Source of the DNA: an uncultured Microcaldota archaeon
Lineage (GTDB): Archaea; Micrarchaeota; Micrarchaeia; Micrarchaeales; Micrarchaeaceae
NCBI GenBank assembly: GCA_903884115.1
Contig: CAISDH010000031.1
Span: 1 to 63,410, forward strand
Length of the DNA stretch: 63,410 bases
Direction: 5' to 3'
Part shown: piece by piece, positions 1 through 63,410 of the stretch
How the letters are laid out: every line of letters starts with the position of its first letter
Position numbering within the stretch: position 1 is the first letter of the stretch
Position numbers and translations under genes: made by a program
The notes under the pieces: generated by a model
The model's input: the letters and a program-made list of their open reading frames with translations, nothing else
Databases searched by the model: none
Told to the model about the DNA's origin: nothing

Positions 1-170
1 CAGTGCAGGGCGCAAATGCGACGACCGCAGGATCAAACACGGCGACGCTTACCGGAGTGCTCAATTCTATCAGCTCAAATCATGTTGCGCTTGCAGTGGT
101 TGTAGTTGTGATAATAGCAATATGCGTCGGTGCATACTACTACCTAAGAGTCATGAAGAAAAAATCATAG
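1..170 (+). CDS. C-terminal end of a membrane-anchored protein (partial)
   Basis: An open frame runs in from the left edge (codons in phase with position 3) and stops at TAG 168-170. The visible 55 residues are a Thr/Ala/Ser/Asn-rich stretch followed by one hydrophobic helix (HVALAVVVVVIIAICVGAYY) and a short basic tail ending MKKKS. This is the usual C-terminal anchor of an archaeal surface protein, with the bulk outside and the Lys-rich end inside. The rest of the gene lies outside the window, so no function can be given. The next gene starts 8 nt downstream, suggesting co-transcription. Confidence 0.7.
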   Translation, partial: VQGANATTAGSNTATLTGVLNSISSNHVALAVVVVVIIAICVGAYYYLRVMKKKS

Positions 171-178
171 TGATAAAC

Positions 179-466
179 ATGGCAATAAAAGCAGGACACG
201 GAATAGGGCTTCTCTTAACTGTACTCCTGATGGCGTTGATACTCCTCTATATACTGCCTCGTGCCGGCGGCTTAATGTACTCTCTCTTGGCCAACACCGT
301 TGTAGGGTTTATTGTGATATTCCTGGTAAATGCCCTTTTTGGCCTTGGTATAAAGTATGATCTGCTCGTGCTCGTTTTTGTTGCGGTGTTCGGACTGCTC
401 GCGGTAGCCGTTCTAATAATACTGAACCTACTTGGCGTCAATTGGGTGTCAGAAAGTAAAAAGTAA
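179..466 (+). CDS. BofA-like small membrane protein (95 aa)
   Basis: This is an almost entirely hydrophobic protein with about three membrane segments. The second half (NTVVGFIVIFLVNALFGLG, then a hydrophobic helix ending in NLLG) matches the layout of the pro-sigmaK-processing inhibitor BofA family (PF07441). Archaea have no sigmaK, so the archaeal role is unknown. I chose ATG 179 because upstream in-frame ATG 122 would overlap the previous gene by 49 nt and add an unlikely hydrophilic leader. It lies 8 nt after the previous stop. A second family member follows at 716. The family match is by eye. Confidence 0.7.
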   Translation: MAIKAGHGIGLLLTVLLMALILLYILPRAGGLMYSLLANTVVGFIVIFLVNALFGLGIKYDLLVLVFVAVFGLLAVAVLIILNLLGVNWVSESKK

Positions 467-495
467 ATGAGTCGTCATAATTAAGAGTGAATAAA

Positions 496-630
496 ATGGC
501 AAAAACAAGCAGGGGAGGGAGAATGGAAGCCGCTAAAAAGCGCGCGGCAAAATACGGGAAAGGCCGCAAAAACAAGCATCCTCGCATGGTCAAAAACAGA
601 CCCGCAGGAAAAAGAATAATGAAAACTTAG
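496..630 (+). CDS. Small very basic protein (44 aa), unknown
   Basis: ATG 496 to TAG 628-630 encodes 44 residues, of which over a third are Lys or Arg (starts MAKTSRGGRMEAAKKRAAKY, ends RPAGKRIMKT). There is no hydrophobic segment. The composition resembles small ribosomal or nucleic-acid-binding proteins, but I see no specific family signature. A purine-rich stretch lies just upstream (AAGAGTGA, 483-490). It sits between two BofA-like genes on the same strand. The alternative is a non-coding gap, but the composition and the clean start and stop favour a real small gene. Confidence 0.5.
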   Translation: MAKTSRGGRMEAAKKRAAKYGKGRKNKHPRMVKNRPAGKRIMKT

Positions 631-715
631 TACATCCGTGACGTTGGTTGCGGTAAAGGTAAGGCTTACCACAAACTGAATCTGCTGGGTGTGCCGGAGA
701 GTAAGTGATGATATA

Positions 716-1003
716 ATGATGCCCGTGCTAGCTATAACTCTAGGTCCTGTTGCATCGGAGCTAGTGGTTATAGCCGCAATTCTGGTGGTGCTGTTTATCA
801 TTTTAAAATTCGGGAATCTGTTGATCGGGCTTATACTGAACAGCATACTGGGCCTAATCGCCATATATGCGGTAAATACTCTCTTCAACTTAGGAATAAT
901 ATACAACCTGCTTACTCTGATCGTGGTTGCAGTATTCGGACTGCCGGCTGTAGCGGTCATAATACTTCTTAAATTGATAGGAATCGCAATACCGGCACTA
1001 TGA
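716..1003 (+). CDS. BofA-like small membrane protein (95 aa), second copy
   Basis: This is a paralogue of the gene at 179-466, with a more canonical core: a long hydrophobic helix, then NSILGLIAIYAVNTLFNLG, then a helix with VFGLPAVAVIILLKLIG. The spacing of the conserved Gly/Pro segment is that of PF07441 (BofA). ATG 716 is immediately followed by ATG 719, and either may be used. A frame extension back to 689 adds only a polar leader. It probably forms a transcription unit with the SIMPL gene at 1046. The function in archaea is unknown. Confidence 0.7.
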   Translation: MMPVLAITLGPVASELVVIAAILVVLFIILKFGNLLIGLILNSILGLIAIYAVNTLFNLGIIYNLLTLIVVAVFGLPAVAVIILLKLIGIAIPAL

Positions 1004-1045
1004 TATATGCTTATAACTCGATTGTTATAGGAATGCGCGATATAA

Positions 1046-1837
1046 ATGGCAAAAACAAAAGCCGATGCAAAACCATCAATGCATATAACGCTCGCAATAG
1101 TTTCACTGGCCCTTGCCTTTGTATTTCTCGGATTTGTAATACTGTATTCTCAGCAGCAACGCCTTTCTTATGTAACCATATCCGCTAGCGGAACAGCCTC
1201 CGCAGCCGCAAATGAGGCTTTAGTGTACATCTCACTAAATGGTACAGGAAATACGACGGCCTCGGCAACCGCCAACCTGAGCCGGACTCTGCAAGAGTTT
1301 AATACCACCATACTGCCTTTAATCAATAGAAATCTTACATTAATTCAGACCACCTATTACGGTGTCAATAGGCCTTATCAAACAGGGTGCTATCCCGTAC
1401 CAGTAGGAACCGGAACAGCAAGCCCGGACTACTGCATCCAGTCTAACGTTATAGGCTTTAATGGATATGTCGCAACCGAAGATATAACGGTCACCTTGCC
1501 AAACAGCAATAACGTAAGTGCGGCAATAAACGCCTTGTCTAAAATACCCGACCTAACATTCCAGAGCATTCAGGCGACGCTCTCTGATACGGAAACCGCG
1601 ACGCTTAATCGGCAAGCACTATCCCTTGCTATAGCAAATGCAACTGCGCAGGCAAGAATTCTGGCAGGGAATGACACGCAACTTAAAATCGAAAATATTA
1701 CGGTGCAGAATCAGTACATCTATCCGTATCTGTATGCTGTCGGTAGCTCCTCAGCCGGTACAAACAGCAGCTCTACGTTCTATCCCGGCCAGTTAAAGAT
1801 ATCAAAAAGCGTCACCGTTGTCTTCTCCAAGAGCTGA
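1046..1837 (+). CDS. SIMPL (DUF541) domain membrane-anchored protein
   Basis: This 263-aa protein has a basic N-terminus and a signal anchor at about residues 12-34, followed by an extracytoplasmic SIMPL/DUF541 domain (PF04402). The typical opening strand VTISASGTASAAANEALVYI and the late segment with LSLAIANATAQARILA match how this family begins and closes. The domain forms oligomeric rings in bacterial homologues, but the molecular role is poorly defined. It has many Asn-X-Ser/Thr sequons, consistent with N-glycosylation. It follows the second BofA-like gene by 42 nt. Confidence 0.8.
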   Translation: MAKTKADAKPSMHITLAIVSLALAFVFLGFVILYSQQQRLSYVTISASGTASAAANEALVYISLNGTGNTTASATANLSRTLQEFNTTILPLINRNLTLIQTTYYGVNRPYQTGCYPVPVGTGTASPDYCIQSNVIGFNGYVATEDITVTLPNSNNVSAAINALSKIPDLTFQSIQATLSDTETATLNRQALSLAIANATAQARILAGNDTQLKIENITVQNQYIYPYLYAVGSSSAGTNSSSTFYPGQLKISKSVTVVFSKS

Positions 1838-1911
1838 GTAACCAAACTGCATCAGTCACGGCTCCCACGGCCAAGCGCTCCCTAACAAGCTAAATCCGCA
1901 AGGACCATGAG

Positions 1912-1945
1912 CTCCCTTTTTTTAGCTTTCTTTTCTCTTTCTTAA
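1912..1945 (+). terminator. T-rich transcription termination region
   Basis: After the SIMPL gene there are clustered T-runs (CCCTTTTTTTAGC, then TTTCTTTTCTCTTTC) before the next promoter. Archaeal RNA polymerase terminates at oligo-T tracts without needing a hairpin, so this is a plausible terminator between 1837 and the promoter of the Yip1 gene. It is assigned by composition only. Confidence 0.45.
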
Positions 1946-2005
1946 AAATTTAAGGCTGGGGGAGCATTTTTAAAGCTATGCTTCCATAGGCTTGTAAGTG
2001 ATTTG

Positions 2006-2599
2006 ATGACCGTCATCATAAGTGACTTTAAGCACGCCATAAATGTAATGGTGCATCCAGACAAAGAGACAAAGAGTTATACCTGGAAAACCGGGAGAGG
2101 CGCCATTGGCAGATATTACAAAGTAATGCTTATTCCTATGATCTTACAGATAATCTTCGCGCTTATTCTTGGGAATTTCGTAGGAGGAATTTTCCGGTCC
2201 GTCCTTGGAACGATGGTCGGCAGTACATTTACCACTATCACTGCGTATACTGCATATGTTGCCGGATTTATACTGGTGACTTATATCATACTCATTCCAC
2301 TCGGGCTTGTGATTGCGGCTGGAATCATGCACCTGATTGGCAGAGGGCTTAAGCTATTCAAAAATAAGTCTTACGACGCAACCTTGGGCGCAATGGTCTA
2401 TGGTATCATGCCTGCAATAGTCTTGTCGTGGATTCCATACATTAGCTTGCTTGGGTGTCTCTGGAGCATAGCGGTCATGGTGATTGCAATATCAAACCTG
2501 CAAAAGATAAGCAGGGCAGCGGCATTCGGAGTCTGGCTGCTCACAGCCGTAGTTGGAGCGATACTCCTTCTGCTAGTGTTTGGCGCAACGGCACTATAG
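2006..2599 (+). CDS. Yip1-family polytopic membrane protein
   Basis: This 197-aa protein has a short soluble N-terminus (with HPDKETKSYTW) followed by about five hydrophobic segments. The overall layout, including a polar patch near GRGLKLFKNKSYDATLGAMVY, is that of archaeal Yip1-domain proteins (PF04893). Eukaryotic Yip1 works in membrane traffic, but the archaeal role is unknown. ATG 2006 is used; an adjacent in-frame TTG is at 2003. A TATA-like TTTTAAAG at 1967-1974 fits a short-leader transcript. The family call is moderate. Confidence 0.7.
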   Translation: MTVIISDFKHAINVMVHPDKETKSYTWKTGRGAIGRYYKVMLIPMILQIIFALILGNFVGGIFRSVLGTMVGSTFTTITAYTAYVAGFILVTYIILIPLGLVIAAGIMHLIGRGLKLFKNKSYDATLGAMVYGIMPAIVLSWIPYISLLGCLWSIAVMVIAISNLQKISRAAAFGVWLLTAVVGAILLLLVFGATAL

Positions 2600-2688
2600 A
2601 CCATATCTGCCTTGTAAATAGATTAAGGGCTCGTTTCTTTATTTGGGCCCAAAAGAACTTTTGTCTATTAAAGGAAGTATATGCGAGT

Positions 2689-2722
2689 CTGAAACAGACC
2701 TGATACTGAAACAGACCTGATA
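2689..2722. repeat. 17-bp perfect tandem direct repeat (2 copies)
   Basis: The unit CTGAAACAGACCTGATA occurs twice head to tail at 2689-2705 and 2706-2722. It ends 6 nt before the tRNA-derived sequence at 2729. Short repeats beside an attachment site can be recombinase arm-binding sites, but here they may be simple slippage. Confidence 0.85.
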
Positions 2723-2728
2723 AGATAA

Positions 2729-2744
2729 AAATGGGCCTTAGCCG
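2729..2744. other. att-like copy of the tRNA-His 3' end (distal site)
   Basis: AAATGGGCCTTAGCCG at 2729-2744 is identical to 4365-4380, which covers the 3' acceptor strand, the first bases of the T stem and 5 nt of flank of the tRNA-His gene. The copy is in the same orientation. Such duplication of a tRNA 3' end is what tyrosine-recombinase integration produces. The bounded segment is about 1.64 kb. No integrase gene is present inside, so any mobility would have to be lost or provided in trans. Confidence 0.55.
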
Positions 2745-2997
2745 TGGCTGTGGGCTATTGGCCCGACGCCTTAACACTGTAATAGACTCGGCTTGCGCAT
2801 ACGAATATAGAAGTTCATTTCCCTTGTTGAATCATGAAGTTCAATGGGGCACGAGTAAAGTCAGGCAATGTGTTTTCCTGAAGTAGTAAAGGCGTCATAT
2901 TCTAGTTAGGCTGTCTATTCGTATTGGACACCTCTAGTATCTGGCTATCCTATGCCGAAAGGTTTAAAAGTATTGCTAGAAATATATCCTGGATTGT

Positions 2998-4119
2998 ATG
3001 TGGTATAAGAAGCTATTTGGATTGGTCATATTAGGTCTTTTCCTGGTACAAGTGGTCAGTGCTGCAGGTCCGGCACCTGTGAATCTTGGATCAGCAGGCA
3101 GTTTTGCGATTCTATCAAAATCAGGTATTTCAACCACCGGAACCACCTCAATCGTTGGAAATATCGGAGTGAGTCCTGCTGCTGCAACTTACATCACCGG
3201 ATTTGGGTTAACAATGGATTCATCAAATCAGTTTGCGACATCATCTTTAGTAACGGGCAAGGCATATGCGGCTGATTATACGCCTCCAACTCCAACTACG
3301 ATGACAACGGCCGTAAGCGACATGCAAACGGCGTACACCGACGCGGCAGGGAGGACAAACCCTACCGCTACCGAACTTGGAGCTGGAAATATTGGCGGGA
3401 TGACGCTCGCTCCAGGTCTTTATAAGTGGTCGACAGGACTTACAATACCAACTAGTGTCACTCTCAATTGTCAGGGCAATTCGAGTTCCGTCTTCATCTT
3501 CCAGATAGCACAGACTCTCAATTTGGGCAATGGTGCCGCTATTACTCTGAGCGGTGGTTGCCAACCTCAAAACATCTTCTGGCAGGTAGCCGGACAAGCG
3601 AGCCTTGGAACAACCTCTAACTTCGAAGGGATTATATTGTCGCAAACCGCGATTGTGGTGAACACCGGGGCAACAGTGAATGGCAGATTGATGGCACAGA
3701 CTGCAGTTACCTTAGATGCAGATACCGTAACAATGCCAACAGGATCGGCAACAACCCCTACACCAACTCCAACACCTTCAACAACAAACACAATCACAAC
3801 CGTCACCACCACAGTGCCTGCAACAACAAACACCCCAACAGGACCAACAGCACCTACAACTACGATCACACCTACAACAAGCGGAAGCGTAATAACCTCG
3901 GCAGGATCAACAGCACCTACAACAAACGGAAGCGTATCGGCAATACTGCCTGCGGCCACAGGGGGTAGCAAACCTTTATTCACATGGCAGGGAAGTGGAT
4001 ACTACGAGATACCATCAGGAGGATCAGAAATACCGGCGACTGGCATGGCCCCTGGCGTTGTATACTTGATCACAAACCCAGCGTTCATTAGTAACGTGAA
4101 TTCGTGGCTCAGGTCATAA
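2998..4119 (+). CDS. Secreted DUF3494 (ice-binding-like) protein with Thr/Pro stalk
   Basis: This 373-aa protein has a signal peptide at about 1-22 (ends VQVVSA) followed by a DUF3494 domain at about 25-245. The family hallmarks are visible: an opening VNLGSAGSFAILSKSG, a segment GLYKWSTGLTIP, and a final block FEGIILSQTAIVVNTGATVN with NGRLMAQTAVTLDADTV. The fold is a beta-solenoid used by ice-binding proteins and by many adhesins, so ice binding cannot be assumed. Residues about 250-320 are a Thr/Pro-rich stalk, then comes a short C-terminal domain of unknown type. A TATA-like box at 2963-2970 predicts a near-leaderless mRNA. The gene lies alone between the duplicated tRNA-His ends, suggesting acquisition. 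Confidence 0.85.
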   Translation: MWYKKLFGLVILGLFLVQVVSAAGPAPVNLGSAGSFAILSKSGISTTGTTSIVGNIGVSPAAATYITGFGLTMDSSNQFATSSLVTGKAYAADYTPPTPTTMTTAVSDMQTAYTDAAGRTNPTATELGAGNIGGMTLAPGLYKWSTGLTIPTSVTLNCQGNSSSVFIFQIAQTLNLGNGAAITLSGGCQPQNIFWQVAGQASLGTTSNFEGIILSQTAIVVNTGATVNGRLMAQTAVTLDADTVTMPTGSATTPTPTPTPSTTNTITTVTTTVPATTNTPTGPTAPTTTITPTTSGSVITSAGSTAPTTNGSVSAILPAATGGSKPLFTWQGSGYYEIPSGGSEIPATGMAPGVVYLITNPAFISNVNSWLRS

Positions 4120-4142
4120 TGGCGCCTACAGAAACAGTCAGG

Positions 4143-4205
4143 CATGATGGCCAGTCAGCCCAGTCAGGGTCAGCCTTATCAAATTGTGCCAAATAGGCCA
4201 TCATG
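4143..4205. repeat. 10-bp inverted repeat enclosing CAGTCAG repeats
   Basis: CATGATGGCC (4143-4152) and GGCCATCATG (4196-4205) are perfectly complementary across a 43-nt loop that itself contains CAGTCAG, CAGTCAG and GGTCAG motifs. It starts 24 nt after the DUF3494 stop, so it could form a stem in that transcript's 3' end or be a recombination or protein-binding site within the bounded segment. Confidence 0.6.
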
Positions 4206-4309
4206 TCTTCCACATTGGTGCGCCTCCAATTCCCTGATTGTGACTAGGACTATTCAGCTCGACGTAAAAGTTATTACATTAAACTGAAAATGAAGGGAGT
4301 CGGACCTCT

Positions 4310-4351
4310 GACGACAAGAACCGTCTGACAAGTTCTCTATCGACGACAAGA
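4310..4351. repeat. 10-bp direct repeat beside the tRNA-His att site
   Basis: GACGACAAGA occurs at 4310-4319 and 4342-4351, 32 nt apart and ending 13 nt before the tRNA-proximal copy of the 16-bp sequence at 4365. It mirrors the presence of a direct repeat near the distal copy. Significance is unproven. Confidence 0.6.
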
Positions 4352-4369
4352 TCTGGTAAATCAGAAATG

Positions 4370-4442
4370 GGCCTTAGCCGGGAATCGGACCCGGTCTGAA
4401 GGATCCACAGTCCTCCGTGCTAGCCGGTACACCACTAAGGCC
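4370..4442 (-). tRNA. tRNA-His (GTG anticodon)
   Basis: On the minus strand the sequence folds as a full cloverleaf: acceptor GCCTTAG/CTAAGGC, T8, D arm, anticodon stem GAGGA/TCCTT with loop CTGTGGA (anticodon GTG), and T arm CCGGG-TCCGATT-CCCGG. A G at -1 (4442) is encoded opposite C73 (4370), the identity element of tRNA-His. The 3' CCA is not encoded in full. No intron is seen. The 3' end is duplicated at 2729-2744. Confidence 0.93.
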
Positions 4443-4467
4443 ATGCTCATATATCTCTACGCAACTT

Positions 4468-4788
4468 TTAAGCATTAAGCCTCACCACCACATACGCGCG
4501 CGGCAGGGTCATTGTGCTTATTGCCATGGTGTTGTTCATGATTTTTATCGCAATTCCGTCGGTCTTGGCGCTAAGATAGAGTGCATTAAGCCATGCACCG
4601 TAATGGCTAGCATTGCCAGGCATCGTCGCGTTCACCATTTCCTCGAACGATCCGACGTTCTGCTTGTTGGCGTAGAGTGCGAACTGGCCTGAAAACAGGT
4701 TAAGGACAGACGACTGGTACAGCATGCTGGATATTAGCAGTGCGGACAGCACAGCCACGGCGCCTACTAACATACCGTAAAAGCCCAT
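4468..4788 (-). CDS. Last gene of pilus operon: membrane-anchored pilin-like protein (106 aa)
   Basis: The N-terminus is hydrophobic (MGFYGMLVGAVAVLSALLIS) and is followed by a small exported domain rich in Asn/Ala. It lacks the Gln-x-Ser-x-Glu class III motif of its neighbours, so it could be a minor pseudopilin-like subunit or simply an anchored accessory protein. Its ATG directly follows the TGA of the upstream gene, giving strong evidence of translational coupling. No family was recognised. Confidence 0.6.
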   Translation of the reverse strand: MGFYGMLVGAVAVLSALLISSMLYQSSVLNLFSGQFALYANKQNVGSFEEMVNATMPGNASHYGAWLNALYLSAKTDGIAIKIMNNTMAISTMTLPRAYVVVRLNA

Positions 4789-5178
4789 TCAATCACACAC
4801 GTAGAGGCACAGTACATCGTATGTGCCGTTTCTTTGTATTGGATAGCATCTCTCCTGGTCCTTTGTGCAGTAATGCTCCGAGCCGCTTTCCGTCGTCACG
4901 CCGGCATCCGTCAACTGCGCATACTTCAGCGAGTACGCTATGCTCAGATTTTCCACAACCCCGAGCTCGCACTCCCGGTCTGCGGCAATGAAGCAAGCCT
5001 TTATAGTGCTGTTGCGATACAGCATGTTTCCGAAGTCGTAGAGAGCGTTGCCGATATTGAAGTCGTAGCTGCGCTGCGTGGTTGGAGACGCATACAGCAG
5101 GTTCACTGCAAAGCTGCCTAGGGAAGCCAGTATGGTCAACGAGAGCAGAACCTCAAGCAGTGCGGCCTGTGCCTTCAT
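4789..5178 (-). CDS. Class III-type pilin-like protein (129 aa)
   Basis: It starts MKAQAALLEVLLSLTILASL: a short basic leader, Gln, then a hydrophobic helix with an early Glu, as in archaeal class III (DUF361-like) prepilins cleaved before the Gln. The mature part has four or more Cys residues (ACF, DREC, HYCTKDQERC, CLYVC), which suggests disulfides. The start follows a GTGAT Shine-Dalgarno-like sequence, with only 4 nt between it and the preceding stop. It is probably a minor pilin or tip subunit. Confidence 0.65.
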   Translation of the reverse strand: MKAQAALLEVLLSLTILASLGSFAVNLLYASPTTQRSYDFNIGNALYDFGNMLYRNSTIKACFIAADRECELGVVENLSIAYSLKYAQLTDAGVTTESGSEHYCTKDQERCYPIQRNGTYDVLCLYVCD

Positions 5179-5182
5179 ATCA

Positions 5183-6493
5183 TCACGTGACGTTTATCGT
5201 CGAGCCCTGCACGGACAGCAGCTGGTGGGCTATGCCGCTCAGGTTAAGCCGTGCATCTATGCTGTAATAGAGCGGAGAAAAGGGCGCGCACGCGTAGTAC
5301 CATTCGGAACCCTGCACTACTATTTCACAGCTGTCTGTGCTGGCTGCAGGTGACGATGCGATAAATGTCGAGGCGGCAGAGTTGAGCGCGCCCATGGCCT
5401 CGCCTATGGCGCCCACATTGCCGTTGGTGTTGTTGTAATATGTCATTATGGATTCAAAGTTGTTCAGGGGCTGCTGGTATGCGTTGTAATCGCCAACATT
5501 CACCTGCCATCTGCTTCTGGTGGTATTCAGCACCATGTAGTTGCTGTATCCCTGCGCGGCCGTTCCGCTTACGCCCTCTATGCTGGCGTTGCCATCGCTC
5601 TTTCCGCCGGGTCCTAACACAGGGAACGTCGTGGCGATGCTGTTGATATCGGAGCGAAGCACAGTGCTCCTGTTGGACAGCGAGATCGTGATGCTGTAGG
5701 CATAGGACTGCCTGCTCTGCACCTGCCTCACTGACGTGTTTGTGGGCGTCAGTGCAACACAGTAGGTTATCGGCAATCCGCCGTCGTTCCAATAGCAGTC
5801 GGAGTTGTGCTGGAAGAAATACCAGCTCGCATAGCCGCATTGGTCCTGTATGGAGAGCTGCTGGAACCAAACGTTGACATAGCTGCAGTGGCTCCACATG
5901 CTTACCGTGTACACCGGTATGGCATTCGAAATGCCGTACAGCACAGATTCATTGTGCCTGTCTATGCTTGCCGAAAGCTCGATGTTTGTTGGTGCTGTGA
6001 GGTTCGAGCCCGGGGGGACTGCAAAGCTCTCCACGGTCAGGTTCCTGGTAAGGGTGCCGTTGCCGTATGCAATGTCCGCGCTCATGTTCACGTTCAAAGG
6101 TCCCTGCGCTGTGGGTACCACTGAAAAAGGCAGTATGTCCATGCCGGAAGCGCTGATGTTGTAATAAGCACTAGGTGCAACTCCGTATTGCTGTGAGCCT
6201 GCCGCCTTCAGGCTCAGAAGCGTCGTTCCTTCCGGCAACGCAACGACCACCTGCAGCGAGTTGCTCCTGTTGACATACGATACGTTCGCCATGCTGGCAT
6301 AGATGAACAGTTCGTTGCCTGTGCTGGACGGCGTGCTGGCAAGCACAGCGGCGTTCGCGCTCTTATTGAGCAGGCTGAGGTATGCCGCGTGCTGCTGGTG
6401 AAGGAGGCCTGCGTATGTGCTGATCGCAAACGATCCGAACGCCGCGATCGCGCTGAGCAGTATTATAAACTCAAGAGTTGCTTGGGCTTTCAT
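5183..6493 (-). CDS. Large class III pilin-like surface protein (436 aa)
   Basis: The N-terminal MKAQATLEFIILLSAIAAFG is an excellent class III prepilin signal (Q-x-x-x-E-F then a hydrophobic helix). Behind it is a large, Ser/Thr/Asn-rich exported region of about 400 residues with many N-glycosylation sequons and several Cys pairs. This is far longer than a structural pilin, so a pilus-associated adhesin or tip protein is the better reading. It overlaps the preceding gene by 23 nt, fixing it inside the pilus operon. The ectodomain fold was not recognised. Confidence 0.7.
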   Translation of the reverse strand: MKAQATLEFIILLSAIAAFGSFAISTYAGLLHQQHAAYLSLLNKSANAAVLASTPSSTGNELFIYASMANVSYVNRSNSLQVVVALPEGTTLLSLKAAGSQQYGVAPSAYYNISASGMDILPFSVVPTAQGPLNVNMSADIAYGNGTLTRNLTVESFAVPPGSNLTAPTNIELSASIDRHNESVLYGISNAIPVYTVSMWSHCSYVNVWFQQLSIQDQCGYASWYFFQHNSDCYWNDGGLPITYCVALTPTNTSVRQVQSRQSYAYSITISLSNRSTVLRSDINSIATTFPVLGPGGKSDGNASIEGVSGTAAQGYSNYMVLNTTRSRWQVNVGDYNAYQQPLNNFESIMTYYNNTNGNVGAIGEAMGALNSAASTFIASSPAASTDSCEIVVQGSEWYYACAPFSPLYYSIDARLNLSGIAHQLLSVQGSTINVT

Positions 6494-6824
6494 CTCGATA
6501 CACCTTGATGTAATAGGTCCTGCCGCTTATCACAAGGATCCTTGAGGCTAGCGGGCTGCCTGCGCCCACGGCGCTTGCATTTGAATACAGCACATACTCG
6601 TCGCCGAACAAGGCGCGCAGGGCGTCCTGCGCCTGGCTTAACGTGAGGTTGGCTGCTGCAAAAGAAGCGTCGGCGCCCTGCAGTTTTGAGTTTGCAGAAA
6701 GCGACGCCGAATATGCGCCAGCTGCGCCCAGCGTGACGTTCTGGTTGCACAGCAGCTGCACCACAAACACTGGAAGCATCAGCGAGAACGCCGCTATGCC
6801 CACAATAGCGTCCAGCTCTATCAT
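6471..6824 (-). CDS. Pilus-operon membrane protein (117 aa)
   Basis: A hydrophobic N-terminal helix (IVGIAAFSLMLPVFVVQLL) is followed by a roughly 85-residue exported domain ending TYYIKVYRDESPSNS. The start is ATG 6824 (an in-frame GTG lies at 6827), directly at the TGA of the upstream gene. It resembles TadE/TadF-type pseudopilins in size and layout but without their motif, so I call it only pilin-like. It overlaps the next gene, so expression is coupled. Confidence 0.6.
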   Translation of the reverse strand: MIELDAIVGIAAFSLMLPVFVVQLLCNQNVTLGAAGAYSASLSANSKLQGADASFAAANLTLSQAQDALRALFGDEYVLYSNASAVGAGSPLASRILVISGRTYYIKVYRDESPSNS

Positions 6825-7015
6825 CACATCACTGGCATGCGCGCCTGGATATGCCCGTGCGCGCTAAGTGCGCTTGCGTTGTACATCCTGTCCATTGCCG
6901 CCCCTGAGCTCTGGTAATACCCGTACATGCCTGCGAACACGAGCAGTACGAAGACAACGAAAGATATCTCCAATGCAAGCGCAAAGAGGCTCTCTATGAG
7001 CAGCTGCGCCTTCAT
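6824..7015 (-). CDS. Very small class III pilin-like protein (63 aa)
   Basis: It begins MKAQLLIESLFALALEISFV, with the Q-x-x-x-E pattern of class III prepilins and one hydrophobic helix, then only about 35 exported residues. The ATG overlaps the previous gene's TGA (ATGA), which decides the start; an upstream in-frame ATG at 7096 would lie inside the neighbour. It could be a TadE-like minor pilin. Confidence 0.6.
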   Translation of the reverse strand: MKAQLLIESLFALALEISFVVFVLLVFAGMYGYYQSSGAAMDRMYNASALSAHGHIQARMPVM

Positions 7016-7389
7016 CCGCCTGCACCCCCCAGGGCGTACGTGCCGTTTTGAAGCCTGGAAAGTTCCAGGTGCTCCATGCCCCCTTGCCTGCCGCATGCTG
7101 ACTGCAGCACTGTCAGGTTGCCGTCGATGCTGAACCCGACTGCGCCTGCATCTGCCTCATTGCCGTTGAGCGTGCCGTTGCAGAGCCCTGCAGGCACGAC
7201 TGCGTAGAAGGCGCTGCTCTCGTACGCCATGTTCGCGTTTATCAGCGCTATAAGCTCTTCCGTGTACGCCCTGCTGGTGCGCGCCCCCTGGCTGCTCTGC
7301 ACGTAGAGAAATATGGATATCGCCGACACTGTCGAAGCTGCGACAAGCGCGGTATAGAGCATGAACTCCAACGAAAGCTGCGCCCTCAC
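7012..7389 (-). CDS. Class III pilin-like protein (125 aa)
   Basis: The GTG start (7389) gives MRAQLSLEFMLYTALVAAS, matching the canonical Gln-x-Ser-x-Glu-Phe class III prepilin motif exactly. One helix is followed by a globular part of about 90 residues with two Cys residues. GGTG lies just upstream as a Shine-Dalgarno-like site. It is translationally coupled to the next gene. Likely a pilin subunit processed by a dedicated prepilin peptidase that is not in this window. Confidence 0.7.
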   Translation of the reverse strand: MRAQLSLEFMLYTALVAASTVSAISIFLYVQSSQGARTSRAYTEELIALINANMAYESSAFYAVVPAGLCNGTLNGNEADAGAVGFSIDGNLTVLQSACGRQGGMEHLELSRLQNGTYALGGAGG

Positions 7390-7417
7390 GAATGCACCTG
7401 CAATCTGCGCCAGGCCA

Positions 7418-7660
7418 TCACTTCGTGCTGTTCGACAGGTTGCTTAGCTCTTTCGAGAGCTGAGTCACCACGCTCTGGTTGGTGCCGCCGGCAAAGGCGT
7501 GCACTGCTGCGCCCTTTAGCTGCGTCACCATCGCCAGCGCTATGACTATCACGACGCTCACCGCAGAGAGCATCATTATGTATTCCAACGAGCCCTGTCC
7601 GCGCATTGACCTTGCCATGGCGAGCATCGCCGCAATCTCGTTCGTGTATTGTATTTGCAT
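7418..7660 (-). CDS. Class III signal peptide protein, probable major pilin (80 aa)
   Basis: Inside the N-terminal region is SMRGQGSLEYIMMLSAVSVV, the textbook class III (DUF361, PF04021) cleavage region R-G-Q-G-S-L-E-Y plus helix. The mature protein would be about 58 residues, the size of archaeal major pilins. I start at ATG 7660 because GGTGAT precedes it by 5 nt and the upstream gene ends at 7669; ATG 7603, just before RGQG, is an alternative that gives a shorter leader. It is the first pilin after the platform proteins, fitting a major subunit. Confidence 0.75.
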   Translation of the reverse strand: MQIQYTNEIAAMLAMARSMRGQGSLEYIMMLSAVSVVIVIALAMVTQLKGAAVHAFAGGTNQSVVTQLSKELSNLSNSTK

Positions 7661-7668
7661 TACATCAC

Positions 7669-8448
7669 CTATAGCATCCCAACCGATAACACTGAAGCGA
7701 CCTTGAACACGAAAATGGCGATCGCGCATGAAAGCGCAGACTTCTCTGCCCTGGCCTCAATGCTCTCCTTCATGCTGTACTTGAAATTCAGCACGTTCAG
7801 GTACGCAATGTAGAACGCAAACACGGCGATAAGCGCAGGCACGCTCGGATGCCCTGCACCTTGCATGCCTGCCGTGAACTGCATTATGTTGAGGCTTATG
7901 CCTGCGAATACCGGGAAGAAGAGCACTGAGCCTATCTGCGTTATGGAGAGCGCGCTTCCCAAAGCGCCCATGCTCTTGAGTTCCTTGATGCTTCTCTGTA
8001 CGGCGTGCTTCCTTACCTCTGCAAGCCGCATGCGCAGTTCCGTGCCTTCGTCGAGCCTGCTTATCACCGCAGAGGCTGTGCCTCTGAGGGCGTAGCTGTC
8101 ATAGCGCAGCAGCGCGGAAAACGCCTGCCTTGCGTTTGAAGAAAGCGCATACGTGCGGATTGCGCACTGCATGTCCTTGCAGAAGGCGAACCTGCTATTC
8201 AGGGATTTCTCCAGCAGAGTGAGCGTGTTGACGGAATCGGAGTAGTTCTCAAGCACGTTGCCTATGAATTGGAGTGCATCTCCTTCCACTGCGCTGGCGC
8301 GTGTGCCGCGCGCCTTTGCTGCCACGGCGAAGCACGCCATGCACGCGGCGAGCAGCGCCGCTGCAACAGGGACCGTGCCCATGAGCGTGAACGCTGTGCA
8401 GAAGAGCGCAGCAAGGCAGCACGCCACGCAAACAGCATCAAACTTCAT
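7669..8448 (-). CDS. TadC/T2SSF-like pilus platform membrane protein (259 aa)
   Basis: Two N-terminal and two or three C-terminal hydrophobic segments flank a cytoplasmic helical region (ALQFIGNVLENYSDSVNTL ... RDEGTELRMRLAEVR-like), the layout of T2SSF/TadC platform proteins. It is the second half of a pair: the preceding gene encodes a similar protein and overlaps it by 11 nt. I use ATG 8448 because a longer frame would add an implausible Ser/Arg leader inside the neighbour. Membrane platform proteins connect the ATPase to pilin polymerisation. Confidence 0.7.
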   Translation of the reverse strand: MKFDAVCVACCLAALFCTAFTLMGTVPVAAALLAACMACFAVAAKARGTRASAVEGDALQFIGNVLENYSDSVNTLTLLEKSLNSRFAFCKDMQCAIRTYALSSNARQAFSALLRYDSYALRGTASAVISRLDEGTELRMRLAEVRKHAVQRSIKELKSMGALGSALSITQIGSVLFFPVFAGISLNIMQFTAGMQGAGHPSVPALIAVFAFYIAYLNVLNFKYSMKESIEARAEKSALSCAIAIFVFKVASVLSVGML

Positions 8449-9160
8449 ACAAACCAGCCGTGTGCGCCTTGGCAAGCGCGAAGATGTTGGGCATGAGGAC
8501 CAGCATCGCAACGCCGAACATCGAAAACAGAGCGGGCGAATAGTATATCATTGAGTATCCAGTGAACGCGAACATCGCGAACGAGGGCAGCACGGTGCCG
8601 AGCGCCATGCTCACTGTCAGGTACTTCTGCAGTCTGCCTGCGTTCCCCGCATCCTCGAGTCTTATGGTATTGCAGAGCCTGTCGTATGCGTTCTTTATGG
8701 CGATCGCAGGATCGCGGCCGTTGGCATACTCCCTTCCGACGTCGCCAAGCGCAACGCATGCAGGGCCTTTGCCTGTGCATGACGATGCAATCGCCTCGTC
8801 CAGCTGCGCGCCGAGAAGCAGCCTCTTATGGACTCCAAGCAGCAGATTGTAGGCTGTGTCACACATGCTCCTGTCCATGGCTGTCAGCGCGCAGTTTATG
8901 CTGGCAAGGAGGGATTTGCCGCTGTACCTTATGCCAGAATAGATCTGCTGAAGCTCAAACAGCACTGCGTCGCGCTCTTTAGAGCACGCTGCCTTCCTGC
9001 AGAGCACGAATTCGGAGAGCGACAACGCAAACATCATCGGAATGCCTGCAATAACACCCAGTTCGGCGCCTTCGGTGCCTATGAATGCCATGCATATGGC
9101 AAGCGCGATTGCGATGGCCGCCGCATTGAATGCCACGATGCCTGCTTGCTCTCTTCTCAT
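8438..9160 (-). CDS. TadB/TadC-like pilus platform membrane protein (240 aa)
   Basis: Two hydrophobic segments near the N-terminus (IVAFNAAAIAIALAICMAFI and a second) and two near the C-terminus surround a cytoplasmic domain containing IYSGIRYSGKSLLASINCAL and LGDVGREYANGRDPAIAIKN, as in the T2SSF domain of TadB/TadC or the archaeal FlaJ/ArlJ and PilC proteins. It lies between the ATPase (overlap of 4 nt) and a second platform protein, the classical Tad order A-B-C. Confidence 0.72.
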   Translation of the reverse strand: MRREQAGIVAFNAAAIAIALAICMAFIGTEGAELGVIAGIPMMFALSLSEFVLCRKAACSKERDAVLFELQQIYSGIRYSGKSLLASINCALTAMDRSMCDTAYNLLLGVHKRLLLGAQLDEAIASSCTGKGPACVALGDVGREYANGRDPAIAIKNAYDRLCNTIRLEDAGNAGRLQKYLTVSMALGTVLPSFAMFAFTGYSMIYYSPALFSMFGVAMLVLMPNIFALAKAHTAGLYEV

Positions 9161-10665
9161 TTGGGCTCACCATAGCTCGCTATGTACTCGCTTGTGTCTG
9201 CGTCTGTGTCCTGCGCCAGCTTGCTCAGGAAAGCCGCGCGTGACTTCAGTTCCTTCATCGTAGCCGGAATCCGCAATCCGTGAATCTTGGCATACGCGCC
9301 GATCACCTTCGAGCAGGATAGCGCATCGTTCGACAGTGCGCCGTCCGTTGCGATGTAATTCACTTTGTATTCAACCGGATCTGTCTCATCAGCGCCAATC
9401 TCGTTCCTGCTCAGCCACCTGTACTCTGCAATGCTGTCCAACGTTCTTGACTGCATGCCCTTCTGCCGCATGAAAACGGCGACGTCGAGCATGGACACCA
9501 GCTGGGGCTCTACGCTCATCGGCTTTGCCTGCAGCCTGCTCATTATGGCATTGCCGTTGTCGCTGCTGTGCATCGTGGTCATGAACGGTATCCCGAAGTT
9601 CGACCCTGATAGCACGTCGCTCGCCTCGTTGCCGCGTATCTCCCCTACAATCAGGCGGTCAGGCCTCAGGTGCAGCGCATTTATCACCTGCTCCTTGAGC
9701 GACGTCATGCCTCTGATGCTGGAGCCCTGCAGAGACACGACGTTTGTGAAGTTGCAGTACTGCCTGAGCTCGTTGACGTCCTCTTCTATCGTGATGACGC
9801 GCGAGTATCTCGGCACAAGCGCATTGAGCGCCAGCAGGAAGGAGGTCTTGCCAGCTGCCGGTGCGCCCGCTATCACAATGTTGAGGTTGCTCTCTATCGC
9901 AAGCCACAGGTATGCAAGCTCTTCCGGCGTTGCGGTCCCCAGCTGCAATATCCTCCTTATGTCCATGCGCTTGCCCCCGTTGAGCCTTATCGTGGCGAGC
10001 GTTCCGTTTGACGAATACGGCTTGAGCTGCGCGTGCACCCTTGACCCGTCGTTCAGCTGCGCGTCTATTATCGGCGTGTTCGAGTTGATCTCGCGCTCGG
10101 TTGAGACCAGCATCTTGTTGAGCGTGTACCTGAAGTCCCTTTCGCTGTTGAAGCGCATGTTGGTGGTGCAGTAGCCGTAGGTTGCATGGTATATTCCGAT
10201 CGGCGATGCGGGCGCATTGACAACTATCTCCTCTATGTTCTGCTGGTCCTCAAGCAGTATGCTTATGGGCCCAAAGCCAACGGTGTCGTGCGCTATCATG
10301 TACGCGAGCAGTTCCTTGCTCTCCCTTGTGCCATATTGTGCAAGCATGCCTGCAGCGGTATTCTGCGCCTTTGATATGCTGTCCTTTGCATACTGAATTG
10401 AGGGCTCTTTCGAGAGGACCTCTATGACTCCTGCCTTCACCTTGCCCGCCACATCCAAGTCCCCTCTGTCAAGGTTCAATGCAAGAAGCGAATACATGTG
10501 CTGCTGCCCCCTGTCCCCTATCGCCCTTGTGTTGTCCGCCCAGAGCACCTTATCAGGATAATCCTGCGTGACCGAGAAGCACAAGGATGCAGGTCTGCTG
10601 TCTTCTGCTTCGCTGTGCGCTCCGCGGCCGCTTGCCAGCCTGGTAAGTTGGATGGGTAATCTCAT
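9157..10665 (-). CDS. Type II/IV secretion ATPase (TadA/VirB11-like) for pilus assembly
   Basis: This 502-aa hexameric ATPase shows all family motifs: Walker A GAPAAGKT (267-274), Asp box IEED (about 293-296), Walker B LIVGEIRG (338-345) and His box TTMHSS (363-368). Residues about 85-250 form the N-terminal domain (with EEIVVNAP and the Arg-rich INSNTPIIDAQLNDGSRVH segment). It energises pilin polymerisation together with the two platform proteins downstream. It is the first gene of the operon. The start at 10665 lies in a triple 8-bp repeat. The archaellum FlaI/ArlI is a relative, but no archaellum genes are nearby. Confidence 0.88.
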   Translation of the reverse strand: MRLPIQLTRLASGRGAHSEAEDSRPASLCFSVTQDYPDKVLWADNTRAIGDRGQQHMYSLLALNLDRGDLDVAGKVKAGVIEVLSKEPSIQYAKDSISKAQNTAAGMLAQYGTRESKELLAYMIAHDTVGFGPISILLEDQQNIEEIVVNAPASPIGIYHATYGYCTTNMRFNSERDFRYTLNKMLVSTEREINSNTPIIDAQLNDGSRVHAQLKPYSSNGTLATIRLNGGKRMDIRRILQLGTATPEELAYLWLAIESNLNIVIAGAPAAGKTSFLLALNALVPRYSRVITIEEDVNELRQYCNFTNVVSLQGSSIRGMTSLKEQVINALHLRPDRLIVGEIRGNEASDVLSGSNFGIPFMTTMHSSDNGNAIMSRLQAKPMSVEPQLVSMLDVAVFMRQKGMQSRTLDSIAEYRWLSRNEIGADETDPVEYKVNYIATDGALSNDALSCSKVIGAYAKIHGLRIPATMKELKSRAAFLSKLAQDTDADTSEYIASYGEPK

Positions 10666-10684
10666 AGCATCATAGCGTCATAGC
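10662..10684. repeat. Three 8-bp direct repeats over the ATPase start codon
   Basis: TCATAGC occurs at 10662, 10670 and 10678 with an exact 8-nt period. Read on the minus strand this gives successive ATGs in different frames, each closing within a few codons at a TGA (for example ATG-ACG-CTA-TGA) before the true start at 10665. This could act as tiny upstream frames affecting initiation, or simply be slippage. Confidence 0.7.
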
Positions 10685-10687
10685 ATC

Positions 10688-10708
10688 GATTGTACTTATG
10701 ATACAATC
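10688..10708. promoter_or_regulatory. 7-bp inverted repeat in divergent promoter region
   Basis: GATTGTA (10688-10694) and TACAATC (10702-10708) form a perfect inverted repeat with a 7-nt spacer, lying between the leftward pilus operon (start 10665) and the rightward gene at 10877. A T/A-rich TATA-like run (AAAATATATATAC) follows at 10723-10735 for the rightward direction. Position and symmetry suit a dimeric regulator; the winged-helix protein at 11678 is an obvious candidate but that is inference. Confidence 0.5.
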
Positions 10709-10876
10709 TATTTACTTCAGTAAAAATATATATACCTTTGTATAACTTACAGCATATGGGCGTTTTTATTGCGCCCAGACCCTGAGTCTGTCTTTACATA
10801 TGCCAAAAAACCCTCGCAAGTCGCAACCGGAGAAAGCAATAAGTATTTAGATAATTACAAAATACTGCGCGATATT

Positions 10877-11524
10877 ATGGCAGTGCCTGCAGAAAAAATT
10901 GCCACCAAAACAGAGAGCAATGAATTCTATGCAGTACGGGGAGGCCTGTGGATCTCAAAACATGCTATGACGTGGGAGCACGGGCAAAAAGCCGCCCTGG
11001 ATTTTGCCGGATGTCACATTGCTACCAGGCAAGAACTGACTGTCCTGGCATATACAAATAAACAGATCAGAAGGAAACTCGTAGATGAGTGCATATGGGC
11101 CGGCAAGATCGGTCTCACCCTCTCCGGGCCTTGCAAGTGGCTCAAAAACGGAGAGCTTGTTCAGCTGTTAGACAAGCCATGGGGCGATCTCTCTGAGGCG
11201 CAAAAGGCCGATATCAGGGAAGCATTCTACAATTTGCCAATTGACAATAAAGCTTGGGCTTATCCTGGCGAAAACCCTGTGACTGTCGGAATCGACGAGT
11301 ATGGCGGGTTCAGAAGTACGGATGCCAATGGTTTCAAAAGGATGGATTTCAACGCTTACGTTTGGAGCCCGACTGATACTGCCTGGGTGGTCCTTGTGCC
11401 AAACAACGCGCAAATAGCCGGCAGCCCTAAGACTGCAGCAGGCCTATTGCGCACAGAGGAAGAGCAAGGCATATTCCTATCAGACGAAGAAATGGCACTC
11501 AGGGCGTATATGGGTGCAGACTAA
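10877..11524 (+). CDS. Uncharacterised protein (215 aa), paralogue of 12234-12812
   Basis: I do not recognise this family. There is no signal peptide or membrane segment. It aligns by eye over most of its length to the protein at 12234-12812: DFAGCHIATRQELTVLAYTN against RFPGYRAATWLEVVTWACKN; AWAYPGENPVTVGIDEYGGF against VWVSPGKGHVCVAISEDGKL; VVLVPNNAQIAGSPK against LFLIPDNAQIAEIPQ. It ends with the tail MALRAYMGAD, which recurs in the 58-aa protein at 12009. The start is ATG 10877, with TATTTAGA about 27 nt upstream; a TTG at 10769 behind a stronger TATA at 10723 would add 36 residues. Possibly an accessory or host-interaction protein. Confidence 0.7.
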   Translation: MAVPAEKIATKTESNEFYAVRGGLWISKHAMTWEHGQKAALDFAGCHIATRQELTVLAYTNKQIRRKLVDECIWAGKIGLTLSGPCKWLKNGELVQLLDKPWGDLSEAQKADIREAFYNLPIDNKAWAYPGENPVTVGIDEYGGFRSTDANGFKRMDFNAYVWSPTDTAWVVLVPNNAQIAGSPKTAAGLLRTEEEQGIFLSDEEMALRAYMGAD

Positions 11525-11579
11525 TTGCGGCAAGCATAAAAAGCCCTGCCGATTCTGCCTTTCTTTATTTACTTGGGTG

Positions 11580-11595
11580 GAAGTATATATACTTC
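11580..11595. promoter_or_regulatory. 16-bp perfect palindrome overlapping a TATA box
   Basis: GAAGTATATATACTTC at 11580-11595 is a perfect palindrome whose centre is a TATA element. It is preceded by TATTTACTTGGGTG, which resembles TATTTACTTCAGTA before the TATA run at 10723. The shared architecture suggests that both promoters of this cluster answer to the same regulator. It lies 83 nt before the winged-helix gene's start. Confidence 0.55.
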
Positions 11596-11677
11596 TATAC
11601 AAACTATTTAACCTACAGGAAAGTAATTTACCAGGCTTCGTGCATAGGCTTTTAAACGTTCATTCACAAACATATAC

Positions 11678-12004
11678 ATGGCAAAGCGTGCCAATGAGAA
11701 GGACGAAGTCTGGGCCCTGAGGAAGGTGCTCACCAAGCCTAACTTTGCGGTTATGAATCTGCTTCTGCAGAAGTCTCCAAGGTCGACCAGGGAGCTCTAC
11801 GCAGTGCTAGAGAAACGCTTTACCAGAAAGACGCTTATTCTGACTCTAAGAGAATTGTCCCTCAACCTGAACGTGCTGCAGCCGACGCACATAAGGACCG
11901 AGAAGGGCTACGGCCTGGGCTACAGGCTCAACCCAAAGATCAAGGACATAGTCAAGATGGTGCAGAAGTTCTCCAAGATGATAGAGAACGTAAGGGACGT
12001 CTGA
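11678..12004 (+). CDS. Winged-helix DNA-binding protein (108 aa)
   Basis: A compact helical protein with a likely winged helix at about residues 22-85: helix FAVMNLLLQKS, turn, recognition helix region RSTRELYAVLEKRFTRKTLILTLRELS in pieces, then a wing with TEKGYGLGYRLNPK. It ends with an amphipathic helix that may dimerise. A TATA-like TTTTAAAC at 11650-11657 lies about 26 nt before ATG 11678, indicating a leaderless transcript. It sits between two paralogous genes and near two palindromic sites, so it is the probable local regulator. Confidence 0.65.
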   Translation: MAKRANEKDEVWALRKVLTKPNFAVMNLLLQKSPRSTRELYAVLEKRFTRKTLILTLRELSLNLNVLQPTHIRTEKGYGLGYRLNPKIKDIVKMVQKFSKMIENVRDV

Positions 12005-12008
12005 TGCT

Positions 12009-12185
12009 ATGGTGGAAAAGAAGTCAACCGCATCAAAAAATATCCCTCCAGTCAAAGCGCAAACCACCGACGAGCAAGACGAAATAATGGCAGACATGTT
12101 GCGCGCAGAAAAGAAACGAAAGGAATTTGAAGCACTTGAACCGGCTGGAGAATGGAAGCTCAGGGAATACATGGGCACTGACTGA
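12009..12185 (+). CDS. Small charged protein (58 aa) with YMG tail
   Basis: ATG 12009 lies 4 nt after the stop of the regulator. The product is Lys/Glu-rich and ends WKLREYMGTD, matching the end of the 215-aa protein upstream (ALRAYMGAD). A shared tail at the extreme C-terminus of two otherwise different proteins in one cluster supports a real gene and suggests a common binding or targeting function. Its neighbour 12234-12812 is a paralogue of the 215-aa protein but lacks the tail, so the tail may here be supplied by this separate chain (inference). Confidence 0.6.
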   Translation: MVEKKSTASKNIPPVKAQTTDEQDEIMADMLRAEKKRKEFEALEPAGEWKLREYMGTD

Positions 12186-12233
12186 CCATGCCCATTCTAT
12201 ATTTTGCTGATAACAAATACTGTTGAGGATATT

Positions 12234-12812
12234 ATGTCCGCACACACAGGAAAACAGGCAACTGCACCAGCAAACGTGGCATTCAATCAGATTGGAAGCG
12301 TGATGATGTCCTCTATGCCAGTACCTGTTACAGAAATGCCTGACGTGGTCGCACGTTTTCCAGGATACCGAGCGGCTACCTGGTTGGAAGTGGTGACTTG
12401 GGCATGCAAGAATTACGAGGCACGGCCAGCTATCCTAAAAAGCCAGGTTCTAACAAGCGATACTAGTATTATGCTTTCTTCCGGGCCTTATAGGTTTGGT
12501 ATTGGAATACTTGAGAAATTATCCGAAGAATCATGGGAAACACTCACCAAGCAAGAGCAGAATGCAATACTTGAAGAGTTTGACAGGCTGCTGTCTTACG
12601 AGCGGGTCTGGGTATCTCCTGGCAAAGGCCACGTGTGCGTTGCCATCAGTGAAGACGGCAAGCTGAACGTATCTGCCAAAAGTCGCGGCGCTTGTGGGCT
12701 GCTATTTCTAATTCCAGACAACGCGCAAATTGCAGAAATACCTCAGATCACGACAGTTGTGAATTGGGGACGCACAAATCTTATACGCAATGATGCATGC
12801 GCTGATCACTGA
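12234..12812 (+). CDS. Uncharacterised protein (192 aa), paralogue of 10877-11524
   Basis: The family is unrecognised. It shares the W-x-x-PG...V-x-V-x-I-x-E-x-G block and the terminal PDNAQIAEIP block with the 215-aa paralogue, plus a matching SGP tripeptide mid-protein. It is soluble. ATG 12234 is preceded by GAGG at 12225-12228. The C-terminus diverges (ends RNDACADH) and lacks the YMG tail. Its last 7 nt overlap the end of the convergent ligase gene. Duplication and tail loss within a 2-kb cluster suggest an accessory, evolving system. Confidence 0.65.
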   Translation: MSAHTGKQATAPANVAFNQIGSVMMSSMPVPVTEMPDVVARFPGYRAATWLEVVTWACKNYEARPAILKSQVLTSDTSIMLSSGPYRFGIGILEKLSEESWETLTKQEQNAILEEFDRLLSYERVWVSPGKGHVCVAISEDGKLNVSAKSRGACGLLFLIPDNAQIAEIPQITTVVNWGRTNLIRNDACADH

Positions 12813-14581
12813 TCCTCTATCCCGACGCGCTTCTGCTGCTTGAACATCTCTATCACTTCCTGCGTCGTCGTGGCATCCTCTATGCTCTTGTCCTTGCGTA
12901 TGGCTTCGTCGCCCACTATCCTTGGGAACCTCAGCGCGTAGCCTGTCTCGGTTCCGTCTGGCTGTTTCTCCCTGCCGCAGGTGTGCATCGGCGACTTCGT
13001 TATCTCGTCGGCCTGCACGGTTATGACATATTTAGGATAGACCCAGAAGTCGGGTTCCACTAGTGCATCGACCCTGGCGGGCTTTGACTTCTCCTTTATC
13101 TTGTCGAGCGCTGCCTTGAGCTGGCCCATCTGCGCCTCTGTGAATCCGGTGCCTATCCTTGATATCGTCTCAAACGTGTCCTTCTTCTTGTCGTACACTG
13201 CGCACAGTAGGCCTCCGAACTGGAATTCCGCCCTGCTGCCCCTGCCGAGATAGTATCCTACTATGACAAGATCCATCGTGTCCGATAGCGCTCCCTTGTA
13301 GCTGCGCTTCATCTTTATCCACGAGAACTTCCTTGCACCTGCTATGTACGGCGCTTCGAGATCCTTTGCGATTATTCCCTCAAGGCCGTTCTCTATCGCG
13401 TCGCTGAAGAAGCTCTCCAGCTCCTTTGCTGACGAGGTCACGATCCTTGTGGTGGGCCTGATAAGCGTACTTCCTTTAAGGAGCATCTCAAGGGACTCCC
13501 TGCGCTTCTCATAAGGCTCGTTGAGGTAGTCCTTGCCGTCCATGTACATGAGGTCGAATGCGAACAGGTGCAGAGGCATTTCTTCGGCCATCTCCTTGAT
13601 GCCGTGCTTCCTCTTACGCTGTATGGTCTCCTGGAACGGGTGGAATTCGCCCGTCGACTCGTTGAACGCTATGGCTTCCCCCTCGAATATTGCCGTGTCT
13701 GCATGCACCTCCTTCCTGACTGCGTCTACTATGTCAGGGAACATTTCAGTGGTGTCTTCCAGCCTCCTTGAGAAAAGCCTTATGGAGTTGTGATTCTTGT
13801 GGACCTGTACTCTGAAGCCGTCGTATTTCTGTTCCACTGCCGCCCTGCCGTGCATGCGTTCGAGTATCTCTTCTGCGGTTGAGAGCCTCTCCGCCAGCGC
13901 AGGCCTTATCGGCTTGAAGAGCGTGACATGGAACTGCTCTATTGCCCTCTTTCCGTTCTTGAGCAGCTCGCTCGCCACGAAACCGAGATCGCTGCACAGG
14001 TTGTATGCCCTCTCGAGCTCGTCCTTGAATTCGCGCGAGCCAGTGGCCGTCGCCGAAAGCGCTTCAAGAATGGTGGCGTCGCCGACCCCAAGCCGCAGCT
14101 GCCCAAGAGGGTAGCGCACAAGGTACTTCGCCTCTATCGGCGTTGCAGCTGCCAGCATGCTCGCGAGCAGCCTTATCTTCAGGTCCTTGCTGCCCTTGCC
14201 GCCCGTCTCTGCAATCTTGCGCATCGTGACATAGATGTCTGCCACACTCTGCTTCGCATGCGCCATCTCCTTCAGCCTGCTCTTCTCCTTGAGCACCTGC
14301 GCAGCAGTGCCGAGGTCGCCGCTCTTCTTGTATTCCTCTTCTGCCTGCTCCTTGGTGTAGCCCGTTGCGATTGCAATGGCCTCCTGCGCCATCTTCTCCG
14401 CTACTCCGAATTCTATGCCTTCGGATGGCGGAGCCAGCACGCCCTGCGTCATGTATATCACTTGCGCAATCTCGCTGTCTGTGACCTTGCCGAAGAGCTC
14501 GGTGAGTATCTCTATCATCTTGAGCCTTGATGACACCCCTGCGAGCTTTTCATAGTATTCTACAAGCTCCCTGAAGATCAA
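12806..14581 (-). CDS. lig: ATP-dependent DNA ligase
   Basis: At 591 aa this is normal length for archaeal DNA ligases. An N-terminal DNA-binding domain (about 1-220) is followed by the adenylation domain with motif I EQKYDGFR (catalytic Lys 252), motif III-like LFAFDLMYMDG, motif IV GLEGIIAKDLEAPY and motif V SWIKMKRSY, then an OB-fold with PKYVITVQADEIT and ALRFPRIVGDE. It seals nicks in Okazaki fragments and repair using ATP. It stands alone; the convergent accessory gene overlaps its end by 7 nt. Confidence 0.95.
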   Translation of the reverse strand: MIFRELVEYYEKLAGVSSRLKMIEILTELFGKVTDSEIAQVIYMTQGVLAPPSEGIEFGVAEKMAQEAIAIATGYTKEQAEEEYKKSGDLGTAAQVLKEKSRLKEMAHAKQSVADIYVTMRKIAETGGKGSKDLKIRLLASMLAAATPIEAKYLVRYPLGQLRLGVGDATILEALSATATGSREFKDELERAYNLCSDLGFVASELLKNGKRAIEQFHVTLFKPIRPALAERLSTAEEILERMHGRAAVEQKYDGFRVQVHKNHNSIRLFSRRLEDTTEMFPDIVDAVRKEVHADTAIFEGEAIAFNESTGEFHPFQETIQRKRKHGIKEMAEEMPLHLFAFDLMYMDGKDYLNEPYEKRRESLEMLLKGSTLIRPTTRIVTSSAKELESFFSDAIENGLEGIIAKDLEAPYIAGARKFSWIKMKRSYKGALSDTMDLVIVGYYLGRGSRAEFQFGGLLCAVYDKKKDTFETISRIGTGFTEAQMGQLKAALDKIKEKSKPARVDALVEPDFWVYPKYVITVQADEITKSPMHTCGREKQPDGTETGYALRFPRIVGDEAIRKDKSIEDATTTQEVIEMFKQQKRVGIEDQ

Positions 14582-14603
14582 TACCTCACCCTATTGAGAA
14601 ATG

Positions 14604-17573
14604 CTAATGGCACGTGGTGCTCGAGCTCTGCATCCATCCGCAGCCTGTGCTGCTCGTGCAGATGTTGCCGCCGCTGTCAATGTTGCTTGAGCTGCCCTGC
14701 GACCCTGACAGGCATATCAAGCCGCTGTTCTTCGCCTGCAGCCTGTTTTTCGTTATAACAGAGGCAGTGGTGTTTGAAAGCACCATCCCTGTGCCTGTGC
14801 TGCCCGTTGCAGTGTTGTTCGAGATTTCAATTCCAATCGAATTTGAAATTCGGTATGCAGTAGATGCCAGTGCTACGATGTTGTTGAGCAGAGAGGAGTC
14901 CAGGCCGCGCAAAATGCTTATGCCATAATACGATGCAGTGACGTTGTTCGCCAAGACCGTGGCGCTGGACACATTTGTTAGCGCAATCGCGGCATTCGTA
15001 GTGCTGTTGTCGAGTATCTTGTTGTTGAAAACTGTTATGCCAGAGTTCACCGCCACTATCGGACTGGCGAAACCCTTGAGGGTGCAGTTCTCTATGTTCG
15101 CATTATTCACGTTCTTGAAGGATGCAAACGTGCCTCCATTTGTCGCTATGATTGTGTGGCCGTTGCAGTTTATGGTGGTGCCATTGGCATACACGCTGTA
15201 GCAGGTGGCTCCGTAGTTGTACTCTGCGTCATTCTGAAGCGCGTAGGTGTCTGCCTGCAACGCGACAGCACAAGTGATCTGTGTTGCGCCCTGTAGAAGT
15301 GCTGCCATCCACGAGCATCCGATCTTCGTGGTGCCGTAGTTTATGCCTCCTATCTCGTCATTTATCCCGCTGTTGCCGTTGCAGACGTAGTCTGCATGGC
15401 CGCTGAGCTGCATCGTGTTGTTCACGACTATGTTGTTTTGCGAATTGCCCGTGAAATACATTCCTATGTAGTCAGTTCTTCCGTTGTTGTCGGCTATTAT
15501 GTTCCTCTGCGAGTTGTTGACCAGTATTCCGATGTTGCTGCCTGTGCCATAAGCGAAGCTGTTATTCATGATGCTGCTTACCGAGACGTGCGATAGCTTT
15601 ATCGACGCATTCGCTGCGCCTGTGACGAGGTCTCCTTCAATGGCGCTTTGGTTGACATTGCTCAGGCTTATGCCATAACGAGAGCTTTGCACCGCAACGT
15701 CGTATACGGCTATGGCCGACGAGTTGGATACGTTGATTCCTGCCGTGTATCCGTATATGGCGCAGTTCCTTATCGTGACGTTGTTCCTGCCGTTGATGTA
15801 GAATGCAGGCCCTGGTGTGGTGCTCATCTGTGACAGGGCATGCCCTGTGCAGTCGAGCGTGACGTTGTTGGCGTTGACGGTCATGCAATACGCCGGCTGG
15901 CCTACGATGTTGGCAGTTAAGGTGTAATTGCCCTGCCTGTTCAGTGTGGCACATCCGATTAACGGATAGTATGAAAGTCCTGACGAAACGTCCTGGTTGC
16001 ATTTCGCCCACTTGGTGTTGGTCAGCCCGCAACTCGTCTGCTGCATCAGGTTGTAGCTCGCGTTCACGGAATCAGGAGTGGCATAGACATCTATTATGGA
16101 GTTGTTGAACGCAACGCCCTTGCTGAACAGGTTTCCTACCGACTGGCTCAGGTATATGCCGTACTGGTTCTTTGAAGCATTGAATCCCAGAAAGTTGTTT
16201 GCGCTTGAATCCAACAGGTATATGCCGTACTTGCTCCCTGCGCTCGTGATGCTGCTGATCACGGAAGATGTGGTGTTCAGAAGCGCAAGGGATGCCGTGT
16301 CGTTCCTGAAGGTCATATTGCTTACATACGCGCCTGTAGAATTGCTCAGCTTCACACCGTAGCCGGAACCTCTTATGCTGCAGTTGGTTATTGTGATGTT
16401 GTACCTGCCGTCTGCAAGTATGGCCACTGCCGAATTTGTTATCGAGAAGCCCCTGCAGTCAAGCGTGGTGTTGTTAGTGTCCATTCTTATGCACGGCATG
16501 TCTGACTGCCTGAAAGTAGGATTCGACGTGTTCTCGAACATCGATGTGTCAAGGTTCGAGGTCAGCTGGTATTTGCCAGGAGATACCACCGAACCGCAGC
16601 TGTTTACATTGCTGCCTAGGTGTATTAACGAGAGGTTCGCAGGCGTATTGATGCCTCCGCATGTGACGAATGCGCAGCCTGTGTTGTTGTAGCAGTAATT
16701 TCCGCTAGCACGGCTGCTTCCCGGGAAACTGTTTGCGATCCCGCAGTGGAATGATGAAGGATTGTAGTTGAGCGTGTTGTTGATGTAGCTGTTGCCTGTG
16801 GAATTCACGCCTATGCCGTAGACCCTGTTGTTCTCTATGGTGTTGTTGTAGATAAGATTATTGCTTGATCCGTTTGCAAGGTAGAGTGCGCCATCCGTGC
16901 TGGATGCCTTCGACATTAAGTTGTTGCTCATGATGCTGTTCTGCGTACCGCTAAAGTAAGCATCGGAAAGATAGTTTGACGTGAGATTGTTGTTGCGCAC
17001 TACGACGTTGCTGGAATCCTGCGCGTACACCCCGTAAGAGAAATTCTCTATGGCACAGCCGGATACTGAGACGTTGTTATGCGCACTTATTTCTACCCCA
17101 TAAGTGAAAGGCGGCACTCCGGAATACGGCCCGGAGCCTATTATGCTGTGCAGGTTGCACACCAGCGCCACATCGCTTGCTGTGATGTTAATGCATGCGC
17201 CGCTGGGTATTGCTGTCTTTATGTTTGCCGACAGGAAATAGTTTCCGGGTTTGGAGATCTCTCCGCAGGCGCTTACCGAGCCTACCCTTATGACCTGTAT
17301 AGTGGTGGAAGTCGAGGTTGTGTTTGAGGGCTTGTGCAAAACCACCATAACGCCTGCAATTGCCACGATGACGATCGCTATGGCTGCGATTATCATGCGC
17401 GCTTCTGGCATATGGAACGCAGGTTTCTGCTGTTTTGCAGGCTGCTGCGCCTGTGAAGGTGCCGGTGCTTGCGTCGGTGAAGGAGGAGCCTGCGGCGTTC
17501 CGGCGCTCGGCTGCGATCCTGCTACTCCCTGAACACCTGTCGGCTGACTGCCCGAAACTATCTGGGCATACAT
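14604..17573 (-). CDS. Large surface protein of right-handed parallel beta-helix repeats
   Basis: This protein of about 990 aa has a Pro/Gln/Ala-rich cytoplasmic N-terminus, one signal-anchor helix (about 60-80) and a long Asn-rich ectodomain. The ectodomain consists of PbH1/NosD-type repeats (recurring N-N-x-I-x-x-N-x-I patterns). Four modules open alike with Cys...G-x-Y-x-L (CGEISKPGNYFLSANI, CGSVVSPGKYQLTSNL, CATLNRQGNYTLTANI, CAVALQADTYALQND) followed by a strand like NNVTLDCTGHAL. Its many N-glycosylation sequons fit a cell-surface carbohydrate-binding or structural protein. A TATA-like TTTTTAAAT at 17596-17604 makes ATG 17573 or 17582 the likely leaderless start; a GTG at 17591 is less likely. 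Confidence 0.8.
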   Translation of the reverse strand: MYAQIVSGSQPTGVQGVAGSQPSAGTPQAPPSPTQAPAPSQAQQPAKQQKPAFHMPEARMIIAAIAIVIVAIAGVMVVLHKPSNTTSTSTTIQVIRVGSVSACGEISKPGNYFLSANIKTAIPSGACINITASDVALVCNLHSIIGSGPYSGVPPFTYGVEISAHNNVSVSGCAIENFSYGVYAQDSSNVVVRNNNLTSNYLSDAYFSGTQNSIMSNNLMSKASSTDGALYLANGSSNNLIYNNTIENNRVYGIGVNSTGNSYINNTLNYNPSSFHCGIANSFPGSSRASGNYCYNNTGCAFVTCGGINTPANLSLIHLGSNVNSCGSVVSPGKYQLTSNLDTSMFENTSNPTFRQSDMPCIRMDTNNTTLDCRGFSITNSAVAILADGRYNITITNCSIRGSGYGVKLSNSTGAYVSNMTFRNDTASLALLNTTSSVISSITSAGSKYGIYLLDSSANNFLGFNASKNQYGIYLSQSVGNLFSKGVAFNNSIIDVYATPDSVNASYNLMQQTSCGLTNTKWAKCNQDVSSGLSYYPLIGCATLNRQGNYTLTANIVGQPAYCMTVNANNVTLDCTGHALSQMSTTPGPAFYINGRNNVTIRNCAIYGYTAGINVSNSSAIAVYDVAVQSSRYGISLSNVNQSAIEGDLVTGAANASIKLSHVSVSSIMNNSFAYGTGSNIGILVNNSQRNIIADNNGRTDYIGMYFTGNSQNNIVVNNTMQLSGHADYVCNGNSGINDEIGGINYGTTKIGCSWMAALLQGATQITCAVALQADTYALQNDAEYNYGATCYSVYANGTTINCNGHTIIATNGGTFASFKNVNNANIENCTLKGFASPIVAVNSGITVFNNKILDNSTTNAAIALTNVSSATVLANNVTASYYGISILRGLDSSLLNNIVALASTAYRISNSIGIEISNNTATGSTGTGMVLSNTTASVITKNRLQAKNSGLICLSGSQGSSSNIDSGGNICTSSTGCGWMQSSSTTCH

Positions 17574-17630
17574 GAAATACATAATAAGCACTAATTTAAA
17601 AATGTTGAATGCTAATCTATTTAATTACGT

Positions 17631-17704
17631 GCCTCGGTAGCTCAGCACGGTGGAGCGACCGTCTCGTAAGCGGTAGGCCGGGGGTTCAAATCCCTCCCGG
17701 GGCT
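17631..17704 (+). tRNA. tRNA-Thr (CGT anticodon)
   Basis: A complete cloverleaf: acceptor GCCTCGG/CCGGGGC (one G-T pair), T8, D arm, anticodon stem ACCGT/GCGGT with loop CTCGTAA (anticodon CGT, reads ACG), T arm GGGGG-TTCAAAT-CCCTC, discriminator T73. No CCA is encoded and no intron is present. The gene starts 58 nt upstream of the start codon of the leftward beta-helix gene, so the two are divergent. Confidence 0.93.
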
Positions 17705-17713
17705 CACGTTCAC

Positions 17714-17797
17714 ATGAGAATTGATCGGATGCAGAACGTAATCGAAGTGAAGGGGATAAAAAAGCAGTTCAAAACCTATGAGAGCTGCGGCGGTTGA
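17714..17797 (+). pseudogene. Possible N-terminal remnant of an ABC transporter ATPase
   Basis: Immediately after tRNA-Thr a 27-codon frame contains MQNVIEVKGIKKQFKTYE (from ATG 17729), which reads like the first strand of ABC-type ATP-binding proteins (compare IIEIKSLVKKFGDF in the intact ATPase at 37997-38989). It then stops at TGA 17795-17797 with no Walker A. I read it as a decayed gene start left beside a tRNA. It could be chance, since the match is only about 15 residues. Confidence 0.3.
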
Positions 17798-18076
17798 TTC
17801 CTCTCCACGGTTTCTAGTCATGCAGAAAACGCTTATATACTCGAACTCCGGCATAACTTTATGCCAGAATCTGCTCTGCTCAAGGAAGCCGCATGGTCGA
17901 TATCAGAGACGCAGGCGGGCGTCAGGGCTGCAAATGAGCAAAATACTTTTCCAAGCTTCTCACTCTGCTGCAGCAGATGATGCCTCTGTGCACATAACCG
18001 TTGCAGCGCGCAAACCCTGATCCCCTGCGTCGTCCAAAACCTTTTAGTTTAGAAAAACTTTATGTTGCTGGTGCTT
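17798..18076. other. Intergenic debris between tRNA-Thr and the phosphatase remnant
   Basis: Apart from a possible 39-codon frame at 17861 there is nothing convincing here. An overlapping frame in another phase (17778-18020, 80 codons) has an Arg/Ser/His-rich composition and no promoter, and I do not support it. A TATA-like TTATATA lies at 17832-17838. Confidence 0.4.
17861..17980 (+). CDS. Possible leaderless small protein (39 aa)
   Basis: ATG 17861 lies 23 nt after a clear TATA-like element (TTATATA, 17832-17838), the spacing seen at other leaderless genes here. The product begins MPESALLKEAAWSISETQAG and ends SLCCSR; no family is recognised. Low confidence because the region also holds gene remnants. 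Confidence 0.3.
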   Translation: MPESALLKEAAWSISETQAGVRAANEQNTFPSFSLCCSR

Positions 18077-18633
18077 ATGAAACTGATCTTGGTAAGGCAC
18101 GGGGAAACAGAGGAGAACAAGAACCTGATACTGATAGGTGGAGAGTGCCAGGGAACGCTGAGCGAGAAGGGCAAGCAGCAAGCAAAGGAGATGGCGCTGA
18201 AACTGAAAGACGTGAGAATAGACGTGATCTGCTCCAGCGACCTGGCAAGGGTCGTGGACACTGCAAGCGAGATCAGGATTCCCACGAGGACGCGCCTTTC
18301 AATGCGGTGAGCGACATAAGGGAAATAGACGTAGGCTCGCTGTCGGGCAAGCACTTTGATCGCATGGACATCATGTTCAATGCAGGATTGGATCCTGACA
18401 AGCCCGGGGAAAGTCTCGCCCACTTCCAGTCAAGGGTAAGATCATTCTTGCAGTCTCTTATGCAAAAGCACGAGTCATGTGCTGTGCTTCTAGTGTCGCA
18501 CGGCGGAGTGATCATGGCGATACAGAACATTCTGGCGAACAAGCCTCCGGAAGAGATGCGTAATGGGGAACGTCCCGCCAACGACCAGATAATGACTCTC
18601 GAAGTGAGTCGTAGTATGCTAAAGTCTCGTTGA
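18077..18633 (+). pseudogene. Histidine phosphatase (phosphoglycerate mutase-like), frameshifted
   Basis: The first frame gives MKLILVRHGETEENKNL with the catalytic RHG motif, and continues through ...QAKEMALKLKDVRIDVICSS-DLARVVDTASEIR before running to a stop at about 18310. The second half continues in the next phase from about 18290 (HEDAPFNAVSDIREIDVGSL) to LLVSHGGVIMAI (the second catalytic His) and ends at 18633. Joined, they form one ordinary histidine phosphatase of about 185 aa. One base appears to be missing around 18280-18292 (near ATTCCCACGAG). This is either a true inactivating deletion or a sequence error; both halves remain well conserved, so error or recent loss is plausible. 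Confidence 0.75.
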
Positions 18634-18653
18634 GGAGTTTGAAAGAGCCAGAT

Positions 18654-19259
18654 TCACGAGTAAATGGAATCGTAGCCTGTCTTGTCACCAAGTTTCGCTA
18701 TGTCTTCTATCCAAGAGGCTAGTTCGCTGAAACTATCACAATCCAGGCCAGGATAGATCTGCAACGTGTTGAAAAACATGTCCTGTACTTCTGTTACATG
18801 TTTCTGATCAGAGATGCTCTGCTTTAGTTTCTTTGTTTCTGCTACGAGTGCATCAAATATCTGCCTGCTCCTTGCTTCTCCGTATTTAGCATTCATATCT
18901 CTGGCTGCTTTTGCACGCATGAGCTCGTCCTCTTTTGGAGGGGAGTGATATACTCTTCCCATAACTTCCCGCAAGGTTCTTTCCTCATTATTGCTTTCAT
19001 CATCACGTAATCCAATATCCTTCTTAAGAGAGGCAACAAGATGTTCCACTATGAATTTGCGTCCAATCTCATAATAGAAGTACGCTGGCTCTTTTCCGGT
19101 CTTTATCCTTTCCCATTCCTTTTCAATCTTTAATACACAATCCAGGTCCAGAATGGGAGACCTAAGTTCAAGGTTGGCTCTAATCTCGCTGCAATACTTA
19201 TCTGCTAGCGTAATCGCCGCTTCGATGGTTATCTTGCTGTCTATTGTTTTTGCTTCCAA
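18654..19259 (-). CDS. Uncharacterised helical protein (201 aa)
   Basis: This soluble, charged, mostly helical protein starts MEAKTIDSKITIEAAITLAD. I recognise no family. A possible motif is HSPPKEDELMRAKAARDMNA mid-protein. A TATA-like ATTTATATC on the minus strand lies about 30 nt upstream of the start, consistent with a short leader. It is convergent with the frameshifted phosphatase and divergent from the repeat-rich membrane protein at 19375. Confidence 0.6.
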   Translation of the reverse strand: MEAKTIDSKITIEAAITLADKYCSEIRANLELRSPILDLDCVLKIEKEWERIKTGKEPAYFYYEIGRKFIVEHLVASLKKDIGLRDDESNNEERTLREVMGRVYHSPPKEDELMRAKAARDMNAKYGEARSRQIFDALVAETKKLKQSISDQKHVTEVQDMFFNTLQIYPGLDCDSFSELASWIEDIAKLGDKTGYDSIYS

Positions 19260-19374
19260 ATATGTCCCCTACTACTCGTGCAGTTCAGATATAAATACCA
19301 GGCGTAATTAAGGCCGTGTCCAATAGACCTGTCATTTTAAAGGTTTTTCTTGAGATTAGTCGCTGGCGACTAGC

Positions 19375-21054
19375 GTGGATTCAGACGACTTACCAGAGGA
19401 ACAGGACACGCCCAAACAGACTTCGGAACCTGACAACTCGCCAGAAGAACAGAATGCTCCAGAACAGACTCCGAAACCTGACGAATCATCAGATTCAGGT
19501 ACTGCGGCAGATTCCACAGCAAAAGACGATAGTTCTTCAGGTGAGCAGGGCAGTAAGAAGAAGCCTAAGCCCAAAGCGCGGCAGAGGAAGCTGCAAACTC
19601 CAAAAAGTGCAGCAGGCGGTGCAAAGCGGGCAGCCAAGATCGGTGCCCTGCCCAAAGAGGCAAAACAAGGGCATGTTGAATCCAAACCAATGCCTCCTTC
19701 ACCAGAGGTGCCGGGCACTGCGTCACCGGCGCCTGAACCTTTGCATGCTTCCGGATCCACATCAGAACCTGCCAACGCCGCGGAATCACCTAAACCTTCA
19801 AATGCTATTGAATCTGCGCCTGCGCCAGCAAAAGTAACTGGATCTTCGCCTCCGGCAAAAACAACAGCATCTGCGCCAGAACCAGCAAAGCCGGCAAATA
19901 ATGCAGTCAAGCCCGAGCCGGAGCACAAGAAACCGCCAGTCCAGTCTGGTGCTGTTCCGTCAGGTGATTGGTACGAGCCGCCCAGCAATGCCAAACCGAA
20001 ACCAGCGGTCGTGCACGAACCTGAACACAAGGAAACTCCCATCACATCTGGCGATGTTAAACCTGGTGATTGGTATGAGGTTCCAGGCACTGCCAAACCG
20101 AAACCAGCGGTCGTGCACGAACCTGAACACAAGGAAACGCCCATCACATCTGGCGATGTTAAACCTGGTGATTGGTATGAAGTTCCAGTCGGGGCCAAGC
20201 AGAAATCAGCTGCAGTGAGCCACACGGCGCTTGCAACGCAGCCCGCGACCGAACCTAGTGCCCCTAATACGGCGCCAAAAGTCTCCAGACCCCTCCTGGA
20301 ATGGGACATTCTGAAAGGGATACTGATAATCATTGCAATAATCGCCATAGTTGCGCTGTCCCTGTTCTATGCGCTGAGCCACAACCTGTTCAAAAGCGTG
20401 ACAACCACTGTGCTAACCACGATCACAGTCAAATCAACTTCAACAACAGCACCAACCACCACCATTCCAATGAACAGCATAGTCGTGCAAACTGGCAATG
20501 CCTCGTACGTAGGAAATAGCATCGTGAAGGTGTCCGGGGGGATTTCGCCGGTGCCGTCATCCTCCGGAGTTGCCGTGCTTTTCTCAGTCACGAATCCGAA
20601 AGGCGTCCAGGTGGTCGGCGCAGAGCTGCCGCTCTCAGCTTCTGGCAGCTTTGAGACCAGCTTCGTTGGCGGGGCTACCAATGCCTGGATCAACGGCACG
20701 TACACGATAACTTCAAACTGCTGCGGCTTGATCGGCAATAATACCTTCAAATGGGCGCCGGTGCCGACACCTGCCCCGTCAAGCACCATCATAGTCATAA
20801 TATGCTCCATATACACGATGGTGCACAATGCAATATTCCTGCTGTGCATAATGCTGCTGATTTTCGGAGCTGCCATGTACGCCCTTAGCAATGTGATGCC
20901 TGGCTCCAACAAGAATACATTCATGAACTATGGCATAGGGCTGATGATAGGAGCCATGATCGCCATAATAATCACGGTGCTTGCGCCATACATTCTCAGG
21001 GCGATCGCCGGCAACGCCCTGCCCATAGCTTCGTGCGCATCAAAGCCTTTCTGA
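19375..21054 (+). CDS. Repeat-rich four-helix membrane protein (559 aa)
   Basis: The GTG start at 19375 follows TTTTAAAG (19335-19342). Residues 1-200 are a disordered Glu/Asp/Pro/Lys/Ala-rich region. Residues about 206-273 are two near-identical 34-residue repeats (HEPEHKETPITSGDVKPGDW) with a degenerate third copy before them. A helix at about 312-335 is followed by an extracytoplasmic Ig-like beta domain (about 350-465) and three closely spaced C-terminal helices (about 473-545). The family is unrecognised. The long charged N-terminus is predicted to be cytoplasmic, so the repeats may bind an intracellular partner. Confidence 0.7.
   Translation: MDSDDLPEEQDTPKQTSEPDNSPEEQNAPEQTPKPDESSDSGTAADSTAKDDSSSGEQGSKKKPKPKARQRKLQTPKSAAGGAKRAAKIGALPKEAKQGHVESKPMPPSPEVPGTASPAPEPLHASGSTSEPANAAESPKPSNAIESAPAPAKVTGSSPPAKTTASAPEPAKPANNAVKPEPEHKKPPVQSGAVPSGDWYEPPSNAKPKPAVVHEPEHKETPITSGDVKPGDWYEVPGTAKPKPAVVHEPEHKETPITSGDVKPGDWYEVPVGAKQKSAAVSHTALATQPATEPSAPNTAPKVSRPLLEWDILKGILIIIAIIAIVALSLFYALSHNLFKSVTTTVLTTITVKSTSTTAPTTTIPMNSIVVQTGNASYVGNSIVKVSGGISPVPSSSGVAVLFSVTNPKGVQVVGAELPLSASGSFETSFVGGATNAWINGTYTITSNCCGLIGNNTFKWAPVPTPAPSSTIIVIICSIYTMVHNAIFLLCIMLLIFGAAMYALSNVMPGSNKNTFMNYGIGLMIGAMIAIIITVLAPYILRAIAGNALPIASCASKPF
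19990..20193 (+). repeat. 102-bp tandem repeat (2 copies) inside the membrane protein gene
   Basis: Copies at 19990-20091 and 20092-20193 differ at only a few positions near their ends and encode 34 residues each. A diverged copy lies upstream (about 19888-19989, with PEPEHKKPPVQSG). Such near-identity implies recent duplication or gene conversion and predicts length variation between strains. Confidence 0.85.
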
Positions 21055-21130
21055 GCCGCTCCTGCACGGGAGTGCAACGCATCAAAAGGCATTTAATCAT
21101 CTTCAGTCAGAGCATTATACTGTCAAGTGC

Positions 21131-21169
21131 GGGGGAAGCCCACAGGCTTTAGCCGTGGGAGGATGTCAC
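21131..21169 (+). mobile_element. IS200/IS605-like right-end hairpin (solitary remnant)
   Basis: GGGGGAAGCCCACAGGC followed by TTTAGCCGTGGGAGGATGTCAC forms a stem CCCAC-(A)-GGC / GCC-GTGGG (21139-21143, 21145-21147 with 21152-21159) closed by loop TTTA with one bulged A. From memory, this sequence and hairpin closely resemble the right end of archaeal IS200/IS605 (tnpB-type) elements, where the same region is the 3' end of the guide RNA scaffold. No tnpA or tnpB is nearby. It ends directly at the DUF59 start codon and its GGGAGG now serves as that gene's Shine-Dalgarno-like site. Confidence 0.5.
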
Positions 21170-21463
21170 GTGGTAAGTGTAAAAGATGTCGTGAATGCGC
21201 TGCGCGAGTGCCTGGATCCGGAACTTGGCGCGAGCATAATAGACATAGGGCTGGTGTACGGTATAAGCGTCACGAACAGCAAGGACGTGAAAGTTGTGCT
21301 TACGATGACTTCGCCGATGTGCCCGCTTGCAAGCTCTATACTCTCAAACGCGCAGCAAAGGCTCGAAGCCGTGCCGGGAATAGGAAAGGTGGCGATTGAG
21401 CTAGTGTGGGATCCGTTATGGAGCCCTGAGATGATGGGCGGCGATATGAGGTATTTGCACTAA
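21170..21463 (+). CDS. MIP18/DUF59 family Fe-S assembly-type protein (97 aa)
   Basis: The product carries the DUF59 (PF01883) signature: ALRECLDPELGASIIDIGLV near the N-terminus and the conserved Cys in TMTSPMCPLASSI, followed by VWDPLWSPEMM. Relatives (PaaD, SufT, MIP18) assist iron-sulfur cluster assembly or transfer. I start at GTG 21170, 7 nt after GGGAGGA; the in-frame GTG at 21155 would lie inside the hairpin. The 3' end overlaps the convergent ndk gene by 4 nt. Confidence 0.85.
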   Translation: MVSVKDVVNALRECLDPELGASIIDIGLVYGISVTNSKDVKVVLTMTSPMCPLASSILSNAQQRLEAVPGIGKVAIELVWDPLWSPEMMGGDMRYLH

Positions 21464-22026
21464 TCGTAGAGCATGCTCTCGTCAGATCTCTTGTACTCCA
21501 CAAGCTCGCTTTCCTTGAACCACAGCGGCACTTCGCGCGCTGCGTCTGCCTTGTCTCCTGAGACATGCAGCATGTTCTTTATTGCGCGCTTCTTGGCGTC
21601 GGCCAGGTCGTAGGAATCCGATGAGTACATGCCGCGTATGCTTGAACGGTCTGCATCTGTCGGGCTCGTGGCTCCAGTGATTTTCTTTACGTTCGCCACT
21701 GCCTCGTTGCCCTCCACCACCATTGCGACAACAGGCTTGTTGGTGAGATAATCGAACAGGTAGCCGCGGATGCGCTGGCCGATCTGCAGTTCGGTATCCT
21801 TGACTTCGATGCCGCGCTTCTTGTACGAGTTTATGGTCTTGGCCCCTATGCTCTTCAGGTACTCCTCGTCAGCCACGTAGTGCTTGTCAACGATGCTCCT
21901 GTCAGGCTTCACCATCTTGATGCCTATCACTTTCAGGCCCGCATCCTCGAATGCGGCTATGGACTTGCCTATCAGTGCCCTGTATACGCCATCGGGCTTC
22001 ACCAGTACTAGCGTGCGCTCAATCAT
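21460..22026 (-). CDS. ndk: Nucleoside-diphosphate kinase
   Basis: The product opens MIERTLVLVKPDGVYRALIG, the classic NDK start, and has the active-site His in NMLHVSGDK (His 154). At 188 aa it is about 35-40 residues longer than the bacterial enzyme; the extra part (about 55-95) is inserted before FDYLTNKPVV. It balances NTP pools by transferring the gamma phosphate via phospho-His. ATG 22026 is preceded by GTGAT; a longer frame (22071) adds a non-homologous leader. Confidence 0.93.
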   Translation of the reverse strand: MIERTLVLVKPDGVYRALIGKSIAAFEDAGLKVIGIKMVKPDRSIVDKHYVADEEYLKSIGAKTINSYKKRGIEVKDTELQIGQRIRGYLFDYLTNKPVVAMVVEGNEAVANVKKITGATSPTDADRSSIRGMYSSDSYDLADAKKRAIKNMLHVSGDKADAAREVPLWFKESELVEYKRSDESMLYD

Positions 22027-22090
22027 ATAATCACGAAGATATGCACAGCAATATAATAAAAAGCTGCGCAATCCCTGCGCTAATTTCAGG

Positions 22091-22888
22091 TCAATTGCGA
22101 ATCATCAACGCGACCGTCCCGTTCGCATACTTTACAAACTCCCCGTTTGCCATGTGCTCCAGGGTCTTCGGGAATATGCGCCAATCTCCGACTTCCTTTA
22201 ATTTGTCCTGGTGCGCTTTCGCGATGCCATTGGCCTCTTCCACATTCTCCTCCCTCCTTAGGTATTCCAGAGTGATCCCTTCGGGCAGTTCCACCGTTAC
22301 GGGCTCTGATATCATCAGCACAGGGCCGCCATCTACCTCGCATGTGACCAGGTGCGTGCTCGCCCTTATCTCTGGCTCGCCGTCCAGTATCGCATCCAGG
22401 ACTGCGTGGTTGCCGGTGTACTTCCTCTTCAATGTCTCGTCAGTTATTGAAAGGTCCGCAGGGTGTACGTTGATTATCATGTTCTCATACGCGCTGAGAA
22501 GCGGCTCCGTGACTATTATCTCGTAACCCGCAAGGGCTATGCAGTCTATTCCGGATTCAACGTTCTTCAGGCATTGCAGCACTTCGCTGAAGTAAGGTGC
22601 GCGCGCACCCAAGTCTCCTGGATCCTCCAAGTGAGATTTAAACTCTTTGAAATCCGAGTAGAACAAAGACGGGATTCCAAACCTCTCTGCTATCCTCCAC
22701 GCATTGTTCTTGTCCTCATAATTGTCCGTGACTATGGTTGAGATGTTGTATGGCGCCTGCCTGCCGCCCCCTTCCAGCTCTTTCTGGACTTCCAGCAGCT
22801 TTACCGCATTGGTGCCTGAGCCTGACATGAACACTGCAACCTGCATGGGCGTTTCCCTTGGTTCGTACAGCTTACTTATGCTAGACAT
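22091..22888 (-). CDS. Formyltransferase of the PurN (GART) type
   Basis: It has the formyl-transferase N fold: VAVFMSGSGTNAVKLLE (glycine-rich phosphate loop), IINVHPADL (catalytic Asn and His) and THLVTCEVDGGPVL (catalytic Asp). The family uses 10-formyl-THF to formylate glycinamide ribonucleotide in purine synthesis. At 265 aa it is longer than PurN (about 200 aa), with a C-terminal extension. No other purine genes are in the window, so the exact substrate is uncertain. A TATA-like TTATAAATA at 22911-22919 supports the leaderless start at 22888. Confidence 0.8.
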   Translation of the reverse strand: MSSISKLYEPRETPMQVAVFMSGSGTNAVKLLEVQKELEGGGRQAPYNISTIVTDNYEDKNNAWRIAERFGIPSLFYSDFKEFKSHLEDPGDLGARAPYFSEVLQCLKNVESGIDCIALAGYEIIVTEPLLSAYENMIINVHPADLSITDETLKRKYTGNHAVLDAILDGEPEIRASTHLVTCEVDGGPVLMISEPVTVELPEGITLEYLRREENVEEANGIAKAHQDKLKEVGDWRIFPKTLEHMANGEFVKYANGTVALMIRN

Positions 22889-22967
22889 GCTTTTTCATGA
22901 GCGGAATGTAATATTTATAAGTTCCGTGCATGCATTATATTCGTCTATTTGTTTCAGAGGTGCTCTC

Positions 22968-24722
22968 ATGATCAGGCAACCCATCATAGCTGTGCTCGGA
23001 CATGTCGACCACGGCAAAACTACTTTACTTGACCGGATCAGGAGCACTGCGATAGTCACGAAGGAAGTTGGAGGCATGACCCAGCACATAGGCGCCAGCG
23101 AAGTGCCCATTGACGCGATAAACAAGATATCAGGCCCTCTTCTCAAGGCAATGAATGTGAGCATAACCATTCCCGGCCTGCTCTTCATAGACACGCCCGG
23201 GCACGAGGCGTTCACCAACCTGAGGCGGCGCGGGGGCAACATCTCCGACATAGCGATACTCGTTGTTGACATCTCGAAGGGCTTCGAGCCCCAGACCGTG
23301 GAGGCCATCGAGATTCTCAAGGAGTACAAGACGCCGTTTGTCGTTGCCGTGAACAAGGTCGACCTGGTGACGGGATGGCACGACACGAAATCGAAGAGCT
23401 TCCTGGAGGCGCTGAGCAAGCAGAACTCTTACGTTGCAGACGAGATCGAGAAAAGGTTGTACGTTCTGATCGGAAGCCTGAGCCAGTACGGCCTTAACGC
23501 CGAGCGCTTCGACCGGATAAAGGACTTCAAGACAGAGCTGGCGCTGGTGCCGGTAAGCGCCAAGACCGGAGAAGGCATCGCTGAGCTTCTCATGCTGATA
23601 ACTGGGCTTTCCCAGAAGTATCTGGAGGAGAAGCTGAGAATAGAGATAAAGGGCCCAGGCAGAGGAAGCATCCTTGAAAAGAACGAGATAAAAGGCCTCG
23701 GCACAACAATAGACATAATACTTTACGACGGGTCGCTGCGTGTCAACGACACGATAGCATTCGCGACTTCTACCGGCGTCGCAACCTCGAAGATAAGGGC
23801 GCTGCTGAAGCCAAAGGCCCTGCACCAGATGGGCGCAGGCACTGGCAAGTTCGCGAACGTTGATTCTGTGAGCGCCGCAAGCGGGATCAAGATAAGCGGC
23901 GAGGGTCTCGATGATGCGATGCCTGGATCCCCCGTTGTGCAAGTCACAGAGGGGAGCGACTACACAAAGGAGATAAAGGCGGAGATATCCGACGTTTTCA
24001 AGACCGATGCGCTGGGCGTGGTGCTCAAGACCGATTCAATAGGGAGTATGGAGGCGATCTCGATGCTCATGGGAAGCGCAGGGTACAAGATAAGCAAGAA
24101 GGGCATAGGCAAGGTTACGAAACGCGACATCATAGATGCCTTCTCCATGAATGCGAAGGATCCCGCGTGCGCCGCCGTGCTGGCGTTCAACGCCGGCATG
24201 GATCCCGACGTGCTGGAGGCGTCGCAGACGAGCGGCGTCAAGGTCATTGAGAGTGACGTAATATACAAGATTCTCGACGACTACAAGGCATTCGTCGACG
24301 CGCACAGGAAGACCACGACAGAGAAAGTCGAGAGCACGCTCGTGTTCCCTGCTGCGATAGAGATCATGCCGGGCACGGTGTTCAGGATGTCCCACCCCGC
24401 AGTATTCGGAGTCCGCGTTCTTACTGGCCGGATAAAACAGGGCTACAAGCTGATAAACGAGCTTGGAACCTTCGTGGGCAAGATAAAGGAGATGCAGAAC
24501 GAGAAAGCGCCACTGCCTCTCGCGAAGAAGGGCGACCAGATAGCGATATCCATGGCGGAGCCTACCATGGGCAGGCAGATAAACGAGGGCCAGGTGCTCT
24601 ACACCGACGTGCGCGAGACCGACTACAAGCTGCTGTCGAAGGAGTTCTCAAACCTCATAGACGACGACGAGCGCAGGCTGATGGAAAGGATAATCCTGAT
24701 AAAGAAGAATGCAAGGGAGTGA
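22968..24722 (+). CDS. infB: Translation initiation factor aIF5B
   Basis: This 584-aa GTPase shows G1 GHVDHGKT (about 11-18), G3 DTPGHEAF, and G4 NKVD, then the domain II to IV series typical of aIF5B/eIF5B (e.g. PGTVFRMSHPAVFGVRVLTG). It promotes subunit joining on the initiator-tRNA complex. It has the archaeal size and lacks the long N-terminal region of eukaryotes. ATG 22968 follows GAGGTG by 7 nt. It is divergent from the formyltransferase gene. Confidence 0.96.
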   Translation: MIRQPIIAVLGHVDHGKTTLLDRIRSTAIVTKEVGGMTQHIGASEVPIDAINKISGPLLKAMNVSITIPGLLFIDTPGHEAFTNLRRRGGNISDIAILVVDISKGFEPQTVEAIEILKEYKTPFVVAVNKVDLVTGWHDTKSKSFLEALSKQNSYVADEIEKRLYVLIGSLSQYGLNAERFDRIKDFKTELALVPVSAKTGEGIAELLMLITGLSQKYLEEKLRIEIKGPGRGSILEKNEIKGLGTTIDIILYDGSLRVNDTIAFATSTGVATSKIRALLKPKALHQMGAGTGKFANVDSVSAASGIKISGEGLDDAMPGSPVVQVTEGSDYTKEIKAEISDVFKTDALGVVLKTDSIGSMEAISMLMGSAGYKISKKGIGKVTKRDIIDAFSMNAKDPACAAVLAFNAGMDPDVLEASQTSGVKVIESDVIYKILDDYKAFVDAHRKTTTEKVESTLVFPAAIEIMPGTVFRMSHPAVFGVRVLTGRIKQGYKLINELGTFVGKIKEMQNEKAPLPLAKKGDQIAISMAEPTMGRQINEGQVLYTDVRETDYKLLSKEFSNLIDDDERRLMERIILIKKNARE

Positions 24723-24914
24723 TGTAGGGTGTTGCTATGAAGGTACTTGAAATAGCGCGATCATCGATAAAAGAAATATCTCTGAAATATCTCCGCAGGA
24801 TTGAATGTTGAGAACTGCTCATTTGCTGCAGTTCCAAAATCACAAACTTCAGCAAACAAACTGTCAGAGAATCGAACGTATAAGTATCTCCTAACCCTAA
24901 TTATATTTGGTGGT

Positions 24915-26258
24915 ATGGTGTACAGGCTGGTGCGTGCCGAAAGTAGCAAGACAGAAGCAAACACTAGAGCAATGGGCTTAGCATCTGATTATGAGCCGTT
25001 GATAAAAGAGATTCTACATATCAAAATTAATGATACTTCACACTTTCAGGACCACCAACGAGAAATTGAAGAGATACTCTCAAAGTATGGGCGAACAATG
25101 GAGGACTTGAAGTCGTATGGCAAGCCAATCATAGAAGTACTGATAGGATCGCGCGTTAGTTGGTGTGTGCAGACAAAAAGTAACCTAGATAATCCGCACT
25201 ACGATCTGGATCGCGAAGAGACTATGCGACGGGTACTGGATGAACTACACAACATCTCGCGCGAAATCGAGGTGTTCAAACTTTATGGGTTGATAGATGA
25301 TGATGGCATAAACTCCTTCAAGCCTGCTGTGCTTTCACTACTTCCCAGAACGATGAAAAAAGGATATGCTGCTGCTTTCGAAAGCGCATCCAACGCTTTC
25401 GGGCTTCCAGAAGACGAAGTAAAACAAATAGTGATGTTGGGACTTAAGGCGCTTATGGATAGAAGCCTGCTGGCTGATTTTTGCATTGTGGTTGACGAAT
25501 TCAAGATAAAAAGGACAGAGATAGATGGTTCTTTAATACAAAAAGCGATAAAACTGATTGAAGCGCGCGTTGAAGCGCGCGTCGATAATGGGTCGATAGA
25601 AGAGGCATCGAAAGCAGTCTTGGCTCTGCAACTAGTGCGTCATGATTTTGGAGGGTCTTTCATACAGCGTGCGATAAACAGAGCAAAAGAGAATGTGAAT
25701 AGAGGCGATGTAGGCTTTGCCGTAAGGGTAGTCTCAACTTTCCAATTAACAAGTGATGACTTTGAAAAATCAGTTACACAGAATGTGATAAACAAAATAA
25801 AAGAGCAAGTGAATATGGGCAGCATGGCATTCGCCTCAAAGATATTTTCTGCATTCAAACTTAAACGTAGTGATTTTGGAGAATATGAAGCATCTGTCAT
25901 ACGGAATGTGGTACATAACGTAAAAGCGTCTGTGGATAGAGGTGACATCGCCCTTGCCTCAGACGTAGTCTCTGCTTTCCAATTAGATCGTTATACTGAT
26001 CTTGAAGATGAAGTGTCCGTTATACAAAAAGTGACAGAGAATGTTGTAGTGCTCATGGAAAAACAACCTGCAGAAGCTGCAAGAATATCATCTGCCTTTG
26101 GAATACTGCCTGACGAAATAGATGACGAACGCGCGAAGGGATTTCAAGATATAGTCATAGCATTGATTCCACGGCCAACTGCTGCAAACAATTCAGCAGA
26201 GCCTAAGCACAATCTATTATCTAGAATACGGCAGTTGCGACAGAGATTCACTAAGTGA
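24915..26258 (+). CDS. Helical-repeat protein (447 aa), unknown family
   Basis: I recognise no family. The region of about residues 195-400 contains five repeats of about 40 residues, each ending in a phrase like VVSAFQL..DDF: (I-x-x-A-x-x-x-x-x-E-x-V-x-x-G-x-x-x-x-A-x-x-V-x-x-x-F-x-L). This predicts an alpha-alpha solenoid of the HEAT/ARM type, often a protein- or RNA-binding scaffold. No signal peptide. ATG 24915 lies about 32 nt after the TATA-like GTATAAGTA (24879-24887); an in-frame ATG at 24801 would add 38 residues. Confidence 0.65.
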   Translation: MVYRLVRAESSKTEANTRAMGLASDYEPLIKEILHIKINDTSHFQDHQREIEEILSKYGRTMEDLKSYGKPIIEVLIGSRVSWCVQTKSNLDNPHYDLDREETMRRVLDELHNISREIEVFKLYGLIDDDGINSFKPAVLSLLPRTMKKGYAAAFESASNAFGLPEDEVKQIVMLGLKALMDRSLLADFCIVVDEFKIKRTEIDGSLIQKAIKLIEARVEARVDNGSIEEASKAVLALQLVRHDFGGSFIQRAINRAKENVNRGDVGFAVRVVSTFQLTSDDFEKSVTQNVINKIKEQVNMGSMAFASKIFSAFKLKRSDFGEYEASVIRNVVHNVKASVDRGDIALASDVVSAFQLDRYTDLEDEVSVIQKVTENVVVLMEKQPAEAARISSAFGILPDEIDDERAKGFQDIVIALIPRPTAANNSAEPKHNLLSRIRQLRQRFTK

Positions 26259-26356
26259 AGATAAACTTGCTGAAAAGACGACTAATTTTTGCGACGCGGT
26301 TTAGCGTAGAATAAAAATGAAAAGAAAAGCACGACATAACTTTCTTCTGACGCGCT

Positions 26357-26665
26357 TCAACCAGCAAGGCTTATCTCAATCTTTACTGTGTCTGGGACGT
26401 GAATGCGCATTATCTGGCGCAGCGCCTGCTCGCTCCCGTCTATGACAAGCAGTCTCTTGTGTATTCTCAGCTCCCACTTCTCGTATGTGTGGCTTCCGTC
26501 GCCGCACGGAGTCTTTCTTGTGCAGTGGGCAATCCTTCTGGTTGGCAGAGGAATAGGTCCGTGCATCTTTATCTCGGCGGTGCCCGCTATGCTCTTTATT
26601 TGCTTGGCTATCTCGTCTATTGCCTTGTTAGTGGTGCCGATCAGCTTTATTATCGCAGTAGTCAT
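26357..26665 (-). CDS. rpsJ: Small ribosomal subunit protein uS10
   Basis: At 102 aa the whole protein matches archaeal S10: TTAIIKLIGTTNKAIDEIAK at the start, then GPIPLPTRRIAHCTRKTPCG and HKRLLVIDGSEQALRQIMRI. It forms part of the 30S head and binds 16S rRNA. It starts 5 nt after the EF1A stop, the classical archaeal tuf-rpsJ pair. Confidence 0.97.
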   Translation of the reverse strand: MTTAIIKLIGTTNKAIDEIAKQIKSIAGTAEIKMHGPIPLPTRRIAHCTRKTPCGDGSHTYEKWELRIHKRLLVIDGSEQALRQIMRIHVPDTVKIEISLAG

Positions 26666-26669
26666 TGGA

Positions 26670-27950
26670 TCACTGTCTTGGCGTTATCTCCAAGACAATG
26701 CCCGCTCCTATTGTCTCGCCCATGTCTCTTATCGCGAACTTTCCAAGCTGTGGGAATTCGCTGTGCTTCTCTATGACTATGGGTTTTGTTGGCTTTATCA
26801 TGACTATTGCAACGTCTCCTGTCTTGAGCGTCTCGGGGTTCTTCTCCACTGTTGCCAGAGTCTTCGGATCCTTCTTTTCTAGCAGCTCCGTGAACGTGCA
26901 TGCCAGCTGCGCAGTGTGTATGTGGAACACTGGCGTGTAGCCTTTAGCGATAACGTTCGGGTGGTGGAGTATCACGACCTGAGCCTTGAACTCGCTTGCG
27001 ACTGTCGGCGGATTGCTTGCAGGTCCTACAACATCTCCGCGCTTGATGTCCTTCTTGTCAACGCCCTTGATGTTGAAGCCTATGTTGTCTCCAGGCACTG
27101 CCTGCTGCAATTGCTTGTGGTGCATCTCTATACTCTTGACGTCCGTCTTTATGCCGTTTGGCATGAATATGATATTGTCTCCAGGATGCATGACTCCGGT
27201 TTCGACCCTGCCCACTGGGACAGTTCCGAATCCTGATATGCTGAACACGTCCTGTATAGGCAGCCTCAGCGCCTTGTCTGTTGGTTTCGGCGGCACTGTC
27301 AGGTTGTCCAGGGCAGCAAGAAGCGTAGGCCCTGTGTACCATGGCATCTTTGCCGGCTTCTCCTTGACGTTAGAACCCTCGTAAGCAGAGTATGGTATGA
27401 ATGGTATGTTATCTATCTTGAATCCGAACGTCTTCAAGAGGTCCTGCGTGCTCTTCTTCACTTCTTCGAACTTGCTTTGTTCGAAATTGACCACGTCCAT
27501 CTTGTTGATACCAACTATCAATTGTCTTATACCGAGAACGCTTGCGAGTATCACGTGCTCCCTCGTCTGCGGCATGATGTTGTCCACTGCGCTTACCACC
27601 AAGACCGCTGCATCTGCCTGGCTGGTACCTGTAATCATGTTCTTTACGAAGTCCCTGTGGCCAGGTGCGTCTATGACCGTGAAGTAGTACTTTGGCGTCT
27701 GGAATTCCATGTGTGCGATGTCTATTGTTATTCCGCGCTCCCTCTCTTCCTTGAGCGTGTTGAGCACGAACGCGAACTCAGAAGTGGGCTTGTTGTACTG
27801 TGCTGTGATTTCCTTGTACCTTGCTATGTCCCTGTCTGATATTGATCCTGTGTCATACAGGACTCTTCCGACCGTGGTCGACTTTCCGTGGCTAACGTGC
27901 CCTATAAAGACCAGATTCAAGTGTGGTTTATTTCCTGTGTTTTCTACCAT
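26670..27950 (-). CDS. tuf: Translation elongation factor aEF1A
   Basis: At 426 aa this is standard archaeal EF1A. It delivers aminoacyl-tRNA to the ribosome as a GTP complex. Motifs: G1 GHVSHGKST (17-25), switch 2 DAPGHRDFVKNMI, G4 NKMD, and the domain II/III blocks GTVPVGRVETG and PGDNIGFNIKGV. One oddity is Ser at position 20 where most EF1A and EF-Tu have Asp (GHVDHGK). It leads the operon with uS10. A TATA-like TATAAAAA on the minus strand lies near 28050. Confidence 0.97.
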   Translation of the reverse strand: MVENTGNKPHLNLVFIGHVSHGKSTTVGRVLYDTGSISDRDIARYKEITAQYNKPTSEFAFVLNTLKEERERGITIDIAHMEFQTPKYYFTVIDAPGHRDFVKNMITGTSQADAAVLVVSAVDNIMPQTREHVILASVLGIRQLIVGINKMDVVNFEQSKFEEVKKSTQDLLKTFGFKIDNIPFIPYSAYEGSNVKEKPAKMPWYTGPTLLAALDNLTVPPKPTDKALRLPIQDVFSISGFGTVPVGRVETGVMHPGDNIIFMPNGIKTDVKSIEMHHKQLQQAVPGDNIGFNIKGVDKKDIKRGDVVGPASNPPTVASEFKAQVVILHHPNVIAKGYTPVFHIHTAQLACTFTELLEKKDPKTLATVEKNPETLKTGDVAIVMIKPTKPIVIEKHSEFPQLGKFAIRDMGETIGAGIVLEITPRQ

Positions 27951-28119
27951 TTATTCACCAATTATATTAGCGTAATACCTATCAGTAAAGCGCATATACT
28001 GCCTTGCAGAAATAGCTGCAAACAGTAGATAGTATTATTGGTAGAAAGTATAAAAACCTATGCGTCTGCGGAACGCTTCCCTGTGGCTGATTCGGCGAAA
28101 TAATTGCAAACAGGTTCTC

Positions 28120-28830
28120 TTACTTGGTGCCGTCCAGCACGCCCCAACGCTTTAGTGCTGCCGATGCTTCCGTGATGTCCTTCTGCGTGTTCACGGTTAT
28201 CCACTCCTCCTTGCCCTGCAGCATGTGCGCGAGTATCTTGCCTTGCGGAGCCAGCTTCTTGAACGTGAGATCTTCGATGGAGCCTGCCTCAGGCAAGTAG
28301 TCGAGTATGTGCCTGTTGAATGCATAGATTCCGATGCTGACCGGTACATCTTCCAATATCTTGCCGTATTCGAAGTCGGCAACCTTGCCCTCGGTTATTT
28401 TCACTGTGGACAGCAGGCACTTGAACGGGGTAAGCGCCATCGTGACAACGGGCTTGTTCTGCATGTGCGACTTTTCCAGCCTGTTCAGGTCCATATTCGT
28501 GAGCTCGTCGCCGTTCATCGCGATGAAGTTCTCATCGCTTACGTGGTCTTTGATGGCGAGCCTGAACGCCTGCGCAGTCCCGCCCTGCAGGTCCTCGCTG
28601 TATTCGACCTCGAGGCCGAAGTTGTCGTTGCTCTTCATGAATTCGAATATCTTCTCCTTCTTGTACGCTACGCCGACAACAAGGTGCTTCACATTGTACG
28701 ACTTCAGCCATTTGATGATCCAGTACAGCAAAGGCTTGCCCTCCACTTCAACGAGGCTTTTAGGCACCGACTGCGTCAACGGCATCAGTCTCAGCCCTTT
28801 TCCCCCGGCTATCACAACAGCAGTATCCAT
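28120..28830 (-). CDS. Sugar-nucleotide (NTP) transferase
   Basis: This 236-aa nucleotidyltransferase begins MDTAVVIAGGKGLRLMPLTQ, the NTP-binding signature (G-G-x-G-x-R-L), followed by PKSLVEVEGKPLL (family Lys) and an AMNGDELTNMDL metal-binding Asp. It is the size of single-domain mannose-1-phosphate guanylyltransferase or glucose-1-phosphate thymidylyltransferase-like enzymes, which make activated sugars; the sugar is not deducible. An in-frame ATG at 28854 is an alternative start closer to the TATA-like TTAAATATC at 28888-28896. Confidence 0.85.
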   Translation of the reverse strand: MDTAVVIAGGKGLRLMPLTQSVPKSLVEVEGKPLLYWIIKWLKSYNVKHLVVGVAYKKEKIFEFMKSNDNFGLEVEYSEDLQGGTAQAFRLAIKDHVSDENFIAMNGDELTNMDLNRLEKSHMQNKPVVTMALTPFKCLLSTVKITEGKVADFEYGKILEDVPVSIGIYAFNRHILDYLPEAGSIEDLTFKKLAPQGKILAHMLQGKEEWITVNTQKDITEASAALKRWGVLDGTK

Positions 28831-28936
28831 GGCATCAGCACTTACGATAAGCATCACAAGCTATAGAGTTCTATACATCGTAGAAAGATATTTAAGACAT
28901 ACTGTTTATAATCAGTGCGCATAACGAAGTGATATT

Positions 28937-29047
28937 ATGAAAACCCCAAGAATACTGTTGGCGCAAGACGACGAGGACGACGAGTCCATAGACGAGGATG
29001 ACGAGGACTCCGAGGATGCCGACGACGATGAAAGCGAAGAGTTCTAG
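28937..29047 (+). CDS. Extremely acidic small protein (36 aa)
   Basis: ATG 28937, with GTGAT just before it and a TATTTAAG promoter-like box at 28888-28895, opens MKTPRILLAQ, then 26 residues of which about 21 are Asp or Glu, ending EEF. It ends 60 nt before the Cdc48 gene. Such acidic strings can mimic nucleic acid or bind basic proteins such as histones or Alba. I know no named family. The promoter, Shine-Dalgarno-like site and clean stop make it more than a random frame. Confidence 0.6.
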   Translation: MKTPRILLAQDDEDDESIDEDDEDSEDADDDESEEF

Positions 29048-29107
29048 TCCTTCTTTTCCTTTCAACAGACAGAAAGGCATAAAGAGTTTTAATCTGTAAT
29101 ATCTACT

Positions 29108-31285
29108 TTGTATTTCTTATCGGTGCTAAATGTGCCAGATGGAATAGAGCTTACTGTTGCCGGGGCGCTTGTTACAGACGACGGCAGAGGCATAGCCAGG
29201 ATAGACTCCAAGGCGAGGAAGCTGCTTGGCGTCATATCCGGCGACGTTATAGAGATAAAAGGCAGGAGGAAGAGCACCGCTGCCGTGGTATGGCAGGCAT
29301 ACCAGCAGGATGAGGGGCTGGACTTCATACGCATTGACGGTTATCTTCGTCAGAACATCGGAATAGGCATAGGCGACAGGGTATTCGTCGCGAAGGCTGA
29401 AGTGAAGAATGCGGAACGCATCGTGCTTGCGCCTCCGCCAAACCAGCGCACCCCGATGTCGCCGGAATTCTCAGACTATGCCAAGAACAGGCTTGAGGAC
29501 AAGCCGCTCATGAAGGGCGACGTCATGCCCATAGCAATGTTCGGCTATTCCTTCAACTTCATAGTCGTGCAGGTGCAGCCTCATGGTTGCGTGCGCGTCA
29601 CCAAGGACACCGAGGTCGTTGTCAAGACAGAGCCAGTGTCGGATGTGATGGTCAAGATCGGTGATGTGCACTACGAGGACATAGGCGGCCTGAAGACAGA
29701 GATACAGCGCATAAGGGAGATGGTGGAGCTGCCAATGCGTTATCCTGAGCTGTTCGAGAGGCTCGGCATCGAGCCGCCTAAGGGCGTCCTGATCTACGGC
29801 CCGCCAGGAACTGGAAAGACCCTGCTTGCGAAAGCTGTAGCGAACGAGAGCGATTCACATTTCATACAGATATCAGGTCCAGAGCTTGTCAGCAAGTTCG
29901 TGGGCGAGAGCGAGGAGAAGCTGCGTGAGATATTCAACGAGGCGAAGGAGAAGGCGCCTACAGTAATCTTCATGGATGAGATAGACGCGATTGCGCCGAA
30001 GCGCGAAGAGGCCACAAACGAGGTCGAGCGCCGTATGGTCTCGCAGCTGCTGACCCTGATGGACGGAATCTCTGCCAGAGGCCAGGTCATAGTGATAGGT
30101 GCCACGAACCGCGAGAATTCCGTTGATCAGGCATTGAGGAGGCCTGGAAGGTTCGACAGGGAAATAGAGATAGGCGTTCCGGACAGGAACGCGAGGAAGG
30201 AGATACTTCAGATACACACAAGAAACACGCCGCTTGCGAAGGACGTGATCTTGGACGAGCTTGCGAACCAGACCCATGGATACACAGGAGCTGATCTTGC
30301 GGCGCTTGTGCGCGAGGCAGCAATGGCTACGCTGCGCAGCATACTGCCGAAAGTTCAGGACAAAAAGAGCGTGCCCAATGAGTTGCTTGTAAACTTGACA
30401 GTAAAGATGAATGATTTCCAGGAAGCGATTGCCTCTATAAGACCGAGCGCGCTCAGAGAGGTATTTGTTGAGCGGCCCAACGTCCATTGGAGCGATGTAG
30501 GCGGGCTCGAGGACGTCAAGAGGCAGTTGAAGGAAGCGTGCGAGCTTCCGATAAAGGACCCTGAGGTATTCACCAAGATAGGCATAACACCGGAGAAAGG
30601 TGTATTGATGGTCGGGCCTCCAGGGGTAGGAAAGACGATGCTTGCGAAGGCAATTGCCACGGAGAGGGAGGCGAACTTCATATCGATAAAAGGCCCAGAG
30701 ATAGCCAGCAAGTGGATCGGTGAGACGACATCAAAGGTTCATGAAGTGTTTCGGAAGGCGCGCCAGGCTGCGCCGTGCATAATATTCATAGACGAGATAG
30801 ACGCATTATCCCAAGCAAGGGCAGAGGACGAGCAGAATCACATATTCGAGGAGGCGCTTTATACGCTGTTGGTAGAAATGGATGGTCTGCAGGAGCTGAA
30901 GGGCGTCGTTGTGCTTGCTGCGACGAATAGGCCTCAGGACATGGATCCTGCATTGCTGCGTCCAGGAAGGTTCGACAAGATTATAGAAATACCGATGCCT
31001 GACCTGGAGACGCGGACCGCGATATTCAAAGTGCACACCCATCGCATGCCGCTGGACAAGGGCGTCACTTCCGAACTTCTTGCAGCTGCCACAGAGAACT
31101 ACACAGGTGCGGAGATACAGAATGTTGTAAGGGAAGCAGGGATGAATGCGATACGCGAGAAACGTGAGACTGTAACCAAAAAAGACTTCGAGTTCGCGCT
31201 GGAAGAGGTGCATCCCGCGATACCGAAAGAGCTCACTGATAGGATAAAACGCTTCAAGGAAGAACCAGCTAACATGTATAGGTAA
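29108..31285 (+). CDS. Cdc48/p97-type AAA+ ATPase
   Basis: An N-terminal double-psi barrel region ([19 protein letters not shown] ...) is followed by two AAA+ modules with Walker A GPPGTGKT (231-238) and GPPGVGKT (503-510), and Walker B VIFMDEID and IIFIDEID. It unfolds and extracts proteins, in archaea often feeding the 20S proteasome; the C-terminus NMYR fits the HbYX docking motif. The start is uncertain: TTG 29108, or GTG 29123 or 29132, all compatible with a TATA-like TTTTAATC at 29087-29094. It leads a run with eS6 and aIF2-gamma. Confidence 0.93.
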
Positions 31286-31289
31286 TGAA

Positions 31290-31670
31290 ATGATACTAGT
31301 GTATTCCGACGCAAAAACAGGGAAGAGCGCGCAGCTCACAATAGATCCGGCCAAGGTGCCAATGCTCCTGAACTACAAGGTCACTGATGTGATTGACGGT
31401 TCGGAACTGGGGCTTCCAGGCTACAAGCTCAGGATAACCGGTGGCACAGATACGAGCGGATTCCCTCTTAGGAAGAGCATACAGGGCAGCATAAAGACCA
31501 AGGTGCTTCGGCGCACTGGAGCTATCGCAAAGAAAAGGCGAACGAGCGTAAGGGGCAGCACAATCGCGAGCGACACAGCGCAGATAAACGCCGTCATCGT
31601 TGAATACGGCACGAAGCCCGTGAGCGAGCTGTTCCCTGAAAGCAAGACGCCGAAAGAGGAGAAGAAGTGA
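31290..31670 (+). CDS. rps6e: Small ribosomal subunit protein eS6
   Basis: At 126 aa it matches archaeal S6e: VDGSELGLPGYKLRITGGTD-like core (VIDGSELGLPGYKLRITGG), then GFPLRKSIQG and KKRRTSVRGSTIASDTAQIN. It is an archaeal and eukaryotic 30S protein. Its ATG follows the Cdc48 stop by 4 nt and its stop overlaps the next start, the common archaeal rps6e-eif2g order. Confidence 0.96.
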   Translation: MILVYSDAKTGKSAQLTIDPAKVPMLLNYKVTDVIDGSELGLPGYKLRITGGTDTSGFPLRKSIQGSIKTKVLRRTGAIAKKRRTSVRGSTIASDTAQINAVIVEYGTKPVSELFPESKTPKEEKK

Positions 31671-32896
31671 CAGTTGACGCGATGAAAGAGCCAAGCGTAA
31701 CAAAGCAGAGCGTGCTCAACATAGGCACACTGGGCCACATCGACCATGGCAAGACTTCTCTTACGAGGGCCATAACCGGAGTGTGGACAGACAGGCACAG
31801 CGAGAGCATCAAGCGCAACATGACGATAAAGCTGGGCTATGCCGACGCAATAATAAAGGTGTGCAGGAAGTGCAACGAGTACACCGTCGGCGACACGTGC
31901 GCGCAGTGCGGAGGCAAACCTGAACCGTTCAGGCGCATATCGATGCTAGACGCGCCGGGGCACGAGACGCTCATGGCCACTGCGATAGCCGGCTCAAGCG
32001 TTATCGATGCAATACTGTTCGTGATAGCCGCGAACGAGCAGTGCCCCATGCAGCAGACAAAGGAGCACCTGATGATAATAAACGTTCTCGGGATAAAGAA
32101 CGTCATAATTGTGCAGACCAAGGTCGACATAGTCGGGAAAGAAGCGGCAATAGCGCATTACAAGCAGATAAAGGCGTTCGTGAATGGCTCGATAATAGAG
32201 AATGCGCCCATAATACCCCTTATGCCCAACCTCGGAATAAACCTTGACGTGCTGCTGGGCAAGATAGTTGACATTCCTGTGCCTGAGCGCGACACCACGT
32301 CGGATCCCTTGATGTTTGTTGTAAGGTCGTTCGACGTCAACAAGCCGGGCTCCGATGCGACAAAGCTCGTCGGCGGGGTCATCGGCGGCGCCATCATAAG
32401 GGGCACGATCAAGAGCGACGACAAGATAGAGATACGTCCTGGGTTCAAGAACGAGAAGCTGAAGAAGGACGTCTACGAGCCCATAATCACGGTGATAAGA
32501 AGGATCAGCAGCGGCACGGACCAGCTTGATGAAGCTACGCCGGGAGGGCTCATCGCGCTCTCAACAGAGATGGATCCGTCGTTCACAAAGGCGGACAGCC
32601 TTGTGGGCAACGCCGTCGGCCTTGTCGGCAAGCTGCCTCCTGTGATAAGCAGCCTCTCGATGAAGTACCACAAGCTGGCAAGGGACGACCTTCCAGAGCA
32701 GCGCATAGTGGAGAACGAGTCTCTCATACTTGGAGTTGCAACAGCAACGGCGCTCGGCTACGTCAAGAGCGCGAAGAAGGACACGCTGGAGATAGAGCTC
32801 AAAAGGCCCCTCAGCATCCCTAGCGGGATGAAGATTGCGGTGATGCGCAGCATATCGCACAGATGGCGCCTCACAGGTTATGGACAGATCGTATGA
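31667..32896 (+). CDS. eif2g: Translation initiation factor aIF2 subunit gamma
   Basis: This 409-aa GTPase is the core of the Met-tRNAi carrier. It shows G1 GHIDHGKT (23-30), a zinc knuckle CRKC...CAQC in the switch region, G3 DAPGHETLM, and G4-region QTKVD, plus domain II with GGVIGGAIIRGTIKSDDKIE, all specific for aIF2-gamma. The GTG at 31667 overlaps the eS6 TGA; ATG 31682 is a possible alternative start. It is followed by an overlapping CBS gene. Confidence 0.96.
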   Translation: MTVDAMKEPSVTKQSVLNIGTLGHIDHGKTSLTRAITGVWTDRHSESIKRNMTIKLGYADAIIKVCRKCNEYTVGDTCAQCGGKPEPFRRISMLDAPGHETLMATAIAGSSVIDAILFVIAANEQCPMQQTKEHLMIINVLGIKNVIIVQTKVDIVGKEAAIAHYKQIKAFVNGSIIENAPIIPLMPNLGINLDVLLGKIVDIPVPERDTTSDPLMFVVRSFDVNKPGSDATKLVGGVIGGAIIRGTIKSDDKIEIRPGFKNEKLKKDVYEPIITVIRRISSGTDQLDEATPGGLIALSTEMDPSFTKADSLVGNAVGLVGKLPPVISSLSMKYHKLARDDLPEQRIVENESLILGVATATALGYVKSAKKDTLEIELKRPLSIPSGMKIAVMRSISHRWRLTGYGQIV

Positions 32897-33273
32897 TGCT
32901 TTCTCAGATAATGGACCGGCATCTTCTTGCTGTAAGCCCAAACACAAGCATAGGCAACGCGGTGAAGCTCATGAAAAGCTCTAACGTTGACATGCTCCTT
33001 GTCCTGCAGGACGGAATGCTTATGGGCATTGTCAACGAGGTCGCGCTTGCGGACGTTCACCTGACCGACGTTTCTACAGCGCCTGTAAGCGGGATCATGC
33101 AGGAGCCATGGTGCCTTGAGGAGAAGAGCAGCGTCGACGACGCAGTGAAGTATGTCATCGAACACAACCTTGGCAGGCTGCCCGTTGTCCTGTCAAAGAA
33201 AAGCATGCGGTGCACTGGCACTGTGAGTTCCACGGAATTGATACGCGCAAGGAAGCAGGAAGAGAAGAAATAG
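32893..33273 (+). CDS. CBS-domain protein (126 aa)
   Basis: Two CBS repeats are visible: MDRHLLAVSPNTSIGNAVKL with a partner MGIVNEVALADVHL, and a second half with SVDDAVKYVIEHNLGRLPVV. Such pairs bind adenosine nucleotides and sense energy state. The ATG overlaps the aIF2-gamma TGA (ATGA) so it is translationally coupled to a translation factor. The regulated partner is unknown. Confidence 0.8.
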   Translation: MMLSQIMDRHLLAVSPNTSIGNAVKLMKSSNVDMLLVLQDGMLMGIVNEVALADVHLTDVSTAPVSGIMQEPWCLEEKSSVDDAVKYVIEHNLGRLPVVLSKKSMRCTGTVSSTELIRARKQEEKK

Positions 33274-33288
33274 GGAAGCTGCAAAGCG

Positions 33289-33588
33289 CTACTTCCCAAG
33301 GACTATGCGTATGGCGCTGACCTTGAACTTTGTTCCGTCTTCGCCCGTGACCTCCTCTGAAGATGTCTGTATGCTCTTTTCCTTCAGATCGCGCATGAAC
33401 CTGTTGACAACGATCTCCTTGACATCCACTGCCCTGGAAATGGCATTGCCCCTGGCTTTGATCATCACTTCAGGCATTCCCTTGTTGAACTGAGTCACAA
33501 CTGCAAGTACGTAGTTCATCGTGGGCTTCTTCCCTATGTACACCACGTTCTCGGGCTTTGCCTCCATCTTGATTTCTTCACCCTCCAT
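33289..33588 (-). CDS. albA: Alba-family DNA/RNA-binding chromatin protein
   Basis: At 99 aa the core matches Alba: [20 protein letters not shown] with the conserved basic KKP, and [20 protein letters not shown]. Alba dimers coat DNA and structured RNA. Archaea that also have histones, as here (54492), use both. A second in-frame ATG (33567) gives [15 protein letters not shown] and is a possible shorter start. Confidence 0.93.
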
Positions 33589-33656
33589 TCAATCACCATC
33601 TGTTGATCATTTCTGTGACTGTCCTTTTATATCCTTCCACAATGGCGCTCGCAGGG

Positions 33657-34061
33657 CTATTGCTTCAGCCTCTTGAGCATCCGGTCATACTCTTTAGTCC
33701 ACTCTGGATGGGGCTCCCACCTTATATCCTGGCCGTCGCCCTTTTGCCTTGGAACTATGTGGAAATTGATGTGGAAGACGTCCTGCTGCGCCTCGGCGCC
33801 AGAGCTGTTGATAATCTGGATGTTCTTTATTCCCAACTTCTTCTCGTATATCTTTGCCAGCTTCTTTACCACAGAAATAATCTCTTTCAATTCCGTTGGA
33901 GGAATGTCAAAGATGTTGGTGTAGTGCTTCTTTGAGATCACTATTGTGTGGTACTTGTTTGCCGGGTTGATGTCCAGAAAAGCGCAGACCTTCCAGTTCT
34001 CGTACACTTTCCAGGATTTGGCCTCACCCTTTGCGATGCTACAGAAAATGCAGTTCTTCAT
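33657..34061 (-). CDS. HIT-family protein with altered catalytic triad
   Basis: This 134-aa histidine-triad protein has an N-terminal zinc-type pair (CIFCSIAKGE) and the triad region DVFHINFHIVPR. The family consensus is H-x-H-x-H and the middle His is the nucleophile in HINT enzymes. Here it is Asn 99 (H97-I-N99-F-H101), confirmed in the codons (CAC ATC AAT TTC CAC). It may therefore be a nucleotide binder rather than a hydrolase, or use a different residue. It stands alone. Confidence 0.85.
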   Translation of the reverse strand: MKNCIFCSIAKGEAKSWKVYENWKVCAFLDINPANKYHTIVISKKHYTNIFDIPPTELKEIISVVKKLAKIYEKKLGIKNIQIINSSGAEAQQDVFHINFHIVPRQKGDGQDIRWEPHPEWTKEYDRMLKRLKQ

Positions 34062-34107
34062 GCCTATGCCATGTCATGCAGGATTTTTAAGATTGATGTT
34101 TTCTGCT

Positions 34108-34695
34108 TTACTCTAAGCCGATATCTCCCTTTATTTCCTTCAAGGCGTTTATTGAGAGTTCAAAAAGCTCGTTCAAGGTCAGTCCCGTCTTCTCTATTTC
34201 CTTTACAAGCTCCCTGTTGCACTTTGCTGCGAAGCTCTTGTCTTTGAATTTCTTTTCCAGTCCCTTGACTTCCATGTTGCTGATCTTCTTGCCCTTCATC
34301 AAGGCATAGGCATAGATTATTCCGGTCAACGTCTCTGCAGCAATAAGCGCGTGCTCTATCTTCTCGGTTCTTTGCTTGTCCTTCAATGCAGGAATCTCTT
34401 CGTGTGCATATCCATGAGACTGTACGATCTGGATGAACTTCTCATCAAATCCTTTCTGCCCCAGTATCTCTGCTGCCTTGATGCAATGACCCTTGATGTC
34501 GTCTCTTGTCGATGCCCAATCAACATCGTGCAGCAGGCCCAGCATTCCCCAATACTCTGAATCCTCTCCGAACCTTCTTGCCAGGGCTTTCATGATTGCT
34601 TCTGTTTCCAGATAATGATTCATGTCTGCCGGTTGCTGGTCCATGCCTTTGAGAAATTCTACGGCATCGTTTCTGGTCATCGGCATGTCAGGCAT
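34108..34695 (-). CDS. HD-domain phosphohydrolase (195 aa)
   Basis: The HD signature is visible: a first His in MNHYLETEAIMKAL, the HD pair in LGLLHDVDW, then HCIKAAEIL and SHGYAHEE. This is the compact HDIG-like form that often hydrolyses phosphate esters or nucleotides; the substrate is unknown. ATG 34695 starts 5 nt after the upstream stop, so the two genes are probably co-transcribed; an upstream frame (34788) inside the neighbour is rejected. Confidence 0.82.
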   Translation of the reverse strand: MPDMPMTRNDAVEFLKGMDQQPADMNHYLETEAIMKALARRFGEDSEYWGMLGLLHDVDWASTRDDIKGHCIKAAEILGQKGFDEKFIQIVQSHGYAHEEIPALKDKQRTEKIEHALIAAETLTGIIYAYALMKGKKISNMEVKGLEKKFKDKSFAAKCNRELVKEIEKTGLTLNELFELSINALKEIKGDIGLE

Positions 34696-34699
34696 GGTG

Positions 34700-35602
34700 T
34701 CACTTCGTCGGCTTCTGCTTGCCGTTCCTGCGCTTGAACGCTGCGATGCTCCTCTTGAGGTTGTCGACTTCTCTTCTGACATCGACATTGATTCCTAGCT
34801 CTCTCAGCATGTGGAACGGGTACGCTATCGCGATCTCGCTCAGCAGCTTTATCTCAGGTTCTATTCCTGAGCGCGTTGCCAGCTGCATGTTCGCGCTTAT
34901 CGAGTACAGCACCCTGAAGAGTATGCTGCGCGTGAGCTCCAGTACGTGCTCCTCTGGCACTGTGCCTCCCTGGATTATGTGCATCGCCTCCTCGTATTCC
35001 CACGACGCTTCGGAATCCCTGAAGGCTTTCCCGAAGCTGCGCATGAATTCCGGCGCTGCGGGGTAGAACACCTTGTAGAACATGCGCCCGAAAGAGTTCG
35101 CATATGAGCCGCGGAGCACGATTGCCGCTGCAACTATCCTGTCGTTCCACGAGTCCATCCTTTCCACGTAGTCGAAGACATCCATGAGCTCCTTTGGCGC
35201 TTCGCCTATCTTGTAGCCAAGGCCCTCTATGAGGTTCTTTACTGCTCTTGCATGCCTGTCGTCTGTTGCTGCTGTGTTGTAGAAATGCTCTGCGTATGCG
35301 TGGTTTGGCACTGCTGCTCTCTCAGACCACAGGCCGTACATCTTCGCCATGCGTTCCTCGCCGTAATAGAACAGGTTCAGGACGCGCAGTATGTATGCCA
35401 TCCTGATGCGCAGGCCGTTCGGAAGGCGCACGTACTCCTTGGTGACCTCTCCCTTCTTGCGCTTCGTGTCGACAAAGCTCACTGCGAACTTCACCGCGCT
35501 TACCGGGTGGGTCAGCGCGTGCTTGAATATGTAGGGCCGCACCCATTCCGGCACGCCATACTTGTCAAGGGCCTTGCCTACGATATCCTTGGCCGAAGTC
35601 AT
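34700..35602 (-). CDS. Uncharacterised all-helical protein (300 aa), perhaps ferritin-like
   Basis: The sequence is predicted helical throughout. The segment EHFYNTAATDDRHARAVKNL, then a later EEHVLELTRS, has the spaced Glu/His pattern of ferritin-like four-helix bundles, but the evidence is thin and a metal site is not proven. I cannot name a family. It is cotranscribed with the HD-domain gene. Confidence 0.5.
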   Translation of the reverse strand: MTSAKDIVGKALDKYGVPEWVRPYIFKHALTHPVSAVKFAVSFVDTKRKKGEVTKEYVRLPNGLRIRMAYILRVLNLFYYGEERMAKMYGLWSERAAVPNHAYAEHFYNTAATDDRHARAVKNLIEGLGYKIGEAPKELMDVFDYVERMDSWNDRIVAAAIVLRGSYANSFGRMFYKVFYPAAPEFMRSFGKAFRDSEASWEYEEAMHIIQGGTVPEEHVLELTRSILFRVLYSISANMQLATRSGIEPEIKLLSEIAIAYPFHMLRELGINVDVRREVDNLKRSIAAFKRRNGKQKPTK

Positions 35603-35620
35603 TCCAACACTATTTTCTGA

Positions 35621-36835
35621 TTACTTCTTTTTCTGCATTTTGCCTTTTCTTCTCAAGTATACAACTGCTGCCGCTGCGATCACTACGGCCGCAACTACCA
35701 CATAGGCCAGTGTGGCTGTGCCTGAACTGCTATGCACCGTGACAAAGTAGTTGTTCGAGCCTGAGAACTGCTGGTTCACTGCGCCGTTAGGCTGCTTCCA
35801 TCCTTCATACAGCGTTACCGGGTAGTTTCCTGGAATCCCGTGGGAGTCGACGCTGACCAGGAAGTCGACGTTGGTCGAGGCTCCTGCAGGCAGGTCGCTT
35901 ACGTATGCAGTGCTTGCGATAGGCACTATTGGGTAGTTGGTTTCCAGGCTGAGTTGCACCTGCTTTGCGTCGCTGGTTCCTGTGTTTGTGAGCACAAACC
36001 TCACCGGAACGGCTGTTGCGCCTGGCATGATGCTGGAATTCTGTGATGTTATGCTGAACTGTGCTGCTGGTGCGACCGAGAGGTTCACCGTTTCCGTGCC
36101 GAGGAAGCGCTGGTTGAGTGTTGATGAATAATACACCACGCTTGCCAAGAGGCTGGCCTGGCCCCCGCTATTTGTAGAGACAAGAACGGGCTCTGTCACG
36201 CTGGAACCCTGCGTCAGGTTTGATATGAAAAAGTTCGTCACCGAGCTCAGAAGGCTCAGGCTGCCCTGCCCTGCCAGTGATACGCTAACGTTCCTTGCTG
36301 TGCCATAGCCTGTGTTCTCCACTGCAAGTTCCACTGTCTGGTTGTACCCTGAATAGAGCGCCGAAGGCTGTGCGCTCACGGCCACCACCTTTATCGAGGG
36401 CCTGTTCTGAACGTAGAAGCTGACGGGCATGGATGAGGTTCCTAAGTCTATTCCTGCTGAGCCATAGGCATAGTACGTTGCAACGAATGTGATGGTGTAA
36501 ACTCCGCTAGGTGTTGTAGCTGGTATCGCGATCGTATATGTGGTGTAGTTGCTGTTCGCGCCGGCGCTTATCACACCAAGGATGTTGCTTTTCAGCGGAG
36601 AGACGTTGAGCAGCGGATAGCTGCCTTCCGGCTGCAGGTTGGTGTTGTAGACCCAGTAGTCATACGCGTTGTACATCTGGAACCTTATCACCACGTTTCC
36701 GCCTGCGACGACAGGGTTTGGCGACACTGACACGTTCGCAAAACTGAGCGCGTTATTCAATGCTGCCTGTGCGCTAGCAGAGCCGCTAAGTATGATCGCA
36801 GCGGCAAAGACCATGAAGACTGTTCTTGTTCTCAT
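35621..36835 (-). CDS. COG1361-type surface protein with signal peptide and C-terminal anchor
   Basis: This 404-aa protein has an N-terminal signal peptide (MRTRTVFMVFAAAIILSG), several Ig-like/CARDB-type repeats with the phrase PxVxxGxxVxxxFxxxN (e.g. VSPNPVVAGGNVVIRFQMYN, then MPGATAVPVRFVLTNTGTS) and a C-terminal helix plus KGKMQKKK tail. This is the S-layer-like partner typically found with archaeal ABC-2 exporters; it follows the permease by 29 nt. ATG 36835 is preceded by GGTG. Confidence 0.8.
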   Translation of the reverse strand: MRTRTVFMVFAAAIILSGSASAQAALNNALSFANVSVSPNPVVAGGNVVIRFQMYNAYDYWVYNTNLQPEGSYPLLNVSPLKSNILGVISAGANSNYTTYTIAIPATTPSGVYTITFVATYYAYGSAGIDLGTSSMPVSFYVQNRPSIKVVAVSAQPSALYSGYNQTVELAVENTGYGTARNVSVSLAGQGSLSLLSSVTNFFISNLTQGSSVTEPVLVSTNSGGQASLLASVVYYSSTLNQRFLGTETVNLSVAPAAQFSITSQNSSIMPGATAVPVRFVLTNTGTSDAKQVQLSLETNYPIVPIASTAYVSDLPAGASTNVDFLVSVDSHGIPGNYPVTLYEGWKQPNGAVNQQFSGSNNYFVTVHSSSGTATLAYVVVAAVVIAAAAVVYLRRKGKMQKKK

Positions 36836-36864
36836 ATTTACACCAATAGTATAATCGCAAATCA

Positions 36865-37995
36865 TCATGCTAGCTGGTTGCTGGTATTCCTGAAGAGTAT
36901 GAATGCAAGTGCAGTCATTATCGCAGTGAACGTTAGAAGTATCGCTGAGACTGACACAAGCGTGGCCGTTGGCAGGTATCCCTTTATCATCACGTCCCTT
37001 ACTGCGTTCACCGCATAAGTCAACGGGTTTACCTCTACGATCGGCAGCAGGAATGCTGGCAGCAGCGTTGTAGGCACAAAGGCGCCACCAAGGAACGAGA
37101 GGGGCATGATTATTGTCTGGCCAACAAGCGCGTATGTCTGGAGCTGCTTGGCCCTTGCTGCAAGCGCTATCGCCATGGCGCTGAATCCGAATCCGACGAG
37201 GAAGATTATCCAGATCAGCTCGAAGAAGCCGATGACGCCTGCTGCTATTGTTGCGCCGTACATCAGGCCTATGATCAGCCCTACAAAAGCCGAGAAGAAT
37301 GATTGGAACGTGCCGTAGAATATCTTGCTTAGCAGTATCGCAAACTTATTTATTGGAGTTGTCAGGAATGCCTTGAGGTTTCCTAACTCTCTGTCGCTCA
37401 GCATGGTGAATCCTGCGGTAAACACTGCGCCGAATGAGACCACCATCACAAGCAGGCCTCCGACAACGAAGCTGATGTAGTTGCTGCCTGCGCCGTAGGC
37501 GTAATTGGTGATCACAGATACAAGGCCGCGGCTCTGCCCTCCGAGGCTGCTCGTCGCAGCCCTTGCGCCAAGCTGTGATGTCGCTGCGCTGATGGTTGCG
37601 CTTGCTATGGCTGTTGATTGGGGCTGCGAGTTGTCAAGGTAGACGTAGATGGTGCCCTCCGTTCCGCTCGACTGTGTGAATCCGTTAGGAATCACGACCA
37701 CCGCCGCGACAGTGCCTTTTGAGAGGAGTGCCATCGCCTGCTGCTGCGTCGTAGCGCTTACCACCTCGACGTTGTTCCCTGACTGAAGCAGGTTTATGAA
37801 TCTGAGTGCACCGAGCCCATTGTCATAGTTGACCACTGCTATCGGCACATTCTTTGGAGAGCTGCCGAAGCTGCCGAGCACCAGTATGAAGATCAGCGGA
37901 AACATCAGGGACCTGGCGATGTTCATTGTTATGTTCTTCTTGAATATCAGCATCTCCCTGAGAAAGAGCGTGTAGGTGTCTCCAAGCAGCCCCAT
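36865..37995 (-). CDS. ABC-2 type exporter permease
   Basis: This 376-aa permease has the ABC-2 layout: one N-terminal helix (about 23-43), a large extracytoplasmic domain (about 48-170), then five C-terminal helices, with EVNPLTYAVNAVRDVMIKG at the start of the last block. It pairs with the ATPase encoded immediately upstream (1-nt gap). Probable cargo: lipids, a polymer, or a peptide; unknown. Confidence 0.88.
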   Translation of the reverse strand: MGLLGDTYTLFLREMLIFKKNITMNIARSLMFPLIFILVLGSFGSSPKNVPIAVVNYDNGLGALRFINLLQSGNNVEVVSATTQQQAMALLSKGTVAAVVVIPNGFTQSSGTEGTIYVYLDNSQPQSTAIASATISAATSQLGARAATSSLGGQSRGLVSVITNYAYGAGSNYISFVVGGLLVMVVSFGAVFTAGFTMLSDRELGNLKAFLTTPINKFAILLSKIFYGTFQSFFSAFVGLIIGLMYGATIAAGVIGFFELIWIIFLVGFGFSAMAIALAARAKQLQTYALVGQTIIMPLSFLGGAFVPTTLLPAFLLPIVEVNPLTYAVNAVRDVMIKGYLPTATLVSVSAILLTFTAIMTALAFILFRNTSNQLA

Positions 37996-37996
37996 T

Positions 37997-38989
37997 CTAT
38001 CTACCTCTCCTCATCATCATGCCCCTCCCTCCCTGATAATCGCCGGTCGTGTCCCTCACCTCTGAACCGGTCAGTTTGAGGAAGACGTCGTCTATGGTTG
38101 GTTCGTGCATGCTTATGTTGTGTATGGTGATTTTGCTCGCCGAGATCGCCTTGACCAGCGCCTCTATTTTCTCGGTACCTTTGCTTCCGCCGGAAGCTAC
38201 AACTTTGTTCGTGAGGATTTTCGGTTCGAGCCCCGCTTTTTTGAAAACAGCCGCGACCTTCTGCAGGTCTTCCTTGTCTGCCGATACCTCTATCACGCTG
38301 CCTGTGCCTATCTTCTGCCTCAGCTCGGTCGGGGTTCCGAGCGCTATCATCTTGCCGTGGTCTATTATGCCTATCCTGTTGCAAAGCTGGTCTGCCTCTT
38401 CGAGGTACTGCGTCGTTAGCAGTATGGTCACGTTTTGATTCTTGTTTATCTCCCTTAGCACGTCCCAGATCTTCGACCTGTTCTGGATGTCAAGGCCCGT
38501 TGTCGGCTCATCAAGCAGCAGTATCTTAGGCGCGTGCATCAATGACTTCGCAGTCTCGAGCCTTCTCTTCATGCCTCCTGAGTATGTGCCCGCGTACGCG
38601 TCCTTAAAAGCGGTAAGGTCCGCAAGCTTCAGCGCAAAGTCTATTCCCTTCTGCAACTCTGAAGTTGGGATATGGTAGAGCCTGCCGAAGATCATCAGGT
38701 TCTGCTCTCCGGTCAGCTCCGGCTCGACCACCGTTTCCTGCGTGACTATTCCTATCTCATTCCTGGCCTTTTCCGGCTCTTTCTGCATGTCTGTGCCGTT
38801 TACAATGATCTTGCCGGATGTCGGCGCAAGCAGGCCAAGTATCATGTTTATGGTGGTGCTTTTGCCTGCGCCGTTAGGTCCGAGAAGTCCAAAGATCTCC
38901 CCTTTTTTAATATTGATGTTGATGTCGCTGACTGCTGTGAAGTCTCCGAATTTCTTGACAAGGCTTTTTATCTCTATGATATTCTCCAA
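37997..38989 (-). CDS. ABC-2 exporter ATP-binding protein
   Basis: Walker A GPNGAGKST (residues 36-44), signature YSGGMKRRLE, Walker B ILLLDEPTTGLD and an H-loop-like LTTQYLEE show a DrrA-type ABC ATPase. It has the C-terminal regulatory region (about 225-305) and a Gly/Arg/Met-rich tail. It energises the permease at 36865 and is itself coupled to the PadR regulator upstream (5-nt gap). Confidence 0.93.
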   Translation of the reverse strand: MENIIEIKSLVKKFGDFTAVSDININIKKGEIFGLLGPNGAGKSTTINMILGLLAPTSGKIIVNGTDMQKEPEKARNEIGIVTQETVVEPELTGEQNLMIFGRLYHIPTSELQKGIDFALKLADLTAFKDAYAGTYSGGMKRRLETAKSLMHAPKILLLDEPTTGLDIQNRSKIWDVLREINKNQNVTILLTTQYLEEADQLCNRIGIIDHGKMIALGTPTELRQKIGTGSVIEVSADKEDLQKVAAVFKKAGLEPKILTNKVVASGGSKGTEKIEALVKAISASKITIHNISMHEPTIDDVFLKLTGSEVRDTTGDYQGGRGMMMRRGR

Positions 38990-38994
38990 GCAGG

Positions 38995-39360
38995 CTACCT
39001 CATTATTTCTATCAGATTTCTCATCGAGCTTTTTAGGACCTTCTTCGTCTGCATTAGAACTCTCCTTCCGCTCATGGTTATGGAATAGTACTTCTTGAGG
39101 CGTCCTCCTTCGATGCGTGCTTTCATCCTGATGTATCCTGACTTCTCAAGCGCCTTCACCGTGTTGTACACGTCGTTCTTGACATTCATGCCGTGGTGCC
39201 TGAGGTGCTTGAAGAAGCCGCCTCTCTTGTCCAACTCCTTGAGGAGTGCGTAAGAATAAACCTCTCCCTGCCCTATGCGCTTGAGCAGTACTAACTTCAG
39301 CGCGAGGCTCTGAACTCCCCTGTTGAAGAATGCACCCCCGAAATTGTCCTTAGCGTCCAT
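38995..39360 (-). CDS. PadR-family transcriptional regulator
   Basis: This 121-aa winged helix with PadR features (KLVLLKRIGQGEVYSYALLKELD, wing GGRLKKYYSITMSGRRVL) is the first gene of the exporter operon. PadR proteins often repress adjacent exporter genes in response to their substrate. The start at 39360 lies about 25 nt from an AT-rich TATA-like region, so it is nearly leaderless, and an inverted repeat covers the promoter (39370-39409). Confidence 0.85.
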   Translation of the reverse strand: MDAKDNFGGAFFNRGVQSLALKLVLLKRIGQGEVYSYALLKELDKRGGFFKHLRHHGMNVKNDVYNTVKALEKSGYIRMKARIEGGRLKKYYSITMSGRRVLMQTKKVLKSSMRNLIEIMR

Positions 39361-39369
39361 AAAACCGAG

Positions 39370-39409
39370 TAGTTTTAATCTAAACTATATTACTTTCAAA
39401 CTAAAACTA
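39370..39409 (-). promoter_or_regulatory. Promoter and probable PadR operator of the exporter operon
   Basis: TAGTTTTA (39370-39377) and TAAAACTA (39402-39409) are perfect inverse copies spanning a 24-nt spacer that includes the TATA-like AGTAATATAGTTT. The position just before the PadR start is the classic autoregulatory operator. The pairing between this site and PadR is inferred. Confidence 0.5.
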
Positions 39410-39416
39410 TTTAAAT

Positions 39417-39434
39417 GTGCGCCTTACGGCGCAC
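39417..39434 (-). terminator. Hairpin after dnaG
   Basis: GTGCGCC-TTAC-GGCGCAC is a perfect 7-bp stem with a 4-nt loop, 23 nt past the dnaG stop and flanked upstream on the RNA by a CUUUUUUCUU run (39435-39446). It is likely a transcript-end structure separating dnaG from the PadR promoter. Confidence 0.5.
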
Positions 39435-39456
39435 TGAAGAAAAAAGAGGCAGCGGC

Positions 39457-41019
39457 CTATCTCTCAGTGGTGTACACCGAGATGTTCGGAGGCATCCTGA
39501 AGACCTGCCCCTGCCTGTTCGCGTACACCGATTTGATTCCGCGTCCGCTCGCAAGCTCCAGGAGGCGCTGCGTTATGACTCCGTCGAACACTATGGTGGC
39601 GGCGTTGCTCGCGTCCTGTATGCTCTGCAGCAGATCCCTGACTGGTATCTCTGCGATCATTGTGCCTTTGGAATCGTACAGCCTGCCGCGCAGCGTGTTG
39701 TGCAGCTCTCCCAACGCGGTGATGAACTGCGGCTTGTTGCTGTCCTCTGGGACGGGCGCCTGCTGGCTTGGCTGAGCGCCTCCGATTGTCGGTATGCTTT
39801 CAACTCCCCTTGATGCTGCGGAAGCACGCTCCCTCGTGTCCTTCATGTTCATCTGCGGTTCCTGGCGCTCCGGGCGCTGGAACTGCGGTCTTGCAGCTTC
39901 CTGGCGTGAGAACGGGGACTTTGACTGTTCCTGCGAGAACGGCGTTTTGTTCAGCAGCCTGTTTGATATCGCCGTGGGGCTCTGCGCCATGTCTGCCACG
40001 TCGCTGGTGCTATTGCTGCCAGTGCTTGCGGCCTCGGGATACCTCTGGCTTGGGCTTGCGCTCGCAGCCTCCGTATATCTTTGGCTTGGGCTCGGGCCTG
40101 CGGGCTCGGAATACCTCGGGCTCGCCTGGTTCTGCTGCGGCGGCCTCTGATGCATCGAATGGTGCTCCTCTGCCTCGCTCTGCTTTACCCTTGCGAAATA
40201 CTGGTCGACCGGCATCCTGGCGCGCAGCGCCTTTATTATGTCCTTCCTTGTGAGCTCTTCCACTTCCTTGCCGCTTGGCGCCTTCGAGATGAAGTCCACG
40301 TCCGCAACGCTCATCAGGTTCTTTGCGATGATGTCTCCGCCGCGGTCGCCGTCGATGAACAGCGTCGTCTCCTTTGAGTTGATGAGATCGATTATCGTCT
40401 TCGGTATGGTGCCTGAGGCTCCGCCGACTGCGATGCAGTTCTCTATGTCATTCCTGAGCAGGTTCACAACATCTGCGCGGCCTTCGACCAGGATTATCTC
40501 GTTGCTGTTGGCTATCTCTGGTCCTGCAGGCAGGTTCTCTGGGCCGAAGGTCGTTATTATGCTTGACTTGACCTCCGTCTCAACGAGCTCGCTGATCTCC
40601 TTGCTGTCAGGTATCTCTGTTGTGAGCAGCGTCTTGAGCAGCTCCTTTGCACGGGTCACGATGCGCTTTCTCCTGTCGCTTCGCGTGTCCGCAACCTTGT
40701 CAATCTTGAAGTTAGTCTCGAAAGGGCCTACTCTGTCAACCGATTCTATCGCCGCGGCGAGTATGCAGGTCTCGACCCTGCCGAGCGAAGACGGAAGGAA
40801 CAGCTTGCCATTCGTCTTGCCGCTGACATTAGAGGTCTCTATCTCTATCCTGCCTATCTTGCCGTTCTTCTGCAGCTCGCGCAGGTCCAGGTCTCCTCCA
40901 AGGAGGCCTTCTGTCTGGCCGAATACGGCTCCTATTATGTCTGGCCTTTCGACTATGCCATCGACTTCGAACCGCGTTTCAACCATGTATTTTACAACGT
41001 CTATGTATGTTTTCGCCAT
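39457..41019 (-). CDS. dnaG: Archaeal DnaG-like primase/exosome-associated protein
   Basis: The 520-aa protein has a TOPRIM domain (EIILVEGRADVV with Glu 179, and LFIDGDRGG with Asp 225 and 227), preceded by an archaeal DnaG N-terminus and lacking the bacterial zinc finger. In archaea this protein is mainly linked to the exosome. A region of about 310-440 is Pro/Gln/Ser/Ala-rich with tandem SPSQRYxEAA units, followed by a conserved C-terminal domain. ATG 41019 gives MAKTYIDVVKYMVETRFEVD, the usual start. Confidence 0.92.
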   Translation of the reverse strand: MAKTYIDVVKYMVETRFEVDGIVERPDIIGAVFGQTEGLLGGDLDLRELQKNGKIGRIEIETSNVSGKTNGKLFLPSSLGRVETCILAAAIESVDRVGPFETNFKIDKVADTRSDRRKRIVTRAKELLKTLLTTEIPDSKEISELVETEVKSSIITTFGPENLPAGPEIANSNEIILVEGRADVVNLLRNDIENCIAVGGASGTIPKTIIDLINSKETTLFIDGDRGGDIIAKNLMSVADVDFISKAPSGKEVEELTRKDIIKALRARMPVDQYFARVKQSEAEEHHSMHQRPPQQNQASPRYSEPAGPSPSQRYTEAASASPSQRYPEAASTGSNSTSDVADMAQSPTAISNRLLNKTPFSQEQSKSPFSRQEAARPQFQRPERQEPQMNMKDTRERASAASRGVESIPTIGGAQPSQQAPVPEDSNKPQFITALGELHNTLRGRLYDSKGTMIAEIPVRDLLQSIQDASNAATIVFDGVITQRLLELASGRGIKSVYANRQGQVFRMPPNISVYTTER

Positions 41020-41251
41020 GCTATCACTTTTGTGTAATAGCCACAAAGGAGCAGAGACTTGCTTACGCTACTCGAGTACGCCCTGGATCAGGGCCGAACA
41101 CAATGCTTAGGTATAAGTAGTGCATATGCAAACCTTCAAGCTGATCATGACTATTATTAAGTAAACTGCGCAACAAACAATTATAAAGCTAACGTACAGG
41201 TAAAGCTAACACGGATTTGCGCGGCAGTTGCGCGCGCCGGATGGTGCTTGT

Positions 41252-42142
41252 TTGAACTACATAGTTGCCCTGCCGCTTGATGTGAAGCTTGCCGAGTTCC
41301 TGGGCAAGGGAGGCTCTGAGAACAGCATAACCTACTACAACCGGAAGACCGTGGATGACGTGATGTCCTTCCTTGCGCCCACGTCCATAGAGGAGAAGTT
41401 CTATGCTGTGGCCGAGGTGCTGACCGTTGCAGGCCAGGTCGTGATGAGCACCGCAAACGTTGACCGCATATTCGGGGAGCTCCTTGTCGCGTGCTCCCTG
41501 CTTGGAAAGCATGTCATATTCACCAAGGACAACAGCATAGATGCGTTCCTGTCAAGCGTGAAGCTTGCAGATTTCGAGCTATCTGAGAAAGGGGAGCTGC
41601 TGCTGAAGATAGCCGCGAAAAAGCCTAGTGCGCCTGAGCGGGCAACGAGGGTCGACATCGACAAGGCATTCAACGTGAAGGGGATTGGCATGGTGGCGCT
41701 CGGGATAGTCACAAAAGGCGCTGTGAGAGTGCATGACGAGCTGTACCACGGAGCTGCAAAGGTGACTGTGAGGTCCATCCAGAGCCAGGATGTTGACATA
41801 CAGGAGGCAGGCATTGGAACGCGCGTTGGTCTTGCCTTGAAGGGCATAGGGGCCGATGAGATAGACAAGGGCGACCTGCTCACAAATGAGCCGAACCAGA
41901 AGGTCGGCAAGTTATCTGCAAGCCTGGAGATTAGCAAGCTAAGCAAAGAGGAGATGCTTGTGGGAAAGAGCTACACGCTCGTGTCCAATTTCTCTGTCTC
42001 AAGGGCCACGGTGGAATCTGTCTCTGCAGGCGCATGCGGCTTCAAGCTGGAGAAGGCACTGGCGCTGCAGGCCGGTGACGAGTTCCTGCTCATCAGAGAA
42101 CAGGTACCCAGGATCTTCGCGAAGGGCAGAGTGGCGCCGTAA
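41252..42142 (+). CDS. EF-Tu/SelB-like protein without GTPase motifs
   Basis: This 296-aa protein contains a clear EF-Tu domain II-like beta barrel (DIDKAFNVKGIGMVALGIVT, then GIGTRVGLALKGIGADEIDKG) and a C-terminal barrel, but its N-terminal part (NYIVALPLDVKLAEFLGKGG) has no G1 Walker A. It resembles SelB-family fragments that have lost nucleotide binding. The role is unknown. The TTG start 41252 is chosen by homology to the hydrophobic start and a GGTG 6 nt before; a longer TTG start at 41228 is possible. Confidence 0.7.
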   Translation: MNYIVALPLDVKLAEFLGKGGSENSITYYNRKTVDDVMSFLAPTSIEEKFYAVAEVLTVAGQVVMSTANVDRIFGELLVACSLLGKHVIFTKDNSIDAFLSSVKLADFELSEKGELLLKIAAKKPSAPERATRVDIDKAFNVKGIGMVALGIVTKGAVRVHDELYHGAAKVTVRSIQSQDVDIQEAGIGTRVGLALKGIGADEIDKGDLLTNEPNQKVGKLSASLEISKLSKEEMLVGKSYTLVSNFSVSRATVESVSAGACGFKLEKALALQAGDEFLLIREQVPRIFAKGRVAP

Positions 42143-42211
42143 GGAACACGCAGTGAAGCAGAAAGGTCCAAGTCCTTCTCAGGGTCATGGGTCAGCAGTA
42201 ATGGCTTCCCG

Positions 42212-42469
42212 CTATAAACCGTCATATACTTTCTTTCTGTGTCCGACTCTGATCACCAGCACTGCTTTTTTCTCGAAGTCCACGCTGATAATTAGGCGGT
42301 AATCGCCTACGCGCAGGCTGAAAAGCGGAACACCTTCCAGTCTCTTTAGGTACGGCAGCGGATCCTCCTTTGCGGATTCAAGTTTCTTAACAATTCTGCC
42401 TGCTACTGCCTTGTCAAGCTTTAACAGTGTTCGCTTTGCATCTTCGGAGAGAAGAACATGGTAGCTCAT
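42212..42469 (-). CDS. RelE/ParE-type toxin
   Basis: This 85-aa protein has the RelE/ParE fold signature (SEDAKRTLLKLDKAVAGRIVK, then LKRLEGVPLFSLRVGDYRLI and a final HRKKVYDGL). RelE-like members cleave mRNA on the ribosome. Its ATG overlaps the antitoxin stop by 4 nt, the normal TA arrangement. Confidence 0.88.
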   Translation of the reverse strand: MSYHVLLSEDAKRTLLKLDKAVAGRIVKKLESAKEDPLPYLKRLEGVPLFSLRVGDYRLIISVDFEKKAVLVIRVGHRKKVYDGL

Positions 42470-42708
42470 TTAATCCCGAGATCCTTCTTGACACTCTCTA
42501 GCGTGTGCACCCTGCCTGCTTGTATGTCTGCAAGCCCTCTCTTGATGCCTTCTATATCCTCCTCAGACAGCGGTTCGTCATCCATCGCCGTCTTGGTCAG
42601 CCTTTCTATTACAGAATCCATAGGCTCCCTATTGTAGAGCTTCAACTCATCAAGCCTTCTCCTGGTGTTTCTGCTTATCTGTATTGTGGTCTGTTCAACA
42701 ATAGCCAT
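42466..42708 (-). CDS. Antitoxin of the RelBE-type pair
   Basis: This 80-aa protein has an N-terminal ribbon-helix-helix-like DNA-binding segment (TTIQISRNTRRRLDELKL) and an acidic C-terminal half (DDEPLSEEDIEGIKRGL) that would wrap the toxin. It precedes the toxin gene, as is usual, and would repress its own promoter. Confidence 0.82.
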   Translation of the reverse strand: MAIVEQTTIQISRNTRRRLDELKLYNREPMDSVIERLTKTAMDDEPLSEEDIEGIKRGLADIQAGRVHTLESVKKDLGIK

Positions 42709-42724
42709 AGTCTACTATATGTTA

Positions 42725-42740
42725 CTATAGATATTTATAG
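42725..42740 (-). promoter_or_regulatory. Palindromic TATA/operator of the toxin-antitoxin operon
   Basis: CTATAAATATCTATAG on the minus strand combines a TATA-like core with inverted CTATA/TATAG ends, 17-32 nt before the antitoxin start. This is the expected place for antitoxin autoregulation. Assignment by position and symmetry. Confidence 0.5.
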
Positions 42741-43099
42741 CTTTCGTTGCTGGTTTTAGCGGAATATGCACAAGTGGAAGTTTCTGGCAGCGGGGCTTTT
42801 TGCCTCCAGTAACGGTCTCTCCCGCGCCGAACTTATATAAGGGCTTTTATCTTTTTGGGAGATGGGATAAAAGACAAAAATTTATCCCCCATTTATAAAC
42901 CCATTTTGCACCTCCTGACGTCGGAGCATTCATTCATATTATGTATTAACTATGAAAATCGGTAGAAATCTGTTAAGGGTTTAAATGATATTCGCCGAGA
43001 CCTCTCAGGGCTTTCCTTGACGTGACACGACGAAGAAAGGTAGTTCGTATCCCTCAAATTGCTCTTGTTCTGTAATCTGCCGTTTTCCGTGATATAAAT
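42741..43099. other. Intergenic region with alternative stem-loops
   Basis: No supported gene lies here. The main feature is a set of competing inverted repeats at 42844-42888. TATA-like stretches occur at about 42833 (TTATATAA) and 42892 (TTTATAAA). The first lies directly before the structured block, so a short non-coding RNA on the plus strand is possible. Confidence 0.45.
42844..42888 (+). repeat. Overlapping inverted repeats forming mutually exclusive hairpins
   Basis: CTTTTATC (42844-42851) pairs perfectly with GATAAAAG (42866-42873), and GGGATAAA (42864-42871) pairs perfectly with TTTATCCC (42881-42888). The two hairpins share the middle strand, so only one can form at a time, as in attenuators and riboswitch expression platforms. 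No associated downstream plus-strand gene is evident. Confidence 0.6.
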
Positions 43100-43540
43100 C
43101 TATGGCAGGAGATTAATAATCTTGATTCCCCACCAGACCAGAAGCACTACGTTTGCTACCGCGCCGATGCCGCAAACGGTCACATCCCTTTTCGAAAAGA
43201 CGTCGAGATTGTCTGTTGCCTTGCTGACGGCGATGTACCCCATAATAGTTCCCAACCCCCAGCATATAGGTGGGAAAAAGAACAATCCAATGATGGCAAG
43301 CATCCATGCGAAAGACGACATTCCAAGCACGCTGTTCTTCATAGCCGAAGCTGATTTCTGTGGTGCCTTGCTTGCTGCAGGGACCGTAGCGGCCTGCGGC
43401 TTGCTGCCGAACACCTTGTCAGCGTCGGGTTTGCAATAAAGCTTGCCGCCAATCTCCACAGCACACTTGCTGCATACTCCTTTTCCACATTCCGAGCATA
43501 CGCCCACAGCCCCTGCCTTAGGATGATTGTAGCAATTCAT
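43100..43540 (-). CDS. Membrane protein with N-terminal B-box-like zinc finger (146 aa)
   Basis: The N-terminus MNCYNHPKAGAVGVCSECGK with CSKCAVEIGGKLYC is a Cys/His-rich B-box-like finger. It is followed by an Ala/Pro linker and two or three helices (a DUF4190-like module). This architecture occurs widely in prokaryotes, with unknown role. ATG 43540 is preceded by GGAG; a longer frame (43564) adds eight polar residues. Confidence 0.75.
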   Translation of the reverse strand: MNCYNHPKAGAVGVCSECGKGVCSKCAVEIGGKLYCKPDADKVFGSKPQAATVPAASKAPQKSASAMKNSVLGMSSFAWMLAIIGLFFFPPICWGLGTIMGYIAVSKATDNLDVFSKRDVTVCGIGAVANVVLLVWWGIKIINLLP

Positions 43541-43729
43541 AATACTCCTGCTCTCATCTGTCAAGCTCTCACTTAGTACGATAACGGGGTATTTAAGGTA
43601 TAATAACCTTTTGTGATTGGTCTAAAACGTGCGTTTATTTGCGTTCTGCTGCACAATTTCATTGAAGCTCGGCAATTATCTCAAGGAGCACCCCCTTAGC
43701 TCTAGAGCGAGCCTTATTACCTGAGGTAA

Positions 43730-44116
43730 TCAAACATTTTTCTTTCCTTTTGCCTGCTTCTTCGGGATGAACTTCAAGGATATCGAGTTTACGCAGTGCC
43801 TTGCGTTCGTGGCTGTGAAACGTTCCCCCTCAAAGACGTGGCCAAGGTGTGCTCCGCACCTGGCGCACTGAATCTCTGTCCTTATTCCGTCAACGTCGGG
43901 GATCCTCTTGACCGCGCCCTTTATCTCCTTGTCAAAGCTGGGCCATCCGCATCTGGCATCAAACTTGTCTTCGGAACGGTACAGTGGTGTGCCGCACCTC
44001 CTGCACACATAGGTGCCAGGCTCGAACACTTTGTCATACTCGCCTGTGAACGGCGCTTCAGTTCCCTTGTGCACAATCACCATCTCCTCCTCAGGGGTTA
44101 GTTTGTTGAGTTTCAT
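43730..44116 (-). CDS. msrB: Peptide-methionine (R)-S-oxide reductase MsrB
   Basis: The sequence has the MsrB layout: two zinc CxxC pairs (CRRCGTP and CARCGAH), RCGWPSFDKEIKGAVKRIPD and the catalytic Cys in NARHCVNSISLKFIP. It repairs oxidised methionine in proteins using thioredoxin-type reductants. ATG 44116 has a GGGAG Shine-Dalgarno-like site 5 nt ahead; in-frame ATGs at 44128 and 44137 are alternatives. Confidence 0.95.
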   Translation of the reverse strand: MKLNKLTPEEEMVIVHKGTEAPFTGEYDKVFEPGTYVCRRCGTPLYRSEDKFDARCGWPSFDKEIKGAVKRIPDVDGIRTEIQCARCGAHLGHVFEGERFTATNARHCVNSISLKFIPKKQAKGKKNV

Positions 44117-44206
44117 ATGATCTCCCATGGCGGACATGCCAACAACAATGAATGATGACTGGAAGGATTAAAAGCGTGCCGTAAGAAGCTATCATCAGAC
44201 GATTGC

Positions 44207-45313
44207 ATGGACTACAAATTGGTATGCACAAAATGCGGCCAAGAGCAGGGCGACACCAGATTCAGGTGCAAAAAATGCGGCGCGATACTCGAGGTCGAAT
44301 ACAAATATGCCAAGCTGAGCCCGCGCAGCGTCTTCAAGAAAAACAAGAAGGGCCTTGCGAGATACATCAATCTCTTCCCTATAAAGAAGCTCGCGACGCT
44401 CGGAGAGGGCGGCACTTCGCTGCGCAGGATACTGCCCAAGTCCATACCTGATGTCGACATACTGCTAAAGCTGGAAATGGAAAATCCGACGAAGACCTTC
44501 AAGGACCGGGGCTCCGCCGTGGAAATCTCGAGGGCGCTTGAACTGCATGCTAAAACAGTGTGCTGCGCTTCCACAGGCAACATGGGGCTGTCAGTGGCGC
44601 ATTATGCGAAACGTTTCGGCATACGTGCTGTGATCTTCATAAGCAAGAGCGCAAGCAAGGCGAAGATAGCGAAGATAAGGGCGCAGGGCGCGAGGATAGC
44701 GTACGTGAACGGAGATTTCAACAGTGCGCAGAAGGGTGCCGAGATGTTTGCAGGTAAGGGGCTCGCATTCATGTGCGGAGATTATCACTTCAGAAAGGAA
44801 GGGCAGAAGTCCGTAATATACGAGATTGCAGAGCAGACGAAGGGCAGGATGCCCGATTATCTGTTCGTGCCTATCGGGGCGGGTACCAACTTCGCCGGGA
44901 TCTATAAGGGGCTTCTGGAGCTGAAGAGGTACAAGGTGATACGCAAGATTCCGCGCATGGTCGCGGTACAGTCTGAGATGTGCGCGCCGCTTGTGAACGC
45001 GTACAGGAACAACAAGAGGATCGAACATGTGACGCCGAGAACTGCTGCTGATGCGATAGCCGTGGGGTATCCCTCTTTCGGTTTTGAGGTGTTGGAAGCA
45101 ATAAAGGGTACGAAAGGCTCCGCGGTGGGTGTATCAGACGACGCGCTTAAAGACGCTGTCAGGATGCTAGAAGAATATGGTGTTTGTTCAGAACTTGGCG
45201 GCGGCACCGGCTTTGCCGGTTTCCTGCGGATGTACAACGAGGACGAAAAGGCATTCAAAGGAAAGAAAGTGGCCATCATCATAACAGGAAATAACGAAGG
45301 GCGCTTCACCTGA
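44207..45313 (+). CDS. thrC: Threonine synthase-like PLP enzyme
   Basis: This 368-aa fold-type II PLP enzyme has an N-terminal zinc ribbon (Cys 7, 10, 21, 24), PLP Lys 99 in PTKTFKDRG, the CASTGNMGLSVAHYAK phosphate loop and the C-terminal ITGNNEGR. It converts O-phosphohomoserine to threonine. No other threonine-pathway gene is in the window, so scavenging or an alternative substrate cannot be excluded. Promoter region shared divergently with msrB. Confidence 0.88.
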   Translation: MDYKLVCTKCGQEQGDTRFRCKKCGAILEVEYKYAKLSPRSVFKKNKKGLARYINLFPIKKLATLGEGGTSLRRILPKSIPDVDILLKLEMENPTKTFKDRGSAVEISRALELHAKTVCCASTGNMGLSVAHYAKRFGIRAVIFISKSASKAKIAKIRAQGARIAYVNGDFNSAQKGAEMFAGKGLAFMCGDYHFRKEGQKSVIYEIAEQTKGRMPDYLFVPIGAGTNFAGIYKGLLELKRYKVIRKIPRMVAVQSEMCAPLVNAYRNNKRIEHVTPRTAADAIAVGYPSFGFEVLEAIKGTKGSAVGVSDDALKDAVRMLEEYGVCSELGGGTGFAGFLRMYNEDEKAFKGKKVAIIITGNNEGRFT

Positions 45314-45368
45314 CGCCCTTCCCCTGCTGATGCCGTACTGGTATAGTGCAGCCTGCTCTGTCTATAGA

Positions 45369-45770
45369 TTACTCTGTCGGCGTGCCGTCGAACTCTTCCT
45401 CGCTCGCAATCGCCTCTTCTTTTGTGCGATGGATAGTGCCGTCCTTGTGATGCGGCGGTGAGTAGAGCGTGTACAACCTTAGATCCTTGGTTGGTGAGGT
45501 GTTGACCACATTGTGCTCTGTTCCTGCAGGCACCACTATCCCATCACCATCCTTTACTGCGTGCTCTATTCCGCTGATGACCACCTTGCCCTCTCCGGCA
45601 TCTATCCTGAAGAATTGATCGTTGTCTTCGTGCACTTCCATGCCTATGTCGTCTTTAGGCTTGATGCTCATCAGCACAAGCTGGCAGTGTGCTCCAGTGT
45701 AAAGAACGCGACGGAACAGGCTGTTCTTCTTTGTTTCGTCTTCGAGATGCGCTACATATCCTTTTTTCAT
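45369..45770 (-). CDS. Cupin-domain protein (133 aa)
   Basis: It has the cupin motifs G(X)5HXH(X)3-4E(X)6G in relaxed form (MEVHEDNDQFFRIDAGEGKV) and the second His motif (VVPAGTEHNVVNTS), indicating a metal-binding beta barrel. The family includes isomerases and small-molecule binders; function unknown. Convergent with thrC and divergent from the hydrolase at 45860. Confidence 0.85.
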   Translation of the reverse strand: MKKGYVAHLEDETKKNSLFRRVLYTGAHCQLVLMSIKPKDDIGMEVHEDNDQFFRIDAGEGKVVISGIEHAVKDGDGIVVPAGTEHNVVNTSPTKDLRLYTLYSPPHHKDGTIHRTKEEAIASEEEFDGTPTE

Positions 45771-45859
45771 AGAATCTCCTAGAATGGCTTATCAGCATCA
45801 GAATAAAAAGGTATTTCACTATACTCAATAAGAAGATTTAAACATCTCTAGGTGTCATC

Positions 45860-46405
45860 ATGGCAAAGCGCGTGTTTATCATTCATTGCTGGCAGTGCAA
45901 TCCCAATTCCAACTGGTTCCCCTGGCTTAAGGCGGAGCTCACGAAGAGGGGATTCGAAGTCTTCGTCCCGGCCCTGCCCGATTCCTCCAGGCCCATAGCC
46001 AGCGAATGGATAAACTGCATGAATGAGACAATCGGCACTCCGACCAAGTCAGACTACCTGATAGGCCATAGCCTCGGGGTCATAGCAATCCTCAGGTATC
46101 TCGAGCAGCTAAAGCCGAAGCAGGAGATAGGCGGCGCGGTGCTCGTTGCGGGCTTCTCTTACGGTCTAGGCATAAAGGAGCATCACAGCTTCTTTGACAC
46201 TCCTGTCAATTGGGCGGCCATAAGGGCGCACTGCGGCAAGTTCACGGCTATCCATTCTGACAACGATCAGTATGTAAAATTGGCTCACGGGGACATTTTC
46301 AAGGAGAAACTAGGGGCAAAGCTCACAATCGAGCACAACATGGGGCACTTCCTGATGACCCAATTGCCTGAAGCTCTCGATGCGATCATGGAGATATCTG
46401 CCTGA
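45860..46405 (+). CDS. RBBP9/YdeN-family serine hydrolase
   Basis: This 181-aa alpha/beta hydrolase begins VFIIHCWQCNPNSNWFPWL and has the nucleophile elbow LIGHSLGVIAIL (Ser) and later DNDQYVKL (Asp) and NMGHF (His), the compact RBBP9/YdeN arrangement. Substrate unknown. The TATTTAAAC-like box at about 45836-45842 suggests a near-leaderless mRNA. Confidence 0.88.
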   Translation: MAKRVFIIHCWQCNPNSNWFPWLKAELTKRGFEVFVPALPDSSRPIASEWINCMNETIGTPTKSDYLIGHSLGVIAILRYLEQLKPKQEIGGAVLVAGFSYGLGIKEHHSFFDTPVNWAAIRAHCGKFTAIHSDNDQYVKLAHGDIFKEKLGAKLTIEHNMGHFLMTQLPEALDAIMEISA

Positions 46406-46452
46406 GCAAGCTGCTCTTATTTTCCTGCCTTCAAGGCCCCTCCCGTGCACCA

Positions 46453-47004
46453 TCATGCTTTGCGTATCGAAAGTATCTTGATGCTGAAGACAAGGGTCTT
46501 GCCTGCAAGCGGTGGATTGAAGTCAACAGTTGCCGTATTCGCATCAACTGCAGTTACAAGGCCTTGCTCCTCTTGTGTGCCTGCTCTTCTGGTGAGTACC
46601 ATACCAACCTGCACTGTCTTGTTCCCTAACACGTTGGCGGGCACCTGTATGATCAATGAGGAGTTCACCTCACCGTAAGCCTCGCTCGGAGGAACTGTTA
46701 TCGTCTTGTTCTGGTTCAGGCTCATTCCGATAACTCCTTGGTCGACTCCCGGGATTATCTGGTTGGAACCAACCATGAACTGTAGCTGCTGCCCTCCAAC
46801 GTTTGTGCCGAACATCGTGCCGTTCGTAAATCTTCCTGTGTAACTTACGTTGATCACATCGCCTGCTGCCACGACATTGGGCGTCATATTTCCGATCGTA
46901 AGGTAAATCACACCCAACAGCACTATGGCTGCAACAGCGGCCAGAGCGTACTTCGTGTTTATCTTGGATTTCTTAGTTTCTTTGCGTTCCTCCTTGTTTT
47001 CCAT
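46453..47004 (-). CDS. Membrane-anchored FKBP-type peptidyl-prolyl isomerase
   Basis: After a Lys/Glu-rich cytoplasmic start, one helix (about 22-41) anchors an external FKBP domain: VINVSYTGRFTNGTMFGTNV, PGVDQGVIGMSLNQNKTITV with PPSEAYGEV, and an inserted flap (VLTRRAGTQEEQGLVTAV) typical of SlyD-type archaeal FKBPs. It helps fold exported proteins. ATG 47004 follows GTGAT. Confidence 0.9.
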   Translation of the reverse strand: MENKEERKETKKSKINTKYALAAVAAIVLLGVIYLTIGNMTPNVVAAGDVINVSYTGRFTNGTMFGTNVGGQQLQFMVGSNQIIPGVDQGVIGMSLNQNKTITVPPSEAYGEVNSSLIIQVPANVLGNKTVQVGMVLTRRAGTQEEQGLVTAVDANTATVDFNPPLAGKTLVFSIKILSIRKA

Positions 47005-47077
47005 TAAATCACAGCGTTTACTATATTCTAGGTTATACCTTAGGGAAACCAAGCTATTTAAAGTTTCCAGCAGTCCG

Positions 47078-48250
47078 TCATTTGGGCGTTAGTACAAGAA
47101 GTTCACGTGCTACGATCTGGTCTGGGCGGCGATACACAAGCTGATCGACCTTGGTGTGCAAAAATCCAACCCTATTATATCCCAGATCATCCAGGTGGTC
47201 AACGACTGGCAGGTGGATGAGCCCTTGCGGAGAGCTCCAGGTGGGGACGGCAATGCAGCAGCGCGACTCTGGTCCAAGTTGAGGGCGCAGGTTGGTAAGG
47301 AACTTCGTTACAAGGGCGTTGCATTCGTCTACGGTCGTTTTCAGCGATTCTCTGCTGGGCTGATACGAGAGCGGGCGGCCCAGGTACGTCTCGCTGACTA
47401 CGCAATCAACACGGTCGTGCCACTTGTGCGTAGTGGCATCTGCGCAAGTCAGCTTTATGTCTATGTCAAGGCCGTACTCCTTTGACAGCCAGTCCAGATT
47501 GCTTTTCGTGTACTCGATCATTTTCGGGTCGATGTCGCTGCCTTCGATTTTGGCGTGTTTCAGGGCGGCTTCCATCAGCACAACTCCTGTTCCGCAGAAA
47601 GGGTCCAGCACTGTGCGATCAGCGGTGACCTTGGCCAGGTTAAGCATTATCTGTGCAAGTTTGGGCGGCAGCATGCCGACTACCGTATCGCGTTTTGGCC
47701 TGCTGAAATCACGCTTCGAATAGCGGTCTATGTCTTGGACGGAAAGCGTCCTGGCGATGTAAGTCTCTTCGGGACCTGCAATCAGAAGGAATTCGGATCC
47801 TAATCTGTCGGTCAGCCCGTTGTGTATGACCGAGGCGCTATTGAGCGCCAAGTCCTTGCTTAAGCTCACATGAACTGAATAGCCTGTTGCCTTGAGCTTT
47901 TTCTTGATGGCAAAGGACAGTTCCGATAACTGTTCAGGGCGTACAAACAGGCCATAGACGCTCAAGCCCAACTCCAGTTTGCGGTCGGTGCCTTCTGCAA
48001 TTCCGATCATGTAACGAACAATTTTGTCGCGAGATACGGAAAATACTCTGCCCCATCTCAATGAACGCACAGTCGTGATGATCTCTGCAATTTTTATGAC
48101 TCCGCCAAGTTCCTGCTGGAGCAGCTTTGTTGGCTCGCATTTTACGATTGCATAATCGCTGCCAACCGATTGAATATATTCTGAACCCGCCGTTGCTTCC
48201 AGTTCAGCGACGCTAAGGCCTGGCTGGCGTCCGAGTATACATATCAGCAT
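47078..48250 (-). CDS. TRM11-like THUMP-type RNA methyltransferase
   Basis: This 390-aa protein has an N-terminal region typical of the TRM11/THUMP class and a Rossmann methyltransferase with motif I VLDPFCGTGVVLMEAAL and GSDIDPKMIEYTKSNLDW. The catalytic motif, usually DPPYG, is here SETYLGRPL. That deviation may mark a subfamily with other chemistry or target. Family relatives methylate tRNA G10. Confidence 0.8.
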   Translation of the reverse strand: MLICILGRQPGLSVAELEATAGSEYIQSVGSDYAIVKCEPTKLLQQELGGVIKIAEIITTVRSLRWGRVFSVSRDKIVRYMIGIAEGTDRKLELGLSVYGLFVRPEQLSELSFAIKKKLKATGYSVHVSLSKDLALNSASVIHNGLTDRLGSEFLLIAGPEETYIARTLSVQDIDRYSKRDFSRPKRDTVVGMLPPKLAQIMLNLAKVTADRTVLDPFCGTGVVLMEAALKHAKIEGSDIDPKMIEYTKSNLDWLSKEYGLDIDIKLTCADATTHKWHDRVDCVVSETYLGRPLSYQPSRESLKTTVDECNALVTKFLTNLRPQLGPESRCCIAVPTWSSPQGLIHLPVVDHLDDLGYNRVGFLHTKVDQLVYRRPDQIVARELLVLTPK

Positions 48251-48430
48251 GACATCACATCATCTTGCATTGCGTCTTGGTGCTGCGCACTTGCAGTTTT
48301 TTGAACGACTAATATGCTTTCTTTACATGCTTATTATTTGTAGTGCTGGCTGTGTAGACTAATAGCTGGATAACTTACAGGCTACAGCACAAGCAATAAT
48401 CTATCCTCATGAAGTGAATACCAGCAAAGT

Positions 48431-49102
48431 TTATCGTCTTAAAAACTTTCTGTACTCCTCTGTTGGTTCAAAATACCTGCCCATCATGTATTCATATAAT
48501 GTTGCCGTACTTAAGGCGCTAAGTACTTGGTGGTTTTGTAGTATGCTCATCACTTCAACAGGTTTCAGTGCGATGATTTTCATAGGACGCTCTTCGGCTT
48601 CTGTTGTTGTTTTGCCCAGATATGTCAGTTCTTCTGCAGAGAAGGTGGTATCGTACCAAGCAAGCCTTCCCGGGAAATTACATATCGCAGGAGATATGAT
48701 TGTGAGTTTGCCTGCTTCAAAGCCAGTCTCCTCTCTAAGCTCCCTCTTTGCAGTATCCTCAGAAGTTTCCCCTGGTTTTCCATAGCCTCCTATCAGTTCA
48801 TAAGTCCAACTTCCGACCGATACTTGCGGTTTATATGTAAGTACATACTGCTCTTCACCATCAGTTCTCAATATAGGAAGCACATTGATGCCGCCATTAG
48901 GGGCAGTAAGTCGAGTCCACTCGATTGGCTCTTGCTCTACAATTCCTTCTACCTTTTCAATATTCAATCGTCCTACCTTCTCATTCTCCTTGACCGTGAC
49001 TTGAATCGAAAGTAATCCATCTTTCATTGTTTTCTCGTATATTTCCTTTCCTAAGTCTCTCATCTTTGTGACTTCAGTTTGAACAGACACGTGTCTAGGC
49101 AT
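48431..49102 (-). CDS. Nudix hydrolase (223 aa)
   Basis: The Nudix box is complete: GYGKPGETSEDTAKREL followed by REETGF. An N-terminal domain of about 100 residues precedes it, like ADP-ribose/sugar pyrophosphatases (NUDT5/YffH type). Substrate unknown. A TATA-like AAAGTATAAGTA at about 49130-49140 places the transcript start near ATG 49102. Confidence 0.9.
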   Translation of the reverse strand: MPRHVSVQTEVTKMRDLGKEIYEKTMKDGLLSIQVTVKENEKVGRLNIEKVEGIVEQEPIEWTRLTAPNGGINVLPILRTDGEEQYVLTYKPQVSVGSWTYELIGGYGKPGETSEDTAKRELREETGFEAGKLTIISPAICNFPGRLAWYDTTFSAEELTYLGKTTTEAEERPMKIIALKPVEVMSILQNHQVLSALSTATLYEYMMGRYFEPTEEYRKFLRR

Positions 49103-49301
49103 GATACCACGAATATGTTATTGGTTTTCCAAATACTTATACTTTTTCTTTTATTGCAGTTTGTTTGCGGAATTTTGTGGTTTTGTAACCCGTCGGATGG
49201 TGCAAAAGTGTGCAAGGACGTAGGTACTCCGAACATACTTCCCCTAGTAAATACTAATCTCACTTGCCATCTTATTTTGACTGGTTGAAGTGCCCCTTTC
49301 T

Positions 49302-49625
49302 TTAAGCCTTTGTCTCTTGTGTCTCATTGCGTTGTTCGGTCTTTGTTCTGTTGCTCATTATGTAATAAATCAGATATGATTCAACAGCAACGTTGCCGGC
49401 CGCAAACAGAATGGCAGAACTCTCTTTGATTGATATGATATACAGCATCAGCAGAATGATAAGTATCCAGACGAAAGTAAAATTTCTAATCAGGGATGTT
49501 GGGCTCCCCTCCCTGGCTTTCCTGCTTTTAACATAGAGGTATATGGTCACTCCCACGATGAATATTATGCTCCAAGTTATCGTTATTATGTACCAGCCAA
49601 ACAGATCATTATACGCAGTAGCCAT
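49302..49625 (-). CDS. Small three-helix membrane protein of the Mg2+ ATPase operon
   Basis: This 107-aa protein has three hydrophobic segments (WYIITITWSIIFIVGVTIYL first) and a polar Glu/Thr-rich tail. It begins 16 nt after the stop of the P-type ATPase and is on the same strand. It could be a regulatory subunit of the pump or an independent accessory protein. Family not recognised. Confidence 0.6.
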   Translation of the reverse strand: MATAYNDLFGWYIITITWSIIFIVGVTIYLYVKSRKAREGSPTSLIRNFTFVWILIILLMLYIISIKESSAILFAAGNVAVESYLIYYIMSNRTKTEQRNETQETKA

Positions 49626-49641
49626 GATATCACTCTATGCC

Positions 49642-52251
49642 TCACATATTCTTACATATCTTATAGAAGAACACCTTTCCTGCATCAACAAGCAAGAGGT
49701 AGGTTGCGACCATAAGTATCAGCAGTCCCCAATATGCCATTGGAAGCGGAACGAAGCCAAGGAAGCTACCAAATGGCGTGAACGGAAGAACAGTTCCAAA
49801 GGCGATCAGCGACAATGTTAGGAGTGCTACCCACTTGCCTGGTTTGCTTGATATGAACGGCACTTTCCTTGTCCTTATCACGAATATTATCAATACCTCT
49901 GTCCAGAATGACTCCACGAACCACCCGCTCTGGAAAATGCTTGCCGCAACTTTTACTTGCTGTGGGTTTGCCAGATTGAGATGCATCGGAGCTATGAATA
50001 TGAAAAGCATTATTCCAAACGTCAGGAAGTCATAGAGCGAGCTGAACGGGCCAAAGAATAGTGTGTACTTCCTTACGAAGTTTATATTCCACTTCTTTGG
50101 AGTTTTCACAAACTCTTGATCGATATTGTCTGTGGGCAGCGTCATGTTTGACATATCATAAAGCAGATTCATGAAGATTATCTGCATCGGAAGCATCGGC
50201 AGGAACGGAAGGAAGAGCGAGGCTGCAGCAGCGCTGAACATGTTGCCGAAATTAGAGCTCGTCCCCATGAGTATGTATTTTTGGGTATTCTCGAAGATCC
50301 TTCTACCTTCCTGTATACCGTTCGCAATAACCAGCAAATTCTTTTCCAGCAATACGATATCTGCAGCATCTTTTGAAACATCAACAGCCGTGTCAACAGA
50401 AATGCCGACGTCGGCTTCGTACAAGGCGGGTGCATCATTCACGCCGTCCCCCATGAATCCAACGACATGCTTGTTCTCTCTCAGCGCTTTTATAACGTCA
50501 AGTTTCTGCTGCGGTGTTACTCTTGCGAATATTGTGGTCTCCTCCACCACTTCCTTCAGCTGCACCCAGCTCATATTCACAAGTTCAGGTCCACAAACAA
50601 CTTTTTTTGCAGGTATTTTCAAATCCTCGCAAATTTTCTTTGCAACAAGCTCGTTGTCTCCGGTCAATATCTTTACATTCACTCCCATCTTATTCAGCAC
50701 AACGATGGCGTCGTGTGCATCGCTCTTTGGAGGATCTGTGAATATGAGAAGTCCTACGAATGTGAGGCCTGCTTCATCCTTTACGCCGTGATTCGTGCTC
50801 TCCGTGGTTTCTTTGCATGCGACTGCCAGCACTCTGTAGCCGGCCTCAGAAAGCTCTGTGAGTTTCGAGTTGATGGGCTTAATGCTATGTTCTATCTTTT
50901 CCCTTTTTCCGCTGATTTCGGCATACTGGCATCTTGGGAGCACCGATTCTGGAGCCCCTTTTGTAATGAACGTAAGTTCCTCTCCTTTCCTAACTGCAAC
51001 AGACATCATCCTTCTCTGATAATCGAACGGGACTTCGTCTATCTTCTTGTACGGTTTCAAGTCGTCTTTCAGATTATTCTCTGAAGTGTATTTCCATATG
51101 GCCGCATCCATGGCGTTCCCCTTCGCGCTATCTTCGCTAGATGCAGAATTGCATAAGGCAGAGTAGCTCACTATCTTGACGTCTTTAGCATCATCCAGCA
51201 TCCAGTAATCCTTCATGCTTATGTTGCCTGCAGTGAGCGTGCCCGTCTTATCTGTGCAGAGGACATCTATGTTTCCAAAGTCCTCGATTGAAACAAGTCT
51301 TTTTACTATGACCTTCTCTTCTGCCATCCTGCTGGCGCCGTGCGACAGGCTTATTGTTACAATTGCAGGCATGAGCTCAGGCACAAGTCCGACCGCAACC
51401 GCAAGCGAGAAAAGCAGAGAATCGACAAGCGGATGCCCTACAAAGGCATTCAGAGCAAATATGCCGATAACAAGTGCGATTGCTAGAGTCATGAGCATGG
51501 AGCCGTACTCTCTTACGCCCTTCTGAAACTCTGTCTCCGGGTGCGGCCTCGCAAGGCTTCCTGCTATGGCGCCGAATTCAGTATTCTTTCCGGTTCCAAC
51601 TACTATGCCTCTTCCGCTCCCGTGTTCGATGTTTGTTCCCATGAAGAGATAGTTGCTAAGACTTTGCGGATTCGGATTCTTCAGATCCAGTCTTCCTGTG
51701 TTTTTATCAACAGGAAATGACTCCCCTGTGAGATTCGCCTCGTTAACTTGCAGCTCCTTAGAATAGATCAACCTCATGTCTGCAGGCACAATGCTTCCAA
51801 CATAGACCGAGACAATGTCTCCGGGCACAAGCATATCCGCGTTTACATCGAATTCTTTTCCGTCCCTGATCACAACGGCTTTGAGTGAAACCTTGCTCTG
51901 CAGGCTCTCCACGGTCTTCTCTGCCTTGTACTCATTGTAGAAGCCTAGCAAGACGCTAAGTGATATCATTATTAATATCAAGATGGCCTGATCCATCTGG
52001 CCGAAGTAACCAGAAACTACTGCGCATATGATTAGTATGATAAATATCGAATTGTTAAACTGCCTGACCAAGACTGCTATTCTGCTTAGCGCCTTGCCTG
52101 GGAGCCTGTTATAGCCATAAACCTTCAGTCTTCTTTTTGCCTCTTCTTCAGATAAGCCATCTTCCTTGCCTTCAAGATTAGCGTAAAGGTCCTCGTTGTT
52201 CATGGACCAATATTCCTTTCGTGCCGTTGCCTTATCCTCTATGGTTTTCAT
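49642..52251 (-). CDS. mgtA: Mg2+-importing P-type ATPase (MgtA/MgtB type)
   Basis: This 869-aa pump has the phosphorylation motif DKTGTLT (Asp 334), the actuator TGES (175-178), hinge GDGVNDAPAL and about ten helices. The M4 motif PELMPAIVTISLSHGA resembles the PEMLP signature of MgtA/B (P3B) rather than Ca2+ or H+ ATPases. It moves Mg2+ into the cell. It follows the triple metal-sensor-like gene by 15 nt, and a small membrane protein follows it; together they look like one metal-transport operon. Confidence 0.93.
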   Translation of the reverse strand: MKTIEDKATARKEYWSMNNEDLYANLEGKEDGLSEEEAKRRLKVYGYNRLPGKALSRIAVLVRQFNNSIFIILIICAVVSGYFGQMDQAILILIMISLSVLLGFYNEYKAEKTVESLQSKVSLKAVVIRDGKEFDVNADMLVPGDIVSVYVGSIVPADMRLIYSKELQVNEANLTGESFPVDKNTGRLDLKNPNPQSLSNYLFMGTNIEHGSGRGIVVGTGKNTEFGAIAGSLARPHPETEFQKGVREYGSMLMTLAIALVIGIFALNAFVGHPLVDSLLFSLAVAVGLVPELMPAIVTISLSHGASRMAEEKVIVKRLVSIEDFGNIDVLCTDKTGTLTAGNISMKDYWMLDDAKDVKIVSYSALCNSASSEDSAKGNAMDAAIWKYTSENNLKDDLKPYKKIDEVPFDYQRRMMSVAVRKGEELTFITKGAPESVLPRCQYAEISGKREKIEHSIKPINSKLTELSEAGYRVLAVACKETTESTNHGVKDEAGLTFVGLLIFTDPPKSDAHDAIVVLNKMGVNVKILTGDNELVAKKICEDLKIPAKKVVCGPELVNMSWVQLKEVVEETTIFARVTPQQKLDVIKALRENKHVVGFMGDGVNDAPALYEADVGISVDTAVDVSKDAADIVLLEKNLLVIANGIQEGRRIFENTQKYILMGTSSNFGNMFSAAAASLFLPFLPMLPMQIIFMNLLYDMSNMTLPTDNIDQEFVKTPKKWNINFVRKYTLFFGPFSSLYDFLTFGIMLFIFIAPMHLNLANPQQVKVAASIFQSGWFVESFWTEVLIIFVIRTRKVPFISSKPGKWVALLTLSLIAFGTVLPFTPFGSFLGFVPLPMAYWGLLILMVATYLLLVDAGKVFFYKICKNM

Positions 52252-52266
52252 TTGTTCGTCTGCCTC

Positions 52267-53037
52267 TCAATATGGCTCTTGATGTATGTCAACTCTTTCT
52301 ATTCTCGGGAACTTGCTCTTTATTTTAAGCTCAAGTTTGCTTGACACATCATGTACTTTGCGTATGTTTGTTTTAGGGTCGAAATAGCACTTTATAACAA
52401 GGTGCTGGTTTTCTCCAAGTCTCCTAATAGAAACGACCTCTGCCTCTTTGATTTCTGGGAAGTTCATCGCCATGTGCTCAATTTCTGAACTGAGCTCAAG
52501 CGAGGTTTCGCTCATCTCCTTCGATACCCGTTCTGATACCGACTCTACATGAATGGAAACATCGCCAACGTTCTTTACGGCTTTCTTAATCTTGCTCTCT
52601 ACTTTGTCGGCGACAGCATGGGCTTCTTCTATGTTCATGTTGGCGCTCACTTCAAGATGCATATCGATAGCTATCTTTCCATTTATCTCTTGGATATGCA
52701 CATTATGTACTCCTCTTGAGCCCGGAACTTTGTCTGAAATCTCTTTCACCGTTTCCCAAAGGTTGCTGCCTGCCCTGCTGACCGGTTCTGTGTGCACAGT
52801 TATCCTTGACTCTGGAATCATCCTTTTGATTTCCCGCTCGATTTCTGATGCAATCCTGTGCACTTCGTCAAAACTCAGATTGCTGTCCAACGAAACATGC
52901 ATAGTCACATCGTACTTTCTTCCTATTGCGCGCACTGCCACGTTATGGCAGTCCCTAACCTCTTTGAAAGACTCGACCTTGGTCTTGATCCTCTTAGCAA
53001 TCTCTTTCTCGGAACGTCCTAGTAGTAAAAAAGGCAT
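52267..53037 (-). CDS. Soluble protein of three cation-efflux C-terminal (ZT_dimer) domains
   Basis: The 256 residues consist of three copies of the cation diffusion facilitator C-terminal domain (PF16916): at about 1-85 (NVAVRAIGRKYDVTMHVSLD...), 88-170 (HNVHIQEINGKIAIDMHLEV...) and 175-256 (VSIRRLGENQHLVIKCYFDP...). Each has the beta-alpha-beta-beta pattern and a terminal Ile/Val-HxE strand. There is no membrane part. In transporters this domain binds Zn2+/Mn2+ and dimerises. As first gene of the MgtA operon it may sense metal or regulate the pump. Confidence 0.8.
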   Translation of the reverse strand: MPFLLLGRSEKEIAKRIKTKVESFKEVRDCHNVAVRAIGRKYDVTMHVSLDSNLSFDEVHRIASEIEREIKRMIPESRITVHTEPVSRAGSNLWETVKEISDKVPGSRGVHNVHIQEINGKIAIDMHLEVSANMNIEEAHAVADKVESKIKKAVKNVGDVSIHVESVSERVSKEMSETSLELSSEIEHMAMNFPEIKEAEVVSIRRLGENQHLVIKCYFDPKTNIRKVHDVSSKLELKIKSKFPRIERVDIHQEPY

Positions 53038-53228
53038 TTTGGCACCTCATATTCTAGTTTTAAGCGAATATACCGCATCACAGCAAGATATGAAAGATAC
53101 CTGTCGGTGATGCCTCTTCCTGTTGGCTTACTCAGACCCTCAAACATGTCTTTACGTGGCATGCGTGCACTTCGTTATATTGAGTTAAGTACGAAATGCT
53201 TTGAGGCGCAAAAATAGCACCGCTAGAA

Positions 53229-53242
53229 TCCGCAAATGCGGA
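53229..53242. terminator. Small perfect hairpin with A-run
   Basis: TCCGCAAATGCGGA is self-complementary with a 2-nt loop and is followed on the plus strand by AAAAAAG (minus-strand U-run before it). It lies between the metal-transport operon promoter and tRNA-Arg and may end the tRNA transcript on the minus strand. Assignment tentative. Confidence 0.4.
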
Positions 53243-53328
53243 AAAAAGTTCCTGCTTTCTATTATTCCATACGACATACACTCTTTTAAGGGTTTCTGTC
53301 TTCTGCGATTCTGTTCACAAGTAGGGAA

Positions 53329-53402
53329 CGCCCTTGCCGGGATTTGAACCCGGATCTCAAGCTCCGCAAGCTCGCGTTCTATCCAAGCTATACTACAAGG
53401 GC
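53329..53402 (-). tRNA. tRNA-Arg (GCG anticodon)
   Basis: Cloverleaf on the minus strand: acceptor GCCCTTG/CAAGGGC, T8, D arm, anticodon stem CGAGC/GCTTG with loop TTGCGGA (anticodon GCG), T arm CCGGG-TTCAAAT-CCCGG, discriminator G73. No CCA encoded and no intron. Reads CGC (and CGU by wobble). Confidence 0.93.
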
Positions 53403-53476
53403 ATTTGTCTGGACTGGTGTTAAACTATCTCCACAAAAACAGTTAATAACTTGCGTTCTGTGAGTAATCTGATTCC

Positions 53477-54520
53477 GTGGCATACCATACCTATCTGACA
53501 TTGCTAGTGCCCGCAATCATCTCGTTTGCGATAACGGTAATCACCACGCTGTTCCTCATGCCTTATCTGAAAGGCGCAGGAGTCACTGCGATAGACCACA
53601 ACAAGAAGGACAAGAGGACGCTTCCTGGGAGCTGCGGACTTGCTGTAGCGTTTGGATTTGCGGTTGGAATGCTCACATACGCGTTCGGCGCAAGCTTTTC
53701 GCTGTACCAGCCTGTAGCTGCGCTGCAATACCTGTTTGCGACAGTCATAGCTGTGACTCTGATATCCTTCACAGGATTCATTGACGACATAAACGTCAAG
53801 GCTACGATGGTGAAGTCCACTGACATGCTGGACACCAGGCAGGGAATGAAGCAATGGCAGAAGCCGCTGCTGACGCTGATAGGCGCAATTCCGCTGATGG
53901 CCGTCAATGCCGGCGTGTCCATCATAAGGATACCTTTCATCGGCGCTTTCAATTTCGGCGTGCTCTATCCGCTGATAATAATACCCCTGGCCGTCGTGTT
54001 TGCCTCCAATGCGTACAACCTTCTCGGAGGCTTTGACGGCATCGCAGTAGGCACCGGGCTCATCGCATGCCTGGGACTGCTGCTGTACAGCGTGTTCTTC
54101 GGCACATACACAGGTGCGCTGGTTTCCGGAGTTCTATTTGCAGCGCTGCTCGCGTTTGCTGCGTTCAGCATATATCCTGCAAAGCTGATACCCGGAGACA
54201 GCTTCACCTATGCGGTAGGGACTGCGCTCGTGGCTTCGATGATAATAGGCAATATGGAGTCATTCGGCTTCGTTGTCTTCTTCCCATGGATGATCGAGTT
54301 CTTCCTTCATGCAAGGAAAGGCTTCAAAGTGACCGATCTAGGTAAGAGGAGGAGCGACGGCACGTTTGCTGCGCCGTACGGAAAGAAGGTGTACAGCTGG
54401 ACTCACGCTATAATGAACATAAGGCCGATGAAGGAATGGGAAGTGTCAGCGTGCATGTGCGGCGTGGAAATCGCATTTGTCGCGCTTGCATTCATAATGA
54501 AGCTTCTTGCACTGCTCTAG
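53477..54520 (+). CDS. Polyprenyl-phosphate GlcNAc-1-phosphate transferase-like (Alg7/AglH type)
   Basis: This 347-aa polytopic enzyme of the GPT/MraY/WecA family starts at GTG 53477. It has the cytosolic signature FIDDINVKA, VFASNAYNLLGGFDGIAVG and PGDSFTYAVGTALVASMI characteristic of the UDP-HexNAc:polyprenol-P transferases. It begins assembly of lipid-linked glycans, for example for N-glycosylation. It lies near uppS and the polyprenol kinase-like gene. Its end overlaps the convergent histone gene by 29 nt. Confidence 0.85.
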   Translation: MAYHTYLTLLVPAIISFAITVITTLFLMPYLKGAGVTAIDHNKKDKRTLPGSCGLAVAFGFAVGMLTYAFGASFSLYQPVAALQYLFATVIAVTLISFTGFIDDINVKATMVKSTDMLDTRQGMKQWQKPLLTLIGAIPLMAVNAGVSIIRIPFIGAFNFGVLYPLIIIPLAVVFASNAYNLLGGFDGIAVGTGLIACLGLLLYSVFFGTYTGALVSGVLFAALLAFAAFSIYPAKLIPGDSFTYAVGTALVASMIIGNMESFGFVVFFPWMIEFFLHARKGFKVTDLGKRRSDGTFAAPYGKKVYSWTHAIMNIRPMKEWEVSACMCGVEIAFVALAFIMKLLALL

Positions 54521-54902
54521 GTATCTGCGCGCTCGCCACCATTTCGATGAGCGCACGGCCATTCTGATTGCGCACGCGCCTGCCTGCGCTATGTGCGTAT
54601 CTGCTTGCTCTGGTCCTCCTTGCCTTGAGGCCGTGCCTATGCAGCAGCACTATGTCTGAGCGCTTGATGCTCTTCCTGCCGGCATAGTTGGCATAAACAG
54701 AAGCCTCTGCCAGAAGCTCCTTTACCGTGTCTTCCAACTCCTTCTCAAGGCTGATAACTGCCCTTTCGTTGACCTTTTCCGCGCCCGCCTCGCGCAGGAA
54801 CTGCTCTATATCATAAAGACTAAATTCGCGATTTACCACAGGACCAACCCACAGGGAAGGGATATGGATAGAATGGTTTTTAAGCTGAACGGTTTCTGAC
54901 AT
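54492..54902 (-). CDS. Archaeal histone-fold protein with N- and C-terminal extensions
   Basis: Residues about 27-90 are an archaeal histone fold: FSLYDIEQFLREAGAEKVNE, then a long central helix and the signature YANYAGRKSIKRSDIVLLHRHG. The fold is normally 65-70 residues; here it has a 25-residue N-terminal extension and a 46-residue C-terminal tail starting with basic KARRTRASRYAHSAGRRVRN. Tails are common in eukaryotic but rare in archaeal histones. It packages DNA, perhaps with altered multimerisation. ATG 54902 is chosen over 54947, which would overlap the divergent gene's start. Confidence 0.9.
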   Translation of the reverse strand: MSETVQLKNHSIHIPSLWVGPVVNREFSLYDIEQFLREAGAEKVNERAVISLEKELEDTVKELLAEASVYANYAGRKSIKRSDIVLLHRHGLKARRTRASRYAHSAGRRVRNQNGRALIEMVASAQIPRAVQEASL

Positions 54903-54917
54903 ATTAGTGGAAGTTAC

Positions 54918-55790
54918 ATGATTCCTGCAATAAGGCTGGGGTTTCACATGAGCATAGCGGGCTCGGTCGTCAACGCGCCGATAAACGCCGCGATGAGAGG
55001 CTACGCCTGCTTCCAGATGTTCACCTCCAATTCAAGGTCCTGGACGCATAAGAGGGTGGAAAAGGAGGAATGCCAGGAGTTCATCAGGTGTGTGAAGGAG
55101 CACGACCTGCAGGCTTTTGCGCACATGCCGTACATATGCAACCTCTCATCAGACAAGCGCGATGTCCATGACAAGAGCATAAAGGCGCTTGTGGCTAACA
55201 TGAAGGACTGCGAAGCGCTAGGCATCGATTATCTGGTGGCACACATGGGCTCCCATCTTGGAAAAGGCATAGAGTTCGGCACAGGGCGCATCTGTGAAGC
55301 GCTCAGCACAGCGCTTCAGAAGACCAATCGCGTCGCCGTGCTGTTGGAGAACTCTTCAGGCTACAAGAACAGCATGGGCTCCTGCCTTAGTGATATCGGC
55401 AGGATTATTGACACTGTGGGCCCTGGCAGGCTCGGAATCTGCTTTGACACATGCCATGCGTTTGCTGCCGGCTATGACCTAAGAAACGAGGCTGGTATCG
55501 AGTGCGTCGCTGAAGAATTAGACTCCCAGATAGGTGCAGATAAGCTTAAACTTGTGCACCTCAACGATGCGAAATTCCCGTTAGGGAGCGGGCGCGACAG
55601 GCACTGGCACATAGGAAAGGGGTTCATCGGCGCGCAGGGCTTCATTAACCTTTTCAGAAACAGGCTCTTCGATCATGGCTCTTTCGTGCTGGAAACTCCT
55701 TTCTCGCGCGAAGGCGACGACACGAGAAACTACCTTGCCGTCAAGAGGATAATATCCTCTTCTGGCGCCATGCATTCCCTAAGATCTTGA
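54918..55790 (+). CDS. nfo: Endonuclease IV (AP endonuclease)
   Basis: This 290-aa TIM-barrel enzyme shows the family motifs: LGFHMSIAGSV (metal His), AHMPYICNLSS, VAHMGSHLGKG, VLLENSSG, GICFDTCHAFAAGYD, LVHLNDAKFPLGSGRDRHWH and the final VLETPF. It cleaves abasic sites with three metal ions in base-excision repair. It is divergent from the histone gene and its end overlaps the convergent 764-aa gene by 12 nt. Confidence 0.95.
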   Translation: MIPAIRLGFHMSIAGSVVNAPINAAMRGYACFQMFTSNSRSWTHKRVEKEECQEFIRCVKEHDLQAFAHMPYICNLSSDKRDVHDKSIKALVANMKDCEALGIDYLVAHMGSHLGKGIEFGTGRICEALSTALQKTNRVAVLLENSSGYKNSMGSCLSDIGRIIDTVGPGRLGICFDTCHAFAAGYDLRNEAGIECVAEELDSQIGADKLKLVHLNDAKFPLGSGRDRHWHIGKGFIGAQGFINLFRNRLFDHGSFVLETPFSREGDDTRNYLAVKRIISSSGAMHSLRS

Positions 55791-58073
55791 TATGCTTATG
55801 TTGCCTATGATTATATCGCTGCTGTTGCTGTATGAATTCCTACTGCTGTTGCTCGGAACGAACATAACGTAGTTTTCCCTGGTTCCTGAAGTCAAATCAT
55901 TTAATCTTACCGTGTATCTGTTTTGTACTGAAGTTATGTTCAACGTCTCAATCATTGTAGAGTCTCCAGCTCCCGTTTGTTCTCCTATCTCCAACTGTGC
56001 GGATTGCGCTGTAGACATGGCGCTGAAGCTTAGCGTTGCGTTTGTGGTGTATTTATTGTATTCTGAACTGCTGTTGAAACTTACATCACCAGGAGATGGC
56101 GCATAAACCGCAAGCAGACCTTGCTTGTATGGGGACCACGCATATGTGGTGTTGCCATTATTGCCTATCGGGACATAACTCCAGTCTGAGAGCACAGGAA
56201 ATGCGACAAACGACTTGAATAGCGATCTCTGAATTGCATTGCCGGTTTCAAATGCTATTGTCGAGTTATCTTCATATGCGCTAGCTCCAAACGTATCTGT
56301 AAGATATGCGTCTAAACGTGCCATGTCTGAATTGTTGTACGCCGCTTTATTTATCACCACGAATTTCGTCTTAAAGTTGTATAGGAACAAAAGTGTCTGG
56401 TTTGTATAATTTCCATTCACTGGTGACATATACGTGAGAGTGCCATTGTATTGGAGGAGATGCGCTTGCATCACAAGAGGTAAATTGTAGAGATACCCTA
56501 TTTCAGTGTAATTCATTCTGGTTATATATCCTCCCAAAGTGGGTTTCAGAGATGCAAGCGTATAATAAGACGCCTCTGCAGGAAAGAGTTCGGTCTCTCC
56601 TGTAGGGCTCGGGATGGCGGGCAATTGCAATACGCTGAAATTGCCAGCCGCTTTGCCCAGCGAGTAATAGAAACTAGGTATTACTGGTGCGGTAGTGAAC
56701 GGCTTTATGCCTGCACTATTCGTTATGGGAGAACCGAGGTTCTCCATGAGAAACAAGATAGATATCGCCGCTACCAAGAGACATGTCTTGTTAATCCTGG
56801 GCTTGTATCTGGATTTTTCAATAGCTTTTTCTATCTCAACATATCCACACGCCGCAATTATGGAAAGGGCCATGATGAGTATGGTGATGAAACGTCCGGG
56901 CTCCCTGATGATATTGACAAGCTGCACGCTGTGATACATCAGATACGGGCCAGGTATGCCTGTGTTATTTCCTGCTATCTGAAGATACGGGCCCGTCGAA
57001 AGCCATGCAAATACAAAGCCCAACACCAGCCACGGAATGACTTTCTTTCTGCTCTTGATCAAGCCTATCAGAGCCAGCGCTATTGCGGTATATGTAAGGT
57101 ATCCCGTCTTCTCTATCGAAGCGACAGAGAATATCTTCCAATAATAGCCGAATACGCCATTTGAACCAAGCCCGTTATAGAAGTCAGGTAAAAAGAACGA
57201 AAGCAGATCCATGCTGTTCTGCACGTTATATTGTACTGTGTTGAGCTGGTTTGCGACCGATGTGACGTTTGAGCCTAATGGTGCCGGTTTAGCAAAAAGC
57301 AATTCGGCCGTAGGCACTATCCACCACGACCCTAGTGCCAGAATCAAAAGCGCCGCCAACGAAAGCTGCACAACCACCTCCTTTCTTAGAACTCTCTTCC
57401 GCGTTTCGTGACGCAGAAGGTACGCAATCAAAACAAAAAGATACATGATGAGCGCAATAAGCCCCAGCTCCGGATTTCCCATAAATACTGCCAGAAAGAA
57501 CGCTGATGCGAATCCCAGCGTGTTGTAGTAATTGCGTTTCTCTTCCAGGATTCTTAAAAAGAAGTAGAGGCCCAGCGGTATCCAGCCCCAGAACATCCAG
57601 TCGAGGTAAATATACGACTGCATTATGTGCGTGGCGCTGAACGTGTATATCATGCCCGCAATAAAGGCGGCATACCTGTTTGATGTAACATGATCGGCAA
57701 GAACGAACATACCGATTCCGGAAAGCGCGAAACCGAGGAAAAACAGCGCATTATAGGCAAGCGGCAGGCTTACGCTCTGCAGCGGCGCCGTCAGTATTGC
57801 CGCTATTGGCGTCAGCGTCTGGTATATCAGGTTTGCACCTATGGGCCAGAAAAGCAGGTATGTGCTGAGCATCGACGTGTGAAGCGTGAACAGCGAATAG
57901 GAGACCCACCAAATATCCCACAGGTTGCCATAAGTGTCTGCAGCCGCCCCGGGTACGACCCTGGTGATGTTTAATGTTATATGTGGGAATCTCAGAAACG
58001 CAATCAACAGGTAAACAGCAAACGCGATGATCGGCGCCCTGTACCTGATTATTTGCGCTTTCGGCCATTGCAT
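55779..58073 (-). CDS. Large GT-C-like membrane protein (764 aa)
   Basis: About 12 hydrophobic segments lie in the first 460 residues, with an early acidic loop (AADTYGNLWDIWWVSYSLF) of the type used for metal and sugar binding in GT-C glycosyltransferases. A large extracytoplasmic Asn/Ser/Tyr-rich domain (about 470-764) follows, ending in IIGNISISRS. This resembles archaeal YfhO or DUF2298-like membrane transferases, but I cannot identify the exact family. It is part of the envelope-glycan neighbourhood. Confidence 0.7.
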   Translation of the reverse strand: MQWPKAQIIRYRAPIIAFAVYLLIAFLRFPHITLNITRVVPGAAADTYGNLWDIWWVSYSLFTLHTSMLSTYLLFWPIGANLIYQTLTPIAAILTAPLQSVSLPLAYNALFFLGFALSGIGMFVLADHVTSNRYAAFIAGMIYTFSATHIMQSYIYLDWMFWGWIPLGLYFFLRILEEKRNYYNTLGFASAFFLAVFMGNPELGLIALIMYLFVLIAYLLRHETRKRVLRKEVVVQLSLAALLILALGSWWIVPTAELLFAKPAPLGSNVTSVANQLNTVQYNVQNSMDLLSFFLPDFYNGLGSNGVFGYYWKIFSVASIEKTGYLTYTAIALALIGLIKSRKKVIPWLVLGFVFAWLSTGPYLQIAGNNTGIPGPYLMYHSVQLVNIIREPGRFITILIMALSIIAACGYVEIEKAIEKSRYKPRINKTCLLVAAISILFLMENLGSPITNSAGIKPFTTAPVIPSFYYSLGKAAGNFSVLQLPAIPSPTGETELFPAEASYYTLASLKPTLGGYITRMNYTEIGYLYNLPLVMQAHLLQYNGTLTYMSPVNGNYTNQTLLFLYNFKTKFVVINKAAYNNSDMARLDAYLTDTFGASAYEDNSTIAFETGNAIQRSLFKSFVAFPVLSDWSYVPIGNNGNTTYAWSPYKQGLLAVYAPSPGDVSFNSSSEYNKYTTNATLSFSAMSTAQSAQLEIGEQTGAGDSTMIETLNITSVQNRYTVRLNDLTSGTRENYVMFVPSNSSRNSYSNSSDIIIGNISISRS

Positions 58074-58135
58074 AATATCTACTTGCGTGCAACTATTTTT
58101 ATTGCTGAGCCAGAGCGTGGCTTAATTGCGCAAGG

Positions 58136-59077
58136 CTACAGTCTCAGGGCTATGCCCAGCACCGCCAGCGCGATCCCTGACCTCAGGTTGTCGTCCAATG
58201 AGATTTTCGCACTCTCTATCAACGCCAGCACGGCTGCGAGAGGTACCGCGTACGCGCCGATAAGCGGGAACCCTATGAGTACAAGCACCGTGAAGAACGC
58301 GAGCGTGCCCTCCAATGTCTTGCTTTTGTTGTGTGGCATGTGCCGCCTGCCGAAGTGCATGCCGACTATCGTGGCAACAGAATCTGCGAAGAACAACGCC
58401 GCAATGCCGAAAAGCATGAGCCTCCTGCTTCCAACAAATCCGATCACGAGCATGGTCCCGACAGCAAGGTAGACTGCGCCGATGCCATAGGTGGCGTTGC
58501 TGCGCTCCAGAGTGGCGAGTATCTTCTCATAGATGTTTCCAGTGTCCCTGCCCGCAAACAGGTTGTTGACCGCATAGCCTGCTATGATCAGGGCGAACGC
58601 CGCATAGATCGCATACGGAAGCCTGACCAGGAAGAGCACCGCGAACATGATGATGCCCAAGGCGATCTGCACAATGTCGCGGTTCGTCTCCACGCCTCTC
58701 TTTTTTATGACGTTGCGCTTTGGATTTATGGAATCATGGTACAGCAGGCCGCACACCGAGCCTATGCCGAACATCCCGACAAGCGCAGTGTCTCCGTAGT
58801 AGTATATGCACGCTATGACAACGGCGGCAAGGAACAGGAGCAACGCCGTGAACAGCCGTGGCCTTGATATGTAGCACATCGCAATGAGGCATGACAGCAT
58901 GGCTGTGCCAATTGCGAAGAGCACAAGGTTTCCGCTCTGTCCGATAAGCAATGCCGTTGCAACTGCGGTGAGCATGCTGGACGCCATCGCGACAGTGTAG
59001 AGTCGCTTGGATTTCGATGGCCTGCCCAATAGCAATACGGCGCAAAGGGCAAGGGCAGAGAATTCCAGCGCAACCAT
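58136..59077 (-). CDS. Dolichol kinase/CTP-transferase-like membrane protein (313 aa)
   Basis: The protein has about 8 helices and ends with the family block ALFFADSVATIVGMHFGRRH followed by HNKSKTLEGTLAFF. The K-S-K-T-x-E-G-T phrase is the nucleotide-binding signature of the dolichol kinase/phytol kinase/CdsA-like (DUF92-like) family. It may phosphorylate polyprenol with CTP, recycling the lipid carrier. It lies 7 nt after the DUF2070 gene, on the same strand. Confidence 0.75.
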   Translation of the reverse strand: MVALEFSALALCAVLLLGRPSKSKRLYTVAMASSMLTAVATALLIGQSGNLVLFAIGTAMLSCLIAMCYISRPRLFTALLLFLAAVVIACIYYYGDTALVGMFGIGSVCGLLYHDSINPKRNVIKKRGVETNRDIVQIALGIIMFAVLFLVRLPYAIYAAFALIIAGYAVNNLFAGRDTGNIYEKILATLERSNATYGIGAVYLAVGTMLVIGFVGSRRLMLFGIAALFFADSVATIVGMHFGRRHMPHNKSKTLEGTLAFFTVLVLIGFPLIGAYAVPLAAVLALIESAKISLDDNLRSGIALAVLGIALRL

Positions 59078-59084
59078 ATGATCA

Positions 59085-60914
59085 CTATATTAGCAGTATC
59101 GCCCATGCCGCGACTATGAAGCCCATGGCAAGCAGCAATGGCACGAAGATGCGCAGGAGTGCGAAGAGAGAATTCGCAGCGTCGGTGAGCTTCTGCAGCG
59201 TGTTCGGGCCCCACACCGTGAACTTCTTCATGACGTGCGCGCCGTGATGCACGCTGACAGGCTCCACGCTCGATATCGCGCGCTCCACCGCGTCGTCAAT
59301 CAGTGCCTCAAGATTCCTGTACTTGGTGATCTTTCCAAGCTCGTTGTCCTCCCTCAGGCTGAACGAGTTCACGAAATGCGTGTCTGTTGTGAGCACCTCT
59401 GCCTTGATGTTGTACTTCTCCTTTATGTGCCGCAGCATCAATGTCCTCAGGCTGGGCAGCATGTTGTTGGCGTTGAACTGCAGAATGGCGTACCTGAAGC
59501 TGTTGAACGCGAATACCGCGACGTTCAGGTTTCCCCCTGCCACATCAAGGGGCCTGCCGAGCCTGTCGTACAGCTCTACGCTCGCGAATCCCGCGCGCAG
59601 CTCCTTGCTGCTGTGCTCTGCGCCGTCGATGAGCTTTATCGCGCTTGAAAAGTCCTTCTCTATCCTTGACCTGGGGCAGACGCCTGCCAGCTCCTCCTTC
59701 GGAGCTCCTTCATAGCGGGAGTTGTGCGCGTCGATGAGCACGGTGGTGCCGAACTTCGTCTCGAGCATCTCTCGAAACAGGTGTGCCGACTCCGTTGACA
59801 CGTCCTCGGTGACCCGTGGCGCCCTTGTCAGCGTGACGAGGTTGACCCCGCCCAGGCACAACCTGGCGACGGTTGCGCCGTTGTGGCTGCATGCAGAGTA
59901 GCTTGTCCTGCCGCTGCAAAGCCCCGCGCGCTCCACGCCGCTGTCAAGCGCCTGCTTGAGCTGCGCAAACTGACTCACCGATACGGGGTTGCTGTCTATG
60001 TCAACGGCGCTGTGCATGATGAACGAGGGAACTTTGTACTTCTGCACCGCATATTTTTCCAGCGTGCAGGGGAAGTTGCTGCCACCAAGCGTGCCCGCGG
60101 GCCCGTAGTGCACTTCAGGTATGAAGAATATCGCCTTAGGCGCGCCGCCGCTGTCCTTCACCACGATGGTCTGGGTTGTTATGTCTGAAGGCGTGCCGAA
60201 GCTGGCGCCGAACGGGTTTGACACGTTTATGCCGAAGAGCCAGTTCTGCAGCATCTGCGAGACCGCGTCGATGCTGCGCATGCCGGTGCTTCTCTTGACG
60301 GGCCTTTCGAGCACGAACGTTATCATATAGCTCACGACAAGGAACACTGCTATGCCTGCGTAGAGCTTGAGGAGCAGCACGCTGAGCGGCGTGTTGAACG
60401 CAAGCACAAACTGGCTGTACGGTATGTAGAGCAGCATGTCCAGGGTCGGCTGCACCAGCGCGAGCAGCACCGCCTTCCTGTGCTGGCCCAGCAGCAGCTT
60501 GTCCACAAAGAACCACCATATGAATATGCTCGCGTTGCCCACGAGTATTACCACGCTTGCGGCGGTGTGCGACCTGAGCACCGCATACGATGCGCTGCCT
60601 ATGATGATGAAAAGCCCGTAGGTAATCGCGCCTACTATCGTCACGAAGAAGATGTACTTGGCTTTGATGTAGCGGCGCAGCGACTTTACAAGTATTATTG
60701 TGAGCAGCGCAGGCAGCGCGATTATCAGTATGCCTGTCAGCGCGCCGTTCGCAAGCAACAAGTATGTGTTTGCGTGCCCGCTGTTTATCAGGAACACTGC
60801 GCTTATGCCCATCAGCATGCTTATTATGAGCAGCGCCGCAAGCTGCACTTGCGTTTTTGGGAGGCTCTTGGTGAACGGATTCAGCTCTGGCAGGTTATCT
60901 ATGCGATTTGCCAT
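59085..60914 (-). CDS. DUF2070 membrane protein
   Basis: This 609-aa archaeal-specific protein (PF09843) has about six N-terminal helices (residues about 25-210), a large soluble domain, and a C-terminal helix. Motifs include FIPEVHYGPAGTLGGSNFPC, VLIDAHNSRYEG and VEPVSVHHGAHVMKKFTVWG. It resembles a metal-dependent hydrolase-like domain, and a function in lipid or polyprenol metabolism is suggested only by its neighbours. Conserved across Archaea with unknown role. Confidence 0.85.
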   Translation of the reverse strand: MANRIDNLPELNPFTKSLPKTQVQLAALLIISMLMGISAVFLINSGHANTYLLLANGALTGILIIALPALLTIILVKSLRRYIKAKYIFFVTIVGAITYGLFIIIGSASYAVLRSHTAASVVILVGNASIFIWWFFVDKLLLGQHRKAVLLALVQPTLDMLLYIPYSQFVLAFNTPLSVLLLKLYAGIAVFLVVSYMITFVLERPVKRSTGMRSIDAVSQMLQNWLFGINVSNPFGASFGTPSDITTQTIVVKDSGGAPKAIFFIPEVHYGPAGTLGGSNFPCTLEKYAVQKYKVPSFIMHSAVDIDSNPVSVSQFAQLKQALDSGVERAGLCSGRTSYSACSHNGATVARLCLGGVNLVTLTRAPRVTEDVSTESAHLFREMLETKFGTTVLIDAHNSRYEGAPKEELAGVCPRSRIEKDFSSAIKLIDGAEHSSKELRAGFASVELYDRLGRPLDVAGGNLNVAVFAFNSFRYAILQFNANNMLPSLRTLMLRHIKEKYNIKAEVLTTDTHFVNSFSLREDNELGKITKYRNLEALIDDAVERAISSVEPVSVHHGAHVMKKFTVWGPNTLQKLTDAANSLFALLRIFVPLLLAMGFIVAAWAILLI

Positions 60915-60967
60915 CGAAACACTATGTCTCCTATGTTGTAAAACTCACGTCTTCAGACGGAAGGATA

Positions 60968-61684
60968 TCACTTGCCGAATCTCCTTTCCCTTTGTGCAAA
61001 AGTTCGCAAAGCCTTCTCCAGGTCGCGCTTCTCGAAATCAGGCCAGTACTTCTTAGCGAAGTACAGCTCAGAATAATCGGACTGCCATGGCAGGAATCCC
61101 GACAGGCGCTGCTCTCCGCTTGTCCTTATTATGAGGTCAACATCAGGCACTGACGCGGTCCGTATGTGCTTCGAGATGAACTCCTCATCCACTCCCTTCG
61201 CGCCCGCTTTGCTCATGCCCCTGAACGCGTACATGAGGTCTTCCTTGCCTCCGTATCCTACCAGTATGTTTATCGTAAATTCCTCGTAAGCGCGCGTTAC
61301 CTTCTCCAGATGGCGCAGCGCTTCTTTCAGCTTCTTCGGAAGTATCTGCAGGTTTCCGATGATCTTGACACGTGCCTTGTTTTTGGCAAGCTCCGCCAGT
61401 ATTTTCGGATCCCTTGCGCTCTTTATGTACAGCTGGTACAGTGCGCCCAGCTCCAGCCTGCTCCTCTTCTTCACGTTCTCGGTTGACAGCGCCCAGACGG
61501 TGATCGTCTTTACGCCGAAGCTCTTGGCCCACATGCCGAAATCCATGAATTTCTTTATGCCGTAGGCGTAGCCATTATACAATGAGAAGCTGTGGCTCCT
61601 TGACCAGCGCCTGTTTCCGTCTGGTATCAATGCGAGGTGGCTGGGTACCGGATCTATGCGCTTTTCCTTGCTTGCAAGCATCAA
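60968..61684 (-). CDS. uppS: Undecaprenyl/polyprenyl diphosphate synthase (cis-prenyltransferase)
   Basis: This 238-aa enzyme has the family signatures HLALIPDGNRRWSRS (catalytic Asp), TVWALSTENVKKRS, and RTSGEQRLSGFLPWQSDYSE. It extends isoprenyl diphosphate to a long cis-polyprenol used as glycan carrier. Located 53 nt upstream of the DUF2070 gene, on the same strand. Confidence 0.95.
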   Translation of the reverse strand: MMLASKEKRIDPVPSHLALIPDGNRRWSRSHSFSLYNGYAYGIKKFMDFGMWAKSFGVKTITVWALSTENVKKRSRLELGALYQLYIKSARDPKILAELAKNKARVKIIGNLQILPKKLKEALRHLEKVTRAYEEFTINILVGYGGKEDLMYAFRGMSKAGAKGVDEEFISKHIRTASVPDVDLIIRTSGEQRLSGFLPWQSDYSELYFAKKYWPDFEKRDLEKALRTFAQRERRFGK

Positions 61685-61799
61685 ATCAAAATGGTATCGT
61701 AAGCAATACTTAAATAGCTAATTGGTCGCGGTCCCGCACCGTAGAGAAAAGCTTTAATCTGTCAGCTCCCAATATGTGTTGATTCTGCTGGTATTTCTG

Positions 61800-63035
61800 A
61801 TGTTCGACTATGAAAGTTTCTACGGGCTTGCTTCCATGGAAGAGCTGCTGGGCAACGCGACCGCAGTGCGCCAGCTGGAAAGCTTCGCGTCAGAAATCGA
61901 CAGCGGCAGGACGCGGAAGCCGCTGCTCATATACGGCCCGCCTGGCGTCGGCAAGACTGCTGCCGTGCACCTGCTTGCGGAAAAGCACCGCTGGAACGTC
62001 GTGGAGATGGGTGCGGACGACTACCGTGACGCTGCGAGCATCGAGCACAGGCTGGTCGCCGCCGCTACGTCGAGGAGCCTGTTCGGCAAGCGGAACGTCA
62101 TAATACTCGACGAGATAGACGAGCTTGCCGCAGGGTTTGACAAGGGCGCGGGCTCTGCCATCGGCACCCTGATAAAGGAGTCGCGCAATCCTGTGATTTT
62201 CATCGCAAACGACATGTGGGACCGCAGCATAACATTCCTGCGCGGCAAGGCCGATCCCGTGCGGTTCCTGAGGCTCCCTGCGGATACGATCGCAAAGCTG
62301 CTGCAGAAGGCCTGCTCGCGTGCGGATCTTCACGTTGACAGCAAGCAGATCGAGACGATATCCCTGCGCTCCAACGGCGATGCGCGGAGCGCGCTCAACG
62401 ACCTGTTCGCAATAGCCGGCTCTGTTGAAGACACCACCGATGTGCTTGGGATGCGCGACAAGAAGATCGACGTGTTTGAACTGCTTGACAAGATATTCTT
62501 CTCTAACAGCGCTTCGGCGCCGCTCAGGGCAATAATGAACACCGACCTGTCAAACGACATGCTGATCAGCTGGCTTGACGAGAACGTGCCAAGGAGGTAC
62601 TTGAAAGCAAGCGAGATGCGCAAGGCCTACGATTCGCTTTCTCTTGCCACCATGTTTTCAACACGGGCGGTGCGCTCTCAGTACTATGCATACTGGCGCT
62701 ACATGAACGCATTCATGTCAAGCGGCGTGGGGCTTGCAAAGGAAGTGTATCCAGACAGGCGCTACAGCTACGTGTTCCCGCAGAGAATAAAGACGCTGAG
62801 CGGCACAAAGGAGACCAGGAAGCAGAATGTGGCGATCGCAAAGAAGCTGCAGCGCAGGTTCCATGCAAGCGTCGCTGACATAGTCAGGGGAGAGCTCGAG
62901 ATGATCTCTGCGCAGGCCGCGCATGACATCGCCCATGAGATCGCAAAGCAAGAGGATGTCATCGAAGGTCTGATGAGCGATTACGGACTTGACGAATCCG
63001 AGGCTAAGAGCGTGCTGCAGATGCACACGTGTTAA
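61800..63035 (+). CDS. rfcL: Replication factor C large subunit
   Basis: This 411-aa AAA+ protein has Walker [10 protein letters not shown], Walker B VIILDEID, and a long C-terminal helical region (about 210-411), the RFC-L pattern that loads the PCNA sliding clamp. ATG 61800 gives MFDYESFYGLASMEELLGN; an in-frame GTG at 61776 exists. A TATA-like box GCTTTAATC lies at 61751. The C-terminal collar is longer than in RFC small subunits and has no PIP box that I can see at the very end (ends VLQMHTC). Confidence 0.93.
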   Translation: MFDYESFYGLASMEELLGNATAVRQLESFASEIDSGRTRKPLLIYGPPGVGKTAAVHLLAEKHRWNVVEMGADDYRDAASIEHRLVAAATSRSLFGKRNVIILDEIDELAAGFDKGAGSAIGTLIKESRNPVIFIANDMWDRSITFLRGKADPVRFLRLPADTIAKLLQKACSRADLHVDSKQIETISLRSNGDARSALNDLFAIAGSVEDTTDVLGMRDKKIDVFELLDKIFFSNSASAPLRAIMNTDLSNDMLISWLDENVPRRYLKASEMRKAYDSLSLATMFSTRAVRSQYYAYWRYMNAFMSSGVGLAKEVYPDRRYSYVFPQRIKTLSGTKETRKQNVAIAKKLQRRFHASVADIVRGELEMISAQAAHDIAHEIAKQEDVIEGLMSDYGLDESEAKSVLQMHTC

Positions 63036-63083
63036 AAGAGAAACTATCTTTTTAAGTAAACAGCGAAGGGTTTCGGCATATCT

Positions 63084-63341
63084 TTAATGTCCAAGATATT
63101 CATAAACATCTTCTCTGCTCTTGAAAAACAATAATATAATTTTGGCCTCCTTCTCGAAAATTTGATATATTAAACGCCTATTTTCTATTCTTATTGAGTA
63201 TACTGCATTCAGATGATGTAACTGTTTTCCAAGCTTCTCAGAATTCGACAACCTTTTTATTATTTCATTCAGCCGTACGCGATCCCTGGCGGTAAGTTTT
63301 CCTATATCTTTTTGAAACTCTTTAGTAGCTTCTACGTCCAT
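63084..63341 (-). CDS. RelE/ParE-type toxin (second pair)
   Basis: This 85-aa protein (MDVEATKEFQKDIGKLTARD ...) has the RelE-like fold, with LHHLNAVYSIRIENRRLIYQ and IILLFFKSREDVYEYL at the end. ATG 63341 lies 4 nt after the stop of the preceding partial gene on the same strand (a GTG at 63344 is adjacent). Together they form a TA-type pair. Confidence 0.85.
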   Translation of the reverse strand: MDVEATKEFQKDIGKLTARDRVRLNEIIKRLSNSEKLGKQLHHLNAVYSIRIENRRLIYQIFEKEAKIILLFFKSREDVYEYLGH

Positions 63342-63345
63342 CACA

Positions 63346-63410
63346 TCAGGCTCTGACCTTTACGGTATACTTTGCTGTTCTTTCCTTACCTGAACTGATA
63401 TTTTTGAGTA
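63346..63410 (-). CDS. C-terminal part of a probable antitoxin (partial)
   Basis: The frame coming in from the right edge reads ...LKNISSGKERTAKYTVKVRA and ends at TGA 63348-63346, directly before the toxin start. Its position and size fit the antitoxin of the pair, but only about 21 residues are visible, so the family is unknown. Confidence 0.5.
   Translation of the reverse strand, partial: LKNISSGKERTAKYTVKVRA

Follow-up and report, generated by a model that had tools for sequence, protein, structure and literature searches.

Two neighbouring archaeal genes, P1 and P2, most probably encode orphan ('frozen') members of an order-specific family of variable proteins, the targets of diversity-generating retroelements (DGRs), with a predicted C-type-lectin-like fold; we put the probability of this reading at about 0.86. 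Both genes lie in the window, by which we mean the whole analysed stretch of 63 410 nucleotides, and the genome from which the window comes (G000) is represented by a 92 %-complete assembly of 57 contigs. An uncatalogued multi-copy family of ultra-small archaea would thereby gain a definite origin and a chemistry open to testing, namely a lectin-like binding surface written by a DGR.

The cluster consists of P1, a winged-helix gene, a 58-aa ORF and P2, and all four ORFs were found at the coordinates given in an earlier note on this DNA (Table 1). That note had also regarded P1 and P2 as paralogues, which was confirmed by a BLASTP alignment of 190 columns with 25 % identity (E 1e-10) in which the W-x-x-PG and NAQIA blocks that it had singled out are aligned; both proteins are strong scorers against the family profile. 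P1 and P2 are, however, no recent duplicate pair and have no supported sister relation in the tree. P1 resembles a homologue from another genus (41 % identity) more closely than it resembles P2, and is 41 % and 32 % identical to the members in genome G007. The 58-aa ORF is possibly left over from a P1-like tail, because the DNA pattern behind its last residues occurs elsewhere in the whole genome only at the end of P1.

Table 1. Positions of the genes and sequence elements discussed, in the window unless a locus is named
Feature	Position	Strand	Description
Palindrome GATTGTA-CTTATGA-TACAATC (GATTGTA-N7-TACAATC)	10688..10708	.	ATPase/P1 intergenic region
Palindrome-TATA element TTTACTTCAGTAAAAATATATATACC, ancestral	10709..10752	+	Relatives without P1 have it between ATPase and winged helix
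Palindrome TTTACTTCAGTAAA	10711-10724		
P1 leader	10838..10876	+	Family-type TATA box AATAAGTATTTAGATAA and start context AATACTG..GATATTATG; resembles leaders of DGR-linked members
P1	10877..11524	+	215 aa; probable orphan member of Micrarchaeota DGR variable-protein family, C-type-lectin-like fold (predicted)
P1 stretch matching variable region of DGR-linked homologues	11273..11401	+	NPVTVGIDEYGGFRSTDANGFKRMDFNAYVWSPTDTAWVVLV
Second, diverged copy of palindrome-TATA element	11568..11619	+	Other side of P1; palindrome GAAGTATATATACTTC at 11580-11595
Winged helix	11678..12004	+	108 aa; lineage core protein outside P1/P2 family; presumed bystander between insertions
58-aa ORF	12009..12185	+	Last 8 residues LREYMGTD resemble P1 C-terminus LRAYMGAD; possible relic of P1-like tail
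P2	12234..12812	+	192 aa; probable second orphan member, variable-region stretch shortened
P2 stretch matching variable region, shortened	12627..12713	+	
Shared upstream control region	L010 11245-11345 and 4320-4425; L015 7610-7720		

P1 and P2 have no family in Pfam, PHROGs, NCBIfam or PADLOC, in agreement with the earlier statement that they could not be assigned to a known one. The view that they are accessory proteins lacking an enzymatic motif also stood, and a host-interaction role is plausible. Sequence searches of the PDB with P1 and with the family profile gave no useful match. P1 had no match in viral contigs, and there is thus no sign of a viral origin for it. A weak match of P1 residues 45–168 to Pfam Fib_succ_major (E 0.17) scored 12.6 bits, far under the curated cut-off of 33.9, and membership of that family was rejected. 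Few homologues were found among 60 relatives by searching with P1. The profile united P1, P2, a member on contig C7 and the DGR target on contig C57 of the same genome in one family, with a fifth, weak member on C6 that has lost most of its variable stretch. Of 164 genomes from the order, 57 were found to have the family; a later profile detected it in 61 of 301 genomes of the phylum, with all listed hits falling within this order. Up to 17 hits were counted in a single genome (G089). These searches indicate that the family is specific to the order and is an uncatalogued Micrarchaeota protein family. A phylogenetic tree grouped P1, P2 and the C7 member with VP1, the G007 DGR target, and L004, the remote one (support 82/92), and placed the C57 target on another branch. 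The branches leading to P1 and P2 are long (1.6 and 2.6). When column entropy was computed over the family as a whole, which is very diverse, the variable stretch did not stand out.

At the family level, the relatives of P1 and P2 are DGR target ('variable') proteins. Downstream of a P1 homologue in G007, a segment of the homologue's gene recurs in nearly identical form, and a reverse transcriptase (RT) gene comes next; the locus is a DGR that comprises a single RT along with two templates and two target genes. On C57, the genome of the window likewise carries a DGR, made up of a target gene, a template approximately 0.5 kb downstream and an RT. There and in at least six further genomes, family members stand immediately before a template repeat and an RT; the RT (PF00078) closely follows family members in G000, G003, G007, G064, G072, G106 and G127. 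Pairs of template and variable region (VR) were detected by script in 12 loci of the order, with mismatches located nearly exclusively at template adenines (757 mismatches at template A versus 41 elsewhere, for all pairs in all RT loci). The VR was within a family ORF in eight of the 12 order loci with a pair (L013, L014, L048, L049, L053, L055, L056 and L059).

A conserved element, AGGAACCACACA...GACATGAAATTCA, was observed upstream of each template (L008, at approximately 7022–7093 and at 8180–8256; L015, reverse strand) and probably belongs to the template RNA. The C7 family member, the C57 DGR target and a C7 gene that looks unrelated (11338–12003) have in common an upstream TATA-containing control region.

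The majority of family members are located away from any RT. Template matches in three genomes indicate that such distant members undergo rewriting in trans. L004, the closest G007 homologue of P1 (41 % identity), lies 41 kb from the RT and carries a VR of G007 template 1, with a score of 120 versus a shuffled maximum of 37. The G089 template differs from two remote members at 18 and 21 adenines, respectively, and at no other base, while the G003 template and a member approximately 250 kb away have 19 mismatches at adenines and two elsewhere. The variable regions of several distant genes can be explained by a single archaeal DGR template. The 17 profile hits of G089, for which one template is known, are spread over contigs C69, C80, C25 and others (L153–L168), and two of these members, neighbours on C69, agree with the template at all positions other than adenines.

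P1 and P2 have no such counterpart. The template of their own genome matches the C57 target alone. The possibility that the variable stretches of P1, P2 and the C7 member are hidden VRs of this template was rejected as scores were at chance level, and scores against the G007 templates were likewise at chance. The whole assembly contains one template element and one RT, and no template in it matches the variable region of any of the three proteins. As there is no template match and only a single template and RT, P1, P2 and the C7 member are interpreted as orphan members, although a template may be missing from an assembly that is 92 % complete. An alternative is that P1, P2 or both are active targets that are rewritten in trans by a template absent from the assembly. 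Rewriting of this kind is common in the family, the assembly is incomplete and divided into 57 contigs, and P1 retains both a family-type leader and a full-length variable stretch that ends in the usual AWVV block. Chance-level matches to the sole template element and RT of the assembly, together with the shortened variable stretch of P2, make continuing diversification of these genes quite improbable. A different explanation starts from a primarily invariant C-type-lectin-like family of ligand-binding proteins that is captured repeatedly by DGRs as a scaffold, P1 and P2 never having been diversified. The many members away from an RT and the lack of a template match for P1 and P2 fit this scenario, which we consider unlikely, though less so than continuing diversification: DGR targets occur on each of the tree's two main branches, including the group closest to P1, and several apparently 'free' members turn out to be remote targets once the template is known.

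The earlier note had proposed structure prediction for both proteins, and AlphaFold2 models were obtained for P1 (pLDDT 82.9, from a 40-sequence alignment) and P2 (pLDDT 86.0). Confidence for P1 fell below 50 at residues 143–148, in a loop of the variable stretch, and in the tail. The leading Foldseek matches of both models in the PDB were C-type lectin domains, e.g. langerin and surfactant protein A, but these were weak, with E-values of only approximately 0.01 and TM scores of approximately 0.3–0.5. C-type lectins and a DUF1566 phage protein were among the best matches in a viral fold library; DUF1566 and Fib_succ_major are both C-type-lectin-like domains in Pfam, of which P1 is not a member. 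As the E-values are weak, the predicted C-type-lectin-like fold of P1 and P2 is based on the consistency of the Foldseek hits and on homology to DGR targets, for which this fold is expected (PMC5006420, PMC8144416), and the models are supportive rather than conclusive. The P1 model has a helix at residues 203–212, and family members have further residues after the variable region. Hydropathy analysis of P1 and P2 detected no transmembrane segment, and no signal peptide was apparent. Archaeal clade-5 targets similarly lack membrane or other known domains (Roux et al., PMC8144416).

In the related loci, the sequence of the variable region is replaced through mutagenic reverse transcription of a template repeat, near or distant. 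We infer that P1 and P2 were inserted as detached copies on each side of the core winged-helix gene and would now be fixed ligand-binding proteins, with specificities set while a template was still at hand. The presumed binding surface would lie in the internal variable region, with the C-terminal tail following it. With neither a signal peptide nor a membrane segment in evidence, both proteins may act in the cytosol or be exported by some other route, and their role would most likely be recognition of a molecule of a partner cell or virus.

The earlier note had proposed that the cluster is a self-contained accessory module (toxin–antitoxin, defence or host interaction) regulated by the winged-helix protein through palindromes at the promoters. 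The layout is indeed compact and the palindromes are real, with approximately 0.1 palindromes with arms of at least 7 nt expected per shuffled stretch. However, relatives without P1 have the palindrome-TATA element upstream of P1 (Table 1) in the corresponding position, so that this element is ancestral and predates the insertion, and P1 has its own family-type TATA box approximately 25 nt before the ATG. The winged-helix gene was present in 55 of 60 relatives, usually as a single copy and mostly with 60–79 % identity, and also occurs in genomes without the P1/P2 family. It is a core gene of the lineage and not a dedicated regulator. Homologues of P1 and P2 were scattered without the winged helix or the small protein, a distribution that the note itself had named as telling against its proposal, and the neighbours of P1 and P2 were not conserved as a two-gene unit among the relatives compared. 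Two genomes (G013 and G035) have the order ATPase–winged helix–ligase without P1, the 58-aa ORF, P2 or any other intervening gene. PADLOC gave no hit above noise: neither P1 and P2 nor the winged helix matched any of its families, and the 58-aa ORF reached only E 0.03. A palindrome-regulated module with a dedicated regulator was rejected on the basis of the gene distribution, the empty sites and the conserved palindrome. The module reading is thus largely refuted, and we assign it only a marginal probability, well below that of either alternative discussed above.

In other relatives, the gap between the winged helix and the DNA ligase holds different cargo and appears to be an insertion site, with HAD-type phosphatase ORFs in G034 and G006 and MsrA/MsrB-like ORFs in G001 (L066, L068 and L065; ORFs named by reading the sequence). 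In the window, the ligase gene is adjoined by a gene on the minus strand (14604–17591) for a 995-aa protein that reads as many parallel beta-helix (NosD-like) repeats and has a hydrophobic segment close to its start.

DGR targets with a C-type-lectin-like fold, RT-less DGR fragments and targets rewritten in trans are already known (PMC4372165, PMC5006420, PMC10907252, PMC8867640). A close parallel is AvpA, a variable protein from a DGR of Nanoarchaeota whose C-type-lectin-like fold has been solved (Handa et al. 2016, PMC5006420). AvpA resembles the P1/P2 family in its fold (predicted here), its DPANN host, the lack of any other recognisable domain and a variable region that is internal, not C-terminal, and is followed by a (helical) extension. 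The two differ in that the variable region of the P1/P2 family spans approximately 34 codons and is followed by an A-x-VV-x-V block, the corresponding block of AvpA being RFxGV. There is no detectable sequence similarity between AvpA and the family: the profile gave two hits up to E 10 among PDB chains, neither named as a DGR protein, a comparison which assumes that the AvpA chain is among them. Paul et al. (2015) described RT-less DGR fragments of Nanoarchaeota with adenine-patterned variable regions and read them as fossils or remote targets (PMC4372165); the present family differs in that remote targeting is seen at the template level in three genomes and in the high copy numbers that it reaches, with 17 hits in G089. 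Dispersed targets that match one template at non-adenine sites have been reported as in-trans targets in Thiohalocapsa PB-PSB1 (PMC10907252) and as remote targets in Trichodesmium (PMC8867640). These are multicellular bacteria, with conflict-system targets in PB-PSB1, whereas the P1/P2 family consists of archaeal stand-alone lectin-like proteins. Among open papers, 'diversity-generating retroelement' and 'Micrarchaeota' co-occur in four texts, neither term being in their titles or abstracts, and none was found with both 'Micrarchaeota' and 'DGR'; a prior mention in the main survey (Paul et al. 2017) is possible.

A simple repeat was found to interrupt many of the DGR RT genes. The coding frame of 14 distinct RT loci is crossed, between the KGTH...RKV and KADIxHYF blocks, by a run of 8–11 G residues, and none of the 14 reads through. 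The halves of the gene are in a −1 relation in seven loci (L013, L014, L053, L054, L057, L060 and L075) and in a +1 relation in six (L049, L055, L056, L059, L072 and L073), while L058 is in frame across the tract but hits a stop. At the same site, (AG)9 or (AG)10 is present in L076, L079 and L086 and C9 in L084; L076 (off) and L079 (on) are from one MAG. RTs lacking the repeat are mostly open. Programmed frameshifting with one fixed shift is not favoured, as the frames are mixed. Homopolymer assembly error is a less likely source of the frame breaks because of the (AG)n repeats and the many independent assemblies. The pattern of repeats and frames points to phase variation of the DGR as the probable consequence. 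We tentatively propose, at somewhat less than even odds, that Micrarchaeota have a dispersed lectin-like recognition repertoire written in trans by one DGR, and that this DGR acts as a contingency locus whose RT repeat slips in and out of frame, such that diversification would be off in most cells and on in a few and orphans such as P1 and P2 would be archived products. No report of a repeat-switched DGR RT was found in open papers. If the repeat is a real switch, a targeted-mutation machine would itself be under phase variation. The repeat-bearing RT loci (L015, L014, L049, L053–L060, L072, L073, L075, L076, L079, L084 and L086) are nearly all out of frame. For the RT of the window's own genome (L015), the tract is a G9 at C57:32190-32198, the only run of at least nine G or C residues in 1.02 Mb.
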